From contig SVHF01000001.1 in NCBI GenBank assembly GCA_015055975.1, positions 70,752 to 134,751 of the forward strand: DNA of 64,000 nt, read 5' to 3'. The position numbers were made by a program, and so were the translations under genes. The stretch is from Clostridiales bacterium. Its GTDB lineage: Bacteria; Bacillota; Clostridia; Christensenellales; UBA3700. Shown in pieces: positions 1-64,000 of the stretch; within the stretch, counting starts at the first letter, position 1; the number at the start of each line of letters is the position of its first letter. A model generated the notes under the pieces. That model did not search any database. It saw nothing but the letters and a program-made list of their open reading frames with translations, and was not told the origin of the DNA.

Positions 1-2
1 AA

Positions 3-230
3 TTTGAATTATTCCGTGCAATCACAGGATACGATGGAAGCACAGATTATTTCTATAATATGACTAATAATGGAAGGGATCCTGATTTCTTAAACACTTT
101 ATATAAAGCTTTATTAGCAATTGATCGCGATGCTCATTCGAGCTTGTTGCTATTCGGAATTATTATTACTGCAGCAGATGGAACTATTTCTAGTGACGAA
201 ATAACTTTAATTGAAGCAATGTCAAGCTAA
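3..230 (+). CDS. C-terminal fragment of a CDS entering from the left edge (TerB-like or unknown)
   Basis: Open frame from the window edge: FELFRAITGYDGSTDYFYN...LLLFGIIITAADGTISSDEITLIEAMSS*; the ending resembles TerB-like helical domains. Confidence 0.5.
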   Translation, partial: FELFRAITGYDGSTDYFYNMTNNGRDPDFLNTLYKALLAIDRDAHSSLLLFGIIITAADGTISSDEITLIEAMSS

Positions 231-254
231 TATATATCTTATGAGGAGAAGAAA

Positions 255-1681
255 ATGGAAGAAGAAATTAAGGTTGCAGAACCAGCAGCTGAAGAAAAGC
301 CTGCGTTCAAACTAAACTACAAAAGAACATTTACAATCGGATTCGCGTTCTTTGGTATCTTGCTACTTTGGCAAGTATACGACACTTGGTGCCCAACATT
401 CTTAACAGAATTGTTTAAATCGGCATTCAATAAAGAAAGTGATCAAGATGTACAATACCTAGTTGGTGTTATGATGGCGCTAGATAATTTGGCAGCGCTA
501 ATCTTATTGCCAATATTCGGAAGGCTTTCAGATAAGACAAAATCGCCTTTAGGAAAGCGTATGCCATATATTTTGGTTGGTACGTTTGTTTGTGCTGTTG
601 CATTCCCATTTATACCAGTATTTTTCCATAACAACAATCTTGTTGGAACTATCGCTATGATGGCAATTGTGTTGGTTTTTGCGATGATGTATCGAAATCC
701 AGCGGTTGCTTTAATGCCAGACATGACTCCAAAGCCACTTCGTTCTAAAGCAAATGGTATTATTAATATCATGGGTTATATTGGTGGTGCTTTTGCAACT
801 GTTGTTGGTATGATTTTTGTTTTAAGCAAATACTTAAAAGCTCTATTGAAGAGCGTAGCATTTGGACAATTGAAATTCCATTCTTGGTAGGCTCTGTTTT
901 AATGCTTATTTCAGCTCTTGTTTTATTCTTCACAATCAAGGAAAACAAGATTGCAGAAGAAGTTAAAGATGAGATGGCTAGAGGTGAAGCAGAATCTGAA
1001 GCTGCAGATAAATTAGCAGTTGATGATGAAGGCCCAATGACTCCAGCAAATAAGAGAATGTTATGGTTTATCTTAGCTGCTGAATTCTTCTGGTTCATGG
1101 CAGATAATGGTATTGGAACATTCTTAAATAACTACGTTATCTATAACCTAAATGGTTCAAGTGCATCAACAGCTATCATGGTATTGGTATCTGGTGTAGG
1201 ATCGGTTATCGGTTTTGCAACAGGTGGTATTATTGCATCTAAAATTGGACGTAAATGGACAATCGTTTCAGGCTTAGGCGCAACGCTTTTAAGTTATGTG
1301 GTATGGATATTATTAACATTTACTGTTGGCTTTAGTGGAAGTTCGGTTCCAGCATGGTTATATGTAATTTGGTTCATAAAGGGTGTAGGTATGTCTCTTG
1401 TACACGTTAACTCTTACCCAATGGTTGTTGAATTATGTTCTAGCAAGAAAATTGGTGCATTCACAGGATATTACTATGCAGCATCAATGGCAGCTCAAAC
1501 AACAACACCAGTACTTCTAGGTTTGTTATTGCTAGCTCCAGCATTCAACTGGGATATCCTTCCAGTTTATGCAACGATATGTTTAGCAGCTTCAACGGCA
1601 ATCTTCTTCTTCATTAAAAACGTAAAGTCTAAAAAGACCGAATTTAAGAAAGGATTAGAAGCATTAGACGTAGACGACTAG
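255..1681 (+). pseudogene. MFS transporter (GPH/SLC45-like sugar:cation symporter), split by a frameshift near 836-845
   Basis: ORFs 255-890 and 884-1681 are consecutive parts of one 12-TM MFS protein. The downstream frame reads upstream as KSSIEERSIWTIEIPFLVGSVLM, so one A is missing in the run at 836-839. Confidence 0.75.
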
Positions 1682-1700
1682 TAAATTATTAAAAGCAAGA

Positions 1701-1727
1701 AAAGTGGCGCCGCTTGGCGCCATTTTT
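1701..1727 (+). terminator. Rho-independent terminator
   Basis: TGGCGCC-GCTT-GGCGCCA followed by TTTTT. Confidence 0.85.
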
Positions 1728-1963
1728 CGTTTACTTAGAATAGGATTTAATTATGAAAAAAAGTTTTATTAGTTATTAGGTTGTTTATCTTATAGGCACG
1801 TCCTCCTTATCTTTACACCTATATATTACGAGTCGAAACTAAATGTTAATTAAGTTAAAACTAAAGTTTGATTAAAAATTATGCTGTTTTTATCGCAATT
1901 GTAAATATTTTTAGTTTTTAGCCGTTTTATTATATATAACTTTTGATATATAATAAGTATGTT

Positions 1964-4327
1964 ATGAAAAAATTTGCGAGTTTTGTAGTAGATAAGAGAT
2001 ATTGGATATTCTCAGTATTTGTAATACTGGTTGTTTTATCTGTTGTCGCAATCTTTTTCGTAAATGTTAATTCAGATATCATGTCATATCTTCCAGAAAA
2101 AGCCGAAATGACTCAAGGCCTTCATTTCATGCAAGGCACATTTAATATGCAAGGTGATGCTGAAGTCGGTGTAGATAATGTCGACTTTGTTCAAATGAAT
2201 GAAGTTATGAAGAAAGTTGAGGCACTCGTTGCGGAAGAATCTTCAGAAGGTGTTGCTAAAGGCAGAGCTATTTGGATTGGTACAATCCTTAGTATGAAGG
2301 ATATGGATCCATCAATGAAGGCAATGGCAAAGAGCCTAGCTGGTATTGATATAGACGCGATGGCTGATGATATGAAGACTAATCAATCTCTTCTAAATAT
2401 TTTCTATCCAAACCCACAAGAAGATGGAACAATTGTATTTGACGAAAATGTTCAAGCTAAGTATTTGTTTATGTTGCAATTAAATGTTCCTGCATCTTCT
2501 GATGAAGCAATGAATTTGCTTGGCGATTTAGATAAAATTTTAAAAGATTCAGGTTATAGATATTCTATTGGTGGTTCAACTCAAATGGTTAAAGATATCT
2601 TTGATTCAACCATCAATGAAATGTACAAATATATTTTAGTTGCTGTGCTTGTCATGTTTATCGTTTTATTCTTAACGACAACATCATTTATTGAGCCAGT
2701 AATATTCATGTTAACAATTGGTATTTCAATTATTGTTAATATGGGTTCTAACATATTGTTTGGGGAAGTGTCTATTGTAACGTTTGCTTGTTCTGCAGTA
2801 TTACAATTAGGCCTTTCTATGGACTATTCTATTTTCTTAATGCACGCATTTGCAGAAGAAAAGAAAAAGAATCCATTTGATGAAAAGCTTGCAATGAAAA
2901 ATGCTATACCAAAAACCTTTGCAACCGTTACTGCATCTGCTTTAACAACAGTTGGAGGCTTCTTGGCGCTATTTGTAATGCAATTTGAAATTGGTGCCGA
3001 CTTAGGTAAGGTTCTTGCTAAAGGTGTATTCTTAAGCTTAGTTACCGTTATTTTATTACAACCATGCTTAATGCTTATGATGTCAAAGTGGACAGAAAAA
3101 GCTGAACACAGAATTTTGTTGCCAAAATTCAAGGGCGCTGGTAAGTTTGCTATTACTCATAGATATATAATCGTTATTATTGCGATTATCATATTGGTTC
3201 CATCAATTGTTCTTCAAACACTTCAAGGCAACAATCTTTCTTATTTGAAATTCGTTGAGACTCCAGAAAGAGAACCTGGTTCTATTGAAGAAACAGTAGA
3301 TACATTATCTAACTCGGTTATCGTAATGGTTCCAGTTTATGATAGAACTAAAGGAGCAACAAAGAAAGATTACAGTGAAGAAAATTTTGGATTCTGTGAA
3401 GACTTAAAGAAGCTTTCTGAAGAAACAGGCAATGTTACAGCATACATGAGTATGTATACAATGCTTGGAGATAAAGCCCCAGAAATGATTGAAAAATTAA
3501 CTACAAAAGCAATCCAAGATATGCTTGTAAAATACCCAGAAGCGGGCATGATTACAGGCTTTATTAATAAAGATGAAAACGGCAAGTATTACACGCTTTA
3601 TGAAATAATGATAAATTGTCCTGCAGAATCAGATGATGCGGCGTATATTATTAATAAAGTTAACGAATCGCTAGCAAATAGATTCGGGCCAAACGAAGAA
3701 ACTCATATCCACTATACAACTGGTATGTCGCAAGCAGTATTAGATTTGAAGGATATTACTCCAAGAGATAATCAATTGGTTTCAATTATTTCTATATTGG
3801 TAATCTTAGTTATCTTGATTATTACTCAAAAGTCTATAAAACTTCCAATTATATTAATTGGTCTTATCGAATTTGGTATATTTATCAACTTGTCGCTATG
3901 CTATATATTCGGAGAAGATATCAACTTTATGTGTTATATCATCCTAAGCTCAATTCAATTGGGATCAACTGTAGACTACGCGATTTTGTATACAGATAAA
4001 TATCAAAAGAACTTAGAGTTCATGAGTGCAAACGAAGCTGCATATAAGGCGCTTAGGGATAGTGCGTTCTCAATTTTGACATCTGTTGCTATTATGGCAG
4101 GCTGTACATTGTCAGTAACCATCGTTGCTTCAAATACGATTGTTAAACAAATCACTTGGTTAATCGCCCGTGGTTCAATAATTAGTGGATTCTTGACCAT
4201 TGTTGTATTGCCAGCGCTTTTAGTTGTATTTACGGGCAATAAGAAGCTTAAAAAGCGTGGTAGACAAGAGGCCAGACTTCTTAAACTTGTTGAAAAGACA
4301 AAGAAAAAGCAAGAAGCAGCAAAATAG
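1964..4327 (+). CDS. MMPL/RND-superfamily transporter
   Basis: ORF 1943-4327; two repeats of an RND-like TM bundle (GLSMDYSIFLMHAF, LGSTVDYAILYTDKY); likely start at the internal ATG 1964. Confidence 0.85.
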   Translation: MKKFASFVVDKRYWIFSVFVILVVLSVVAIFFVNVNSDIMSYLPEKAEMTQGLHFMQGTFNMQGDAEVGVDNVDFVQMNEVMKKVEALVAEESSEGVAKGRAIWIGTILSMKDMDPSMKAMAKSLAGIDIDAMADDMKTNQSLLNIFYPNPQEDGTIVFDENVQAKYLFMLQLNVPASSDEAMNLLGDLDKILKDSGYRYSIGGSTQMVKDIFDSTINEMYKYILVAVLVMFIVLFLTTTSFIEPVIFMLTIGISIIVNMGSNILFGEVSIVTFACSAVLQLGLSMDYSIFLMHAFAEEKKKNPFDEKLAMKNAIPKTFATVTASALTTVGGFLALFVMQFEIGADLGKVLAKGVFLSLVTVILLQPCLMLMMSKWTEKAEHRILLPKFKGAGKFAITHRYIIVIIAIIILVPSIVLQTLQGNNLSYLKFVETPEREPGSIEETVDTLSNSVIVMVPVYDRTKGATKKDYSEENFGFCEDLKKLSEETGNVTAYMSMYTMLGDKAPEMIEKLTTKAIQDMLVKYPEAGMITGFINKDENGKYYTLYEIMINCPAESDDAAYIINKVNESLANRFGPNEETHIHYTTGMSQAVLDLKDITPRDNQLVSIISILVILVILIITQKSIKLPIILIGLIEFGIFINLSLCYIFGEDINFMCYIILSSIQLGSTVDYAILYTDKYQKNLEFMSANEAAYKALRDSAFSILTSVAIMAGCTLSVTIVASNTIVKQITWLIARGSIISGFLTIVVLPALLVVFTGNKKLKKRGRQEARLLKLVEKTKKKQEAAK

Positions 4328-4347
4328 TATAAATTATTGGAATAAAA

Positions 4348-4383
4348 CAAAACAAGTGGCGAAAATCGCCACTTGTTTTGTTG
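4348..4383. terminator. Bidirectional terminator between convergent genes
   Basis: CAAAACAAGTGGCGA-AAA-TCGCCACTTGTTTTG perfect inverted repeat with flanking A and T runs. Confidence 0.85.
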
Positions 4384-4406
4384 TTTATACGTCTATTTGT
4401 TTAAGA

Positions 4407-5552
4407 TTAAATCATTCTTGCTTTTACGAACTTATCGTTTAGAGCTAATAATGTTTCTTTAGGAATCTTCTTATCTGTATCGAAGATGATATATGTTAAG
4501 TTACCTCTTATAGCACTATTTGTAGCAAGGATAACAACATCCTTACCAACGATAGCCGTAGCTTCTTCAATAGCGTTTTCTGTATTTGCTAAAACTGTAA
4601 CTCTTTCACCATTTCTTGGAGCCTTTAAGTTAGGGAAGTTTACTGAATTGATAACGTTACCATTTTCAATAAATTCCTTTAATTCATTTGCTGCCATAAC
4701 TGCACAGTTATCTTCGGCTTCTGGAGTAGATGCACCAAGGTGAGGGAATGTAACAATGTTTTCATTTCCTGTTAGGTTCTTATTTGGAAGGTCAGTAATT
4801 ACTCTAGCAACTTTACCAGAATTTACAGCGTCTAACAAATCTGCATCGTTGAATAATTCGCCACGTGCACAGTTGATGATAACAACGCCATCTTTCATCT
4901 TAGCAATTGAATCTTTATTGATTAATCCTTTTGTGTCATTTGTTGCTGGAACGTGAAGTGTAATGTAATCTGAAGCAGCATAGATAGCATCTAGATTATC
5001 TACAACTTGAACGTTTGGATTTAATTGAGCTTTTGCAGCATCTGTTAAGAATGGATCGTATCCAATAATCTTCATTCCAAGAGCGATAGCTGAATCAGCA
5101 ACTAATCTACCAATAGCGCCAAGACCAATAATACCTAAAGTTTTACCAAAGATTTCTGGTCCGATGAAAGCTTTCTTGCCTTTTTCTACGGCCTTTGGAA
5201 GTTCATCATTCTTTTCTAGGCCTTGTACCCATGAAATAGCGTTATAAATTCTTCTTGAGCCTAATAGAAGGCCACAAATAACAAGTTCTTTAACAGCATT
5301 TGCGTTAGCACCTGGTGTGTTGAAAACGCAGATACCTTTTTGTGTCATTTCTGGAATAGGAATATTGTTTACGCCAGCACCAGCTCTAGCTACAGCAATA
5401 ACTGAATCTTGAACAGGGTATTCGTGCATAACGAAACTTCTGACCAAAATAGCGATAGGATTTGGGCTGTTATCTACGATAGCATAATTATCGCTTGTTA
5501 AAATATCATTTACTTTTGAACTAATAGGGTTTAATTTTACGATGTCTTGCAT
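4407..5552 (-). CDS. serA: D-3-phosphoglycerate dehydrogenase
   Basis: NAD-binding fold GKTLGIIGLGAIGRLVAD; ARAGAGVNNIP; HLGASTPEAEDNCA; next to serC. Confidence 0.92.
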   Translation of the reverse strand: MQDIVKLNPISSKVNDILTSDNYAIVDNSPNPIAILVRSFVMHEYPVQDSVIAVARAGAGVNNIPIPEMTQKGICVFNTPGANANAVKELVICGLLLGSRRIYNAISWVQGLEKNDELPKAVEKGKKAFIGPEIFGKTLGIIGLGAIGRLVADSAIALGMKIIGYDPFLTDAAKAQLNPNVQVVDNLDAIYAASDYITLHVPATNDTKGLINKDSIAKMKDGVVIINCARGELFNDADLLDAVNSGKVARVITDLPNKNLTGNENIVTFPHLGASTPEAEDNCAVMAANELKEFIENGNVINSVNFPNLKAPRNGERVTVLANTENAIEEATAIVGKDVVILATNSAIRGNLTYIIFDTDKKIPKETLLALNDKFVKARMI

Positions 5553-5561
5553 AATTGCCTC

Positions 5562-6644
5562 CTATTTGTGAGCGATTTCAAACTTCTTCATGAATTCGAT
5601 CAAATCTGTAATACCAGATAATGGCATTGCGTTGTAGATAGAAGCTCTCATACCACCAACAAGTCTATGACCCTTGATAGATACGAAACCGTTAGCTGCA
5701 GCTTCTTTTACGAATTCAGCATCTAAATCAGCGTTAGGACTTACGAATGGAACGTTCATCATAGATCTATCTTCTTTATTAACCTTATTAGAATAGAAGT
5801 CAGAATTATCGATGAAATCATATAGAAGCTTAGCTTTGTATTCGTTGAACTTTTGTTGTTCCTTAACGCCACCATTCTTCTTTAAGTGTCTTAAGTTTAA
5901 CATTGCCATGTAAATGCTAAAGCATGGAGGTGTGTTGTATAAGCTGTTAGCTTCTACTTGAGTCTTCCACTTTAACATTGTAGGGCAGATCTTTAATCCA
6001 TCAGAGATTAAATCATTTCTAACGATAACGATTGTTACGCCAGCTGGAGCAACGTTCTTTTGTGCCCCTGCGTATAGAACACCATACTTAGATACATCAA
6101 TTTCTTCAGATAAAATTAGAGAAGAAATATCTGCTACTAGTGGGATGTTTGTCTTTGGTAACTTATCCTTTGTATATCTTGTACCAAAGATTGTATTGTT
6201 TTGACAAATGTGAACATAATTTGCATCTTCACGGATATCAAATTTGTCTGGAATATATGTGAATGTCTTATCTTCAGATGAAGCAGCTAGGTGAATATCA
6301 CCATATTTCATAGCTTCTTTGTAAGCCTTCTTAGCGAAGTTACCTGTAACGATGTAATCAGCCTTTAGGTTATCTTCCTTTAATAGGTTTAGTGGAACTG
6401 CTTCAAATTGAGTAGAACCGCCGCCTTGAACTAGGATGATAGAGTAGTTTTCAGGAACGTTCATAAGTTCTCTGATAAGTGCTAAACATTCGTTGTTAAT
6501 AGCGTCGTATTGCTTGCTTCTGTGAGACATTTCGCAAACGCTCATGCCGCATCCTTGATAATCTACGAAATCCTTTTGTGCTTCTTCAAGAACTTCTAGT
6601 GGTAGCATTGATGGGCCAGCAGAGTAGTTGTAAATTCTGTTCAT
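5562..6644 (-). CDS. serC: Phosphoserine aminotransferase
   Basis: MNRIYNYSAGPSMLPLEVLEEAQ; GGGSTQFEAVP; YAGAQKNVAPAGV; ATG at 6644 with GGAGAT SD. Confidence 0.93.
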   Translation of the reverse strand: MNRIYNYSAGPSMLPLEVLEEAQKDFVDYQGCGMSVCEMSHRSKQYDAINNECLALIRELMNVPENYSIILVQGGGSTQFEAVPLNLLKEDNLKADYIVTGNFAKKAYKEAMKYGDIHLAASSEDKTFTYIPDKFDIREDANYVHICQNNTIFGTRYTKDKLPKTNIPLVADISSLILSEEIDVSKYGVLYAGAQKNVAPAGVTIVIVRNDLISDGLKICPTMLKWKTQVEANSLYNTPPCFSIYMAMLNLRHLKKNGGVKEQQKFNEYKAKLLYDFIDNSDFYSNKVNKEDRSMMNVPFVSPNADLDAEFVKEAAANGFVSIKGHRLVGGMRASIYNAMPLSGITDLIEFMKKFEIAHK

Positions 6645-7113
6645 AATGTGTATCTCCATTAAATATTTATTTATCAATTTATTAGTCTTGATTTAATAAT
6701 CGACACGCCCATTATAAACAACAAAATAAGAAAAAGCAAGCGATTTTTTGCCCTATGTTAATTATTTAACAAAGTTTTAGGCAAAAAAGGTTCAAAATTG
6801 AGGTAGTTTATGGACGATATTTAAAAATATATGCACAAAATATAAATGCATATTTTAGTGTGATTATTCAGTGTGACAACAAAAAATAAAGCAAATATCG
6901 AATAATTATAAAAAGTGTGACAACTAATATTTTGGAAAAATCACATTGTTAAATAATTAACGAAAAAATTTTATAAAATATTGAAAATTTTACATTTCGT
7001 GGTTCAAAGAGGCATTTTAGTAAAAGTGGGTATGAGGTCTTTATTTTGCGCGAGCACTTGATATATATACGCAATTTATAATATAATATTAAAGATTTTT
7101 ATGAAGGAGTGTT

Positions 7114-8796
7114 ATGGCAAAGAAATATAATCCGCTATCAATAGTATTTTTGGGTGGTGTCGGTGAAATCGGCAAAAACTTGACTGCAATTAAATATGGA
7201 GAAGAAATCCTAATTGTTGATTGTGGTTCATCTTTTCCAACACAAGATACACCAGGCGTTGATTTAATTGTTCCAGACTTTTCATATCTTGAAGAAAACA
7301 AAGATAAGATTGTCGGCCTTGTTATAACTCACGGACATGAGGATCACATTGGCGGTATACCATTTTTATTAGCAAAGATTCCAAACATTCCAATTTATGG
7401 TTCAAATCTTGCGATTGCTTTAATAGAGCACAAGCTAAAAGAAAAGAAAGTAAATACTGCAGAATTAAATGTAGTTGAAGCTGAAGATAAAATACAACTT
7501 GGTTCATTTACGGTTGAATTTATTCAAGTTGCTCACTCAATTATTGGGGCATTTGCGCTTGCTATTACAACTCCACGTGGACTAATTTTCCATACTGGAG
7601 ATTTCAAGATTGACTATACCCCTATTGGCAATTCTAAGCCTGTAGATATTTCTTCTTTTGCAAGAATTGGAAATAGAGGCGTTTTATTGATGCTTGGAGA
7701 ATCTACAAACGTAGAAAAGCCAGGTACTACTATTTCTGAAAAGCACGTTGGAAAGACTTTAGATAAAATCTTTATGGCAAATCCGGATAAGCGAATTATC
7801 ATTGCTACATTTGCATCAAATGTAAATAGAGTTCAACAAATCATATCTATTGCAGAAAAGAGCGGAAGAAAAGTAGCTTTTTCTGGACGATCAATGATTA
7901 AAATCTGCGAAATGGCTTTAGATATGGGCTTAATTACTATGGATAGAGAAAACCTCGTAGAGGTTGAACATATAAAAGATTATCCACCAGAAAAGACTTG
8001 TATTATATCAACGGGTTCTCAAGGCGAACCAATGAGCGCATTGACAAGAATGGCAAATGGCGTAGATAAAATCAAAGTTCAAGATGGAGACTTAATTGTA
8101 ATTTCTTCTTCAGCAATTCCGGGAAATGAAAAAGCAATTTACACAGTTATAAATAATCTTTATCGTCAAGGAGCTAAAGTTATGTATGGCTCACTTGAAG
8201 AATTACACGTATCTGGCCACGCATGTCGTGAAGAGCTTAAGATGATGTTATCTCTAATTCGTCCAAAGTTCTTTATTCCAGTTCATGGTGAATATAGACA
8301 TCTAAAGCAACATGCAAAGCTTGCTCAAGATTTGGGCATTCCAAAAGAGCATATTGAAATTGCTGAAATTGGCGATGTAATAGAGATTAAGACAAAGAAG
8401 ATGCAACATAACGACAAAGTTAAAGCTGGCGCATTATATGTAGATGGCTTGGGACAAATATCTCACGAACTTGTAAAAGAGAGACGTCAACTATCTAACG
8501 AAGGCCTTATAGTTGTTGTTTGCAAAGTAAATAAGACACATAAGATTCTATCTGATGATTACATCATTGATACACGTGGTGTAGATTTAAGAGACGAAGA
8601 TATGGAAGAAATTAAGATTTGTATGCAAAAATCATTTGTACAAGTTGATGTTGCAAATAAACCATTTGATAAAACTCAATTCGAACAAATTGCTTCTAAA
8701 AAGGTAGCAAATAGAATAGCAAAGCTTACAACTCAAAAGCCACTTGTTGTTCCTGTTGTAGTATTTGAAGATGAAATAAAGGATATGTATGAATAG
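7114..8796 (+). CDS. rnj: Ribonuclease J
   Basis: Metallo-beta-lactamase/beta-CASP: ITHGHEDHIGG, STGSQGEPMSAL, HVSGHACREELK, FIPVHGEYRHL. Confidence 0.93.
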   Translation: MAKKYNPLSIVFLGGVGEIGKNLTAIKYGEEILIVDCGSSFPTQDTPGVDLIVPDFSYLEENKDKIVGLVITHGHEDHIGGIPFLLAKIPNIPIYGSNLAIALIEHKLKEKKVNTAELNVVEAEDKIQLGSFTVEFIQVAHSIIGAFALAITTPRGLIFHTGDFKIDYTPIGNSKPVDISSFARIGNRGVLLMLGESTNVEKPGTTISEKHVGKTLDKIFMANPDKRIIIATFASNVNRVQQIISIAEKSGRKVAFSGRSMIKICEMALDMGLITMDRENLVEVEHIKDYPPEKTCIISTGSQGEPMSALTRMANGVDKIKVQDGDLIVISSSAIPGNEKAIYTVINNLYRQGAKVMYGSLEELHVSGHACREELKMMLSLIRPKFFIPVHGEYRHLKQHAKLAQDLGIPKEHIEIAEIGDVIEIKTKKMQHNDKVKAGALYVDGLGQISHELVKERRQLSNEGLIVVVCKVNKTHKILSDDYIIDTRGVDLRDEDMEEIKICMQKSFVQVDVANKPFDKTQFEQIASKKVANRIAKLTTQKPLVVPVVVFEDEIKDMYE

Positions 8797-9376
8797 CACG
8801 CTTGAAGAGATAAGAAAATTATCTGAGATAGAATTTTTGCCAATTTTATCTAAAGAGTGCGAAAAGGTCTTAATAGACCTTATGGAAAAAGAAAAGCCAA
8901 CAAAGATTTTAGAGATAGGAACTTGCGTTGGGTATTCATCAAGCATAATGCTACTTAATTCTTCGGCTTCAATTGATACAATTGAATTGGATGAAGAAAG
9001 ACAAAAGGTAGCAAAAAATGTTTGGAAAGCGCAAAACTTGCAAGATAGAGTAACAGCTTATCTTGGAGATGCAAATGTAATTTTAAAAGATGTAGTTAAG
9101 AACAAGGAATATGATTTTGTGTTCTTAGATGGACCAAAGTCAAGATACCTTGAACATTTGAATATAGTTTTGCCATTTGTAAAAAAAGGCGGAATTATAC
9201 TTGCGGATGACGTGTTGTTCTTTGGACTTGTGAAGGGCGAAGAGCATGTGGCGCATAAGCATAGAACAATAGTTAGACATTTGAGAGAATTTCTACAAGA
9301 TGTAGAGAATCGTAAAGATGTCGAAATGGAATTAATAAAAGAAGGAAATGGCATAGCCATAATAAGGAAAAAATGA
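8789..9376 (+). CDS. trmR: O-methyltransferase, TrmR-like (tRNA 5-hydroxyuridine methyltransferase)
   Basis: EIGTCVGYSSSIML; FLDGPKSRYLEHL; directly followed by a U32 gene, as in the B. subtilis yrrMNO arrangement. Confidence 0.75.
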   Translation: MNSTLEEIRKLSEIEFLPILSKECEKVLIDLMEKEKPTKILEIGTCVGYSSSIMLLNSSASIDTIELDEERQKVAKNVWKAQNLQDRVTAYLGDANVILKDVVKNKEYDFVFLDGPKSRYLEHLNIVLPFVKKGGIILADDVLFFGLVKGEEHVAHKHRTIVRHLREFLQDVENRKDVEMELIKEGNGIAIIRKK

Positions 9377-10590
9377 TTGAATTATTAGCACCAGCTGGAG
9401 ACTTGAACAAATTAAAAACTGCAATTCATTTTGGAGCAGACGCTGTATATGTAGGCGGCAGCGCGTTTTCTTTACGCGCAAACGCGAAAAATTTTGGCGA
9501 AGAAGAATTACTAGAAGCTGTAAAGTATGTACACGATGCAAAAAAGAAGATTTATGTTGCTGTAAATATTTTTGCATTTAATGACGATTTTGATGAATTG
9601 AAGAAATATTTTGTATTTTTGCAAAAGGCAAACGTTGATGCTGTAATCATTTCAGATCCAGGTGTAATTTGTGTATGCAAAGAAGTTGCCCCAGGTCTTG
9701 AGATTCATTTATCTACTCAAGCAAATACTACAAACAAGTATGCTGCAAAATTCTGGGCAGATAATGGTGTAAAGAGAATTGTACTTGCTCGCGAAACAAA
9801 ACTTGAAGACATCAAGGGTATTAGAGAATATTTACCAGATGATGTTGAAATAGAGGCATTTGTTCATGGTGCTATGTGCATTTCATATAGTGGAAGATGT
9901 TTACTTTCAAATGCGCTAACAGGTCGTTCTTCAAATAGAGGCGATTGTGTACAAGCATGCAGATGGGAATTTGAATTCTATGAAAAAAATAGAAAAGGAA
10001 GTCCTTTAACTATTGGTGAAGATGGAAGGGGTACTTATATCATGAATTCAAAAGACTTGAACATGATAGAGCACATAGATAAATTAATTGAAGCTGGCGT
10101 TTATTCTTTCAAAGTTGAAGGAAGAATGAAGTCTCCATATTATGTAGCAAGCGTTATAAACGCTTACAGAAAAGCAATAGATCTTTACTACAAAGATCCA
10201 AAGAATTATAAGCCATCTCAAGCGCTTATTGATGAACTTTTCAAAAACAGCCATAGAGATTACACAACAGGATTCTATTTTGGAGAAAAAGATTCAGTAT
10301 GCTTAGAAACATCTCAACCAAAGTGCGATTATGAATTCATTGCTGAAGTTAGAGGCTATGACGAAGGAAAAGGAATGCTTTTAGTTGAAATGAGAAATAG
10401 ATTCCAAAAGGGAGATGTATTAGAAATTCTTTCTAACAACGACGAATATTGGAATAAGCAATTGAAAATTGAAGAAATGTATGACGAGAAAGGCAACCCA
10501 ATTGATGATGCTAAACTTGTTCAACAAAAGATATACATAAAAACAGACATGAAGCTAACAGAAAGAGATATTTTAAGAAAGAGGGTTTAA
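9373..10590 (+). CDS. U32 family peptidase-like tRNA hydroxylation protein (TrhP-like)
   Basis: ELLAPAGDLNKLKTAIHFGADAVYVGG; GRCLLSNALTGRSSNRGDCVQACRWEFE; KVEGRMKSPYYVA. Confidence 0.88.
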   Translation: MIELLAPAGDLNKLKTAIHFGADAVYVGGSAFSLRANAKNFGEEELLEAVKYVHDAKKKIYVAVNIFAFNDDFDELKKYFVFLQKANVDAVIISDPGVICVCKEVAPGLEIHLSTQANTTNKYAAKFWADNGVKRIVLARETKLEDIKGIREYLPDDVEIEAFVHGAMCISYSGRCLLSNALTGRSSNRGDCVQACRWEFEFYEKNRKGSPLTIGEDGRGTYIMNSKDLNMIEHIDKLIEAGVYSFKVEGRMKSPYYVASVINAYRKAIDLYYKDPKNYKPSQALIDELFKNSHRDYTTGFYFGEKDSVCLETSQPKCDYEFIAEVRGYDEGKGMLLVEMRNRFQKGDVLEILSNNDEYWNKQLKIEEMYDEKGNPIDDAKLVQQKIYIKTDMKLTERDILRKRV

Positions 10591-10591
10591 G

Positions 10592-11917
10592 ATGAAAAAG
10601 ACAGTAGTTGTATTCTACTCAGAAGGGTATTGTGATCAAGTTGCTTTAGCACTTAACGAATACTACAGCACTATTGCTGATGAAGTATCTGTGCTTTTGA
10701 TTAACGAAAAACAATATACATCTTTTGGAGCTAGAAAGTTTAAAGACAATATGTACAAATTTTCTATGAGATATTTCCCAAGTATCAATAGATTCGGGGG
10801 TTTTATTTCATATCAGTACAACGAAAAATTTAAAAACAAGTTCTCAAAGAATGCTAAGGAAACTGAAGTTGAAGATGAGCAACTACCAGCTGAAGTTAAG
10901 GAAGAATCTTTCAAAGGTGTTAAGATGCACTTTAGAAAGATGGATAACATACTACTTCGTTTTAACCCTGACGTTGTTGTATGTACAACCCCAGTATCTC
11001 TTGAAAAAGCACTAAAGGCTAGAGAAAGATTAAGATCTTCTGTGCAAATTTGCGTAGCAATTACAGATTATTGTACAAATAGAGGTATGATTAACCACGG
11101 TGTAGATAAATACATCGTTCAAAACTCTAGCATCAAACAAACTTTAATTACATTTGGAATTAAAGAACAAGTTATTAAAGTTGCTGGAACTCCAATTTGT
11201 GCATCTATCACGGAAAAGTTTGATAGAGCTAAGGTTTTAGAGGAGTTTAACATAGTTAATAAAGACATCCCAAATGTCATGATAGTAGCAGGAAGATGTG
11301 GATGCGCAAGAGTAATTGATGCATTTAAAGATCTAGCAACATATTCAAATGAAATGAATTTGTTTGTATTTGCAAATGATTCTCAAAATATTCATTCATT
11401 CGTAAAGACATATGTTAAAGCTGCAAAGCAACAAGAAAATATTTACGTTATTGACGAAGTCAACAATATGGCAAAGATATATTCAATTATGGATGTCATT
11501 GTTACATCGCCAACAGCAGCAATTACATACGAAGCATCTGTAAGAGGAATTCCAACCGTTCTTTTAAAGCCTGCTAATCAATTAGAAGAAGGGAACTACA
11601 CATATCTTTCAACAAACGGGTATTCATTCATTGGAGAAAAGACATCTCACCTAGTGCCAACAGTTCTTGCATTGACAAAGGGTGAGAATTTAGATGGAAC
11701 AAAGCTTAGCGTTAAAACTTCATCAGCAAATAACGCAAAAGAATATGGCGATACAATTCTTGCTATGGTATCTGAAGATATGCAATTAAAGAAACAACAA
11801 AAGGCAGCTTCAAAGAAAGCTAAGCAAGAAAAACAAGCTGAAGAAACTAAGCAAGCAGAAGAGAACAAAAAGGAAGAAAAGCCTAAAAAGGCTACAAAGA
11901 AAAAGAATAATGGCTAA
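10592..11917 (+). CDS. MGDG-synthase/UgtP/MurG-like glycosyltransferase with a Lys/Glu-rich C-terminal tail
   Basis: GT-B-like C-terminal domain (VIVTSPTAAITYEASVRGIPTVLLKPANQLEEGNY); tail AEETKQAEENKKEEKPKKATKKKNNG. Confidence 0.55.
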   Translation: MKKTVVVFYSEGYCDQVALALNEYYSTIADEVSVLLINEKQYTSFGARKFKDNMYKFSMRYFPSINRFGGFISYQYNEKFKNKFSKNAKETEVEDEQLPAEVKEESFKGVKMHFRKMDNILLRFNPDVVVCTTPVSLEKALKARERLRSSVQICVAITDYCTNRGMINHGVDKYIVQNSSIKQTLITFGIKEQVIKVAGTPICASITEKFDRAKVLEEFNIVNKDIPNVMIVAGRCGCARVIDAFKDLATYSNEMNLFVFANDSQNIHSFVKTYVKAAKQQENIYVIDEVNNMAKIYSIMDVIVTSPTAAITYEASVRGIPTVLLKPANQLEEGNYTYLSTNGYSFIGEKTSHLVPTVLALTKGENLDGTKLSVKTSSANNAKEYGDTILAMVSEDMQLKKQQKAASKKAKQEKQAEETKQAEENKKEEKPKKATKKKNNG

Positions 11918-13196
11918 AATCGTAGAAATAGACGATAACTCAATACTTCTAGAACTTGGAGTTGAAGTTGGAGATGAGATATTGGGCTTCAATGGCGAAC
12001 CTATTGAAGATATCTTAGATTACGATTACTATGATGGCCAAAATGAATTTACTATAAATATGCGCTCAAAACAGGGCGATAAAGTGGATTTGGAAATTGA
12101 AAAATTAGATACAGAAACAATGGGAGTAACATTAGACGATTCTGTCTTTTTGACACCTATCCATTGTAGAAATAAATGTGCATTTTGCTTCGTGGATCAA
12201 TTGCCAAAAGGCTTGAGAGAAACTCTATATGTAAAAGATGACGATTATAGATTGAGTTTTGTGTGTGGTAACTTTGTTACTTTAACAAATGTATTTGAAC
12301 ATGAACTTAATAGAATTGTGAAATATCATCTATCGCCACTATACATATCTGTACATGCTTCAACTCCTGAGATGGTAAAAAAGCTTGTTGCAAATCCAGA
12401 AGCCACAAAGACTATCGATAAGATTAAGTTCTTGGCGAAAAATGGAATAAAGATGCACACGCAAATTGTTATGTGCAAAGGATATAACGATGGAGAAGAA
12501 CTTCAAAAGACAATGGAAGAACTATTCAAGGTATATCCACAAGTTCAAACTCTAGCTATAGTTCCTGTTGGATTGACAGAATATAGAAATGATGTTGAGC
12601 AGCTTGCACAAATAGATAAAGAAACAGCTATAAAAACAATTGAGCAAGTAGATAAATTCAATAAAGAAAAAGGCGTAACTTTTGCATATTGTTCAGATGA
12701 ATTCTATGTAAAGGCAGATGTTGAAGTTCCAAATTATGAATATTATGGCGACTTTGCTCAAATAGAAAATGGCATTGGCCTTTGCAGAGTGTTTATGGAT
12801 GGCATCAAAGATGCCATTAAAAAAGCAAAAGGCTCTCAAAATAAGGCAACAATTGGCCTTATTACTGGGCAATCTTTTAAGGGCTATCTAAAGACGGCCG
12901 TTAAGATGATAAATGAAAAATATCCAAATGTTGAGTTTATAATTTACGACATTATAAACAACTTCTTTGGAAAAACTATTACAGTTGCTGGATTGATTAC
13001 TGGAACGGACATTGTAGCACAAGTTACAAATCCACCAAAAGATGTAATAATTCCTGCGACAATGCTAAGAGAATTTACAGACACAATGCTTGATGGAATG
13101 TCTGTAAAAGAACTAGAACAAAAATTGAACGCAAAGGTACATGTAAATCATGGACCAGAAGACTTAATAAAAATAGTAGGTGAGATAAGTGAGTAA
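11910..13196 (+). CDS. DUF512 family radical SAM/PDZ-like protein
   Basis: N-terminal PDZ-like segment; CRNKCAFCFVDQLPKGLR (CxxxCxxC); located directly 5' of der. Confidence 0.85.
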   Translation: MAKIVEIDDNSILLELGVEVGDEILGFNGEPIEDILDYDYYDGQNEFTINMRSKQGDKVDLEIEKLDTETMGVTLDDSVFLTPIHCRNKCAFCFVDQLPKGLRETLYVKDDDYRLSFVCGNFVTLTNVFEHELNRIVKYHLSPLYISVHASTPEMVKKLVANPEATKTIDKIKFLAKNGIKMHTQIVMCKGYNDGEELQKTMEELFKVYPQVQTLAIVPVGLTEYRNDVEQLAQIDKETAIKTIEQVDKFNKEKGVTFAYCSDEFYVKADVEVPNYEYYGDFAQIENGIGLCRVFMDGIKDAIKKAKGSQNKATIGLITGQSFKGYLKTAVKMINEKYPNVEFIIYDIINNFFGKTITVAGLITGTDIVAQVTNPPKDVIIPATMLREFTDTMLDGMSVKELEQKLNAKVHVNHGPEDLIKIVGEISE

Positions 13197-14514
13197 AATA
13201 CCTTTAATTGCCATCGTCGGAAGACCAAATGTAGGGAAAAGTACGCTTTTCAACAAAATAGTTGGAAAGAGAATTTCTATTGTTGAAGATTTCGAGGGTG
13301 TAACTAGAGATAGAGTATATGCAGATGCGGAGTGGTGCGGAAAAGCATTCACTTTGATAGACACAGGCGGCTTAGATATAAAGAGTGAAGATGTAATGTG
13401 GTCCCATATAAGAGCACAAGCTGAACTTGCTATAGATTTAGCTGATGCTATTATCTTTGTTGTTGACGGGAAAAGTGGCCTTACAGCAAACGATCATGAA
13501 GTAGCAGCATTTTTGAGAAAAACATCAAAGCCAATAGTTATTGCTGCAAACAAGGTAGATAATAACGAATTAGATAACGTTTATGACTTCTATGAATTGG
13601 CGCTAGGAAATGTAATTCCAACTTCAGCAGAACATGGTATTGGCGTTGGAGATTTATTGGATGAAGTTCTTTCGAACTTTGATTATTCAAAGATAGACGC
13701 ACAAGAAGATGTTCTAAAGATAGCAATAGTTGGAAAGCCAAATGCCGGCAAGAGTTCTTTGACAAATAGAATCTTAGGAAATGATAGAGTTATTGTATCC
13801 GATATCGCAGGAACAACACGTGATGCTATAGATACTCCTTTTGATTTCAAAGGAAGACATTGCAGAATCATAGATACTGCAGGTATAAGAAAGAAAGCAA
13901 GCGTAGAAGAAGGTATAGAACAATATTCAGTTCTAAGATCACTTGCTGCTATTCGTGAAGCTGATGTTGTACTTGTAGTTGTTGATGCATCTGAAGGCTT
14001 AACAGAACAAGATATAAAGATTTGCGGATATGTTCATGAGCAATTGAAACCATCTGTTATTGTAATGAACAAATGGGATGCAATCGAAAAAGATACATTC
14101 ACAGTAGATAAGTTTAATGCTTATTTGAACCAAGAATTAAATTTCATGGACTACTATGTACCAATCTATATCTCAGCAAAGACTGGTCAACGTGTAGAGA
14201 AGGTATTAACAACAGCACTTGAAGTTTACGAAGAAGCTTCAAAGCGAGTTCAAACAGGAATCTTGAATGATGTGCTTGCAGATGCTATGGTAGCTGTTGA
14301 ACCACCTTCAACTCACGGAAGAAGATTGAGATTGTATTATGCAACACAAGCGCAAACAAACCCACCAGTATTTCTACTATTTGTTAACGATGCATCTTTG
14401 ATGCATTTCAGTTATCAAAGATATCTAGAAAATACATTAAGAAAAGCATTTATCTTCAAAGGAACGCCAATAAAGATTATTGCACGTTCTAGAGAGGACG
14501 AAGAAGAAAAATAA
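13189..14514 (+). CDS. der: Ribosome-associated GTPase Der (EngA)
   Basis: Two tandem G domains: GRPNVGKSTLFN and GKPNAGKSSLTN; KH-like C-terminus. Confidence 0.96.
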   Translation: MSKIPLIAIVGRPNVGKSTLFNKIVGKRISIVEDFEGVTRDRVYADAEWCGKAFTLIDTGGLDIKSEDVMWSHIRAQAELAIDLADAIIFVVDGKSGLTANDHEVAAFLRKTSKPIVIAANKVDNNELDNVYDFYELALGNVIPTSAEHGIGVGDLLDEVLSNFDYSKIDAQEDVLKIAIVGKPNAGKSSLTNRILGNDRVIVSDIAGTTRDAIDTPFDFKGRHCRIIDTAGIRKKASVEEGIEQYSVLRSLAAIREADVVLVVVDASEGLTEQDIKICGYVHEQLKPSVIVMNKWDAIEKDTFTVDKFNAYLNQELNFMDYYVPIYISAKTGQRVEKVLTTALEVYEEASKRVQTGILNDVLADAMVAVEPPSTHGRRLRLYYATQAQTNPPVFLLFVNDASLMHFSYQRYLENTLRKAFIFKGTPIKIIARSREDEEEK

Positions 14515-14561
14515 GAATAACCCACGTTAGTGGAAATTTTGAATATATTTGGAGATGTAAA

Positions 14562-15836
14562 ATGAATTATTTAGAATTGAACAAAGAAAAGTTAGAACAA
14601 CTTTTAGATGCAGCAAATGATGAGTTCAAGCAAATCAGAGCAAAAGGCTACAATGTAGATATTTCTCGTGGTAAACCTTGTTCTGAACAATTAGATTTCG
14701 GTATGGAAATGTATAATCTTGGAGATTCTCTAAAGCATATGCCAAAGAATTATAGAAACTATGGTATGCTTGATGGTATTCCTGAAATGAAGCAATTATT
14801 CGGAGATATGCTAGGATTAAATGCTGACGAAATTATTGTATGTGGTAACAGCTCTTTGAATTTAATGTATGATACTGTTCAACGTAATTTACAATTTGGT
14901 GTTTGTGGAATGACTCCATGGAATCAAATTAAAGCAAAATTCATTTGCCCAGTTCCTGGATATGATAGACACTTCGCTATATGCGAACATTTTGGAATTG
15001 AAATGATCTCTGTTCCAATGGATGAACATGGCCCAGTTATGGATATCGTAGAAAAGCTAGTTGCTTTAGATGATACTATAAAGGGTATTTGGTGTGTTCC
15101 TAAATATTCTAACCCAACTGGCGTTACATATTCTGATGAAGTAGTTGAAAGACTAGCAAAGATGCCAACAAAGGCAAAAGATTTTAGAATTTTCTGGGAT
15201 AACGCATACTGCGTTCATGATTTAGCGGATGAAACAGATCCATTATTAAATATCATGGAAACAGCTAGAAAATATGGCAACGAAGATAGAATCTACGAAT
15301 TTACATCTACATCTAAAATTACATTAGCAGGCGGCGGTGTTTCTTGTATAGGATGTTCAGAAACAAACAAGAAAGACATCTTATCTCATTTAACATATCA
15401 ATGCATAAGCTATGACAAGGTATCTCAATATATTCATTACATATACATGAAAGACATGAACCATTTAAAGGAAATCATGAATAAACATAAGGCTATCATC
15501 AAGCCAAAGTTTGATAAATTCCAAAACGCTTTCGACGAAGCATTTAGTGTAGATAGCCATATTGCTAAATGGACAAAGCCAAACGGAGGTTACTTCATCA
15601 CACTTGATGTATATAAAGGATGTGCAAACAGAGTATATTTGCTTTGCAAAGAAGCAGGATTGACTCTAACAAAGGCAGGAGCTCCATTCCCATATGGACA
15701 AGATGATGCGGACGCAACACTACGTATCGCTCCAACATTTACATCTGATACTGACATCGATATCGCAATAAAGATTTTGGTATGCTGTGTAAAGAAGGCA
15801 TGTCTAGAAAAATTAATCGAGGAATACAATAAATAA
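14562..15836 (+). CDS. Aminotransferase class I/II (AspB-like, subgroup Ic)
   Basis: RGKPCSEQLDFG; CVPKYSNPTGVTYS; STSKITLAGGGVS. Confidence 0.8.
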   Translation: MNYLELNKEKLEQLLDAANDEFKQIRAKGYNVDISRGKPCSEQLDFGMEMYNLGDSLKHMPKNYRNYGMLDGIPEMKQLFGDMLGLNADEIIVCGNSSLNLMYDTVQRNLQFGVCGMTPWNQIKAKFICPVPGYDRHFAICEHFGIEMISVPMDEHGPVMDIVEKLVALDDTIKGIWCVPKYSNPTGVTYSDEVVERLAKMPTKAKDFRIFWDNAYCVHDLADETDPLLNIMETARKYGNEDRIYEFTSTSKITLAGGGVSCIGCSETNKKDILSHLTYQCISYDKVSQYIHYIYMKDMNHLKEIMNKHKAIIKPKFDKFQNAFDEAFSVDSHIAKWTKPNGGYFITLDVYKGCANRVYLLCKEAGLTLTKAGAPFPYGQDDADATLRIAPTFTSDTDIDIAIKILVCCVKKACLEKLIEEYNK

Positions 15837-16372
15837 TGAAATTATTCATTGCATCAGATATTCATGGATCAAAATACTATGCTCAAAAGCTAGTTGAAAG
15901 ATTTGAAAAAGAAAAGGCAGATAAACTTATTCTTTTAGGGGACATATATTATCATGGGCCAAGAAATCCACTTCCAAAGGATTATGCGCCAATGGAAGTT
16001 GCAAATCTTTTAAATCCTATGGCAGATAAATTAATTGTTATACAAGGAAACTGTGATAGTGAAGTTGATCAAATGATTTCTAAATTCCATTTTGTTAAAG
16101 AATCAATGATTCTTTTGGATGGGAAAAAGATTATGCTAACACATGGTCATATCCTAAATAAAGACAATTTAGAAAAGGGCGCATATGACGTTTTAGCATA
16201 TGGACACTTCCATATAAATATGATGGAGAAAAAAGATGGAGTTTTGATTATAAATCCAGGCTCAGTATCTTTACCAAAAGAAAATTCAATATCTGGGTAC
16301 ATCACAATAGAAAACAACATAGTAAAGCAATTTGATATTGAAGGGAACATAATACAGCAAGAACAAATTTAG
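15836..16372 (+). CDS. yfcE: YfcE-family metallophosphodiesterase
   Basis: SDIHGSKYYAQK; LLGDIYYHGPRN; GNCDSEVD; THGH; GHFH. Confidence 0.85.
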   Translation: MKLFIASDIHGSKYYAQKLVERFEKEKADKLILLGDIYYHGPRNPLPKDYAPMEVANLLNPMADKLIVIQGNCDSEVDQMISKFHFVKESMILLDGKKIMLTHGHILNKDNLEKGAYDVLAYGHFHINMMEKKDGVLIINPGSVSLPKENSISGYITIENNIVKQFDIEGNIIQQEQI

Positions 16373-16479
16373 TCGCATAATTGGGTATAAAGTGCGCTAA
16401 ATGTGCGCGTATTTGCATAAACGCGCGATAAATTATATAATTAAAATATAAAAGGCTTATAAGCAGAGGGGGCTTATAT

Positions 16480-17763
16480 ATGAAAAAATATGCTGTTGTA
16501 ATTTCTATCGTTGCAGTATTTGCGATACTTTCTTTATCTATCGCAGTAGTCCCAACTTATCAAAATACAGATAATGCTGTATTGAATACGTTTGATTTGG
16601 ACCCAGTAATTGAAGCTGCAATAGAAAATGACGTTAATAATGCACTAGAAGGCAATATTGCTAGTTCTACTTTAGAAGAAAACGTTGTAAATGAAGTTGA
16701 ACCAGAAGTAATTGGAGCATCTTCAAGCGTTGATCTTCCAAAAGAAACTATTAATGGTGCTGATTTAATATTAAAAGATGTAGGTGGGAAAAGAAAGGTT
16801 GTTGGGTATAACTCAATTGGAGATACACTAAAACTTGGCAACTATGGCGACACTTCAGACGATTTTATTGAAATCGGAGAAGGTGCATTTAGAAATTGTA
16901 AATCATTAAAGACTGTAGATTTAGAAGATGCAATCTATCTTGAAAAGATTGATATGGCAGCTTTCTATGGTTGTACAAATTTAACTACTGTAAAAATTCC
17001 TGCATCCGTAAATGTAATCGGGGGATATGCTTTTGCAAATACTCCATGGTTAAAGATCCAAAGGGGCGGTGAAGGAACAGAAACACAATTAGTTAAAGTA
17101 AACGATATTATTATTGATGGCGTAAAAGCTATTGGTATAAACGGGAAAATTGAAATAGGCACAAATGTTAAAAAGATTGCACCATATGCATTCGCATATA
17201 ACTATAAGATGACAGCTTTAGTTATAAATGCAAGAACAGACTTATTAGAAATACCATATAGAGCATTTGCAAATTGTACAAAACTTTCTGCAGTATCTAT
17301 AGAAGGTGTAAGATCAATAGCTGCTAGTGCATTTGCTGGATGTACTGCATTGACTGAAGTTAAGAAATTCTCTAATGTATTTACAGGATTTGGCGATGGA
17401 GCATTCTCTGGATGTACAGCGCTTGCATCTTGTGATTATTCTACATGCAGCGGTGGTGATTCATTTACAATCGGAAATCAAGCATTTATGGATTGTAAGT
17501 CATTAACAACTATTTCATTCCCATTAAAATTGGGAAGCATAGGAACTTCTGCATTTATGCGTTGTGAAGCTTTAACTTCAATTGAATTTGGAGGAACAGA
17601 CACACGTACAATTACTTTGGCACAAGCAGCCTTTAAGGATTGCAAGAAACTTGCAACAGTAACAAAAGGAGAAAATATTACTTTGAAAGCAGGCTCAGGT
17701 ATCAATGATTCACAAATCATAGAGAATGTTTTCAGAAATACAAAAGTAACAAGTATTAGTTAA
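16480..17763 (+). CDS. BspA-like leucine-rich-repeat (LRR_5) exported protein
   Basis: N-terminal signal helix; repeated IGEGAFRNCKSLKTV / AFYGCTNLTTVKIPASV units. Confidence 0.85.
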   Translation: MKKYAVVISIVAVFAILSLSIAVVPTYQNTDNAVLNTFDLDPVIEAAIENDVNNALEGNIASSTLEENVVNEVEPEVIGASSSVDLPKETINGADLILKDVGGKRKVVGYNSIGDTLKLGNYGDTSDDFIEIGEGAFRNCKSLKTVDLEDAIYLEKIDMAAFYGCTNLTTVKIPASVNVIGGYAFANTPWLKIQRGGEGTETQLVKVNDIIIDGVKAIGINGKIEIGTNVKKIAPYAFAYNYKMTALVINARTDLLEIPYRAFANCTKLSAVSIEGVRSIAASAFAGCTALTEVKKFSNVFTGFGDGAFSGCTALASCDYSTCSGGDSFTIGNQAFMDCKSLTTISFPLKLGSIGTSAFMRCEALTSIEFGGTDTRTITLAQAAFKDCKKLATVTKGENITLKAGSGINDSQIIENVFRNTKVTSIS

Positions 17764-18728
17764 TGGATCGAAAATATCAACTTAGACACTCGCTATATTT
17801 ATTTATAGCAGCAGTAGTCTGGGGGATTTCATTTGTATCGCAAAGATCCGCCATGCAAACAGAGCTTGGCGGATTTACATTTAACGGGATAAGGCTAATG
17901 ATAGGATCTCTAGCCCTTATTCCTGTTGTTTTATTTCTTCGTCACAAAGAAGGAGTAAATAAATGGGAGCCAGAAAAGAAAAAAGTATATAATAAATATA
18001 CTTTAATTGGCGGTATCATTTGTGGCCTTATATTGTGCTTAGCATCAAATCTTCAACAATTCGGAATAAAGGGAATATCTGCAGGTAAAACTGGATTTAT
18101 TACAGCAATGTATATTATCGAAGTTCCAATTATAGGGTTGTTTTTAAAAAGAAAAACATCTTGGCTTTTAGCACTTGCCGTACCACTTGCTGTTGGCGGT
18201 ATGTTCCTTTTGTGTATGGTTGGCGAATCGTTTTCATTTGGAACAAGTGAACTATTAGTATTAATGTGTTCTTTTGTATATAGTTTGCATATTATGGTCA
18301 TAGATTATTATGCGCCAAAAGTTGATTGTGTTTTAATGTCTTGCATCCAATTTGCTGTAGCTGGTGTAATATCATTGATATTAATGGGAATATTTGAAAC
18401 TCCAAAAATGGATGCAATTTTAAATTGTTCTGTAGAAATATTGTATGCAGGTATCGGTTCATGTTCAGTTGCATACACACTTCAAATAGTTGGACAAAAG
18501 AATATGAATTCAACAGTGTCTGCTTTGATATTATCTTTAGAATCAACAGTATCTGTTTTATCTGGTTGGATAATATTGCACGAAAGCTTATCTATATACC
18601 AAGCATTTGGATGTGTGTTAATGTTTATAGCAATCGTTATCGCACAACTACCAAGTGAATGGATATCTAAAATATTTAAACCTAAAAAAGTAGAAGAAAA
18701 AGAGGAAGAAAAATGCGAGCAGCAATAG
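17763..18728 (+). CDS. DMT (EamA) family transporter
   Basis: 10-TM EamA pattern (VWGISFVSQRSAM; LILSLESTVSVLSGWIILHESLS). Confidence 0.85.
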   Translation: MDRKYQLRHSLYLFIAAVVWGISFVSQRSAMQTELGGFTFNGIRLMIGSLALIPVVLFLRHKEGVNKWEPEKKKVYNKYTLIGGIICGLILCLASNLQQFGIKGISAGKTGFITAMYIIEVPIIGLFLKRKTSWLLALAVPLAVGGMFLLCMVGESFSFGTSELLVLMCSFVYSLHIMVIDYYAPKVDCVLMSCIQFAVAGVISLILMGIFETPKMDAILNCSVEILYAGIGSCSVAYTLQIVGQKNMNSTVSALILSLESTVSVLSGWIILHESLSIYQAFGCVLMFIAIVIAQLPSEWISKIFKPKKVEEKEEEKCEQQ

Positions 18729-19309
18729 TTCTTAATTCAAAAGGGAATATAGCAAAAATTGAAGAAGATTATATTATAGCTACCGATGCTGGATATAAAG
18801 AGGTTTTGCTACAAGGCAAAAAGCCTAATATCGTCATTGGTGATTTTGATTCTTCAGATATGCCTAAGGATTTGGACGTTATAAAACTTCAAATCGAAAA
18901 GGATGATACAGATGGCCAAGCTGCTATTGAGTATGCAAAAGAGCATAGCATCGATGAAATTGTCATCTATGGAGTAACAGGCGGTAGATTGGATCATGAG
19001 CTTTGTAATTTATCTTTACTTGCAAAAGCACACTCTTATGGAATTAATGCGAGCGCAAAACAGCCCGATGTGACGATTTTCTATAAAGAGACGGGTAAAG
19101 TTACGTTTGATATAAATAAGGGCGCCACATTCTCTATTATTGCCTTTGGCGATGAATTAACTATTACAAATGGTAAAGGATGTAAATATCCAATAAATAA
19201 TTTAAATATTTCAAAATATGATTTAGGTCGTTCTATATCTAATATAGCGCTTGATGATAAAGTATCTTTTGAAATAATAAAAGGATCGTGTTTAATATTT
19301 AAATATTAA
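18713..19309 (+). CDS. thiN: Thiamine diphosphokinase
   Basis: VIGDFDS; EKDDTDGQAAIEYA; YGVTGGRLDHELCNL. Confidence 0.9.
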   Translation: MRAAIVLNSKGNIAKIEEDYIIATDAGYKEVLLQGKKPNIVIGDFDSSDMPKDLDVIKLQIEKDDTDGQAAIEYAKEHSIDEIVIYGVTGGRLDHELCNLSLLAKAHSYGINASAKQPDVTIFYKETGKVTFDINKGATFSIIAFGDELTITNGKGCKYPINNLNISKYDLGRSISNIALDDKVSFEIIKGSCLIFKY

Positions 19310-19313
19310 AAGG

Positions 19314-19340
19314 ACAGCTCCCAAGGCGGGAGCTGTATTT
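19314..19340. terminator. Terminator between convergent thiN and ThiT-like genes
   Basis: ACAGCTCCC-AAGGC-GGGAGCTGT. Confidence 0.75.
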
Positions 19341-19344
19341 GATT

Positions 19345-20577
19345 TTAGTTGTTAGTTGTATCAGTAGCTTGTTGCTTAGGTGCTTCAGTAGTTTTTTCTA
19401 CTTCTTCACCATATAGTTCTGTAAGTGAAACTGTTGCAGCTTTTGCTTTTGTATATTTAGCAAGGGCTCTTGCAAAATTCTTTGAAGATAATAATAAAAC
19501 TCCAGCAACTAACGCGATAGCAATATCTACAAATACAAATGAGTTGTAAGCTGTAGAGTATAAGAATAAGTTATCAACTCCAGCATCTTTTGCATATGCA
19601 CCAAATGCAAATACACCAGATAATACGTGAGCGATAAATCTACCTAAAGATGCAATGATTGCGCTTAGAGCGAATTTAACTTGTGGTAATTTTTCTAATA
19701 TATTAACATCCTTTAGACATCCAGCAAGGCTGATGAAAGCAAATGCGATTGGGTAGTCTAATAGGAATTGTGCTGGGTGAATAATAAATGGATCTTGAAT
19801 AGCTTGTAATAATCCATAGAATACTCCAACGATAAGACCTTTTTTAGAACCATAAACATAAGCAAATAGCATGATTGGAACTAATGATGCAAATGTAACT
19901 GTACCACCTTGAGGCAATTTAAATAGTGCGATATAAGATAGAGCAAATGATAGGGCAATTGAAATTCCTGCAAAAGCAATTGATCTTGTATCAAACTTTA
20001 AATCACCTTTTCTATCTGCAAAATAAGCAATTGCGATAAGACCTATAACTAAAGCTGCAGCGCTTACATATAGATTTACATTATTTAATTGACCATATTC
20101 GCCTGTGTAATATCCATCGCCTTCGATATTTCTAGAATAGAAAATAGCTGTTGTAACAATAGTTGTAATAATAGAAGCTACGATTAATGCGCCACTAGCA
20201 ATTCCTGCAATCTTTAGGGATTTAGATTTTTTGCTAGATAAGAACATCAATAGAGATGCGCTTAACAATATAATAACTAATGTTATTAAACCTGGGATAA
20301 ATACATAATATGTAATATCCTTGCTTACCCAATTATCTTCAAGATATTGAGCATTGTAGTGTTTAGCAATGTCTAAAGATAACATCAATATTCCTACAAC
20401 TACTGCATATAGTAGAATTCCGATTGATGCTGGCTTTAAAGCTTTGATAAACAATTCTTTTTTTGTAAAGTACAACACGATGCCGGCAATAACTAATAAA
20501 CCAGCAAGAGCTATTGTTGTCCATTTTACGATTGGCTCTGCAGTATCTACTGCATAAGCAGATAATAAATAAAACAT
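19345..20577 (-). CDS. thiT: ThiT-like thiamine ECF S-component with an about 200-aa N-terminal membrane extension
   Basis: C-terminal half: SYIALFKLPQGGTVTFASLVPIMLFAYVYGSKKGLIVGVFYGLLQAIQDP...HPAQFLLDYPIAF; preceded by a TPP riboswitch. Confidence 0.75.
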   Translation of the reverse strand: MFYLLSAYAVDTAEPIVKWTTIALAGLLVIAGIVLYFTKKELFIKALKPASIGILLYAVVVGILMLSLDIAKHYNAQYLEDNWVSKDITYYVFIPGLITLVIILLSASLLMFLSSKKSKSLKIAGIASGALIVASIITTIVTTAIFYSRNIEGDGYYTGEYGQLNNVNLYVSAAALVIGLIAIAYFADRKGDLKFDTRSIAFAGISIALSFALSYIALFKLPQGGTVTFASLVPIMLFAYVYGSKKGLIVGVFYGLLQAIQDPFIIHPAQFLLDYPIAFAFISLAGCLKDVNILEKLPQVKFALSAIIASLGRFIAHVLSGVFAFGAYAKDAGVDNLFLYSTAYNSFVFVDIAIALVAGVLLLSSKNFARALAKYTKAKAATVSLTELYGEEVEKTTEAPKQQATDTTNN

Positions 20578-20584
20578 AAAAAAA

Positions 20585-20601
20585 CTCCTTTGGCTAAGGA
20601 G
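20585..20601 (-). promoter_or_regulatory. SD-sequestering and/or terminator hairpin (TPP riboswitch expression platform)
   Basis: Minus strand CTCCTT-AGCCA-AAGGAG followed by U7 and then AUG; the 3' arm is the Shine-Dalgarno sequence. Confidence 0.7.
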
Positions 20602-20618
20602 AACTGTGTGTTAAGTAT

Positions 20619-20698
20619 TGATAACTTCCTTTCGCAAGTATTACCTTGTTACAAGTTCAAAGGGTATATCTCAGCCTTTATGGCACCCCTAGCCATCA
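20619..20698 (-). ncRNA. TPP riboswitch (THI element) aptamer
   Basis: Minus strand TAGGGGTGCC...GGCTGAGATATACCC...TTTGAACTTGTAACAAGGTAATACTTGCGAAAGGAAGTTATCA matches the THI-box core. Confidence 0.93.
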
Positions 20699-20701
20699 AA
20701 T

Positions 20702-20730
20702 AATATAAGGCTTTGGCAAGGTGTTGTCAA
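20702..20730 (-). promoter_or_regulatory. SigA-type promoter for the TPP riboswitch transcript
   Basis: Minus strand TTGACA-N17-TATATT just upstream of the aptamer. Confidence 0.75.
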
Positions 20731-20766
20731 TTGAAATAAATACCAATTTAGCATATAATTATTTAG

Positions 20767-21621
20767 ATGGAAAATTTAGATTTGAAAGTTCAAGATTTAT
20801 ACCTAAAATATTTTGGTGGCTACCTAGGGGTTGACATGGTTTCATTTGAAACAAATGACTCTATTGCAATCCTTGGAAAATCTATGTCAGGAAAGACATC
20901 GCTTTTAAGATGTATTGCAGGCCTTGAAAAATATGAAGGAATTATTACTTCAAATGCTCAAAACCTTGCTTTTACTTTTGATTTAAATTCTCTTAAGAAA
21001 AATAAAAGCGCAAAAGATAATATTGCGTATCCATTAGTATTAAGAAAAGAAACAAATATTGATGATAAAGTTTTAAATATTGCAAAGCGTTTTAAAATCC
21101 AAGATATTCTTGATTTACCTATATCTAAATTAACAGATGCTGAAAAAAGATTAGTAATACTTTCTCGAACATTTGTTAGGGATGCAGATTTGTATCTATT
21201 AGATGATCCATTAAAAGATGTTGAAAATAGAGAAGAATATTTCAAGATATTGATGGATGTAATTAAGGATAAGAAAGTTATTTATGCAACAACAAATGTT
21301 GATGAAGCATTAAGCTTTAAAAACATACTTTGCATGGCATATAAAAAGGCTATTGGATTTGGAACAAAAGAAGAAATATTATTGCGTCCAAAAACAATAG
21401 ATGTTTTAAAACTATTTGGTGATATAAAAACAGTAAATATTGAACTTAAAAAAGATGGAGATAAATATTATATTGAATATGAAAATATTAAATATGATGT
21501 AAAAGCTCCAATAAGTGATATTTATCTAAATAGAGAAGTAGTGTTTGTTTTGGATGATAAAAAGCCAAAATTGGACATGTATTTTGATAAATCAACAGAA
21601 TATATAATATCGAGGGCATAA
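20767..21621 (+). CDS. Stand-alone ABC transporter ATP-binding protein with a degenerate signature motif
   Basis: Walker A GKSMSGKTS; Walker B ADLYLLDDP; LSGGQ replaced by LTDAEKR; no permease adjacent. Confidence 0.75.
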   Translation: MENLDLKVQDLYLKYFGGYLGVDMVSFETNDSIAILGKSMSGKTSLLRCIAGLEKYEGIITSNAQNLAFTFDLNSLKKNKSAKDNIAYPLVLRKETNIDDKVLNIAKRFKIQDILDLPISKLTDAEKRLVILSRTFVRDADLYLLDDPLKDVENREEYFKILMDVIKDKKVIYATTNVDEALSFKNILCMAYKKAIGFGTKEEILLRPKTIDVLKLFGDIKTVNIELKKDGDKYYIEYENIKYDVKAPISDIYLNREVVFVLDDKKPKLDMYFDKSTEYIISRA

Positions 21622-21622
21622 A

Positions 21623-23110
21623 ATGGACGACAATAAGATTGATGTTTTTCAAGATGAAGACACAAAACAAAAAGATATTTTTGTAGATTATTCTAATGAA
21701 CCTAAGAACCCAAAAGAAGTATCAACAAAAACGGCAGTGATTGCTATTGTTGCTACGTTCATAGTTTTGTTAATTATAGGCGCTGCATTTACTGCAGGAT
21801 TCTTTACTGCAAAATCAACAGGAATCGAAGGTGATATGCCACTTTTGGAAAAGGCTTATGAATATGTAAAATACTATTATTATCAAGATATTTCATTTAG
21901 CGAATTTCAAGAAACAGCATCTCTATATATGGTAAGCGCGTTAGATAAATTCTCAGGAGCTACATATGCACAAGTGCCAGCCGGAGAATATACATTTGGA
22001 TATGCAGAAAGTACAACGGATTATAATGAACATATTATAGCTAAAGTTGTTCAATCATCTCCTATGCAAGAGGCTATCGCAAAAACTAAGTGCTCAAGTC
22101 CAACATATACGCAAGGATCTTTATATAAATATGTTGAATATGCTGTTCAAGAAAATGTAGAAGAAAGCAAAATTAAAGTTGGAATAGGGGATAAATTAGT
22201 AGCTATAAGTTTTAATGGACTACAACCAATTTTTGTGGAAGGCTTATCAACTGATTCTATTAAATCTTTATTCTCTAGTGCAGATACAGATACATTTACG
22301 TTCTATTTTGCCCCATCTGACGGTGAAGGACATTATCCATATGATTATGTATATAAATATATTGTCACAAGAAGATTTGTAACAACAAAACATGCGTTTT
22401 TATATACTCCAGAAGAAATCGGGGATACAACAGGAACTACTGCCATGATAGTATTTGATTCATTCTCAGGATCTGCAATTAAAGACTTCCATGATTGTGC
22501 TCAAGCCTTCGTTGATGCGGGATACACAAAACTTATTTTAGATTTAAGAGCTAATGGCGGTGGAGACGAAGCTATATTGCAATATTTAGGTGGTTGCTTA
22601 ATTAAAGGCGCAGAAAAAGATGATAAGGATATAATAAAATATGTTAAGAATTCAGGAAAAGGTAAATTCGTAACTGAATATGTTAAATCGACAAAGGCTG
22701 GTACATTCGAAAGCGATGAAGAGGTAACGACATATAATGCAGTAAATCTTCCAGCTTTAGTTGAAGGATTTAATATGACTATTCTTTGCGATGGACATAC
22801 AGCATCTTCATCTGAAGCATTAATTGGAGCTTTGATGTATTACAATAATGCAGAAATTATAGGACGCACTACATATGGCAAGGGCGTAGGACAAGTTGTT
22901 ATTCGTTTTACAGAAAAATATGACTTGCTAATAACAAATGGTAAATACTATATTCCAACAGATTCAAATGGTGACGGAATAATAGAATGGGATACATGTA
23001 TTCATGGTGTTGGATTTATTCCAAAAGAAGAAAATACAATAGATAAAGTCGTTAGACCAATATCTACAGATAAAGCTATTAAAAGAGCGTTGACACTTTT
23101 AAATAGCTAA
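21623..23110 (+). CDS. S41 family (C-terminal-processing-like) membrane-anchored peptidase
   Basis: N-terminal TM; KLILDLRANGGGDEAILQYLGG; DGHTASSSEALIGAL; GRTTYGKGVGQ. Confidence 0.85.
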   Translation: MDDNKIDVFQDEDTKQKDIFVDYSNEPKNPKEVSTKTAVIAIVATFIVLLIIGAAFTAGFFTAKSTGIEGDMPLLEKAYEYVKYYYYQDISFSEFQETASLYMVSALDKFSGATYAQVPAGEYTFGYAESTTDYNEHIIAKVVQSSPMQEAIAKTKCSSPTYTQGSLYKYVEYAVQENVEESKIKVGIGDKLVAISFNGLQPIFVEGLSTDSIKSLFSSADTDTFTFYFAPSDGEGHYPYDYVYKYIVTRRFVTTKHAFLYTPEEIGDTTGTTAMIVFDSFSGSAIKDFHDCAQAFVDAGYTKLILDLRANGGGDEAILQYLGGCLIKGAEKDDKDIIKYVKNSGKGKFVTEYVKSTKAGTFESDEEVTTYNAVNLPALVEGFNMTILCDGHTASSSEALIGALMYYNNAEIIGRTTYGKGVGQVVIRFTEKYDLLITNGKYYIPTDSNGDGIIEWDTCIHGVGFIPKEENTIDKVVRPISTDKAIKRALTLLNS

Positions 23111-23129
23111 GACTATAATACTTATGACC

Positions 23130-23233
23130 TATTTAGGGATTTATTCCTAAATCGGCCTTGAAAATATGACTAAATCGATGAGGATTCGGAGAGTAAGTAA
23201 GATCAATATTCTGACTTATAACTCCGCTTTTGG
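23130..23233 (+). promoter_or_regulatory. Structured leader with antiterminator/terminator-like alternatives upstream of the TM1266-ABC operon
   Basis: Hairpin ATTTAGG/CCTAAAT; CGGAG...ACTCCG can pair internally, or ACTCCGC can pair with GGCGGAGT followed by TTTTTT. Confidence 0.6.
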
Positions 23234-23262
23234 CGGAGTTTTTTAATCCTAAGGAAGGCAAT

Positions 23263-23514
23263 ATGAGAAGAATTGGCGTAATTGGAATTGTTCTTAAAAA
23301 CAAAGAACATGTAAGCGAGGTAAACAAGCTTTTATCTGAATATTCAGATATCATCTTCGGTAGAATGGGAGTTCCAGATAAAGAATCAGGAATTAATACC
23401 ATTTCAATTATGGTTAAGGGAACTAATGAAGAAGTATCAGCTTTAACTGGAAGATTAGGAAGGCTTGATGATGTTTATGTAAAAAGTGCTTTAACAAGCA
23501 TGGAGGTTTTATAA
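23263..23514 (+). CDS. TM1266-family (iron-only hydrogenase system putative regulator) small protein
   Basis: MRRIGVIGIVLKNKEHVSEVNKLLSEYSDIIFGRMGVPDKESGINTISIMVKGTNEEVSALTGRLGRL; start at 23263 inside ORF 23230-23514. Confidence 0.75.
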   Translation: MRRIGVIGIVLKNKEHVSEVNKLLSEYSDIIFGRMGVPDKESGINTISIMVKGTNEEVSALTGRLGRLDDVYVKSALTSMEVL

Positions 23515-24513
23515 ATGAAAAAGGTTTTAATATCTTTATTAGTAGTTTTAGTAATACTAACAACAGTATTTGCATTTGCTTGCAATACAGAGAAAAAGCC
23601 AGAAGGTGAATACACAATCGTTTCTCCAGATGGCGCACCAGCTTTTGCGCTAGCATCATTTTTTGAACAACCAAATTCTGATGCAACATTTAAAGTAATA
23701 CCATCAATTGTTTCATCAACTTTAATTAAGGCAGAAGCAATTAAAGCAGACTTTGCTATCGTTCCTGCTAATATGGCAGCAATTTTATACAATCAGGGCG
23801 CTGAATATAAGATGGTAGCATCAGTTACAAACGGAAATATGTTCTTTGTATCAAATCATGAGAACACAACGTTTACGCTAAATGACTTAAAGGGTCATGT
23901 CCTATATTCAATCGGACAAGGTTCTGTTCCAGCATTCATTATGTTAAACATTCTTACAAATGCAGGAATTGAATGCGAAGTATCTGAAACTCCAGTTGAA
24001 GGCAAGGTTGCAATTCAATATGTAGCAGATGGCCCAGCATTAATTACAAAAGTTAAAACAGCAACAGGAACAGTATATGGAAATCTAGCTGAGCCTGCAG
24101 TTACAACATTTATGTCAAAGGGAGGATATAGAGTTGCTGATGTGCAAGAATTATGGAAAGAATCAACAGGATCTTCTATAAAGGGATTTGCTCAAGCTGT
24201 TTTAATTGCAAAGAAATCTATTTGTGATGAAAAGCCAGAAGTAGTAGATGCTGTTATAAATTCAATTAAGGGAAGCGAAACATTTATTGTTGAACACGCA
24301 GAAGAAGTAAGACAAGATATAAAGTCATATTATGAAGAAACATCTTTAAAGAATCCAATTACATCAGAAGTTGTACAAAACTGCAACGTTCATATATACA
24401 AAGCATCAGAAAACATTGACTACATTTTAGCAACTCTAAATGCAGCATATGCAATAAATTCACAATCAGTAGGAGGTAGCGTTCCAGCAAAGGATAGCGG
24501 ATTCTATTATTAA
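23515..24513 (+). CDS. ABC transporter substrate-binding lipoprotein (NMT1/THI5/SsuA-like)
   Basis: Lipobox FAFACN; FAIVPANMAAILYNQGAEYKMVASVTNGNMF. Confidence 0.8.
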   Translation: MKKVLISLLVVLVILTTVFAFACNTEKKPEGEYTIVSPDGAPAFALASFFEQPNSDATFKVIPSIVSSTLIKAEAIKADFAIVPANMAAILYNQGAEYKMVASVTNGNMFFVSNHENTTFTLNDLKGHVLYSIGQGSVPAFIMLNILTNAGIECEVSETPVEGKVAIQYVADGPALITKVKTATGTVYGNLAEPAVTTFMSKGGYRVADVQELWKESTGSSIKGFAQAVLIAKKSICDEKPEVVDAVINSIKGSETFIVEHAEEVRQDIKSYYEETSLKNPITSEVVQNCNVHIYKASENIDYILATLNAAYAINSQSVGGSVPAKDSGFYY

Positions 24514-25274
24514 TGAACAATAAGTCGATAAAGTATTTGGATATATTATTGCCATTTATAGCTCTAGGGATAGTAGTAGCCCTATGGGCTATTGTGGCTG
24601 CAGCTGTTGGCTCGCAGATAGTATTTCCATCACTTTTATCGACTCTAAAAGCATTATTTAATTTATTTGGCGAAGGGTCATTTTATGTATCTATTGGCAA
24701 TTCGCTACTTAGAGTTTTGATATCGTTTGTAATTTCATTTTTATTTGCTCTTATATTTGCAATCCTTTCTTCGCTTTTAAAAAATGTAGGGAAGGTTGTA
24801 TCAATACTTACATCAATAATGAGAACGATACCAACAATGTCAATAATTCTATTGGCGCTTATTTGGCTATCTACTTTAAATGCGCCAATGTTAGTTGCTA
24901 TTTTAGTAATCTTCCCATTGCAATATGCAGGACTTTTAAATGCAATTGTAAATGTTGATCCAAGATTGATTGAAATGGCAAAAATCTACAATGTTCCAAT
25001 TAAAAAGCAAATTCTAAATCTATATTTACCAGAAGCAGCACCTAGTGTATTTAGCACAATAAAATCAACAATATCTTTAAATGTGAAGTTAATTATAGCT
25101 GCTGAAGTTATGGCACAAACAAGAGCTTCTATGGGACTTCAAATGCAGCAAGCATCTATGTATCTTGAAATGGATGTATTATTTGCTTGGACTATTATTG
25201 CTGTTGTATTAGGACTTATTTTAGAAGGAATTGTAACTTTGGTCGAAAAACTAACAATAGGAGGCAAGAGATGA
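24513..25274 (+). CDS. ABC transporter permease
   Basis: BPD-type inner membrane signature MAKIYNVPIKKQILNLYLPEAAP. Confidence 0.85.
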   Translation: MNNKSIKYLDILLPFIALGIVVALWAIVAAAVGSQIVFPSLLSTLKALFNLFGEGSFYVSIGNSLLRVLISFVISFLFALIFAILSSLLKNVGKVVSILTSIMRTIPTMSIILLALIWLSTLNAPMLVAILVIFPLQYAGLLNAIVNVDPRLIEMAKIYNVPIKKQILNLYLPEAAPSVFSTIKSTISLNVKLIIAAEVMAQTRASMGLQMQQASMYLEMDVLFAWTIIAVVLGLILEGIVTLVEKLTIGGKR

Positions 25275-25942
25275 AGATTCAGAATCTAAAAGTATCTTTT
25301 AAAGACGTAAAAGTCTATGAAGATTTTTCAATAGATTTAGATAATAAAAAGATCACTTGTATCCTAGGGCCTTCGGGATGCGGTAAGACAACACTTTTGA
25401 ATGTATTAGCAAACAATGTTAAATTTGAAGGAAATGTATCCGATTTGGGAAAATTCGCATATGTTTTCCAAAATCCACGCTTAATTGAGTCAATAAGTGT
25501 TGAGGAGAATTTAAAATTCGTGCTAAATCCTCAAGATTATTCAAAGATTGATAAAGTGCTTGAAGATTTGGAAATTTTGGATTTAAAGAGTAAATATCCA
25601 GCTCAATTATCTGGTGGGCAAGCAAGTAGAGTAGCTATAGCTAGAGCTATTGTTTATAATCCTCAAATAATTCTTATGGATGAGCCATTTAAAGACTTAG
25701 ATATAATGCTTACAAAGAAACTTTTAGAATTATTTAGAGATTTAATTATCAAAAACGATTTAGGTGCTGTATATGTAACACATAATGTCGACGAGGCATT
25801 ATCTATTGCAGATAGAGTAATCGTTTTATCAAATTCTCCAGCAAATATTTTGTTGGATCTTCAAATTGATTCAGATCATAAAGATTTATCTTCAAAAGAG
25901 TTAAACGACGCAAGACAAAAAATATATAGTGCGCTATCTTGA
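25271..25942 (+). CDS. ABC transporter ATP-binding protein
   Basis: GPSGCGKTTLL; LSGGQASRVAIARA; ILMDEPFKDLD; ATGA overlap with the permease. Confidence 0.9.
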   Translation: MKIQNLKVSFKDVKVYEDFSIDLDNKKITCILGPSGCGKTTLLNVLANNVKFEGNVSDLGKFAYVFQNPRLIESISVEENLKFVLNPQDYSKIDKVLEDLEILDLKSKYPAQLSGGQASRVAIARAIVYNPQIILMDEPFKDLDIMLTKKLLELFRDLIIKNDLGAVYVTHNVDEALSIADRVIVLSNSPANILLDLQIDSDHKDLSSKELNDARQKIYSALS

Positions 25943-25976
25943 AATTTGATATAATTTCAATAGAGAGGGCATTATT

Positions 25977-26696
25977 ATGAAAGGATGTTTAATAACATTA
26001 TTAGTTATTTTAATTATTTTAATGATTCTGGTAACAGCAGCAGTTGTTGTGTTTTTCGGATTTGAAAAAGATATTCCAGAAGGTTTAGCACAAACAATTA
26101 GAGATGAGATTGCGGGAATGGGTAGTACAACGTTTAACGTTGATTATAATCTCGTTAACGAATTCGGCGATGTAAATTGCGTTGCCACAAATACAATATC
26201 TAACGCATCTGGTGAAATTGAATTCTATGGCAAAGTTGCAATGTCAAGAACTGGAAAAGACGCTACTTTAGTTGTTGATGCCAAGTTCTATGATAAAGAT
26301 GGAAATTTTGAAGAAGAACAAAAATATTATATTGAAGATGGAAAATATATGTTCTTATATAACGAAGAAAAATATGAAGTGTCAGAAGAAGAATGGAAAT
26401 ATAATATGCCAAAGTTCTTTGCACAATACATGCCATTTGAAGAGCAAGTAGACGAATCATATAAATTAGAAGGTGGCGAGTATTTAGAAAAATTCTCAAG
26501 AATCACACAAAAGGGTATGAATGTTAAGGTATTTGCTTATAATGGCGATGATGAATATGTAATGTCTCTAAGCTTAAAGACTGGATATACAGAATCTTAC
26601 AAGATGACATTATATACAAAAGAAGATGACAAAGTAGTTAGTAAGCAAGTTTTAGAATATGCGATTGATTTAGATTTATCTAAATTTGCTAAATAA
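25977..26696 (+). CDS. Hypothetical membrane-anchored protein
   Basis: 239 aa, N-terminal TM helix, extracellular beta-rich region; no family recognised. Confidence 0.6.
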   Translation: MKGCLITLLVILIILMILVTAAVVVFFGFEKDIPEGLAQTIRDEIAGMGSTTFNVDYNLVNEFGDVNCVATNTISNASGEIEFYGKVAMSRTGKDATLVVDAKFYDKDGNFEEEQKYYIEDGKYMFLYNEEKYEVSEEEWKYNMPKFFAQYMPFEEQVDESYKLEGGEYLEKFSRITQKGMNVKVFAYNGDDEYVMSLSLKTGYTESYKMTLYTKEDDKVVSKQVLEYAIDLDLSKFAK

Positions 26697-26778
26697 ATAT
26701 AAAATATTAAAAATTATATTTGCACATTTATAACTAAGTGTTATAATACTAGCAGTTGTTTTTAGGAGTGATAAAAAT

Positions 26779-27786
26779 ATGTCATTAGTTATACCAAAGT
26801 CTTATAAAAGCGCTCTAGACATTAGAGAGACAGAAAAGGCTATTAGAATTACAAGAGAATTATTCAAGGCTACACTTTGCAAAAAGTTAAATCTTGAAAG
26901 AGCTTCAGCTCCATTGTTTGTAAAAGCTGGTACAGGTATAAATGACGACTTAAACGGTATTGAAAGAGCAGTTGAATTTGATATTCTTCACATGCCAGGT
27001 GTTACTGCTCAAATCGTTCACTCACTAGCTAAATGGAAGAGAATCGCTCTAAAGAATTACGGATATAAAGTTGGCGAAGGTATTTATACTAACATGAATG
27101 CAATTCGCCGTGACGAAGAAACAGATAACCTTCACTCAATTTATGTTGACCAATGGGATTGGGAAAAAGTAATTGCAAGAAAGGATAGAACTCAAGATTA
27201 TTTGAAAGAAACAGTAAAGACAATCGTAGATATTGTTTGCGATGTTCAAGAAGAAGTTCAAAAGCAATTCCCAGCTTTAAAGAGAAAGTTAACTAGAGAA
27301 GTTACATTTATTACATCTCAAGAACTAGAAGATTTATATCCAGATCTAACACCAAAAGAAAGAGAAAATGCTTTTGCAAAAGAGCACAAGACAATCTTTA
27401 TTATGGAAATAGGTGATGTATTAAAGAGCGGTGAACCACATGATGGTAGAGCTCCAGATTATGACGATTGGAAGTTAAATGGAGATATTATCTTCTACAA
27501 TGAAATCCTAGATGAAGCATTTGAATTGTCATCAATGGGTATAAGAGTAGATGAAGTATCACTTCGTGAACAATTACAAAAGAGCGATCATGAAGATAGA
27601 TTAATGCTTCAATATGATAAGATGCTTGTAAATGGTGAATTGCCATTAACAATCGGTGGTGGTATTGGACAATCTAGACTATGTATGTTACTTCTAGAAA
27701 AGGCACACATCGGTGAAGTGCACGCATCAATCTGGCCAGATGAAATGGTTAAGACCTGTAAAGAAGCTGGCATCAACTTACTATAA
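26779..27786 (+). CDS. asnA: Aspartate-ammonia ligase
   Basis: APLFVKAGTGINDDLNGIERAVEFD; YTNMNAIRRDEETDNLHSIYVDQWDWEK; GGGIGQSRLCMLLL. Confidence 0.96.
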   Translation: MSLVIPKSYKSALDIRETEKAIRITRELFKATLCKKLNLERASAPLFVKAGTGINDDLNGIERAVEFDILHMPGVTAQIVHSLAKWKRIALKNYGYKVGEGIYTNMNAIRRDEETDNLHSIYVDQWDWEKVIARKDRTQDYLKETVKTIVDIVCDVQEEVQKQFPALKRKLTREVTFITSQELEDLYPDLTPKERENAFAKEHKTIFIMEIGDVLKSGEPHDGRAPDYDDWKLNGDIIFYNEILDEAFELSSMGIRVDEVSLREQLQKSDHEDRLMLQYDKMLVNGELPLTIGGGIGQSRLCMLLLEKAHIGEVHASIWPDEMVKTCKEAGINLL

Positions 27787-27792
27787 TAATCA

Positions 27793-27820
27793 AGGTGCAG
27801 TTCGCTGCACCTAATTTTTT
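27793..27820 (+). terminator. Rho-independent terminator after asnA
   Basis: AGGTGCAG-TTCG-CTGCACCT-AATTTTTT. Confidence 0.9.
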
Positions 27821-27822
27821 AT

Positions 27823-28359
27823 ATGGCATATATATTTAAAACAAATCCACACTATACTGCGTTAATAAAAAAGTGCATTTATGAATTAGATGCATTAAAT
27901 ATCCCTATATCTAAAGATATTTTGTTTAAAACCAATACAGGTTTTTCAAAATATGGGTTTTGTAAGAAAACTCCAAGAGGGGAAACCAATTTTGTTATTG
28001 CAATAAATAAGTGGTTTGAAAATGATTTGGATATTGAAGAAACTATAATGCATGAACTTGCACACACAATCGATGGTTGTTATAACCATGGTGCAAAATT
28101 TAAGCATTATGCAGAAATTATTAACCAAGAATATAACTTAAATATAACCGTTGTTGGAAGATATAAGCTAAACGAAAAAGCCTATAAAAACAAAGGTTCA
28201 AAAAGAAAGGTTTTTGAGCCAAAAGAACTAGATCCTAAAACAATGGTTTTAATGTATTGTCCAGGATGTCATAGACAATTTGTAATCAAAAAGACAGCTA
28301 TTAAATTCAATTCAAGATGGGTATGCAAAAGGTGTAACAAAAAACTTCTTTATGTTTAG
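27823..28359 (+). CDS. SprT-like zinc metalloprotease-fold protein
   Basis: MHELAHTIDGCYNHGAKFKHYAEII; C-terminal zinc ribbon CPGC...CKRC. Confidence 0.8.
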   Translation: MAYIFKTNPHYTALIKKCIYELDALNIPISKDILFKTNTGFSKYGFCKKTPRGETNFVIAINKWFENDLDIEETIMHELAHTIDGCYNHGAKFKHYAEIINQEYNLNITVVGRYKLNEKAYKNKGSKRKVFEPKELDPKTMVLMYCPGCHRQFVIKKTAIKFNSRWVCKRCNKKLLYV

Positions 28360-28440
28360 GCAAAAATAGGTATTTAATTTTACTAAATTAAGTAGTAGAA
28401 TTATATCGAAAGGGATAAATAAACTATAAGGAGGGAAATT

Positions 28441-29694
28441 ATGAGTTACAATGCATATGACAATTTTATTGCAGTTGTAGACAAGGCGGCTAAGGCCGTT
28501 GGTATGGATGAACAAGACTATATCCTGGTCAAGTATCCAGAAAGAGAGCTAAAAGTTTCAGTTCCAATTAAAATGGACGATGGCTCAGTTAAAGTTTTCG
28601 AAGGCTATAGAGTACAACATAGTTCTTCTCGTGGCCCATGTAAGGGCGGTATCAGATATCACCAAGATTCAGATATCAATGAAGTTAGAGCACTTGCTGC
28701 TTGGATGAGTTTTAAGTGTGCGGTTGTTAACATCCCATATGGTGGTGCTAAGGGCGCAATTAAAGTTGATCCAACCAAATTATCTAAGGGTGAATTAGAA
28801 AGATTGACTCGTAGATATACCGCAAGTATCCTACCAATTATCGGACCAGAAAAAGACATTCCTGCTCCAGATGTAAACACAAACGCTCAAGTTATGGACT
28901 GGATTATGGACACTTATTCAATGATGAGTGGCTATACTGTTCACGGAGTTGTTACAGGTAAGGATTTGGAAGTCGGTGGTTCTGTTGGTAGACCAGAAGC
29001 TACTGGTCGTGGAGTAACTATTATTACTTTACAACTTTTGAAGAAATTAAAATTAGACCCAAAGAATGTATCTGTTGTCATTCAAGGTCTTGGTAACGTT
29101 GGTGCTGCAGCAGCTAAATTCTTGCACGAAAATGGATGCAAGATTGTAGCAGTTTCAGATGTGTCTGGCGGTATTAGATGTGAAAATGGTCTAGATATTC
29201 CAAAGGTTTTGGCATTTGTCGATGGCAAAAAGAATCTTTTGAAAGATTATAAAGAGGATGGAGTGGAGCATATTGATAACAAAGAATTACTTGTGACAAA
29301 ATGTGACGTCCTTATCCCAGCTGCTATGGAAAACCAAATTACTAAGGATAATGCAAACGATATACAATGTAAATACATTGTAGAAGCAGCAAACGGACCA
29401 ACAACAGCAGAAGCTGATGAAATCATTGCAAAGCGTGGAATAATCTTAGTTCCAGATATCTTAGCTAACGCCGGTGGTGTTACAGTGTCATATTTTGAAT
29501 GGGTACAAAACCTACAATCTTTGACATGGGAATTAGAGGATGTTAACAAGATGCTAGAAAAGGTTATGATCAAAGCTTGGAATGAATTGGATTCTAACGC
29601 TACAAAGTGGGGATTAAACTATAGACTTGCAGCTTATGTTGAAGCTATAGAAAGAATCTCTAAGGCTAAACATTTAAGAGGAATGTTCCCTTGA
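28441..29694 (+). CDS. gdhA: Glu/Leu/Phe/Val dehydrogenase (glutamate dehydrogenase)
   Basis: GPCKGGIRYHQDSDINEVRALAAWMSFKCAVVNIPYGGAKGAI; VIQGLGNVGAAAA. Confidence 0.93.
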   Translation: MSYNAYDNFIAVVDKAAKAVGMDEQDYILVKYPERELKVSVPIKMDDGSVKVFEGYRVQHSSSRGPCKGGIRYHQDSDINEVRALAAWMSFKCAVVNIPYGGAKGAIKVDPTKLSKGELERLTRRYTASILPIIGPEKDIPAPDVNTNAQVMDWIMDTYSMMSGYTVHGVVTGKDLEVGGSVGRPEATGRGVTIITLQLLKKLKLDPKNVSVVIQGLGNVGAAAAKFLHENGCKIVAVSDVSGGIRCENGLDIPKVLAFVDGKKNLLKDYKEDGVEHIDNKELLVTKCDVLIPAAMENQITKDNANDIQCKYIVEAANGPTTAEADEIIAKRGIILVPDILANAGGVTVSYFEWVQNLQSLTWELEDVNKMLEKVMIKAWNELDSNATKWGLNYRLAAYVEAIERISKAKHLRGMFP

Positions 29695-29743
29695 TTTAGT
29701 TTAGCAAATCATTAATAACAATTTGATCCCTTGATTGTTATTT

Positions 29744-29772
29744 CGGCGCTCAAAAAAATGGGCGCCGAATTT
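29744..29772 (+). terminator. Terminator after gdhA
   Basis: CGGCGCTC...GGGCGCCG followed by AATTTATATTT. Confidence 0.75.
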
Positions 29773-29784
29773 ATATTTATTTAG

Positions 29785-29813
29785 TTGCAATGGGATTATT
29801 TAGTTGCTACAAT
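29785..29813 (+). promoter_or_regulatory. SigA-type promoter for an intergenic RNA
   Basis: TTGCAA-N17-TACAAT located between the gdhA terminator and the RNA. Confidence 0.65.
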
Positions 29814-29819
29814 ATGTTG

Positions 29820-30001
29820 AACACTAGAGGAAGTTTGCGGAAAACAATCGCAAGATTGGCCTACGAGGTAATACTTTCTGGCACGTGAAAACGCTAATGA
29901 CCGCAAATGGATAGGACTCTGGAGATATCTATCGATAAGGTGGAACCTGAAGGTGTAGACGTGGCATAACAGCACGAAATCTCTCAAGGAAAAAGACAGA
30001 G
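29820..30001 (+). ncRNA. Glycine-riboswitch-like RNA (probable tandem aptamers), orphan
   Basis: Second aptamer: CTCTGGAGAT...ACCTGAAGGTGTAGA...AAATCTCTCAAGGAAAAAGACAGAG matches the glycine core; upstream GCGG...CCGCAAATGGATAGGACTCTGG fits a divergent first aptamer. Confidence 0.6.
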
Positions 30002-30007
30002 GTGTTC

Positions 30008-30034
30008 ATGGCGGAGCAATCCGCCATTTTTTTT
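30008..30034 (+). terminator. Rho-independent terminator of the orphan RNA
   Basis: ATGGCGGA-GCAA-TCCGCCAT followed by eight T. Confidence 0.9.
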
Positions 30035-30305
30035 AGAAGTCAACTAAGCCTTCTGCGATTTTTGCAGCAATAAAGAATATTGCAATTCCAAATAATCCAA
30101 CGGTAATACAAGATACAATAAATGATAGTATTAGGTAGCTGAATGACTTTGCATATTTCATTCGACGTTCATTTGATTTGTCTTTTGCGTGAATGAAAGC
30201 AAATACCCAACCAATTATAGGAATACAATATAAAAAAGTAAGCAATATTAAATTGCCTACTTTTAACTTAGATTCAGTTGTATTGTTATTTATTGAAGAT
30301 TCCAT
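30033..30305 (-). CDS. Small 2-TM membrane protein (paralog of the adjacent gene)
   Basis: LILLTFLYCIPIIGWVFAFIHAKDKSNERRMKYAKSF; shares a repeat-like motif with the neighbour. Confidence 0.6.
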   Translation of the reverse strand: MESSINNNTTESKLKVGNLILLTFLYCIPIIGWVFAFIHAKDKSNERRMKYAKSFSYLILSFIVSCITVGLFGIAIFFIAAKIAEGLVDF

Positions 30306-30600
30306 TTATAAGTGAAGGGAAATCAACGGCCCAATTACCAACGATTATTGACCAAACAATAAATGCAATAGCTGCGATTGCGCAAACAATCAAGAATATG
30401 CAAACAACTTGGAAAAAGCTTTGAGCATATCGTTTTCTTGCGATGTTCTTGTTGCTAACAGCATGGAAAAATGCAACTAACCATCCCAAAAATGGGATGA
30501 TATACAAAATAGTTAATAAAACATATATCCCTGTAGATAGCTTTTGTGGATTTTCTTCAACAACAGATTGTGAATCATTAATTAATACTTTAGTAGTCAT
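30286..30600 (-). CDS. Small 2-TM membrane protein (paralog)
   Basis: YVLLTILYIIPFLGWLVAFFHAVSNKNIARKRYAQSF; start at ATG 30600. Confidence 0.6.
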   Translation of the reverse strand: MTTKVLINDSQSVVEENPQKLSTGIYVLLTILYIIPFLGWLVAFFHAVSNKNIARKRYAQSFFQVVCIFLIVCAIAAIAFIVWSIIVGNWAVDFPSLINGIFNK

Positions 30601-30770
30601 ACTTATAATACCCCTTTTCCTTATTAAATATATCAATTTTAAACCGTAAAGTAAAGACAAAAATTTGAAATGCTATTAAAAATGCGCGCAAAAATTATTT
30701 ACATACTGCGCAAAGTTATATATAATTTATTTATATTATTAAAGGAGTAGATCCCTGTCGGGATATAAAA

Positions 30771-32093
30771 ATGGACCTGTTTTACATATTAGCAATATTT
30801 GCACTTGTTATTTTATCAGCGTTTTTCTCTGCAGCAGAGACCGCTTATTCATCAATTACAAGAGTTAGATTTAAAGCTATGGCTGAAAGCAAAAGTAAAC
30901 GTCAAGTTTGGGCTGCTGCATTAGGCGAAAATTTTGAGAAATTAATCACTACAATTTTAATCGGAAACAACATTGTAAACATTGGTGCAGCTACGCTTGC
31001 TACTTTATTTTTTACGCGCGTAATTGAAGATGCTACAATCGCCGGTACTGTTTCTACGATAGCAATTACTCTTATCGTGCTATTTGTTGGTGAGGTAGCA
31101 CCAAAGACTTTAGCTAAGAGAAACCCAGAACCAATTGCAATTTTCTCAGCACCATTAATTTTGTTCTTGTACTATTTATTCTATCCAATGAACTGGATTT
31201 TAGGATTATGGCAAAAACTATTAACTAAGATTTTCAAAAAGAAGGGAGATACTGCAATTACAGACGAAGTGCTTATCACATATGTTGATGAAGCTGAAGA
31301 TTCCGGTGAAATCGATGCTGAAGAATCAGAACTTATCAAATCAGCTATTGAATTTGATGACTTAACGGTTGAAGATGCATTAACACCTCGTGTAGATATC
31401 GTAGCTGTTGATGTAACAACTCCAGTAGATAAAGTTTTGGATATATTTAGAGAAACAGGTTATTCTCGTATTCCAGTATATAAGGGAAATATTGATAACA
31501 TTATCGGAATTTTAAACGAAAAAGATTTCTATAAGCTTTATATGGATGGGCAAAAGAAGATCAGAAATATGATGTCAAAGGAAGTGGTTTTAGTTCCACC
31601 ATCAACAAAGATTTCAGATTTATTAAAAAGACTTCAAAAGGGTAAGATGCACATCGCCATCGTTATTTCCGAATTTGGTGGCACAATGGGTATCATTACA
31701 CTTGAAGATATATTAGAAGAATTAGTTGGTGAAATTTGGGACGAACACGACGAAATTGAAGAGCCAGTAAAGAAGATTTCAGATACAGAATATGAAATTG
31801 CTGGTCAATATTCAGTTGACGACTTTTTCGATTTATTCGAAATAGATAGAGATCCAGATGATTATGATTCAGTAACAATTTCTGGATTTGTAGGAGAAAT
31901 CCTAGATAGAACACCACAAGAAAATGATACTTTGAGCTTTGATAATTTATTTATTAAAGTTTTGAAAGTAGAATATAACAGAATTGCTAGCATTTATGTA
32001 AAAGTAAATAAAAAGCAAGAAGACGAAGAATTAAACGAAGGTCTATTACTAAGAGGGTTAAAGAGTAGTAGCGACGAAGAATCGGAGGAATAA
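30771..32093 (+). CDS. CNNM/CorC/HlyC-family transporter with CBS domains
   Basis: SAFFSAAETAYSSITR; EDALTPRVDIVAVD; GYSRIPVYKGNIDNIIGILNEKDF; C-terminal CorC_HlyC domain. Confidence 0.92.
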   Translation: MDLFYILAIFALVILSAFFSAAETAYSSITRVRFKAMAESKSKRQVWAAALGENFEKLITTILIGNNIVNIGAATLATLFFTRVIEDATIAGTVSTIAITLIVLFVGEVAPKTLAKRNPEPIAIFSAPLILFLYYLFYPMNWILGLWQKLLTKIFKKKGDTAITDEVLITYVDEAEDSGEIDAEESELIKSAIEFDDLTVEDALTPRVDIVAVDVTTPVDKVLDIFRETGYSRIPVYKGNIDNIIGILNEKDFYKLYMDGQKKIRNMMSKEVVLVPPSTKISDLLKRLQKGKMHIAIVISEFGGTMGIITLEDILEELVGEIWDEHDEIEEPVKKISDTEYEIAGQYSVDDFFDLFEIDRDPDDYDSVTISGFVGEILDRTPQENDTLSFDNLFIKVLKVEYNRIASIYVKVNKKQEDEELNEGLLLRGLKSSSDEESEE

Positions 32094-32097
32094 ATAT

Positions 32098-35000
32098 ATG
32101 TACGACAAAGTTGACTCAAATATGAACTTTATTGACAGAGAAAAGAAAGTCATTGAGTTCTGGAAGGAAAACAATATCTTTGAAAAGAGTATTGAACAAA
32201 ATGAAGGCAAAGAGGAATTCTCTTTCTATGATGGCCCACCAACAGCTAATGGTAAGCCACACATCGGCCACATTTTAACTCGTGTAATGAAAGATATTAT
32301 TCCTAGATATAAAACAATGAAGGGATACCATGTATTAAGAAAAGCTGGTTGGGATACACACGGCCTTCCTGTTGAACTTGAAGTTGAAAAGCTTTTAGGT
32401 ATGGACGGAAAGGAAGAAATCGAAAAATACGGTATTGAACCTTTCATTAAAAAGTGTAAGGAAAGCGTATGGAAATATAAGGGTGAATGGGAAAAGATGT
32501 CAGACAGAGTAGGATACTGGGTTGACATGGACCATCCATATATCACATATGATGATAACTATATTGAATCAGTTTGGTGGGCTTTAAAGACTATCGCTGA
32601 TAAAGGTTTGTTATATAAAGGATATAAAATCGTTCCATACTGCCCAAGATGTGGAACAGCACTAGCTTCTCACGAAGTTGCTCAAGGATATAAAGATGTT
32701 AAAGAAACATCTGTATTTGTTAAATTCAAGAGAAAGAACAATGATGGTTACTTCCTAGCTTGGACAACAACTCCATGGACACTTCCATCAAACGTAGCTC
32801 TATGTATGAATGCTGATGAAAACTATGTTGAAATCAAAGCAAACGATGAAATCTACGTTATGGCTGAAGCACTTGTTTCTTCATTATTTGAAGATTACGA
32901 AGTAATTTCAACAAAGCTTGGTAAAGAATATGAAGGTGAAGAATACGAACCACTATACAATACATATTCAGGAAATAAGAAAGCTTACTATATTACAAAC
33001 GATTCTTATGTAACACTAACTGATGGTACTGGTATCGTTCATATCGCTCCAGCATTTGGTGAAGATGACTCAAACGTTGGTAAGAAATATGATTTACCAT
33101 TTGTTCAAATGGTAGACGACAGAGGTAGAATGAAGCAAGAGACTCCATTTGCCGGTATGTTCTGTAAGGATGCAGATAAAGAAGTTATTAAGGATTTATT
33201 CAATAGACATCTTCTATTCAAGGAATTCCAATTTGAACACAGCTATCCATTCTGCTGGAGATGTGACACACCACTTCTATATTATGCAAGATCATCTTGG
33301 TTTATTAAGATGACAGCCGTTAAGGATAATCTTCTAAAGAACAACGCAACAGTTAATTGGATGCCTCCAACAATCGGAACAGGTCGTATGGGTAACTTCC
33401 TAGAAAATGTAATTGACTGGGGTATTTCTCGTGAAAGATATTGGGGAACACCACTTCCAATTTGGGTATGTCCAGATTGCGGCGAAATCCACGTTGTAGG
33501 TTCTAGAAAAGAATTAAGAGAATTATGTGGTCTTGATCATGATATCGAACTACATAAACCATATATCGATGAATTAACAATGAAATGTCCTAAGTGCGGT
33601 GGCACAATGAAGAGAACTCCAGAAGTTTTAGATTGCTGGTTTGATTCTGGTTCAATGCCATTTGCTCAATTACATTATCCATTTGAAAATAAGGAATTAT
33701 TTGAAAAGCATTATCCAGCTGACTTTATTTCAGAAGCGGTTGACCAAACAAGAGGATGGTTCTATACATTACTTGCTATTTCAACACTTATCTTTGATAA
33801 AGCACCATTTAAGAACTGTATCGTATTAGGTCACGTAAATGATAAAAACGGTATCAAGATGTCTAAGCATAAGGGTAACGTTGTAGACCCATGGTCAGTT
33901 TTGGACGTACAAGGTGCAGATGCTGTTAGATGGTATTTCTATTCATCTTCAGCTCCATGGCTACCATCTAGATTCAGTGCAGATAACGTTTCTGAAGTTC
34001 AAAGAAAGTTTATGGGTACACTTTGGAACACATATTCATTCTTCGTTCTATATGCAAATATTGATAAATATGACCCAACTAAGTACAATCTAAAAGATTG
34101 TAAGTTGTCTCATATGGATAAATGGATTCTATCTAATCTAAATACACTTGTAGATACAATCGACAAGAACTTAGAGCAATATAAGATCACAGAATCTGCT
34201 CGTGCTATCCAAGATTTTGTTGATGTTTTATCTAACTGGTATATAAGACGTGGTAGAGAAAGATATTGGGGTAAGGATATGACAGATGATAAGATCGCTG
34301 CATATACAACTCTTCATACAGTTTTAGTTACATTATCTAGAGTTTTAGCTCCATTTACACCATTTATGTCAGAGTGCATTTATAGAAACCTAGTTTGCAA
34401 CTTTGATAAATCTGCTCCTATTTCTGTTCACTTAACAGAGTTCCCAAAAGCAGACATGTCTATGGTAAATAAAGAATTAGAGCAAGATATGGACTTCGTT
34501 CTAAATGCAGTATTCTTAGGAAGAGCTGCAAGAGCTAAGGCTAATATCAAGAATAGACAACCTCTATCAGCTCTATATATTCAATCTCAAAAGAAAGTAT
34601 TCGACGAAAATATCTTAGGCCTTGTTGCTGAAGAAATTAACGTAAAGAATGTTGAACTTGTAAAAGATGATTCTAAGTTCGTTACATATGAATTAAAGCC
34701 ACAACTAAAGACAGTTGGTCCAAAGTATGGTAAAGCTTTAGGCGGAATTAGAGCATATTTACAAAGCGTATCTTTAACAGAAGCTGCAACAAAGATTGTT
34801 GCTGATGTAAATGAAGGTAAGGCTTTAACATTTGATGTTAATGGCGAAACAATTGAATTGAAAAAGGACGATTTATTAATCGCTCCAATGAATAAGCCAG
34901 GATATGCTCTTGAAGCAGATAACACAATGAGCGTTGTTATCGATACAAACCTAACTGACGATTTAATCAAAGAAGGTATTGCAAGAGAATTAACATCTAA

Positions 35001-35214
35001 GATTCAAGCAATGAGAAAAGATGCAGGATTTGAAGTTGTTGATCATATCGTAGTTGGATACGAAGGCGAAGGAAAGGCTATTGATGTTCTAAAGACATCA
35101 AATCAAGTACTTGCTGGCGTTCTTGCAGATAAGCTTGAAGCAAAACTTGATAGCTTTACACAAGAATGTGATATCAATGGAGAAACAGTTAAGTTATCTG
35201 TTAAGAAAATATAA
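32098..35214 (+). CDS. ileS: Isoleucyl-tRNA synthetase (long, IleRS2-like)
   Basis: GKPHIGHILTRVMKDIIPRYKTMKGYHV; GWDTHGLPVE; KMSKHKGNVVDPW; 1038 aa. Confidence 0.96.
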   Translation: MYDKVDSNMNFIDREKKVIEFWKENNIFEKSIEQNEGKEEFSFYDGPPTANGKPHIGHILTRVMKDIIPRYKTMKGYHVLRKAGWDTHGLPVELEVEKLLGMDGKEEIEKYGIEPFIKKCKESVWKYKGEWEKMSDRVGYWVDMDHPYITYDDNYIESVWWALKTIADKGLLYKGYKIVPYCPRCGTALASHEVAQGYKDVKETSVFVKFKRKNNDGYFLAWTTTPWTLPSNVALCMNADENYVEIKANDEIYVMAEALVSSLFEDYEVISTKLGKEYEGEEYEPLYNTYSGNKKAYYITNDSYVTLTDGTGIVHIAPAFGEDDSNVGKKYDLPFVQMVDDRGRMKQETPFAGMFCKDADKEVIKDLFNRHLLFKEFQFEHSYPFCWRCDTPLLYYARSSWFIKMTAVKDNLLKNNATVNWMPPTIGTGRMGNFLENVIDWGISRERYWGTPLPIWVCPDCGEIHVVGSRKELRELCGLDHDIELHKPYIDELTMKCPKCGGTMKRTPEVLDCWFDSGSMPFAQLHYPFENKELFEKHYPADFISEAVDQTRGWFYTLLAISTLIFDKAPFKNCIVLGHVNDKNGIKMSKHKGNVVDPWSVLDVQGADAVRWYFYSSSAPWLPSRFSADNVSEVQRKFMGTLWNTYSFFVLYANIDKYDPTKYNLKDCKLSHMDKWILSNLNTLVDTIDKNLEQYKITESARAIQDFVDVLSNWYIRRGRERYWGKDMTDDKIAAYTTLHTVLVTLSRVLAPFTPFMSECIYRNLVCNFDKSAPISVHLTEFPKADMSMVNKELEQDMDFVLNAVFLGRAARAKANIKNRQPLSALYIQSQKKVFDENILGLVAEEINVKNVELVKDDSKFVTYELKPQLKTVGPKYGKALGGIRAYLQSVSLTEAATKIVADVNEGKALTFDVNGETIELKKDDLLIAPMNKPGYALEADNTMSVVIDTNLTDDLIKEGIARELTSKIQAMRKDAGFEVVDHIVVGYEGEGKAIDVLKTSNQVLAGVLADKLEAKLDSFTQECDINGETVKLSVKKI

Positions 35215-36074
35215 TGATAAAAGTAGCTAGTGGTTGGAAAGATTACGAAATAATCGCAACTGGCGATGGTGAAAAACTTGAAAGATGGGGCAAGCTAGTA
35301 TTGCTTCGCCCAGATCCACAAGTTATTTGGCACGCTAAAACTCCACTAGCACAAAATCCTAAAATAAACGCAATATATCATAGAAGCTCAACAGGCGGTG
35401 GTGGCTGGCAATTTAAGGGAAATGTTCCATCTAACTTCGTTATTGAGCGAAATGGCCTAAAATTCTCGCTTAAATTAATGGGCTTCAAGCACACCGGTTT
35501 ATTCCCAGAACAAGCAGTTAACTGGGATGCAATGCAAGAGCTTATTAAAAAGGCAAATAGAGAAATAAAAGTTTTAAATCTATTTGCTTACACTGGAGGT
35601 GCTACAGTTGCTTGTGCAAAAGCAGGCGCACACGTAACACACGTAGATGCAGCAAAAGCTATGGTAGAGAGAGCTAAGGAAAATGTGTCATTATCTAATG
35701 TAGATACAACACATGTAAGATATATTGTTGACGATTGCTTGAAATTTATTCAACGTGAAATTAAGCGTGGTAATAAATATGATGCAATTATCATGGACCC
35801 ACCAAGTTATGGAAGAGGCGCAAACGGAGAAGTTTGGAAGATTGAAAACTCAATTCATGATTTGGTATTAAAATGTAGAGAAGTTTTATCTGATGATCCA
35901 TTATTCTTCTTGATAAACTCTTATACAACAGGATTACAACCAACAGTAATGGAAAATATACTACAAATGTCTCTAAAGGGCTTAGGAGGGCGATTCGATG
36001 CATATGAAGTTGGATTGCCAACAAACGAGGGAATTAACCTTCCTTGTGGCTGTAGCGCTTTGTGGACAAAATAA
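35214..36074 (+). CDS. Class I SAM-dependent (RlmI-like) methyltransferase
   Basis: LNLFAYTGGATVACAKAGAHVTHVDAAKAMVERAKEN; IIMDPPSYGRG. Confidence 0.82.
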   Translation: MIKVASGWKDYEIIATGDGEKLERWGKLVLLRPDPQVIWHAKTPLAQNPKINAIYHRSSTGGGGWQFKGNVPSNFVIERNGLKFSLKLMGFKHTGLFPEQAVNWDAMQELIKKANREIKVLNLFAYTGGATVACAKAGAHVTHVDAAKAMVERAKENVSLSNVDTTHVRYIVDDCLKFIQREIKRGNKYDAIIMDPPSYGRGANGEVWKIENSIHDLVLKCREVLSDDPLFFLINSYTTGLQPTVMENILQMSLKGLGGRFDAYEVGLPTNEGINLPCGCSALWTK

Positions 36075-36082
36075 AGGCAAAT

Positions 36083-36859
36083 ATGGAAAAGTTTAGTTAC
36101 AAAGATTTAGTAGTTTTATACGAGGACAATCATATCATTGTGGTTTTAAAACCACAAAATGTTCCATCACAACAAGATGAAACAAGAGATATGGATATGC
36201 TAACAGCAGTTAAAGAGTACATCAAAGTTAAAGCAAATAAGCCAGGAAATGTATATGTTGGATTAGTTCATAGATTAGATAGACCAACAGGTGGCGTAAT
36301 GGTATTTGCAAAAACATCTAAAGCTGCAGAAAGATTGTGCGAACAAATTAAGAATGGAGAATTCGAAAAAGAATATCTATGCATTACTTGTGAAACTCCA
36401 AAAGAAAAGAGCGCAACTTTAGTTAATTATTTAAGAAAGGATGAAAAGAATAATATTGTAGAAGTAGTCCCAATGGCAACTGATGGAGCAAAAAAAGCAA
36501 TACTTCATTATGAAGTTAAAGAAACTGTTTCTGGATATGCATTATGCAAAGTTATATTAGGAACCGGAAGAAGCCATCAAATTAGAGTTCAAATGTCTCA
36601 TATAGGATGTCCATTATATGGAGATCAAAAATATGGTGGCAAGAAAGAAACATTCTCAAGACCTCTAGCTTTATGGGCTGTAAGATTAACATTTACTCAC
36701 CCAGTCACAAAAGAAAGACGCACATTCTTTATTTATCCACCAACAGAGGATGCTCCATGGAAAGCATTTGAGGTTTCAAGATTCTTATCTGTTGGAACAA
36801 TTTCAACTCCATATTCGCTAATAAAAGAGCAGTTGAAAGAGATTCAAGTAGACGAATAG
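36083..36859 (+). CDS. RluA-family pseudouridine synthase
   Basis: VGLVHRLDRPTGGVMVFAKTSKAA; GRSHQIRVQMSHIGCPLYGDQKYGG; ATG at 36083 within ORF 36062-36859. Confidence 0.9.
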   Translation: MEKFSYKDLVVLYEDNHIIVVLKPQNVPSQQDETRDMDMLTAVKEYIKVKANKPGNVYVGLVHRLDRPTGGVMVFAKTSKAAERLCEQIKNGEFEKEYLCITCETPKEKSATLVNYLRKDEKNNIVEVVPMATDGAKKAILHYEVKETVSGYALCKVILGTGRSHQIRVQMSHIGCPLYGDQKYGGKKETFSRPLALWAVRLTFTHPVTKERRTFFIYPPTEDAPWKAFEVSRFLSVGTISTPYSLIKEQLKEIQVDE

Positions 36860-36865
36860 TTAAGA

Positions 36866-36901
36866 GCCAGCAATATGATATGCACCCCGAATGTTGGACA
36901 A
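36866..36901 (+). repeat. Left copy of an imperfect inverted repeat; IS3/IS150-type end
   Basis: GCCAGCAATATGATATGCACCCCGAATGTTGGACAA; 27/36 identical to the reverse complement of 41269-41304; contains TG(N5)CACCCC...GTTGGACA. Confidence 0.7.
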
Positions 36902-37270
36902 ACATGAGGAGGTGCATATTTTTATGGCAAAGAAGGGACAAAAGCAAAGACAGCAATTAATGGTTCTTTATAGTAAAGAATGGTGACGAATTAAAAGAAG
37001 ATTATCAGATGATTGTTAAAGAGATGCTTAGTAAATAGTATAAATTAAAATTAAAGAATAACTAATGAGTATTATGAATAAACGGAAAATAGTTTTGAAG
37101 AGATACTAGATAGATTATCAAGATACAAAAAAAGTACATACTAATATTATTAGGCGCAATAAAAGAGTGGGTTTATTTAAACAATTTTAATTATGAGTTA
37201 GAAAGATATCGGGGCTACTAAAATAAAGGCAAATATATTAGACGACATTAACAAAAGGCAGTTCCCAAAA
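36876..37270 (+). mobile_element. Decayed IS3/IS150-like insertion sequence remnant
   Basis: IS150-like end, SD GAGGAGG and MAKKGQKQRQQLMVLYSKEW* (orfA start), followed by stop-riddled fragments (e.g. FEEILDRLSRYKK). Confidence 0.55.
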
Positions 37271-37379
37271 GATGACGCTAATAAATAGAGACAAATCATT
37301 GCGGGACAACGATTCTAAAACAGTCATTAATATTAATAGAAAACAAATGTTTTGTACAGAGCGTATTATGGAGGGATTT

Positions 37380-37583
37380 ATGAATACTCAACAAGCAACA
37401 ACGGCATATTCTCCTGTAACATATGTGCATTTATGCTATTATGTAAATGGGATGTTATCTATACCAGAGCTTGTCTTTAATGCATTTAATGGGCAATGCT
37501 TAAAGATAGCAATAGGTAAGGGAAAAACAATATTACAAGAGATTCAGAATCTATTGAATAGATATATGGGTTTCTTTGAATAA
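37380..37583 (+). CDS. Small hypothetical protein
   Basis: MNTQQATTAYSPVTYVHLCYYVNGMLSIPELVFNAF...; SD GGAGG; ORF 37272-37583. Confidence 0.4.
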   Translation: MNTQQATTAYSPVTYVHLCYYVNGMLSIPELVFNAFNGQCLKIAIGKGKTILQEIQNLLNRYMGFFE

Positions 37584-37595
37584 GGAGGGTTATTT

Positions 37596-39605
37596 ATGAA
37601 GTGGAACAGATTAATTATTTCGATAATTATAGCATTATTGTGCGTGGTGGTTTTTATAGCATGTGAGTCAACAAATAACCCAAATCCCGATAAAGGACTA
37701 AAGCCAAGACCAGAAGGAGGGGGCGAAATAGATCCAGCTACTTATACTGTTGACGAAACACAATGGAAGCAAGCATTGAATATTAACAGTAATATTTATG
37801 ATGGATGCATTGCCAAAGTAGTAATAGAAAAGGACTCTATTAATCAAAAAACCGGTGTTATTAGAAAAAAGAATGAGATGTATTCTGAAACATGGGTTGA
37901 CAAACAGAATAATGATACAAAGACTATAACCATATATGACGGTGAATATGCATATAATTATTTACAAAGAACAGATGAATATTATGTTAGTAAATCAAAA
38001 GGGTTTGTGTTGCCAGAATGGTGGGATTCAATAAGGAATTTGTATCAAAAGTTTTCGTTTGATGAAATAGAGCATAAATATAGTTTTAGCAATTCGGATG
38101 ATGATAGCATTGGGTTATATGGAGACATTAGCATTTGGATAGAAAACAATTCTATTATGAAAATGATTTGTATATTTGAAGAAGAAACAATAGCAATAGA
38201 AATGACATATAATAATCCATATCCAATAAGTTTACCAACAGAGTTTAAAAGTTCTGAAGACTTCACGCTTTCAGTGTATTTTATTGATGGGCAACAAGAA
38301 ATCGCAATAACAGGAGTTGTAGACAAAAATGTTGCTGAGTTGACAATTCCAAACTATGTCAGCATTATTGCACCTAATGCATTAAGAGATTTATATAATT
38401 TAGAAGTGGTAAATATGTCATCAAACATTAAATATATTGGAGAGTATGCATTTTCTGATGATAGAAAATTAAAGACAATAGTATTACCAGAAGGATTATC
38501 TGAAATTAAAGATAGTACATTTTCGGCGTGCGAGAAATTAGAAACAATTAATATCCCACAATCTGTTGTTAAAATAGGCAAAAACGCGTTCAATTCGACA
38601 GGAATTAAAAGCATTTATATTCATAAGGGCATCCAGGAAATAGGTGATTATGCGTTTTCTAATAATAAGTTTATAGAAACAATTAGTGTGGATTCAAATA
38701 ATGAAAGATATGATTCCCGAAACAATTGTAATGCGATTATAGAAACTTCAACTAATACATTAGTAAGAGGTTGTAAAAACACAATCATCCCAAATGATGT
38801 TGTTAAAATAGGGGATAGTGCATTTAATTTTTGCCAAGGAATAAGTAGCATAGTTATCCCAAATGCAGTCAAAACGATAGGCGAAACTGCATTTTATAGG
38901 TGCGGCTTAGCAAATGTTACAATACCAAATAGTGTCGAGAAGATAGGAAGATTTGCATTTGGAGGCAATCAATTGCATTCTATAAATATTCACGAATCCG
39001 TTTCAAAAATAGGCTATAGAGCTTTTGATGCTAATCCGTTAGAGACAATAATTGTAGATGCAAATAATGAAAAATATGATTCTAGGAATGACTGCAATGC
39101 GTTAATAGAAACCGAAACAAATACTTTGTTATGTGGGAGCATTAATACAATAATACCAAATAGCATAACAGAAATTGAAGAATATTCTTTTTGCGGACTA
39201 GATATTACAAGCGTAAATATACCAGACAGCGTAAAAGTAATAGGGTTTGGTGCTTTTATGGATTGCCACAATTTAGAGAGCGTCACATTCGGTAATGGGC
39301 TAGAACAAATAGATGGGTTTGCGTTTGCTTATACAAAAATAACAGAAGCTTTCTTTGGCGCCAATATTAAAACGATAGAGTGGGGTGCATTTGCATATTG
39401 TAAGGAATTAACAGAAATAGAACTACCTAGTAGCCTAGAAACAATTGGCGATATCGCATTTGGCGCTTGCTTAAAACTTGAAACAATTACATACGATGGA
39501 AACGTCGAAGACTGGAAGTTAATAGAATTAGGCTATCAAAGTTTCAGCGGGGTTAAATCAACAACGGTTAACTGCTTAGATGGAGAATGCGAATTGACAG
39601 ATTAG
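37596..39605 (+). CDS. BspA-like LRR_5 lipoprotein
   Basis: Lipobox VVFIACES; tandem LRR_5 units (IGEYAFSDDRKLKTIVLPEGL); two longer internal repeats (DSNNERYDSRNNCNAIIE... / DANNEKYDSRNDCNALIE...). Confidence 0.88.
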   Translation: MKWNRLIISIIIALLCVVVFIACESTNNPNPDKGLKPRPEGGGEIDPATYTVDETQWKQALNINSNIYDGCIAKVVIEKDSINQKTGVIRKKNEMYSETWVDKQNNDTKTITIYDGEYAYNYLQRTDEYYVSKSKGFVLPEWWDSIRNLYQKFSFDEIEHKYSFSNSDDDSIGLYGDISIWIENNSIMKMICIFEEETIAIEMTYNNPYPISLPTEFKSSEDFTLSVYFIDGQQEIAITGVVDKNVAELTIPNYVSIIAPNALRDLYNLEVVNMSSNIKYIGEYAFSDDRKLKTIVLPEGLSEIKDSTFSACEKLETINIPQSVVKIGKNAFNSTGIKSIYIHKGIQEIGDYAFSNNKFIETISVDSNNERYDSRNNCNAIIETSTNTLVRGCKNTIIPNDVVKIGDSAFNFCQGISSIVIPNAVKTIGETAFYRCGLANVTIPNSVEKIGRFAFGGNQLHSINIHESVSKIGYRAFDANPLETIIVDANNEKYDSRNDCNALIETETNTLLCGSINTIIPNSITEIEEYSFCGLDITSVNIPDSVKVIGFGAFMDCHNLESVTFGNGLEQIDGFAFAYTKITEAFFGANIKTIEWGAFAYCKELTEIELPSSLETIGDIAFGACLKLETITYDGNVEDWKLIELGYQSFSGVKSTTVNCLDGECELTD

Positions 39606-39640
39606 AAATAAGTGCTACATTCATTAATTAGTATAAATAT

Positions 39641-39678
39641 ATTCTCGGGAACAAACTCTTTAATATGTCCCCGAGAAT
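39641..39678 (+). terminator. Hairpin, probable terminator
   Basis: ATTCTCGGGAACA...TGTCCCCGAGAAT followed by GATTTTAAAATT; T-run is weak. Confidence 0.5.
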
Positions 39679-39760
39679 GATTTTAAAATTAACACTGAGC
39701 CGCATAAAACACAACATTGAAACAGGAGATTAAGTTTAGTATAATATTCCAAAGGGTAAA

Positions 39761-40330
39761 ATGAATTTTAAAGAAAAGTTAGAAATTAATAATTGTATAA
39801 GAAGAATAAAGCAAGGAGATAAAGATAAAGCTGTTACAGAGCTTTACTACGCCATAAATGGTTTATTAAAATTCAATGCATTGAAATATTTCGATAATGA
39901 GCAAGATATACAAGATGTCGTTTCTGATTTTTGGTTAAATATAATAAACTATTGTTTTAAAATTCAACTTGTAGATAATGGGCGAGCCTATTTATTAAAA
40001 TGCTTTGAGAATTTATGTTTAGAAAAAATACGAAAAGATAAAAAGCATAGAGAGGTTTTGTCGCTAGATCAAAGTATTGCTATTTTAAACAAATGTAGCA
40101 CATTTGCTGATGATGAAGATTTAGACAATAAAATTATAATAGAATCAGCGCTTAATGCTTTGGAAGAAGTTGAAAGAAATATTGTATATAAAATAGATTA
40201 TATTGAGTATACAACAAGGGAAGTTGCGCAGCAGTTAGGCATTTCAAAATCGCAAGTATCTAGGATTCATAAAAGAGCATTAGATAAAATTGGCAAATTT
40301 TTAGATAACAGTGGGACAAACAAAGGCTAG
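39761..40330 (+). CDS. ECF-like sigma-70 family RNA polymerase sigma factor
   Basis: Region 2 DIQDVVSDFWLNII; region 4 TTREVAQQLGISKSQVSRIHKRALDKI. Confidence 0.85.
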   Translation: MNFKEKLEINNCIRRIKQGDKDKAVTELYYAINGLLKFNALKYFDNEQDIQDVVSDFWLNIINYCFKIQLVDNGRAYLLKCFENLCLEKIRKDKKHREVLSLDQSIAILNKCSTFADDEDLDNKIIIESALNALEEVERNIVYKIDYIEYTTREVAQQLGISKSQVSRIHKRALDKIGKFLDNSGTNKG

Positions 40331-40362
40331 TTAGCATTGTTTATATTAGAAGGTATATATTT

Positions 40363-40542
40363 ATGAGAGTGCGTACAAATCAATATAGACAAATAACATA
40401 TTATAATAGTTCTAACAACGTAATAAGGACGGACTTATTATTAAAAGAGTCTACAGGATCCCAATCGCCAAAGAGTGAATGGTTATTATTAGGGGCAAGT
40501 GGTACGACTCTTGATGATGCATTAGCTGTTAGTATTTATTAA
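40363..40542 (+). CDS. 59-aa small ORF between sigma factor and putative anti-sigma
   Basis: ATG after AGAAGG SD; MRVRTNQYRQITYYNSSNNVIRTDLLLKESTGSQSPKSEWLLLGASGTTLDDALAVSIY*; below the ORF-track cutoff. Confidence 0.45.
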   Translation: MRVRTNQYRQITYYNSSNNVIRTDLLLKESTGSQSPKSEWLLLGASGTTLDDALAVSIY

Positions 40543-40550
40543 AGGATATT

Positions 40551-41231
40551 ATGAAACAAAAAGATGCGATAAAAAGATTAAAAAATCATAGGAGAATGTT
40601 CATCGGAGATCCGGATGTTGATTTGCATGCATATCGCGAATCATGTCAAACAGGAAATCAACAAGCGATGATTAATTATTCTAGCAGAAAGTCGATCTGG
40701 ATGATGGCCGGGGCATTAGCTGTAATAGTATTAATAGCGACAATAGTTCCTATAACGATAGTGTTGCTTCAGCCAAATCTCAATGAGAACGTTGAACAAC
40801 AGAGTTTTTATTGTTCAAGCGAAGATGTAAATAATGAAATTATAGATGATATAGAGAGTTATTTAGCTCAAAACAATTACAATATTAAATCAATTAATAG
40901 CAATGTGTTCTTTGCTGGGTATGTTCAATTGCTTTATAAAGAAGCCAATAAGCCAATAGGAATTATGGCAGAAGTTCTAGTGTTTGACGAAGATTTAGAA
41001 GATGCGGATGTAATATCCTATATTGACAACTATATTATTGATAATCCAAAATTCAATGACCTTGATAATGTAGAAATAATCAACGGCATTGAGTATAAAT
41101 ATCACGTTTTTCATGAATCCGAAATAGTGTATGCCATTGAATTTAAAGAAAATGGTATTTTATATAGGATAGAAGCAACAGCCTCGCAAGAAATGGAGAT
41201 ATCTAAAATTATATCTAAATTGTTTAATTAA
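40551..41231 (+). CDS. Single-pass membrane protein, putative anti-sigma factor
   Basis: About 50-aa cytosolic N-terminus, one TM (IWMMAGALAVIVLIATIVPITIVLL), extracellular domain; downstream of the ECF sigma. Confidence 0.5.
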   Translation: MKQKDAIKRLKNHRRMFIGDPDVDLHAYRESCQTGNQQAMINYSSRKSIWMMAGALAVIVLIATIVPITIVLLQPNLNENVEQQSFYCSSEDVNNEIIDDIESYLAQNNYNIKSINSNVFFAGYVQLLYKEANKPIGIMAEVLVFDEDLEDADVISYIDNYIIDNPKFNDLDNVEIINGIEYKYHVFHESEIVYAIEFKENGILYRIEATASQEMEISKIISKLFN

Positions 41232-41268
41232 TTTGTTGGCGTCCTAAGTGATATGCTGCATCTCCTTC

Positions 41269-41304
41269 TTGTCCAACAATTGAGGTTCATAGCAAGACGC
41301 TGGC
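41269..41304 (-). repeat. Right copy of the imperfect inverted repeat; IS3/IS150-type end
   Basis: Reverse complement GCCAGCGTCTTGCTATGAACCTCAATTGTTGGACAA; followed on that strand by AAGGAGATGCA, as at the left copy. Confidence 0.65.
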
Positions 41305-41359
41305 TTCTTTTTTTGCCAATTTATGTTTAATTTAATAATGATGCTTTAACTTAAAGTTG

Positions 41360-42400
41360 ATGGTTATTCAAAATAAGAAACTAACGGTTATTTTATTCTT
41401 GCTTGTTGCAGTATTTATTATTGCATTATTTATTCCTAGCGAAAGCGTGTATGCTGATTTTGGGCCTAAGTCTACAACGAAGATTTATCTTGAAAATATG
41501 CCAGAATCTCATTATATCTGCGCACTTTTAGGCGAAAAAGTATTTCCTTATGAAGGATTTGTTGCACCAAATATTCCAACAGAAAGAGAGCATTATCACG
41601 GCGATTTAAGCGATGAAGAATATGAAGAATACGTTCAAAGCTTACCAGAAATAAGTCAAAGAAGAATTAGTTATGTAGAAAAGCTTATTGAAAGATTAAA
41701 TAAAGAATCATTTACTTATAAATTTGATTTTGATTCTACTTCTGAGTATTCGATTGATGGAAAAGTTACTATGGTAGAATATACTGATGGATATTATCCA
41801 CCAGATAAGTTTATCGCAGTGGTATATGATATAGATAATGATATCTTATATTATTCAAATCCTATACAGAGATATGTATTTAGGGATCAATATTCAGCAG
41901 ATTATTCAGCTGGTTTTACAAAGGTTAATGATAATACTTATACATTTGAACCAACATTAACTGTTATTATGAAGGAATCGCCTGGAATGGATTGGGCAGA
42001 GCGTAATGAACTAAATCCAGTTATTCAAACAGTTTGGTATAACGTTGTAATGTTTATAGGCCGTATTATTATTACCGTTGGTGTTGAGCTATTGATTGCA
42101 TTAGCATTTAAATTTACAAAGAAGTCTTATGGCATAATAGCTATAACTAATGTTGCTACGCAAATTCTTTTAAATGCTATCATTTTGATATCTATGTTTT
42201 TCGGAGGCTCATATTGGATTAGCTACGAAGGACTTTTAGTAGGGGAAGCTGCTGTATTTATAATTGAGCCTATAGTATATTGGAAAACTTGTGAAAGATC
42301 AGATGGAACTAAAAAACATATTGTTTTGTATGCATTAATTGCAAATATAGTAACACTTGCTTTAGGAATTGGAATTAATTTATTACAAGAACTATTGTAG
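41360..42400 (+). CDS. Exported membrane protein of unknown family (tandem paralog 1)
   Basis: Signal sequence ...FIPSESVYADFGPKS; C-terminal 4-TM region; paralogous to the next ORF. Confidence 0.7.
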   Translation: MVIQNKKLTVILFLLVAVFIIALFIPSESVYADFGPKSTTKIYLENMPESHYICALLGEKVFPYEGFVAPNIPTEREHYHGDLSDEEYEEYVQSLPEISQRRISYVEKLIERLNKESFTYKFDFDSTSEYSIDGKVTMVEYTDGYYPPDKFIAVVYDIDNDILYYSNPIQRYVFRDQYSADYSAGFTKVNDNTYTFEPTLTVIMKESPGMDWAERNELNPVIQTVWYNVVMFIGRIIITVGVELLIALAFKFTKKSYGIIAITNVATQILLNAIILISMFFGGSYWISYEGLLVGEAAVFIIEPIVYWKTCERSDGTKKHIVLYALIANIVTLALGIGINLLQELL

Positions 42401-42423
42401 GAGTTTCTCTGGGAGGGGGGAGA

Positions 42424-43353
42424 ATGACTATTTCAAACAAGAAGTTAACAATTATTTTATTCTTGCTTATTGCAGTATTTATTATTGCATTATTTATCCC
42501 TAGTGAAGAAGTATACGCAGACATGGGTCCAAAGCCAACAATTCAAGTTAAAGTTGATGGCTTGCCAGAGTCTAAATATATAGTTTCTATTATTACTAAT
42601 CAATCTAGTCCAGGTGGAGGAGGCGAAATATATAAATTTGACATCCACTATATGGCTAGAGAAGATCAATTGTTTATAAAAAGATTAAGAAAAGAAGAAG
42701 TTCAATACGAATTTTTAGGGCCAATTCTCAATTATTCATTGACAACTTCTGTAGATTATTTTTGGAAATATTATGCGCCTTCAAAATTCGCAATAGTTAT
42801 ATACGATGTAGATAACGATATATTATATATGTCAGAAGAATGTCAAAAGTATGTTTATAATAAAGTCTACTCAATAAAATATGAAGATTTTGAACCAATA
42901 AACGAAAACACATACACATTTAGCACAAATGGCATCATAGTTTATGCTCCATTAGGAGATAATAGTATTGGTGGTTCTATAGCTGTTAATGTATCTATGT
43001 TTATATTGCGTATGGTATTAACAATAGCAATAGAGCTTTTGATAGCACTTTGTTTTAAATTTACAAAAGAATCTTATAAAGTAATCGCAATAACAAATGC
43101 CATAACGCAGCTTGTCTTAAATGCCGTGATAATTTTATGGGGATTGTTTAGCGGAGCATTATTTGGGCCGTTTGTTGGTCTTATAATTGGCGAGGTAATA
43201 GTCTTTATAGTTGAGCCAATTGTGTACAAGAAAAAGTGCTTAAGAGAAGATGGAACAAAAAAGTATATTGTTCTATATGCAATTCTTGCTAACTTTATAA
43301 CGCTTGCGGCAGGATTTGGATTAAATATATTAGAAATATACTTATTGTCTTAG
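42424..43353 (+). CDS. Exported membrane protein of unknown family (tandem paralog 2)
   Basis: NKKLTIILFLLIAVFIIALFIPSEEVYADMGPKP; near-identical leader and C-terminal membrane part to paralog 1. Confidence 0.7.
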   Translation: MTISNKKLTIILFLLIAVFIIALFIPSEEVYADMGPKPTIQVKVDGLPESKYIVSIITNQSSPGGGGEIYKFDIHYMAREDQLFIKRLRKEEVQYEFLGPILNYSLTTSVDYFWKYYAPSKFAIVIYDVDNDILYMSEECQKYVYNKVYSIKYEDFEPINENTYTFSTNGIIVYAPLGDNSIGGSIAVNVSMFILRMVLTIAIELLIALCFKFTKESYKVIAITNAITQLVLNAVIILWGLFSGALFGPFVGLIIGEVIVFIVEPIVYKKKCLREDGTKKYIVLYAILANFITLAAGFGLNILEIYLLS

Positions 43354-43374
43354 AAGTGGTAAATAAACTAACGA

Positions 43375-44157
43375 TTAAAAATCGTCATCAGATGTCATAT
43401 TTGGATTAGCTTTTTTAACTTGCTTTTTCTTAAATGGATTATAGATTAATAAAACTACTACTACGCAAACAACACAAATAACAATAAAGAATATATTTCT
43501 TCTTAACTTATTTTGAGCTGTTTCAATATCTTTAGCGTTCTTATCATCTTTAGCTTGTTGAGAATCTGGATTGATAGGAATCAATTGTGGATCAAATTCA
43601 GAAGATAAAACATCTGAAGCTTTAACATATGCAGGTGTTGTAGATGTTGTACCCATTATTGTATATGTTGCATTTACTAAGAAATAATAAATATCTTCAT
43701 GCTTTACGTATCCGATAAAAATAATTGAAGAACAAGGTAGAGCTAGCTCTTCAGTGTAGTCAAAATTATATAATTGAATTGCTGTAGATGGAGCATTTAG
43801 TGCCATAGTATAGTATGGACCTTGTTGAAAATCAGAAATTGTCTTATATGATGTTAATCTAACATCTCCATCTGGAACATTTTCAGCAATATATAAATCG
43901 TCTTTATTATTGTATGAAATCTTGTAATAACCATCTTTTGGCGATTGAGTTACTTTAAAGAAATAAGAATATGGAATTACAATGCTTGCTTTATATGTAA
44001 CTCCATCAAGAATATATGCTTGTAATCCATTTTGATTAGTAACTTCATAGAAGCATTCATCTGGTACAACATTTGTCCACGCAAAACAAACTCCCGTGAA
44101 GGTTAAACAAATAGATAAAGCAAGTACTAATACTAAAAGTAACGCAATCTTTTTCAT
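43375..44157 (-). CDS. Hypothetical exported protein with C-terminal TM
   Basis: Signal peptide, FFIVICVVCVVVVLLIYNPFKKKQ tail. Confidence 0.6.
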   Translation of the reverse strand: MKKIALLLVLVLALSICLTFTGVCFAWTNVVPDECFYEVTNQNGLQAYILDGVTYKASIVIPYSYFFKVTQSPKDGYYKISYNNKDDLYIAENVPDGDVRLTSYKTISDFQQGPYYTMALNAPSTAIQLYNFDYTEELALPCSSIIFIGYVKHEDIYYFLVNATYTIMGTTSTTPAYVKASDVLSSEFDPQLIPINPDSQQAKDDKNAKDIETAQNKLRRNIFFIVICVVCVVVVLLIYNPFKKKQVKKANPNMTSDDDF

Positions 44158-44224
44158 AACAAGTTAATTATACTATATTTTTATATTTTTACAATTAAGA
44201 AAATGATGTATTATTAGTATGTGA

Positions 44225-44299
44225 GCACCTATAGCCTAATGGATAGAGCACTCGCCTCCGGCGCGAGCGATTGTGGTTCGACTCCACATAGGTGCACCA
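44225..44299 (+). tRNA. tRNA-Arg(CCG)
   Basis: GCACCTA/TAGGTGC acceptor, anticodon stem CTCGC/GCGAG with loop CTCCGGC, T arm GTGG-TTCGACT-CCAC, CCA encoded. Confidence 0.93.
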
Positions 44300-44307
44300 A
44301 AGGATTT

Positions 44308-44874
44308 ATGGAAAACATTTTAAATATCACATCAAGAAAAGAATTTAGAAAGTGGCTTGAAGAAAACTCTTCAAGTGAAGTTGAATGCTGGATCGCTATA
44401 AAACGTGCAAAACCACAAGATGATGGCACGCTTTATTATTTAGATGCAGTTGAAGAAGCTTTATGTTTCGGATGGATAGATAGCACTTTAAAAAGTGTTG
44501 ATGGCAAATCTTTGCAAAGATTTTCAAAAAGAACTCCGAATAGTCCTTGGACAGAAAAGAACAAAGAAAGAGTAAGGCGATTAGAAAAGCTTAACTTGAT
44601 GACAGATAAAGGAAGAGAAGTGTTACCAGATATGGATGTAACACATTTTAAAATAGATAAAGATGTTGCAAGCGCATTAAAGGAAGCTAGGGTATATTCA
44701 AAATTTAAAACGTTTCCTCCGCTTTATCAAAGAGTTAGAGCATACAATGTGGCGTTCTATAAAAAGCTAGATTATAAAAAATTTAAAGCAGCACTATCTC
44801 GCTTGATTGAACAAACAAAATTAGGCAAGATGTATGGCGAGTGGACCGATTATGGCCGACTAATCGACTATTAA
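44308..44874 (+). CDS. YdeI/OmpD-associated family protein
   Basis: EVECWIAIKRAK; YLDAVEEALCFGWIDSTLKSVDG; FSKRTPNSPWTEKNKERVRRLEK; start corrected to ATG 44308 (ORF track ran through the tRNA). Confidence 0.85.
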   Translation: MENILNITSRKEFRKWLEENSSSEVECWIAIKRAKPQDDGTLYYLDAVEEALCFGWIDSTLKSVDGKSLQRFSKRTPNSPWTEKNKERVRRLEKLNLMTDKGREVLPDMDVTHFKIDKDVASALKEARVYSKFKTFPPLYQRVRAYNVAFYKKLDYKKFKAALSRLIEQTKLGKMYGEWTDYGRLIDY

Positions 44875-44959
44875 TGCCATATAAATAATAATCGAACACA
44901 TTGTTTTGTATGTATATTTTTTTTGTAGAATAATATATAATATTAGATGTTAGGGCACT

Positions 44960-46330
44960 ATGGAAAAAACTTCAAAGAGAAAACAGAACCAAGACTTAAA
45001 AGCAATTAAGAAAGAATTAGCCATGCTTCTATCTGAACAAAAGGAAGCAAATAATGCTTTATTGCCATCAGAAACCGTTCAGAGCGAGCCAGAAGTTCAA
45101 GATACTCCAATTGTTCAAAATACAGACGTTGGTGCTGCTAGTGTTGCTATAGATAATCAACAAGATCAAGTATCTTTACATAAGCCAGTTAAGGGATACA
45201 CTAAAAAAGAATTAAGAAAAGTAAGACTTAAAAACAGATTAATTAAACCAAACGACATTAAGTATAGAGGCATTTTCTCATATAGATATTTAAGAGCATT
45301 TGCTTGGATTTCTATTGCTATTTCGCAAATAGTACTTTTGCATAGTGCAAGCGAAGCTGCATATTCATGGTTATATTGGGGAACTGGTAGTCAATTAGTA
45401 TTGCGCGAGTTTGCGGATATGTCAATGCCACTATTTTTAGTTGCTACATTTGCATATATTTTGAATCGGCAAAAGACCCATGCTAATATGCTCATATTCT
45501 ATTTTGCTTCATATTTCGGCATTGCCATCCTTGAAGTATTTATGTTTAGAAGATATGCAATATCTATAATGTCGGCGATGGGTGTTGAGTCCAAAATTAC
45601 AGCGGAACTTTTAGGAGCATTAGCAGGGCAAAAAGTACAGGTTAATGTCTTTTCAGATTTAGCTGTTTTAACGGCATTTAATTTCTTCATAAACTACACC
45701 CCAAAAAAACACTTCCAAGGAAAATATCTAAAATGGTTTAGGGTGATGTGTATTATTCCTATCCTTATATCTATAACTTCATATGTTGTTCGTTGGTTAG
45801 GAGTTAACGAAGAGATCACTCTTCCTATTGATGTATATCCATTCTTAACGACAAAGTCACCTTATGTACATATTATTTTCATCATAATATCATTATGGAT
45901 TAAATATAGAGAGCAACTATTCTTAAAATTTGGAGCAACTTCTGATGAATATGAGAAATTCTTAAAAACGAGAAGAAACTCGCTATCTTTTTCTATTCAA
46001 GTAAGCAAGCTATTTGCACTCTTTTCTTTAATAGACTTTTTGACATTGTTCACATTCCTAGTTGTAGGTGGTATCCAAGGATATGAATCGGAGTTAGTGC
46101 TTGCATATGCACAATCTATTGGTATTGGGCAATGTACAGGTTTGTTCTTTACAATTCCAATTGTATTGTTATTCTCATATACAAAGTCACACAAGTATCA
46201 AAGTATTGATATAATTCTTCCAATGGTAGGGGTTGCGTTGTTTGTATTAGTATACATAGAAGGCGCATATGAAATAGCTTTAAATCTTATAAAAACAGCA
46301 GAGACAGCAATAGCAAGTGCCGGGGTGTAG
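44960..46330 (+). CDS. Multi-pass membrane protein of unknown function
   Basis: Charged N-terminus then multiple TM segments; stop codon lies inside tRNA-Pro. Confidence 0.65.
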   Translation: MEKTSKRKQNQDLKAIKKELAMLLSEQKEANNALLPSETVQSEPEVQDTPIVQNTDVGAASVAIDNQQDQVSLHKPVKGYTKKELRKVRLKNRLIKPNDIKYRGIFSYRYLRAFAWISIAISQIVLLHSASEAAYSWLYWGTGSQLVLREFADMSMPLFLVATFAYILNRQKTHANMLIFYFASYFGIAILEVFMFRRYAISIMSAMGVESKITAELLGALAGQKVQVNVFSDLAVLTAFNFFINYTPKKHFQGKYLKWFRVMCIIPILISITSYVVRWLGVNEEITLPIDVYPFLTTKSPYVHIIFIIISLWIKYREQLFLKFGATSDEYEKFLKTRRNSLSFSIQVSKLFALFSLIDFLTLFTFLVVGGIQGYESELVLAYAQSIGIGQCTGLFFTIPIVLLFSYTKSHKYQSIDIILPMVGVALFVLVYIEGAYEIALNLIKTAETAIASAGV

Positions 46331-46396
46331 CGCAGTTGGTAGCGCGCTTGGTTCGGGACCAAGAGGTCGGAAGTTCAACTCTTCTCACTCCGACCA
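46321..46396 (+). tRNA. tRNA-Pro(CGG)
   Basis: CGGGGTG/CACTCCG acceptor (one G-U), anticodon stem CTTGG/CCAAG with loop TTCGGGA, T-loop TTCAACT, CCA encoded. Confidence 0.92.
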
Positions 46397-46466
46397 ATTT
46401 TTATTTTTCAAAATTTAACTAATATTTAAGTTCGCCAAAGAAAATATAGCTAAGAGGTGAGAGCAC

Positions 46467-48200
46467 ATGAAAAAAATTAGTGTAATAATCTTAGCAATTT
46501 TATTAATATCAATATTTATTATGGTTGGATGTAGTTCAACTAAAAACACATCGCAAAGTACATCGTCTACAAAATCTTCTATTACATCTTCTGATGTTCA
46601 AGGCAGCACTCAAAATATAGAAATCGAAGAAGATGATATAACAACAAGTTTTACATTAGTCGATGAAAACGGAAATGAAGTTTTGCCATCCGTAGATAAT
46701 GTTTACACAATTACTGAAGCTGGTACATATACAGCATCTGGGAAATTAACAGATGGGCAAATATATGTAAATGCGCCAGGTGTTGAAGTGGAGCTTGATT
46801 TAGAAAATGTTTCAATTTCAAATTCAAGTGTATCTCCAATCTTTGTTGAAGATTGCGATAAATTCACGCTTAAAGCCGTTAAAGAAACTGTTAATTATAT
46901 CTACGACACAAGAACAACAGATTATTCGGATACAACAGATGAGACAATTGGTGATTCTGCAGTATTTGTTAAAAATGGTAACCTAAAGGTTAGTGGCAAG
47001 GGAACATTAACTATAACTTCAACAAATAATAGCGGTATTCACTCAAAAGACAATGTAACAGTTAAAAATCTTACATTACTTATAAAGGCCATGGATAATG
47101 GTATTAAAGGCAATGACAAAGTAACTATTGAAGAAGATCCTACAATTGGTATAGTATGTGGCAACAATGGAATTAGGACATCAAACTCAGAAATAAGTTC
47201 AAAGGGTAATCAACAAGGATACATTTACATCTTAGGAGGAACGATTACAATTAACTCTTATGGTGATGGCATAGATGCTGCTTATGCAGTTGAGATTGCA
47301 TCATCTCAAGATGAGGAAGGAAATACTTATACACCAATAATTGATATCTACACAAATATTTACTCTTCATATTCATCTACATCTTCTTCAACAGCATCTA
47401 CATCATCATTATCTATGGCTGGTCCTGGAATGATGGGACCTGGTATGGGCGGAGGCTTTAATGGCGGTGGATTTAGCGGAGGAACTTCAAAAGCTGCTAA
47501 AGCAGAAGATAGCGCTAAAGGTATTAAAGCAAATGAATATATAAAGATTTCAGATGGTGTTATATTTACATATACATATGATGATGGATTGCATACAAAT
47601 AACGACACTTTAGATACAGGTGTAACAGCTAGCGCAACTATCTATATTGAGGGAGGCACACTAAAGATTAAAGCTAGTGATGATGGAATCCATTCAGACG
47701 GAACTTTAAATATATCTGGAGGTACTGTATATGTATCTGAATCTCACGAAGGAATTGAAGGTAAAATCATTAATATTACAGGAGGAGATACAACAGTATT
47801 TGGAAGCGATGATGGCGTAAATGCTTCTTCACAAATCAATATATCTGGCGGAAGATTGGATGTAACAGTATCTTCAAGTGGCGATACAGATGGAATCGAT
47901 TCAAATGGAACTATCACAATTTCTGGCGGAACAGTTATAACTCGTGGCCCAAATCAAGAAATGGCAGCACCGATTGATGCAGATGGCACAATTACAGTTA
48001 CAGGTGGAACAGTTATCGTTATTGGATATTTCTCAAGCTCAATTAAATGTTCTGCTATGACAAAAACAACATCATCAACAGGAACATCAGCTGGAGATCA
48101 TACAGTAACAATCGGTTCAGCAACGATTACATACAATAACACAACCTCATATTCAGGAAGTGTAACAGTATTAGGAAGTGGAAGTGCAACTATAAAGTAA
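46467..48200 (+). CDS. Cthe_2159/DUF4353-like carbohydrate-binding beta-helix lipoprotein
   Basis: Lipobox FIMVGCSS; repeated GIHSKDNVTVKNLTL / DDGIHSDGTLNISGGTVYV units; G/M-rich insert GPGMMGPGMGGGFNGGGFSGG. Confidence 0.82.
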   Translation: MKKISVIILAILLISIFIMVGCSSTKNTSQSTSSTKSSITSSDVQGSTQNIEIEEDDITTSFTLVDENGNEVLPSVDNVYTITEAGTYTASGKLTDGQIYVNAPGVEVELDLENVSISNSSVSPIFVEDCDKFTLKAVKETVNYIYDTRTTDYSDTTDETIGDSAVFVKNGNLKVSGKGTLTITSTNNSGIHSKDNVTVKNLTLLIKAMDNGIKGNDKVTIEEDPTIGIVCGNNGIRTSNSEISSKGNQQGYIYILGGTITINSYGDGIDAAYAVEIASSQDEEGNTYTPIIDIYTNIYSSYSSTSSSTASTSSLSMAGPGMMGPGMGGGFNGGGFSGGTSKAAKAEDSAKGIKANEYIKISDGVIFTYTYDDGLHTNNDTLDTGVTASATIYIEGGTLKIKASDDGIHSDGTLNISGGTVYVSESHEGIEGKIINITGGDTTVFGSDDGVNASSQINISGGRLDVTVSSSGDTDGIDSNGTITISGGTVITRGPNQEMAAPIDADGTITVTGGTVIVIGYFSSSIKCSAMTKTTSSTGTSAGDHTVTIGSATITYNNTTSYSGSVTVLGSGSATIK

Positions 48201-48224
48201 GTTTCATAAATACTCTTAAGGATT

Positions 48225-48253
48225 AGAGCGGGCACAAAAAGTCCGCTCAATTT
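48225..48253 (+). terminator. Probable terminator
   Basis: GAGCGG...CCGCTC then AATTTCT. Confidence 0.6.
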
Positions 48254-48320
48254 CTATATTTATTTTTATTTTCGCGTGTGTTAAAATAAAAAAGGTAGGT
48301 ATACCAAAGGAGATTCAATT

Positions 48321-48845
48321 ATGAAATTAATTATTAGAAACAAGTGGTTTTCACCTTTTAGACAATCATCTTATGTTAGAGACGAAACAGACACTAAAGA
48401 TGTAATGCAAGTAGAGGGCAGATTCTGGACTTTAACATCAAAGAAGTATATTAAAGACATGGACGGCAATGTTAAATACATGGTTAGAAATAAGTTCTGG
48501 AAGATATTTATTCATAGAGCTTTCGTATTTGACGCAGAAGGAAATAAGATTTGTACGGTTAGAAGAAAATTCTGGTCACTACATGATAGATACTTTGTAG
48601 AAGAATGTTCTTTGGGTAACATAGAAATTATGGGTAATATTTTACAATTTGACTACAATATTACACTTGATGGAAAACAAATCGGTCATATTATGAGAAA
48701 GATATCTTTAAGAGACTCATTTGTTTTGGATGCATCTGACGAATATGAGCCAGAGTTTTTAGTAGCTTTAGTTATCGCAATTGATAACATTACGGATAGA
48801 AAATCAGCTGAAGGCTCATCAGTATCATTTGGTTCAAGCGACTAA
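48321..48845 (+). CDS. LURP-one/tubby-C2-like protein
   Basis: Repeated beta-strand pattern (MVRNKFWKIFIHRAFVFDAEGNKICTVRRKFWSLHDRYFVEE) typical of LOR family. Confidence 0.7.
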   Translation: MKLIIRNKWFSPFRQSSYVRDETDTKDVMQVEGRFWTLTSKKYIKDMDGNVKYMVRNKFWKIFIHRAFVFDAEGNKICTVRRKFWSLHDRYFVEECSLGNIEIMGNILQFDYNITLDGKQIGHIMRKISLRDSFVLDASDEYEPEFLVALVIAIDNITDRKSAEGSSVSFGSSD

Positions 48846-48860
48846 TTAAATAGAATATTT

Positions 48861-48893
48861 AAGGCGCGGAAATTGCCGCGCCTTATTTTTTTT
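48861..48893 (+). terminator. Rho-independent terminator
   Basis: AAGGCGCGG-AAATTG-CCGCGCCTT-ATTTTTTTT. Confidence 0.9.
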
Positions 48894-48943
48894 CTTTAAG
48901 TAAAATTTAACTTTAGTTTCTATACTAGACGTGTGAGGTGGAC

Positions 48944-49615
48944 ATGAAACTATTATTAGCAGAAGACGAAAAAGACTTATCTAATACAATAAAAAAAGTT
49001 TTGGAATTAAACAAATTCGACGTTGATCAAGCATTCGATGGCGAAGAAGCATTAGAGTATGCCGAATATGGAGAATATGACGGTATTATTCTTGATGTTA
49101 TGATGCCAAATATGGATGGATATACTGTCGTTAAAAAATTAAGAGAAAAGAACAATCATACTCCAGTTTTGATATTAACTGCAAAAGCAGAAATTGATGA
49201 TAAAGTATTTGGACTTGATTCTGGAGCAGATGATTATTTAACAAAGCCTTTTGTTGTAAAAGAATTATTGGCAAGAATAAGAGCTTTAGTTAGAAGAAAA
49301 GGCGATATTGCAACAAATTATGTAATTGGGAATACAACTCTAAATCCAAATACATTCGAACTATCTACCGATAGTGGTGTAATTAGATTAACGGGCAAGG
49401 AATATAAATTAATGGAACACTTAATGCGTAATCAAGGTGTAGTTTTATCCACAGAAAAGATTATGGAAAGTGTTTGGGAATTTGATACTGAAGCCGAAAT
49501 TAACGTTGTTTGGGTATTTATCTCATCGTTAAGAAAAAAGCTTGAGGCAATACAATCTAATTGTCAAATTAAGGCAATGAGAGGCATAGGTTATAGATTA
49601 GAAGAGAAAAAATAA
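48944..49615 (+). CDS. OmpR-family response regulator
   Basis: LLLAEDEKDLSNTI; ILDVMMPNMDGYTV; winged-helix C-terminus; ATG 48944. Confidence 0.93.
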   Translation: MKLLLAEDEKDLSNTIKKVLELNKFDVDQAFDGEEALEYAEYGEYDGIILDVMMPNMDGYTVVKKLREKNNHTPVLILTAKAEIDDKVFGLDSGADDYLTKPFVVKELLARIRALVRRKGDIATNYVIGNTTLNPNTFELSTDSGVIRLTGKEYKLMEHLMRNQGVVLSTEKIMESVWEFDTEAEINVVWVFISSLRKKLEAIQSNCQIKAMRGIGYRLEEKK

Positions 49616-50883
49616 TGGTAAACGCACTTAAAAAGAAATTTATTATCATAACAATTATCTCGGTAGTAATAGTATTTGCCGTAATTTTGGGCGTTATAAA
49701 TATTATTAACTATTCTCGTGTTGCAAAAGATGCAGATAATGTAGTTAGCTTTTTAGCAATGAACGATGGTAGATTTAATACTCCAGGTGAAGGTGAATTG
49801 CTACCTCCAGGCGAAGGCGAGGGGGAATTACCTCCTGATAAAGGGAATAGAGATGATTTTGATAAATCACTTGAAGAATATAAGTTAAATAAAGAAACTC
49901 CATATTCTACAAGATTCTTTTCAGTAAGATTTAATCCAGACGAATCTACAACTTGCGATTTAAAACAAATTGCAGCTATATCTCAAGAAGAAGCTATATC
50001 TATGGCAAATGAAGCTGTATCTTCAAATAAAGATTCTGGATATATCGGAAATTATAGATATAAGGTTGTAAACGATGGAAGCATGGTTATTTTTGTTGAT
50101 TGCACTCAACAATTAGATTATGCTCAAAACTTCTTCTTAATAAGTATGATTGTTGCGTTTTCAGCAATTGTAGCAATCTTTGTTTTGATATTACTAATTT
50201 CAAATAAGGTTGTAAAACCAATAGCAGAAAGCTATGAAAAGCAAAAACAATTCATAACAGATGCATCTCATGAATTAAAAACTCCATTAACAATTATTTC
50301 TGCAAACAATGAAATAGAAGAAATGGAGCATGGGGAAAGTGAATCAACAAAAGCTATTTCAAAACAAGTAAACAAAATGACTTCAATGGTTAAGAACCTT
50401 ACAGCGCTTGCAAGATTAGATGAAGCAAGTGCAATTGAAAAGGCGGAATTAGATTTATCTAATATAGTAAATGATGCCATTGAATTGTTTAGACCAGCAA
50501 TTACATCAAATGAAAGATTATTTGATTATTCTGTAGAAGATGGCATAAAGATTCAAGGAGACGAAAAGCTTATAAAAGAACTTATCTCTATAATCCTTGA
50601 AAACGCCTCAAAATACGCAAAGACTAAGACGAACTTTAAGTTATCAAGACAAGGACAGAAAATCGCTATATTGGCCCAAAATGACGCCGATGGAATTAAA
50701 GAAGAGAATATGGATGCTTGCTTTGAAAGATTCTATAGATCAGCTGACGCTAGAGCAAGCGGAAAAGAAGGAAGTGGAATCGGACTTTCTATTGCGCGCG
50801 AAATAGTCTTAAGACACAAAGGGACAATTACAGCCTTTGGAGATAATCAAGGAATGTTCAATATTAAAATTATTCTTCAATAA
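49615..50883 (+). CDS. Sensor histidine kinase
   Basis: FITDASHELKTPLTIISANNEI; GSGIGLSIAREIVLRHKG; extracellular PGEGE repeat. Confidence 0.93.
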   Translation: MVNALKKKFIIITIISVVIVFAVILGVINIINYSRVAKDADNVVSFLAMNDGRFNTPGEGELLPPGEGEGELPPDKGNRDDFDKSLEEYKLNKETPYSTRFFSVRFNPDESTTCDLKQIAAISQEEAISMANEAVSSNKDSGYIGNYRYKVVNDGSMVIFVDCTQQLDYAQNFFLISMIVAFSAIVAIFVLILLISNKVVKPIAESYEKQKQFITDASHELKTPLTIISANNEIEEMEHGESESTKAISKQVNKMTSMVKNLTALARLDEASAIEKAELDLSNIVNDAIELFRPAITSNERLFDYSVEDGIKIQGDEKLIKELISIILENASKYAKTKTNFKLSRQGQKIAILAQNDADGIKEENMDACFERFYRSADARASGKEGSGIGLSIAREIVLRHKGTITAFGDNQGMFNIKIILQ

Positions 50884-52039
50884 ATAAAACAAAGTATTTT
50901 AAATATTGAGTTTCGTCTGCACACAATAAAGATGGATGATCAGGTGCTTGGGATTTAATCTCAACGCACCTAACTTTTTTCTTAGATTCCTTTGCAGCAT
51001 CAATAAGCATTTTCTCAAACAAATTAAATGTCATGTAGTGAGAGCAAGATGAGGTTACAAGATAGCCTCCATCTTTTACAATTTTCATGCCTAAGATATT
51101 TATGTCTTTATATCCACGATATGCATCTTTAACTTCGTTTTGAGATTTGCAAAAAGCAGGTGGGTCTAAAACTACAACATCGAACTTTTCGCCGCTTTGT
51201 TTGTATTGTCTTAATATCTCAAATACGTCACCGCATTTTGTAGTAACATTCTTAAATCCGTTTAGTTCAGCGTTGCGCTTTACGTTATCTAAAGCAAGGG
51301 AAGAGATATCTACGGAAATTACTTCTTTTGCGTTTGTCGCGGCATTCATCGAAAAACCACCAGAGTTGCAGAAACAATCTAAAACGGTTGCATCTTTTGT
51401 ATATTTTCTTAAAGCAAGTCTATTTTCTTTTTGATCCAAAAAATATCCTGTCTTTTGGCCATGCTTTACATCAACAGACATCTTAAGTCCATTTTCTTCA
51501 ATTATGATTTCATCTGGAACATCGCCATATAAAAGACCTGTTGATTCTTCTAATCCTTCTTTTAATCTAGCTGCAACATCTGAACGTTCATAAATACCTT
51601 TTGGATTGAATACTTCTTTTAGTGCATCGATTATTAAATCCTTTCTTTGATTGATACCTAAAGACAATAATTGAACAACTAAATAATCTGCATACTTATC
51701 TACGATAAGACCAGGTAAGTTATCTGCTTCAGAAAATACAACTCTATATGCGTTTGTATATCCTAGTTTTTGTCTATAATTGTTGGCTTTTTGGATACGT
51801 TCTATATATAGTTCTTTAGAATCTTCTTCATCATCACGAATAAAGATACGAACAAGAATTTTAGATAAATGATTGATATATCCTTTTCCTATAAAACTTT
51901 TATCAAAAGTGTATACAGAAGCTAGACTTCCGTTTTTGTCTTTGCCTTCGATTTTTGCAACTTCGTTAGCATAGACCCAACTATGTCCTGCAATTATTCT
52001 TTTTTCTTCGCCTTTTTTCAAATAAATATCGTATCCCAT
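50870..52039 (-). CDS. rlmI: Class I rRNA methyltransferase (RlmI-like, PUA domain)
   Basis: IIAGHSWVYANEVAKIEG; VLDCFCNSGGFSMNAA; VVLDPPAFCKS; start at ATG 52039. Confidence 0.88.
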   Translation of the reverse strand: MGYDIYLKKGEEKRIIAGHSWVYANEVAKIEGKDKNGSLASVYTFDKSFIGKGYINHLSKILVRIFIRDDEEDSKELYIERIQKANNYRQKLGYTNAYRVVFSEADNLPGLIVDKYADYLVVQLLSLGINQRKDLIIDALKEVFNPKGIYERSDVAARLKEGLEESTGLLYGDVPDEIIIEENGLKMSVDVKHGQKTGYFLDQKENRLALRKYTKDATVLDCFCNSGGFSMNAATNAKEVISVDISSLALDNVKRNAELNGFKNVTTKCGDVFEILRQYKQSGEKFDVVVLDPPAFCKSQNEVKDAYRGYKDINILGMKIVKDGGYLVTSSCSHYMTFNLFEKMLIDAAKESKKKVRCVEIKSQAPDHPSLLCADETQYLKYFVLFIEE

Positions 52040-52237
52040 AACGCACCTCATAAAGATTCTAAATGAAAACAATTTAAAACACAAAAGAAAATATAAACAA
52101 ATTTTCGAACAATTATTCGTAAAGGGTGACATTTTTGTCATGCTGGGTCGAAATTGGGACATCTGCATTGAATATATGCAAATTGTTGTTGCATTATCTA
52201 AAAAACATGATATTAATAGAGATGAGAGGTGACGAAA

Positions 52238-53227
52238 ATGACATGTGATAAAAAGTTTTCAATTATTGCGATTTTGAAAATCCTTGAAGATAAGACGGAT
52301 CCAAATCATCCACTAACTTATGATAAAATTGGGGAACTTTTAGAATCGGATTATAACATCAAATTAGAAAGACGTGCTATAGCAAGAAACGTTAAAGTTT
52401 TGATGGATAATGAATATGACATTGAAGTTGGACATGATGGTACGTATATTGTTTCAAAAGAGTTTGACGATTCAGAATTAAAGCTTCTTATAGATAATGT
52501 ATTATCTAATAAATTCATTACAAAGACACATACAGATGGTTTAATTAAGAAATTAATGAAACAAGCTTCTCAATCTTTAAAAAGGCACATTAGCTATGTT
52601 GAACAATCAGAAAAGTGGAGCAAAACTACAAATAGCGATGTATTTTTAAACGTTGAATTAATTGATGAAGCTATTGCTAAAAACAAGCAAATTCAATTTG
52701 ACTATATGGAATATGATCAAAACCGTAAATTAGTTCCAAAGCATCCTGAATATAAGTCAGTTGTATCTCCATATAGAATGCTTGTTAAAAATCAAAGATA
52801 TTATTTGATGTGTCAAAATACATCTAAACATCGTCTTTCATATTACAAAATAGATAAGATACAAAATATTGAAATACTAGATGCAAATTCAGACGATATA
52901 AATGATCTTCCATCATTTTCACATGGTGTAAATAATGAGGTATTATCTGACTCGCTTCCTTATGTATTTTCAGATCCACCACAAATCGTAAAAATTGAAT
53001 GCAAAGATGACAATTTTATAGACACAATCTATGATTGGTTTGGAACAAAGGTTAGGGTTTATAGAGGAGAAAACGGAAAGCTTATAGCTGAAGTGAAGTC
53101 ATCACTAAACGCAATGAAATACTGGGCTTTGCAATATATTGATGCAGCAAGAGTAGTAGCTCCAATTGAGCTTGTGCAAACAGTAAAAAATGAACTAAAA
53201 CAAGGGCTTGCTTATTACGAAATGTAA
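52238..53227 (+). CDS. WYL-domain transcriptional regulator
   Basis: N-terminal wHTH; VVSPYRMLVKNQRYYLMCQN; RLSYYKIDKI; ATG 52238. Confidence 0.87.
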   Translation: MTCDKKFSIIAILKILEDKTDPNHPLTYDKIGELLESDYNIKLERRAIARNVKVLMDNEYDIEVGHDGTYIVSKEFDDSELKLLIDNVLSNKFITKTHTDGLIKKLMKQASQSLKRHISYVEQSEKWSKTTNSDVFLNVELIDEAIAKNKQIQFDYMEYDQNRKLVPKHPEYKSVVSPYRMLVKNQRYYLMCQNTSKHRLSYYKIDKIQNIEILDANSDDINDLPSFSHGVNNEVLSDSLPYVFSDPPQIVKIECKDDNFIDTIYDWFGTKVRVYRGENGKLIAEVKSSLNAMKYWALQYIDAARVVAPIELVQTVKNELKQGLAYYEM

Positions 53228-53390
53228 TTCTTTCATATATCATTCATCCTTTAATTTTTGGGCTGTCGGGTGCTCCGATGGCCCAAAATCTTGTGGATTT
53301 AGACAAAGTTTGACCACAATATCTTGTGTGGTCGTATTGAAAATATTAAAAATATATAGTATAATATTTAAGGTTTCGGGAGGGTAAATT

Positions 53391-54293
53391 ATGGAAATTA
53401 AATTTAAAGCTTATAACGATTATGAATTAAATGTTTATGTTTGGGATGAAGTTAAATCTCCAAAAGCAGTAGTGCAAATCGCTCATGGTATGGCAGAAGA
53501 TGCTGCAAGATATGAAGACTTTGCTAAATTCTTAAACAAGAATGGTTATATCGTTCTTGCAGATGATCATAGAGCTCACGGAAAAACTGCTCAAGGAAAA
53601 TTGGGTATTGTACCTGATGGAGATTGCTATTTCGACACAATCGAAGATATGGCGCTTTTGACAGACTATGCAAAAGATAAATATAAAGTACCAGTAATTT
53701 TATTTGGACACTCTTATGGTTCATTCTTATCTCAAGGATATATTGAAAAGCATTCAGATAAAATTGTAGCTTGTGTTCTATGTGGCTCAGCTAAGATAGA
53801 TACATCAGATGCAAAACTTGGTGGTATGGTTGCAAATCTTCAAACAGCTTTGTTTGGAAAAGATAAGCCAGCTAAGTTTATTGCTAATCTATCTTTTGGT
53901 AATTATGAAAAACCATTCAAGCAAGATGGTAAAACAAATGCTTGGTTAAATAGAGATATGGCAGAAGTAGATAAGTATAACGCTAACCCAATGTGTGGAT
54001 TTATCTTATCACTAGGTTTCTATAAATCATTCTTCCATGGGTTAAAGCAAATCTATGGAGATGCGCCAAAGCAAATAAGAAAGGATTTACCTATCTTTAT
54101 CATCTCTGGTGATCAAGATCCAGTAGGTGGAATGGGCGTACTTGTAAAGAACCTATTCGAGATGTACAAAGATTTCGGTTTTAATGTTGACATTAAGCTA
54201 TATGAAGGTGCACGTCACGAAATACTAAATGAAATAAATAAAGAAGAAGTTTATAATGATGCTTTAGCATTTTTTGAAGCTCATAATAAATAA
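53391..54293 (+). CDS. Alpha/beta hydrolase (monoacylglycerol lipase-like)
   Basis: VQIAHGMAEDAARYEDFAKFL; LFGHSYGSFLSQ; GARHEILNE. Confidence 0.87.
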   Translation: MEIKFKAYNDYELNVYVWDEVKSPKAVVQIAHGMAEDAARYEDFAKFLNKNGYIVLADDHRAHGKTAQGKLGIVPDGDCYFDTIEDMALLTDYAKDKYKVPVILFGHSYGSFLSQGYIEKHSDKIVACVLCGSAKIDTSDAKLGGMVANLQTALFGKDKPAKFIANLSFGNYEKPFKQDGKTNAWLNRDMAEVDKYNANPMCGFILSLGFYKSFFHGLKQIYGDAPKQIRKDLPIFIISGDQDPVGGMGVLVKNLFEMYKDFGFNVDIKLYEGARHEILNEINKEEVYNDALAFFEAHNK

Positions 54294-54301
54294 GGAATAA
54301 A

Positions 54302-56275
54302 ATGGCAGCAGATAGTTATGGAGCAAAAGACCTTGAGGTTTTAGAAGGTCTAGAGCCGGTCAGGGAAAGACCGGGTATGTATATCGGAACCACTGGTTCA
54401 AAAGGTATGCATCATATACTTTGGGAAATCGTAGACAACAGTATTGATGAAATATCTAATGGATTTGGTGATTCAATCGATATTGAAATATTTGAAGATA
54501 ATTCTATTTCAGTTCAAGATAACGGTAGAGGAATTCCAGTAGATATTCACCCTAAGTACAAAGTGCCGGGTGTATATCTTGTTTTCACAAAATTACACGC
54601 AGGTGGTAAGTTCAACAATAAAAACTATAGTTTTTCTGGCGGACTTCATGGCGTAGGTGCCTCTGTTACAAACGCATTGAGCGCATGGACAAAGGTCCAA
54701 ATTTGGAGAGATGGTAAAGAATACCAAGTAGATTTCTATTCTCCAGAAGTAAATGGCAAAGTTAAAAGTGGTATTATCAAGCATGAATTAACATCAAAGC
54801 CATGTCCAGATAAGAAAAAGAAAGGAACAAAAGTTACTTTCTTGCCTGATGAAAGAGTATTTAAAGCTGAAAAGTTTGACTTCGAAGTAATTAGAAAGAG
54901 AATTAAGGATTTAGCGTTCTTAAATGCTGGATTAAAGATTTCAGTTACAGATCATAGACAATTAACAGATTCTGGAAAACCAAAGACAAAAGCATATTGC
55001 TATAAAGGTGGTTTAACAGATTTCGTTCAATATCTAAATGAAGGAAAGAATGTTTTATATCCTAATCCTATAACAATTGAGAAAAAACAAGATAATTTCT
55101 ATGTTTCTATTTCAATGCAATTAACAGATACATACAATGAAAATATTTTCAGTTATGTAAACAACATTCCAACTACAGAAGGTGGTACACACGAAGTTGG
55201 ATTTAAATCTGCATTGACTAAAGCTTTAAATGATTTTGGTAGACAAAAGAACATTATTAAAGAAAAACAAGAAAACTTTATCGGTGAAGATTTCAGAGAA
55301 GGATTAACAGCAGTTTTATCTATAAAGATGCAAAATGTTCAATTCGAAGGACAAACAAAGACAAAGCTTGGAAATCCAGAAGCAAGAACAATTGTAGAAA
55401 ATCTTTTAACTGATGCAATTAAAGATTTCTTGAATAATAAAGCTAAAAAAGATGTTATTGATGCAATATTTGCAAAAGCTGCACTAGCTTTAAAAGCTAG
55501 AATAAAATCTGCTGAAGCTAAAAATATCGCAAGAGCAATAAAGTCTAATACATCATCACTTGTTGGAAAACTTGCAGGATGCTCAGGCAAAAAGCCAGAA
55601 CTTAATGAATTATTCATAGTTGAGGGTGATTCAGCCGGTGGTTCAGCAAAGATGGGTAGAGATCCAAAGATTCAAGCAATTTTACCTTTAAAAGGTAAAC
55701 CGCTAAACGTTGAAAAGTGTAGAGTTGCGGACATCGTTAAAAACGATGAGCTTATCTCACTTATCAATGCATTAGGCGCTGGTTTTGATAAAGACTTCAA
55801 TGTTAAGAATCTAAAGTTCCATAAGATTATCATTTTGGCCGATGCCGATGAAGATGGTGGTCACATTAGATCAATCCTTCTAACATTCTTCTTTAGATAC
55901 ATGAAGGAACTAATCACAAATGGATATCTATATGTTGGTATGCCACCACTATATAGAATTACAGATAAGCAAGGAGTTAGATATGCCTATGATAATGTTG
56001 AGCTTCAAAAGCTATTAGAAACAGCATCAAAGGGATATACATTAAATAGATATAAGGGATTAGGTGAAATGAATCCATCACAACTTTGGGAAACAACAAT
56101 GGATCCAAAGAGACGTGCTTTAATGAGAGTTACAATTGAGGATGCAGCTGAAGCTGACCACTTAATTTCAACGCTTATGGGTGAAGAAGTTGGACCTAGA
56201 AAAGAATATATCTATGAGTATGCTAACTTCAACAAACAAGATGAATTTAAAGATATTATCAACAAGAAGGGATAG
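54302..56275 (+). CDS. parE: Type IIA topoisomerase subunit B (ParE/GyrB)
   Basis: GLEPVRERPGMYIG; FIVEGDSAGGSAKMGRDPKIQAILPLKGKPLNVE; RYKGLGEMNPSQLWETTMDP. Confidence 0.88.
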   Translation: MAADSYGAKDLEVLEGLEPVRERPGMYIGTTGSKGMHHILWEIVDNSIDEISNGFGDSIDIEIFEDNSISVQDNGRGIPVDIHPKYKVPGVYLVFTKLHAGGKFNNKNYSFSGGLHGVGASVTNALSAWTKVQIWRDGKEYQVDFYSPEVNGKVKSGIIKHELTSKPCPDKKKKGTKVTFLPDERVFKAEKFDFEVIRKRIKDLAFLNAGLKISVTDHRQLTDSGKPKTKAYCYKGGLTDFVQYLNEGKNVLYPNPITIEKKQDNFYVSISMQLTDTYNENIFSYVNNIPTTEGGTHEVGFKSALTKALNDFGRQKNIIKEKQENFIGEDFREGLTAVLSIKMQNVQFEGQTKTKLGNPEARTIVENLLTDAIKDFLNNKAKKDVIDAIFAKAALALKARIKSAEAKNIARAIKSNTSSLVGKLAGCSGKKPELNELFIVEGDSAGGSAKMGRDPKIQAILPLKGKPLNVEKCRVADIVKNDELISLINALGAGFDKDFNVKNLKFHKIIILADADEDGGHIRSILLTFFFRYMKELITNGYLYVGMPPLYRITDKQGVRYAYDNVELQKLLETASKGYTLNRYKGLGEMNPSQLWETTMDPKRRALMRVTIEDAAEADHLISTLMGEEVGPRKEYIYEYANFNKQDEFKDIINKKG

Positions 56276-56278
56276 AAT

Positions 56279-58735
56279 ATGCCAAAAAAGAAAATTGATG
56301 AACAAGTAGAAGATACATCAAAGATGCTTGAATGTACTGTTGAAGAAGTACTTCATAATTCTATGATTCCATTTTCTGAACACGTAATCATGGATAGAGC
56401 TATCCCAAGAATTGAGGATGGCTTAAAGCCAGTTCAAAGAAGAATTTTATATACAATGAATCAACTAGGCATCACTCCAGATAAGCCTTTTGTAAAGAGC
56501 GCTAGAGTCGTTGGAGATTGCTTAGGTAAATACCATCCACACGGAGATAGTTCAGTTTATGATGCAATGGTTAGACTTGCACAATCGTTTAACGTAAGAA
56601 TGCCACTTGTATCTGGACAAGGAAACTATGGATCTGTTGATGGCGATGGTGCAGCTGCTATGCGTTATACAGAAGCAAAGCTTGCGCCACTTGCTATGGA
56701 ACTTTTAAGAGATCTAGATAAAAATACCGTTAAGATGGTTTTAAATTTCGATGATACTTTGGAAGAACCAGACTTGCTTCCAGGTAGATTCCCAAACTTA
56801 TTAGTTAACGGCTCATCTGGTATCGCCGTTGGTATGTCAACAAACATCCCAACCCATAACTTAGGCGAAGTAATCGATGGCGTATGTGCATATATCGATA
56901 ATCAAAAGATTACTTTAGATGAGATGATGAACTACATCCCAGCTCCAGATTTCCCAACAGGCGCTCTTATTATTAAGAGCGAAGGCATTCGTGAAGCTTA
57001 TGAAACAGGTAAGGGAAAAGTTATCATGCGAGCTAAAGCTTCAATTGAAAAGGATGGAGATAAAGAATCTATTGTTATTACTGAAATTCCATTCCAAGTA
57101 AATAAAGCTGAACTTCTAAAGAGAATTAACGCACTTAGAGAAACAAAGAAAGATTTGTATGGCGGAATTCAAGATATCAACGATGAATCAAATAGAGATG
57201 GTATTCGTTGTGTAATTAGAATCAAGAAAGAAGCTAACGCAAAGAGAATTCTTGCAGGTTTATATAAATCAACTCAACTAGAATGTGCTTTCAATGTAAA
57301 CATGATGGCCATTGCTGATGGAAAGCCAGAACAATTATCTTTACTTGGTTACATATCTAGATATGTAGAATTCCAAAGAGAAGTTATATTTAGACGTTCT
57401 GAATATGATTTAACAGCAGCTTCAAATAGAGCACACATCTTAGAAGGTTTATTGATAGCAGTAAACAACATTAGACGTGTTGTAGATATTGTTTTATCTT
57501 CTCCTACATATGAAGAATCAAAAGAGACATTACGCAAAGAGTTTAATCTAACAGATAAGCAAGCAACAGCTGTTTTAGATATTCCTTTAAAGAGATTAAA
57601 TAGACTTGATGTTCATAAGATGGAAGAAGAGCTTGAAAATCTAAAGAAAAAGATTGCTGAACTTCAATCAATTCTTGAATCTAAGAAAAAGCAATTGAAC
57701 ATCGTCAAGAAGGAACTTCTTGAGATTAAAGATAAATATGCGACTCCTCGTATAACTCAAATCGTAGATGAACAAGAACATCCACAAATGATAAAAGCTG
57801 AAGAAATTATTGAAGCTCATCTTGTTTCTGGATACGTTCTTCTAAACTACATGGGCACATTGAGATTCATGACAGATAAGGCATATAAGATGGCTCAAAA
57901 GAATATCGTTAATTGCTCAGTAAATGAACTTGTAAAGAGAGCAATTAAAGTAAATGGCGACGAAAAACTTATTGCTTTGACAAAGAATGGCCAAGCTTGT
58001 GTATTTAGCGTAGATATGTTAACAGAGGATAAGTGGAAGTCAAAGGGAACCACAATTAATAAGCTTGGAAAACTAGATTCTGACGATGCAATTGTAGCTA
58101 TATTTGGCGAAGATGAATTAAAGGGAAAAGAATTATACTTTGCTACGCAAAACGGTATGATTAAAAAGACACCAGCTTCTGAATATCCAATGGATAAAAA
58201 AGCAACATATCCTGCAATTGTTCTAAAGGATGACGATAAAGTAATCAACGTTGAAATTGTAGATAAAGATGCAGAATTTATTGTCTTTGTAACAGAGTTA
58301 GGTAACATCCTAAATGCATATGCTGATGTACCTGAACAAGGAAGACGTTCAGCAGGCGTTAAGGGTATCAAGTTAAACGACAATGATAAGGTTAAATATT
58401 GCGCACAAAACAAGAACGAAGGAGAGATTGTTGTAATCCTTGCAAATGGTACTGCAAAGCGTGTCATTTTACCTTCAATTGATCCAAAGAATAGATACGG
58501 AAAGGGTGTAACCCTTTGTGAAGTAAATAAGCCAAAAGATTTAGCCTTCGTAGGACTAGTAACACAGCCATATGATTTTGCTATATTCTTTGTAGATGGC
58601 GATTTAGTTGCTGTAAGCACAGATGATGTTGATATCGAGGCTAGAACATCAAAAGGAAAGAATCTTCTAAAGAAGGTTGCTAAAAAGAAATACGAATCAG
58701 TTATCTATGCAATTTATGCACATAATTTGATTTAG
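56279..58735 (+). CDS. parC: Type IIA topoisomerase subunit A (ParC/GyrA)
   Basis: [46 protein letters not shown]; no canonical GyrA box QRRGGKG seen, so ParC-like. Confidence 0.85.
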
Positions 58736-58772
58736 TTTATTTGAGTTAGTATTTCAAATATTGGGCGAAGAT

Positions 58773-58806
58773 AGGTGGTTTTATAACCACCTGTTTTCTT
58801 TTTGTA
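58773..58806 (+). terminator. Terminator after parC
   Basis: AGGTGGTT-TTAT-AACCACCT-GTTTTCTTTTT. Confidence 0.8.
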
Positions 58807-58870
58807 GAATAATATTTACAATTGTGGTAAAATCAATCTATAAGTAAATTATAGATTTATTGGGATAAGA

Positions 58871-61800
58871 ATGATAAAAAGAATATATGTTGAGAAAAGA
58901 CCTGAATATTCTGATGCTTTTTCAAGAGTAAAGCATGTTTTTAATTACTTAGATATTGAGGTTGAAGATTTTAGACAATTTGTTAGATATGACATAGAAA
59001 ACATGACAGAAAATGTTTTCGATATTGCAAAAACTACAATTTTTTCAGATACAGCGACTGAGATAGTTTATGATAAATTCCCAGCAGGAAGAAATTATTC
59101 AACTATTGTTGTTGAATCAGTAGATAGTTCATACAATAATAAACTTGCAGATATTTACTCAAATCTAGTTCTTATTACAGATTCTCATCCAATTATAAAG
59201 ACAGCAACTGTTTATGCAATTGCAGGTATTAATCAAGAACAATTATTAAAATTAAAAGATTATTTTATCAATAAAAGATTCAACCAAGAAGGCTCAATGG
59301 AGATTCCACTTACATTAACCGAAGAGGAAGAAGAAGTTGAAGATTCATTTGATGCGACAGGATTTACTAAATTTACAGATGAAGAAATGCTTCAATTTAT
59401 AGAAGCTAATTCGCTTCAAATGGATTTAGATGATGCGCTTGAGATTAAAAACTACTTTATCGAAGAAGAAAGAGAACCATCTAATTTTGAATTAAAAGTG
59501 TTAGATACGTATTTATCAGATAGAGTAAGACATACTGCATTTAATACAAAACTTACTAAGATAAAAATCGAATCAGAAAACCCACATATTCAAAAGGCGC
59601 TAGATATCTATAAAAAATTGAAAGAAAAAGATACACAAAAGAATGCGTCTTTAATGGATATTGCAACAATATTAAAAAAAGTTCAAATAAAGAAGGGTAA
59701 TCTAAAAGAATTAGAAACTTCAGAGGAAGATCACTCATCTACAATAGGCTTAGATATAAAAGTTAATGACAAGCCTCAAAAATGGTGGATTTCGTTTAAA
59801 AACGAAACGGATAACACACAAACAGAAGGTGAGCCATTCTCAGGAGCATCAACATGTGTTGAAGGCGTTATGAGAGATCCAATTTCAGAGCGTGCTTATG
59901 TATATCAAGGTGTTAGAGTCTCAGGAAACTCAGACCCAAGATTTAAAGATAGTGATATTCCTGGAAAGCATTCTCCATTTACAATTTCAAGAACATCAGC
60001 AAAAGGCGCTGCAGCTGCAGCAAACCATACAGGTGTTCCTTTTGGAATAGTTCATGAATTATATCATAGAGGATATAGAGCAAAGCATTTAGAGTGTGCT
60101 TGCGTTGTTGGCGCTGCAAATCAAGAAGACGTTGCTCGTGATAAAGAAGTTAAAGACGACGTAGTTGTAATTGTTGGTGCTAGAACCAAAAAGGAAACAA
60201 GAATTAGAAAGGGCGATCCATTAACTTTAAAAAAGCTACAAAGATTGTTCTTTAATAAAGAAGCTACAAAAATCATTAAAAAAGCTTATGATATCGGCGT
60301 TGGTGGTATAGTTTGTGCACTTGCAGAAATGATAGATCAAGGCGTAGATATTAACCTTGAATATGTGCCAACAGTTCAAGATAGTATAAGTGGAGAAGAT
60401 ATAGCAATATCTGAAACTCCAAATAGATTCTTAGTTTTGTTGTCTAAAGATGATGTAGCAAAGTTCATTGCGCTTGCAAATGATGAAAATCTAGAAGCAG
60501 CCGCTATTGCTACAATTACAACAACAAGACGTATCAAAATGTATTATGATAACAAGTGCTTGTTAGATATTAAAAAATCATTCTTTAAAGAAAACACTCA
60601 AGTTAAAGAAAAAGCAATTGCAAGAATTACAGATCCTGTAGTTCAAGACTTCTTTGAAAATCCATATAAAGATACAATGACATTGTTTGAAGATGGAGAT
60701 TTTAAGTCTGCGCTTTTAAATGAACTAAAGAGACTTGAAGTATGTTCTCAAAAAGGTCTTAGTGAAATTTTTGATTTCTCTATGGGAGCAGGAACTGTTT
60801 TGGCGCAAAATGGCGGTAGATTCCAATTAACGCCAGCTAACGCAACAATACAAAAACTTCCAGTAAATGGAGTTACAGATACAGCAACAGCTGTAACATT
60901 TGGTTGTGTTCCAAATCTTTTAGAGCGTTCTCCATTTATTGGTGCTATGTATTCAATAATATTATCTGTATCTAAACAAGTATCTGTCGGCGTTGATGTA
61001 GATAATGTATATTTATCACTTCAAGAATATTTCAAAAAATTAAGAACAGAAGAAGATAGATGGGGCGAAGCTACAAGTGCAATGCTAGGCGCAATGTATG
61101 CTCAAGATAAGTTAGGCATTTACGCAATTGGCGGAAAAGATTCAATGAGCGGTTCGTTTGAAGATTTGGATGTCCCACCAACTGTTATTTCATTTGCGCT
61201 TGGAATTACTTCAGCTTCGAAGACAATATCTAATGTATTTGCAAATTATAAAGATGAAGAAGAACTAAACCATATTTATCATATACCGCTAAAGAGAGAT
61301 GAATATGGCGTTCCCGACTTCAAATATTTAAAGAGTTTATATAAGGCATTAAATAGAGCAATAATAACAGGTGGAGTTAAAGCTTGCAATGTAGTTGAAG
61401 AAGGCGGTGTAATATCTTCTGTATTTAAGTCTTGTATGGGTAACAGATTAGGTACAACTTGGGAAGAGATCTTTGAAAGTTCGTATGCGCCACTTTTAGG
61501 CGACTTCATTATTCAAGGAGATGACTTATCTGAGCTTGCTTCATTTGATATGAAGCATATAGCCACAATCAATGGAACGCACACGTCAGAGTTATGCGGA
61601 GCAGAATTTAGAATGAGTGATGCTGTTGATGCATATGTCGACCCACTAGATCCAATTTATCCAGTTCGTTCTAAAGAATTTGGAAACGCTGGGAATTTGA
61701 TATGTTGTGCAAAGCAAGAAGAAAGAGTATCTCCAAACATAAAACCAACAGTATTGATTCCAATTTTCGATGGAACATTATCTGAGCGTGATTTAATGTC

Positions 61801-62524
61801 TGCATTCTATGATGCGCAAGCAAATGTAGAAACTTTTAGATTTAAGAACATGACACACGATGATGTTTTAGATTCTATTGGGGAGTTTGCAAAGAAGATT
61901 CAAAACGCTCAAATATTGGCTCTTCCTGATGGTATTAGAAATTTGAGTAAGCAAATATCTATTCTATTTAGAACAGAAGAAATATCTGATGCTGTAATGG
62001 AACTTTTAAACAAGCGCGATGGCTTAATTTTAGGTATCGGTAGCGGCTTTAAGGCGCTATTAGATTTAGGATTATTACCTTATGGTAAAATTTTGCAAGA
62101 AAAGCCAATAAACGCGCCAACTCTTGCAACAAACATTATTCCAAAGCATATTTCATCAATTGCAAGAATAAGAGTAGCTACAAATAAGACTCCATGGCTA
62201 TATGCGGATAGATTGAGTGAACAATTCTTAGTTCCTGTATCTCATAAAGAAGGAAGGTTTGTAGCTCAAAACGAAGTAATAGAGCAGTTAATTAAAGATG
62301 GGTTAATTGCTACACAATATGTAGATAGTATTGGTAATGCTACAATGACAGCTCCATTTAATCCAAATGGTAGTATGTATGCCATTGAAGGCTTAATATC
62401 TCCAGATGGTAGAGTATTTGGTAAAACTGGTAACGCAGAAAGATGCGGAAGGGATTTGTATAAGAATCTAGAGGGTAATCTAGATATGAAGATATTTGAA
62501 AGCGGAGTTAAGTATTTCGAATAA
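58871..62524 (+). CDS. FGAM synthase (PurL, single-chain) homolog with degenerate active-site motifs
   Basis: Full-length homology (EPFSGASTCVEGVMRDPISERAYVYQ; GGKDSMSGSFEDLDVPPTVISFA), but ETDNTQTEG replaces ETHNHPTE and GIGSGFK replaces GICNGFQ. Confidence 0.8.
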   Translation: MIKRIYVEKRPEYSDAFSRVKHVFNYLDIEVEDFRQFVRYDIENMTENVFDIAKTTIFSDTATEIVYDKFPAGRNYSTIVVESVDSSYNNKLADIYSNLVLITDSHPIIKTATVYAIAGINQEQLLKLKDYFINKRFNQEGSMEIPLTLTEEEEEVEDSFDATGFTKFTDEEMLQFIEANSLQMDLDDALEIKNYFIEEEREPSNFELKVLDTYLSDRVRHTAFNTKLTKIKIESENPHIQKALDIYKKLKEKDTQKNASLMDIATILKKVQIKKGNLKELETSEEDHSSTIGLDIKVNDKPQKWWISFKNETDNTQTEGEPFSGASTCVEGVMRDPISERAYVYQGVRVSGNSDPRFKDSDIPGKHSPFTISRTSAKGAAAAANHTGVPFGIVHELYHRGYRAKHLECACVVGAANQEDVARDKEVKDDVVVIVGARTKKETRIRKGDPLTLKKLQRLFFNKEATKIIKKAYDIGVGGIVCALAEMIDQGVDINLEYVPTVQDSISGEDIAISETPNRFLVLLSKDDVAKFIALANDENLEAAAIATITTTRRIKMYYDNKCLLDIKKSFFKENTQVKEKAIARITDPVVQDFFENPYKDTMTLFEDGDFKSALLNELKRLEVCSQKGLSEIFDFSMGAGTVLAQNGGRFQLTPANATIQKLPVNGVTDTATAVTFGCVPNLLERSPFIGAMYSIILSVSKQVSVGVDVDNVYLSLQEYFKKLRTEEDRWGEATSAMLGAMYAQDKLGIYAIGGKDSMSGSFEDLDVPPTVISFALGITSASKTISNVFANYKDEEELNHIYHIPLKRDEYGVPDFKYLKSLYKALNRAIITGGVKACNVVEEGGVISSVFKSCMGNRLGTTWEEIFESSYAPLLGDFIIQGDDLSELASFDMKHIATINGTHTSELCGAEFRMSDAVDAYVDPLDPIYPVRSKEFGNAGNLICCAKQEERVSPNIKPTVLIPIFDGTLSERDLMSAFYDAQANVETFRFKNMTHDDVLDSIGEFAKKIQNAQILALPDGIRNLSKQISILFRTEEISDAVMELLNKRDGLILGIGSGFKALLDLGLLPYGKILQEKPINAPTLATNIIPKHISSIARIRVATNKTPWLYADRLSEQFLVPVSHKEGRFVAQNEVIEQLIKDGLIATQYVDSIGNATMTAPFNPNGSMYAIEGLISPDGRVFGKTGNAERCGRDLYKNLEGNLDMKIFESGVKYFE

Positions 62525-63141
62525 TGGCAAAAATCACTAAAGTAGAACCACAAAAGAGAAATCCAGAAAGATGTAATCTATATTTAGATGGCGAATTTGT
62601 ATGCGCCATGTCTATGCTTGTTGTTGTTCAAAATCAACTACTTCCAGGTAAAGAAATAACTCAAGAAAAGCTTTTGGATATGGTTTTTAAATCTGAAAAA
62701 GAAAACGCATTTAATTATGCTGTTGATTATATCTGTAAATATGTTCCATCACAAAAGCAAATGACACATAAACTATATGATAAAAAATACACAAAGCGTG
62801 TTGTTGATTATGTTATAGAAAAGTGCAAAAGCTATGGATATATAGATGATGAAAAATATGCACAAAGCTATGTTTTCCAAAACAGAAAATTAAAAGGGAA
62901 AATAAAATTAAAGCAAGAATTAATGCTTAAAGGCATTAACCAAAAAATTATTGATGAAGTTCTTCAAGATTATGATGAAGAAGATGGATGCTTAATTTTG
63001 GCTAGAAAGAAAGCTTTAAATAAAGATTTGGATGATCCAAAAGTATATGCTCAATTGGTTAGATTTTTACAATATAGAGGATACGATTGGGAACAAATTA
63101 AATCAGCTATAGATAAGGTTAGAGCAAACGAGGACAATTAA
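62524..63141 (+). CDS. recX: Regulatory protein RecX
   Basis: SYGYIDDEKYAQSYV; KGKIKLKQELMLKGI; RFLQYRGYDWEQIKSAI. Confidence 0.88.
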   Translation: MAKITKVEPQKRNPERCNLYLDGEFVCAMSMLVVVQNQLLPGKEITQEKLLDMVFKSEKENAFNYAVDYICKYVPSQKQMTHKLYDKKYTKRVVDYVIEKCKSYGYIDDEKYAQSYVFQNRKLKGKIKLKQELMLKGINQKIIDEVLQDYDEEDGCLILARKKALNKDLDDPKVYAQLVRFLQYRGYDWEQIKSAIDKVRANEDN

Positions 63142-64000
63142 TGGAAAGATGTGTTAGCATTGATGAAATGAAATTATTTGATGCGACCGAAATAGAAAAA
63201 GTTGGCTCTACAACTTTAATGCAAAGAGCTGCAAAAGCTGTTTATGAAGAAATCTCAAATAAAAAAGCAAAGATATATATAATATCAGGTGGCGGCAATA
63301 ACGGCGGCGATGGTATTGCGCTTTTAGAACTATTTTTAAACGATGGTTATGAACCAAAATTGTTCTTAACTTCAAATAAGTTATCTAAAGATTCAGAATA
63401 CTTTTATAATAGAGTAAAAGACTATGCCAACATCTTTGATGTTGAAAAGTGTGATTACGATGCAGATATAATAATTGATTGCATACTTGGAACCGGATTT
63501 AAAGGCGAAGTTAAAGACAATATAAAAGATGTTATAAATAAGATTAATCAATCAAGCGCATATGTTATATCTGTAGATATTCCAAGTGGACTTTCTGGTC
63601 AAAGCGGAAAGGCAAGTGTAGCCATAAAAGCCGATAAAACTATTGCTATTCAATTTGCAAAATATGGACACTATTTAATTGATGGTAAAGATCATATAGG
63701 AGAATTAATTGTGAAAGATATAGGAATTCCAGCAATAAAAAATACAGCTTATATAATTGAAGATAAAGACATAGTTTTTAATCAAAGATTAAATAATACA
63801 AATAAAGGGTCTTTTGGAAAGGCAACAATAATTGGCGGATGTATAAATTATGTAGGTGCAATTAAGATTGCAAACATGGGCGTATCGGCACTAAGAGTTG
63901 GCGCAGGATTAAACACAATAGCAATTCCAAAATCCATATATGATGCTGTTGCTTCAAGTGTAGTTGAAAGTACTATCACTCTTTTAAAAGATGAAGATGG
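63141..64000 (+). CDS. nnr: Bifunctional NAD(P)H-hydrate epimerase/dehydratase, truncated by the window edge
   Basis: SGGGNNGGDGIALLELF; DIPSGLSGQSG; NKGSFGKATIIGG. Confidence 0.9.
   Translation, partial: MERCVSIDEMKLFDATEIEKVGSTTLMQRAAKAVYEEISNKKAKIYIISGGGNNGGDGIALLELFLNDGYEPKLFLTSNKLSKDSEYFYNRVKDYANIFDVEKCDYDADIIIDCILGTGFKGEVKDNIKDVINKINQSSAYVISVDIPSGLSGQSGKASVAIKADKTIAIQFAKYGHYLIDGKDHIGELIVKDIGIPAIKNTAYIIEDKDIVFNQRLNNTNKGSFGKATIIGGCINYVGAIKIANMGVSALRVGAGLNTIAIPKSIYDAVASSVVESTITLLKDED

Follow-up and report, generated by a model that had tools for sequence, protein, structure and literature searches.

A PurL homologue stripped of both active sites persists beside recX and nnr in a Clostridiales genus, probably as a pseudoenzyme freed by pur operon replacement

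Homologues of FGAM synthase (FGAMS) that lack key active-site residues are known from gammaherpesviruses, whose vGATs have no catalysis of their own and recruit active PFAS (PMC6868034). Dead copies of other enzymes have also acquired roles beside active ones. The trypanosome AdoMetDC prozyme, a catalytically dead paralogue, activates the active copy by binding to it (PMC5201418), and a preprint describes recurrent pseudoenzymes of eukaryotic PRPS at a node of the purine pathway, often with another active copy present (PMC13252144). Our limited search of the open-access literature found no report of a bacterial FGAMS pseudoenzyme, which does not prove that none exists. Here we describe such a candidate, pseudo-PurL, encoded in a 64,000-nucleotide stretch of a Clostridiales genome (the window, meaning the whole stretch that was analysed). 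We refer to the window genome as G000, and to the four other genomes of its genus as G001 to G004. There is good support for pseudo-PurL as a selected pseudoenzyme, since it is a homologue without the catalytic residues and is under purifying selection. We assign a probability of roughly 0.7 to the fuller reading, in which it is the former native purL, freed by operon replacement and now retained as a selected, non-catalytic pseudoenzyme.

A preliminary description, made from the letters of the window, had seen a full-length single-chain PurL with an intact frame, and this is what we find (Table 1). The frame begins with ATG and runs for 1217 codons with zero internal stops. The TIGR01857 profile covers residues 3-1216 (profile positions 1-1239, E 9e-303), with a score of 1007.3 bits that falls below the curated cut-off of 1057.05 despite the complete coverage. 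Pfam matches are to GATase_5 (180 bits) and AIRS_C, while TIGR01739, the herpesvirus v-FGAM-synthase model, stays below threshold at 27.5 bits against a cut-off of 716.1. With its complete profile matches the protein may still fold; mean AlphaFold2 pLDDT was too low to bear on this, at 33.3 for residues 160-1217, modelled with a five-row alignment, and 32.5 for the glutaminase domain alone.

Table 1. Features of the pseudo-purL locus, with positions in the window
Feature	Position	Strand	Basis
Hairpin resembling a terminator, 3´ of the topoisomerase A gene and 5´ of pseudo-purL; also seen in G003	58767..58798	+	
Pseudo-PurL, a full-length homologue of single-chain FGAM synthase (1217 aa) that has lost both active sites	58871..62524	+	ORF, profile, alignment
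SDRVRHT replacing SDHCRHT; Arg at the synthetase active-site His that corresponds to T. maritima H32	59516..59536	+	alignment
FKNETDNTQTEGEPFSGASTCVEGVMRD replacing FKNETHNHPTEIEPFGGAATCxGGAIRD; catalytic His (T. maritima H72) to Asp, second His to Thr	59795..59878	+	alignment
GARTKKETRIRKGD, shortened nucleotide-site loop (intact: GGRTGRDGxGGATGSSKAH...GAEVQKGN)	60176..60217	+	alignment
GGKDSMSGSFEDLDVPP, C-half motif, intact	61130..61180	+	alignment
LPDGIRNLSK, replacing and shortening the glutaminase oxyanion strand PGGFSGGDEPDG	61922..61951	+	alignment
GIGSGFK replacing GICNGFQ; nucleophile Cys (StPurL C1135) to Gly1057	62033..62053	+	alignment
SHKEGR (intact: SHGEGR)	62240..62257	+	motif location
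KTGNAER replacing KMGHSER; triad His (StPurL H1260) to Asn1188; Glu (E1262) kept as Glu1190	62423..62443	+	alignment
recX; its start shares one base with the pseudo-purL stop (TAATG)	62524..63141	+	
nnr (YjeF_N), running past the window end; completes the shared block purL-recX-nnr	63141..63998	+	

Both active sites are lost, as had been proposed, when the protein is aligned with 41 intact homologues drawn from the same family, the same order and Lachnospiraceae contigs. The intact proteins inspected in the alignment display SDHCRH, ETHNHPTE, the loop GRDGxGGATGSSK, GGFSxGDE, GICNGFQ and GKMxHxER. S. Typhimurium PurL was aligned as the 1t3t chain with its eight-residue chain offset corrected, and T. 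maritima H72 was placed by chain numbering and H32 by the SDHCRH/SEHC motif. For the synthetase and the nucleotide/Mg ligands we assume the site assignments of the UniProt/HAMAP PurL annotation, and we take the S. Typhimurium catalytic triad to be C1135/H1260/E1262, with H1260 in MPHPER. In the synthetase half, H220, H315 and H317 have become R218, D314 and T316, and the ETDN-bearing motif FKNETDNTQTEG occupies 59795-59830 within a segment that retains Lys, Glu and RD. In the nucleotide-site loop, 13 invariant residues are deleted, the deletions lying between 445 and 465. In the glutaminase, two of the three triad members (Cys and His) are gone and Glu alone is left. Losses are concentrated at the active sites (31 of 46 invariant positions lost, against 86 of 253 other invariants; p 3e-5), and the C-half has been spared, keeping 37 of 42 invariants compared with 147 of 268 elsewhere.

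The lesions had for the most part been read correctly beforehand, including the replaced glycine-rich loop, the missing catalytic Cys, the replacement of the GGFS(x)GDE region and the retained C-half motif. The E of ETDN, however, is at 59804, five bases from the 59799 given as the start of ETDNTQTEG. SHKEGR was a true reading, but the intact motif SHGEGR is not part of the catalytic triad, whose His belongs to MPHPER, which corresponds to KMGHSER. The list of losses was sound but incomplete, since it missed the triad His of KTGNAER and the His of SDRVRHT. An ATP-grasp-independent activity had also been suggested, a wording that does not fit, since FGAMS is an AIRS/PurM-type and not an ATP-grasp ATP enzyme.

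Neither sequencing nor alignment accounts for these changes. The homologue of G003, 81% identical, carries the same lesions, as does that of G001 (70% identical) within its sequenced part, and normal motifs are found in neither. Active-site residues are substituted or deleted relative to the 41 intact homologues; none sits at a shifted position. From the residues lost, pseudo-PurL would no longer carry out FGAM synthesis.

Could the protein catalyse something else? It might use the AIRS-type fold, the intact C-half and the remaining Mg ligands on another substrate, and every copy retains Lys310, Glu312, Asp336, Asp474 and Glu515 at the nucleotide/Mg site. The residues that replaced lost invariants are themselves conserved, G000 and G003 sharing 94 of 108. 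We nevertheless consider a new catalytic activity unlikely, because the nucleotide loop is deleted, the catalytic replacements differ by lineage, and no new motif common to G000, G004 and a second dead PurL described below (G152) was seen. Residual FGAM synthesis, for instance ammonia-dependent or by a subunit that uses another PurL's glutaminase, would fit the kept ligands and the strong purifying selection but is very improbable, given that the synthetase His residues, the nucleotide loop and the glutaminase Cys and His are all missing and that the same genome encodes an intact PurL.

This second PurL, whose presence had been put forward as a check, is fully canonical, about 40% identical to pseudo-PurL, and is encoded within a pur operon (purL at L004 6567-10253, - strand) on a different contig of the window genome (1.59 Mb, 98% complete). 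There the operon reads purM, purN, a PF07826 IMP cyclohydrolase, AICARFT-type purH, purD and purL, followed by fhs. Its start is seen in G004, as purE, purC and purF with a ZTP riboswitch upstream (RF01750, 56 bits, L043:903-1001, + strand, directly 5´ of the operon). Near the operon in the window genome there is also a purine riboswitch (RF00167, 65 bits, L004:3024-3122, - strand), just 5´ of a phosphoribosyltransferase-like gene. In the PurL tree the operon's PurL groups with that of G054, a member of a different family, and we refer to it as imported.

The origin of pseudo-purL is apparent from G002, which has one PurL, intact and 50% identical to pseudo-PurL, encoded by the last gene of purE-C-M-N-H-D-purL and followed by recX, nnr, an MFS transporter gene, dnaX, ybaB and recR. 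The dead purL has the same 3´ flank in the window and G003 (recX, nnr, MFS, dnaX, ybaB); the right flank in G004 agrees up to the MFS gene, and the G001 contig stops inside purL. This shared synteny identifies the dead gene as the positional orthologue of the native purL. The preliminary description had placed it with recX and nnr and outside a pur operon, and the locus proves to be the 3´ remnant of a lost native operon, of which the dead purL is the sole remaining pur gene. On the other side, in the window as in G003 and G001, the dead purL is preceded by a topoisomerase B-A pair. The pair in the window (54302-58735) matches subunit models of gyrase as well as topoisomerase IV, and it scores below the equivalog cut-offs for both gyrA/gyrB and parC/parE. 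A misbinned contig does not explain the arrangement, as the synteny is common to the window genome and three genus members.

Among 47 genomes of the family, both kinds of PurL are present only in G000, G001, G003 and G004, so that four of the five genomes of the genus have a dead native PurL and an extra intact one. A native-kind purD is absent from the same four genomes (the purD of G003 is cut by a contig end), and purD travels with the imported operon. The four dead copies form one clade of the PurL tree with 100/100 support, although a long-branch artefact could have drawn the G004 and G000 copies together. The branches leading to the dead copies measure 1.14 and 1.17, compared with at most 0.24 inside the imported clade, and later dead-copy branches are shorter (0.12-0.35). 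A tree of neighbouring genes joins G000, G003 and G001, then G004, with G002 outside, a topology that is best fitted by one import before the split of G000, G003, G001 and G004.

We propose the following course of events. The ancestor of the four genus members would have gained an operon of purE-C-F-M-N, a PF07826-type IMP cyclohydrolase, AICARFT-type purH, purD and purL. The remaining native pur operon would then have been lost, so that only native PurL stayed next to recX and nnr. No longer needed for catalysis, this PurL may have evolved very fast for a time, losing both active sites, and then have come under strong purifying selection in a non-catalytic role, which could be that of a binding partner, a regulator or a ligand sensor.

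Selection on the dead copy is strong, in support of the earlier suggestion that it is kept for a non-canonical role (dN/dS ~0.05). A pairwise codon model gives omega 0.046 for the G000-G003 pair (dN 0.106, dS 2.29) and 0.058 for G003-G001, values that are approximate at such high dS (2.3-2.9), whereas the codon-position counts (172/106/506) and the likelihood ratio of 973 against omega = 1 for G000-G003 are clear. For comparison, omega is 0.037-0.061 for the imported PurL and 0.01-0.05 for other intact pairs, deeper pairs having been left out as saturated (dS > 10). The constraint on the dead PurL is close to that on an active enzyme. Every domain of it has an omega below 0.13 (0.03-0.12), including the dead glutaminase at 0.06. 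Between the same two genomes, dN of the dead copy exceeds that of the imported one about 10-fold in the B1 domain (0.109 vs 0.011) and about 4-fold in both the A1 domain (0.096 vs 0.023) and the glutaminase (0.084 vs 0.019). In the N-terminal part and the C-half the excess is only 1.7-fold and 1.3-fold, respectively. The pattern looks like the loss of catalytic constraint with structural constraint kept.

These values bear on whether the gene is a relic in slow decay, open only by chance. It is the leftover of a displaced operon, its catalytic domains evolve several-fold faster than those of the imported copy, and the G004 and G152 copies are each known from a single genome, which puts their constraint beyond measurement. 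We nonetheless judge decay highly improbable. Neutral drift predicts tens of stops (25 in simulation at 0.1 substitutions per site, ~89 in frame at 0.6), while across four species the dead purL has neither a stop nor a frameshift, and the low omega and the constraint in each domain largely refute decay for the clade of G000, G003 and G001, in which the gene is not a pseudogene.

In the window and in G003, purL and recX overlap by one base; in G004 a short gap separates them, and in G002, where purL is intact, a spacer of 100 bases. Given the overlap, recX is probably co-transcribed with and translationally coupled to pseudo-purL, and such coupling may help to keep the frame. That the frame is retained only for coupling of recX and nnr is hardly plausible: the overlap and the terminator-like hairpin upstream would suit it, but coupling selects for an open frame and not for an amino-acid sequence, which is strongly constrained in all domains.

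A second case comes from G152, of family f31 in the same order, where another full-length dead PurL with an intact frame (L074 5537-9226, - strand) carries the motifs ETRNSPTEAD, GISNGFQ, GAMGFRER and PGGAVAADEP. Its relatives in genus g36 have single intact PurLs, with which it shares 55-56% identity, and its aspartokinase neighbour is also found in G190. G152, too, has a pur operon of the imported kind, purE-C-F-M-N-IMPCH-AICARFT-D-L, with an intact PurL. As its dead copy shares 41-47% identity with intact PurLs but 35% with the window protein, the loss was independent. The two lineages have lost 41 of the same invariants against 24 expected (p ~1e-6, treating positions as independent), among them H315, H317, C1068 and H1198. 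The dead synthetase motif was also sought with a degenerate DNA pattern, which detects only copies without the second His but with the remaining motif. It hit 2 of 397 genomes of the order (the window genome and G152), against none for its reversed control. In a 392-genome sample of the class the window genome was the single hit, so the dead state is a rare one. Two other observations were made in these genomes. A long ORF of GAPVSAVARQFPPWHASFRR-type repeats on the same G152 contig (L074:2622-3581, +) is possibly a translated DNA repeat array, and a PurL match in G222 (L100:5900-10150, +) is split into three pieces in different frames, possibly by frameshift or assembly errors.

Selection on a dead copy despite a capable imported PurL suggests a second job. 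Tentatively, and with more doubt than we attach to the history of the locus, bacterial PurL in general might have a further role besides catalysis for which an imported PurL is no substitute. Where a foreign pur operon of this kind displaces the native one, the native copy would then be kept, shed its active sites and become a dedicated regulator or partner, and the two independent cases would represent convergent loss of the same residues. For pseudo-PurL itself, the role we consider most likely would be binding to an active enzyme, either the imported PurL or another purine enzyme, because vGATs of gammaherpesviruses bind PFAS and other dead paralogues regulate active ones. Less probably, it might work as a sensor through what is left of its nucleotide site. 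Pseudo-PurL offers a clean system for studying roles of PurL besides catalysis. It also calls for caution in annotation, as the gene would be named purL on similarity alone.

How does pseudo-PurL compare with described systems? It shares length, domain order and end-to-end alignment with clostridial single-chain PurL (TIGR01857), and its positional orthologue, the intact PurL of G002, is of that type. Unlike TIGR01857 PurL, it is without both active sites and scores under the family cut-off. With the trypanosome AdoMetDC prozyme it has in common a dead copy beside an active one, but the prozyme differs in fold and pathway, and the active counterpart of pseudo-PurL is a foreign homologue. Like the PRPS pseudoenzymes, it belongs to the purine pathway and has another active copy; PRPS, however, is a eukaryotic multimeric enzyme of unrelated fold with its interfaces kept. 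The vGATs (TIGR01739) are, like pseudo-PurL, FGAMS homologues that have lost key active-site residues, but they are viral, of independent origin and a weak sequence match here, and they target a host immune protein. FGAMS pseudoenzymes were thus already known from herpesviruses; pseudo-PurL is a bacterial one, a 1200-residue metabolic enzyme that has lost both reactions and is still constrained, with operon replacement as the explanation of how it was freed.
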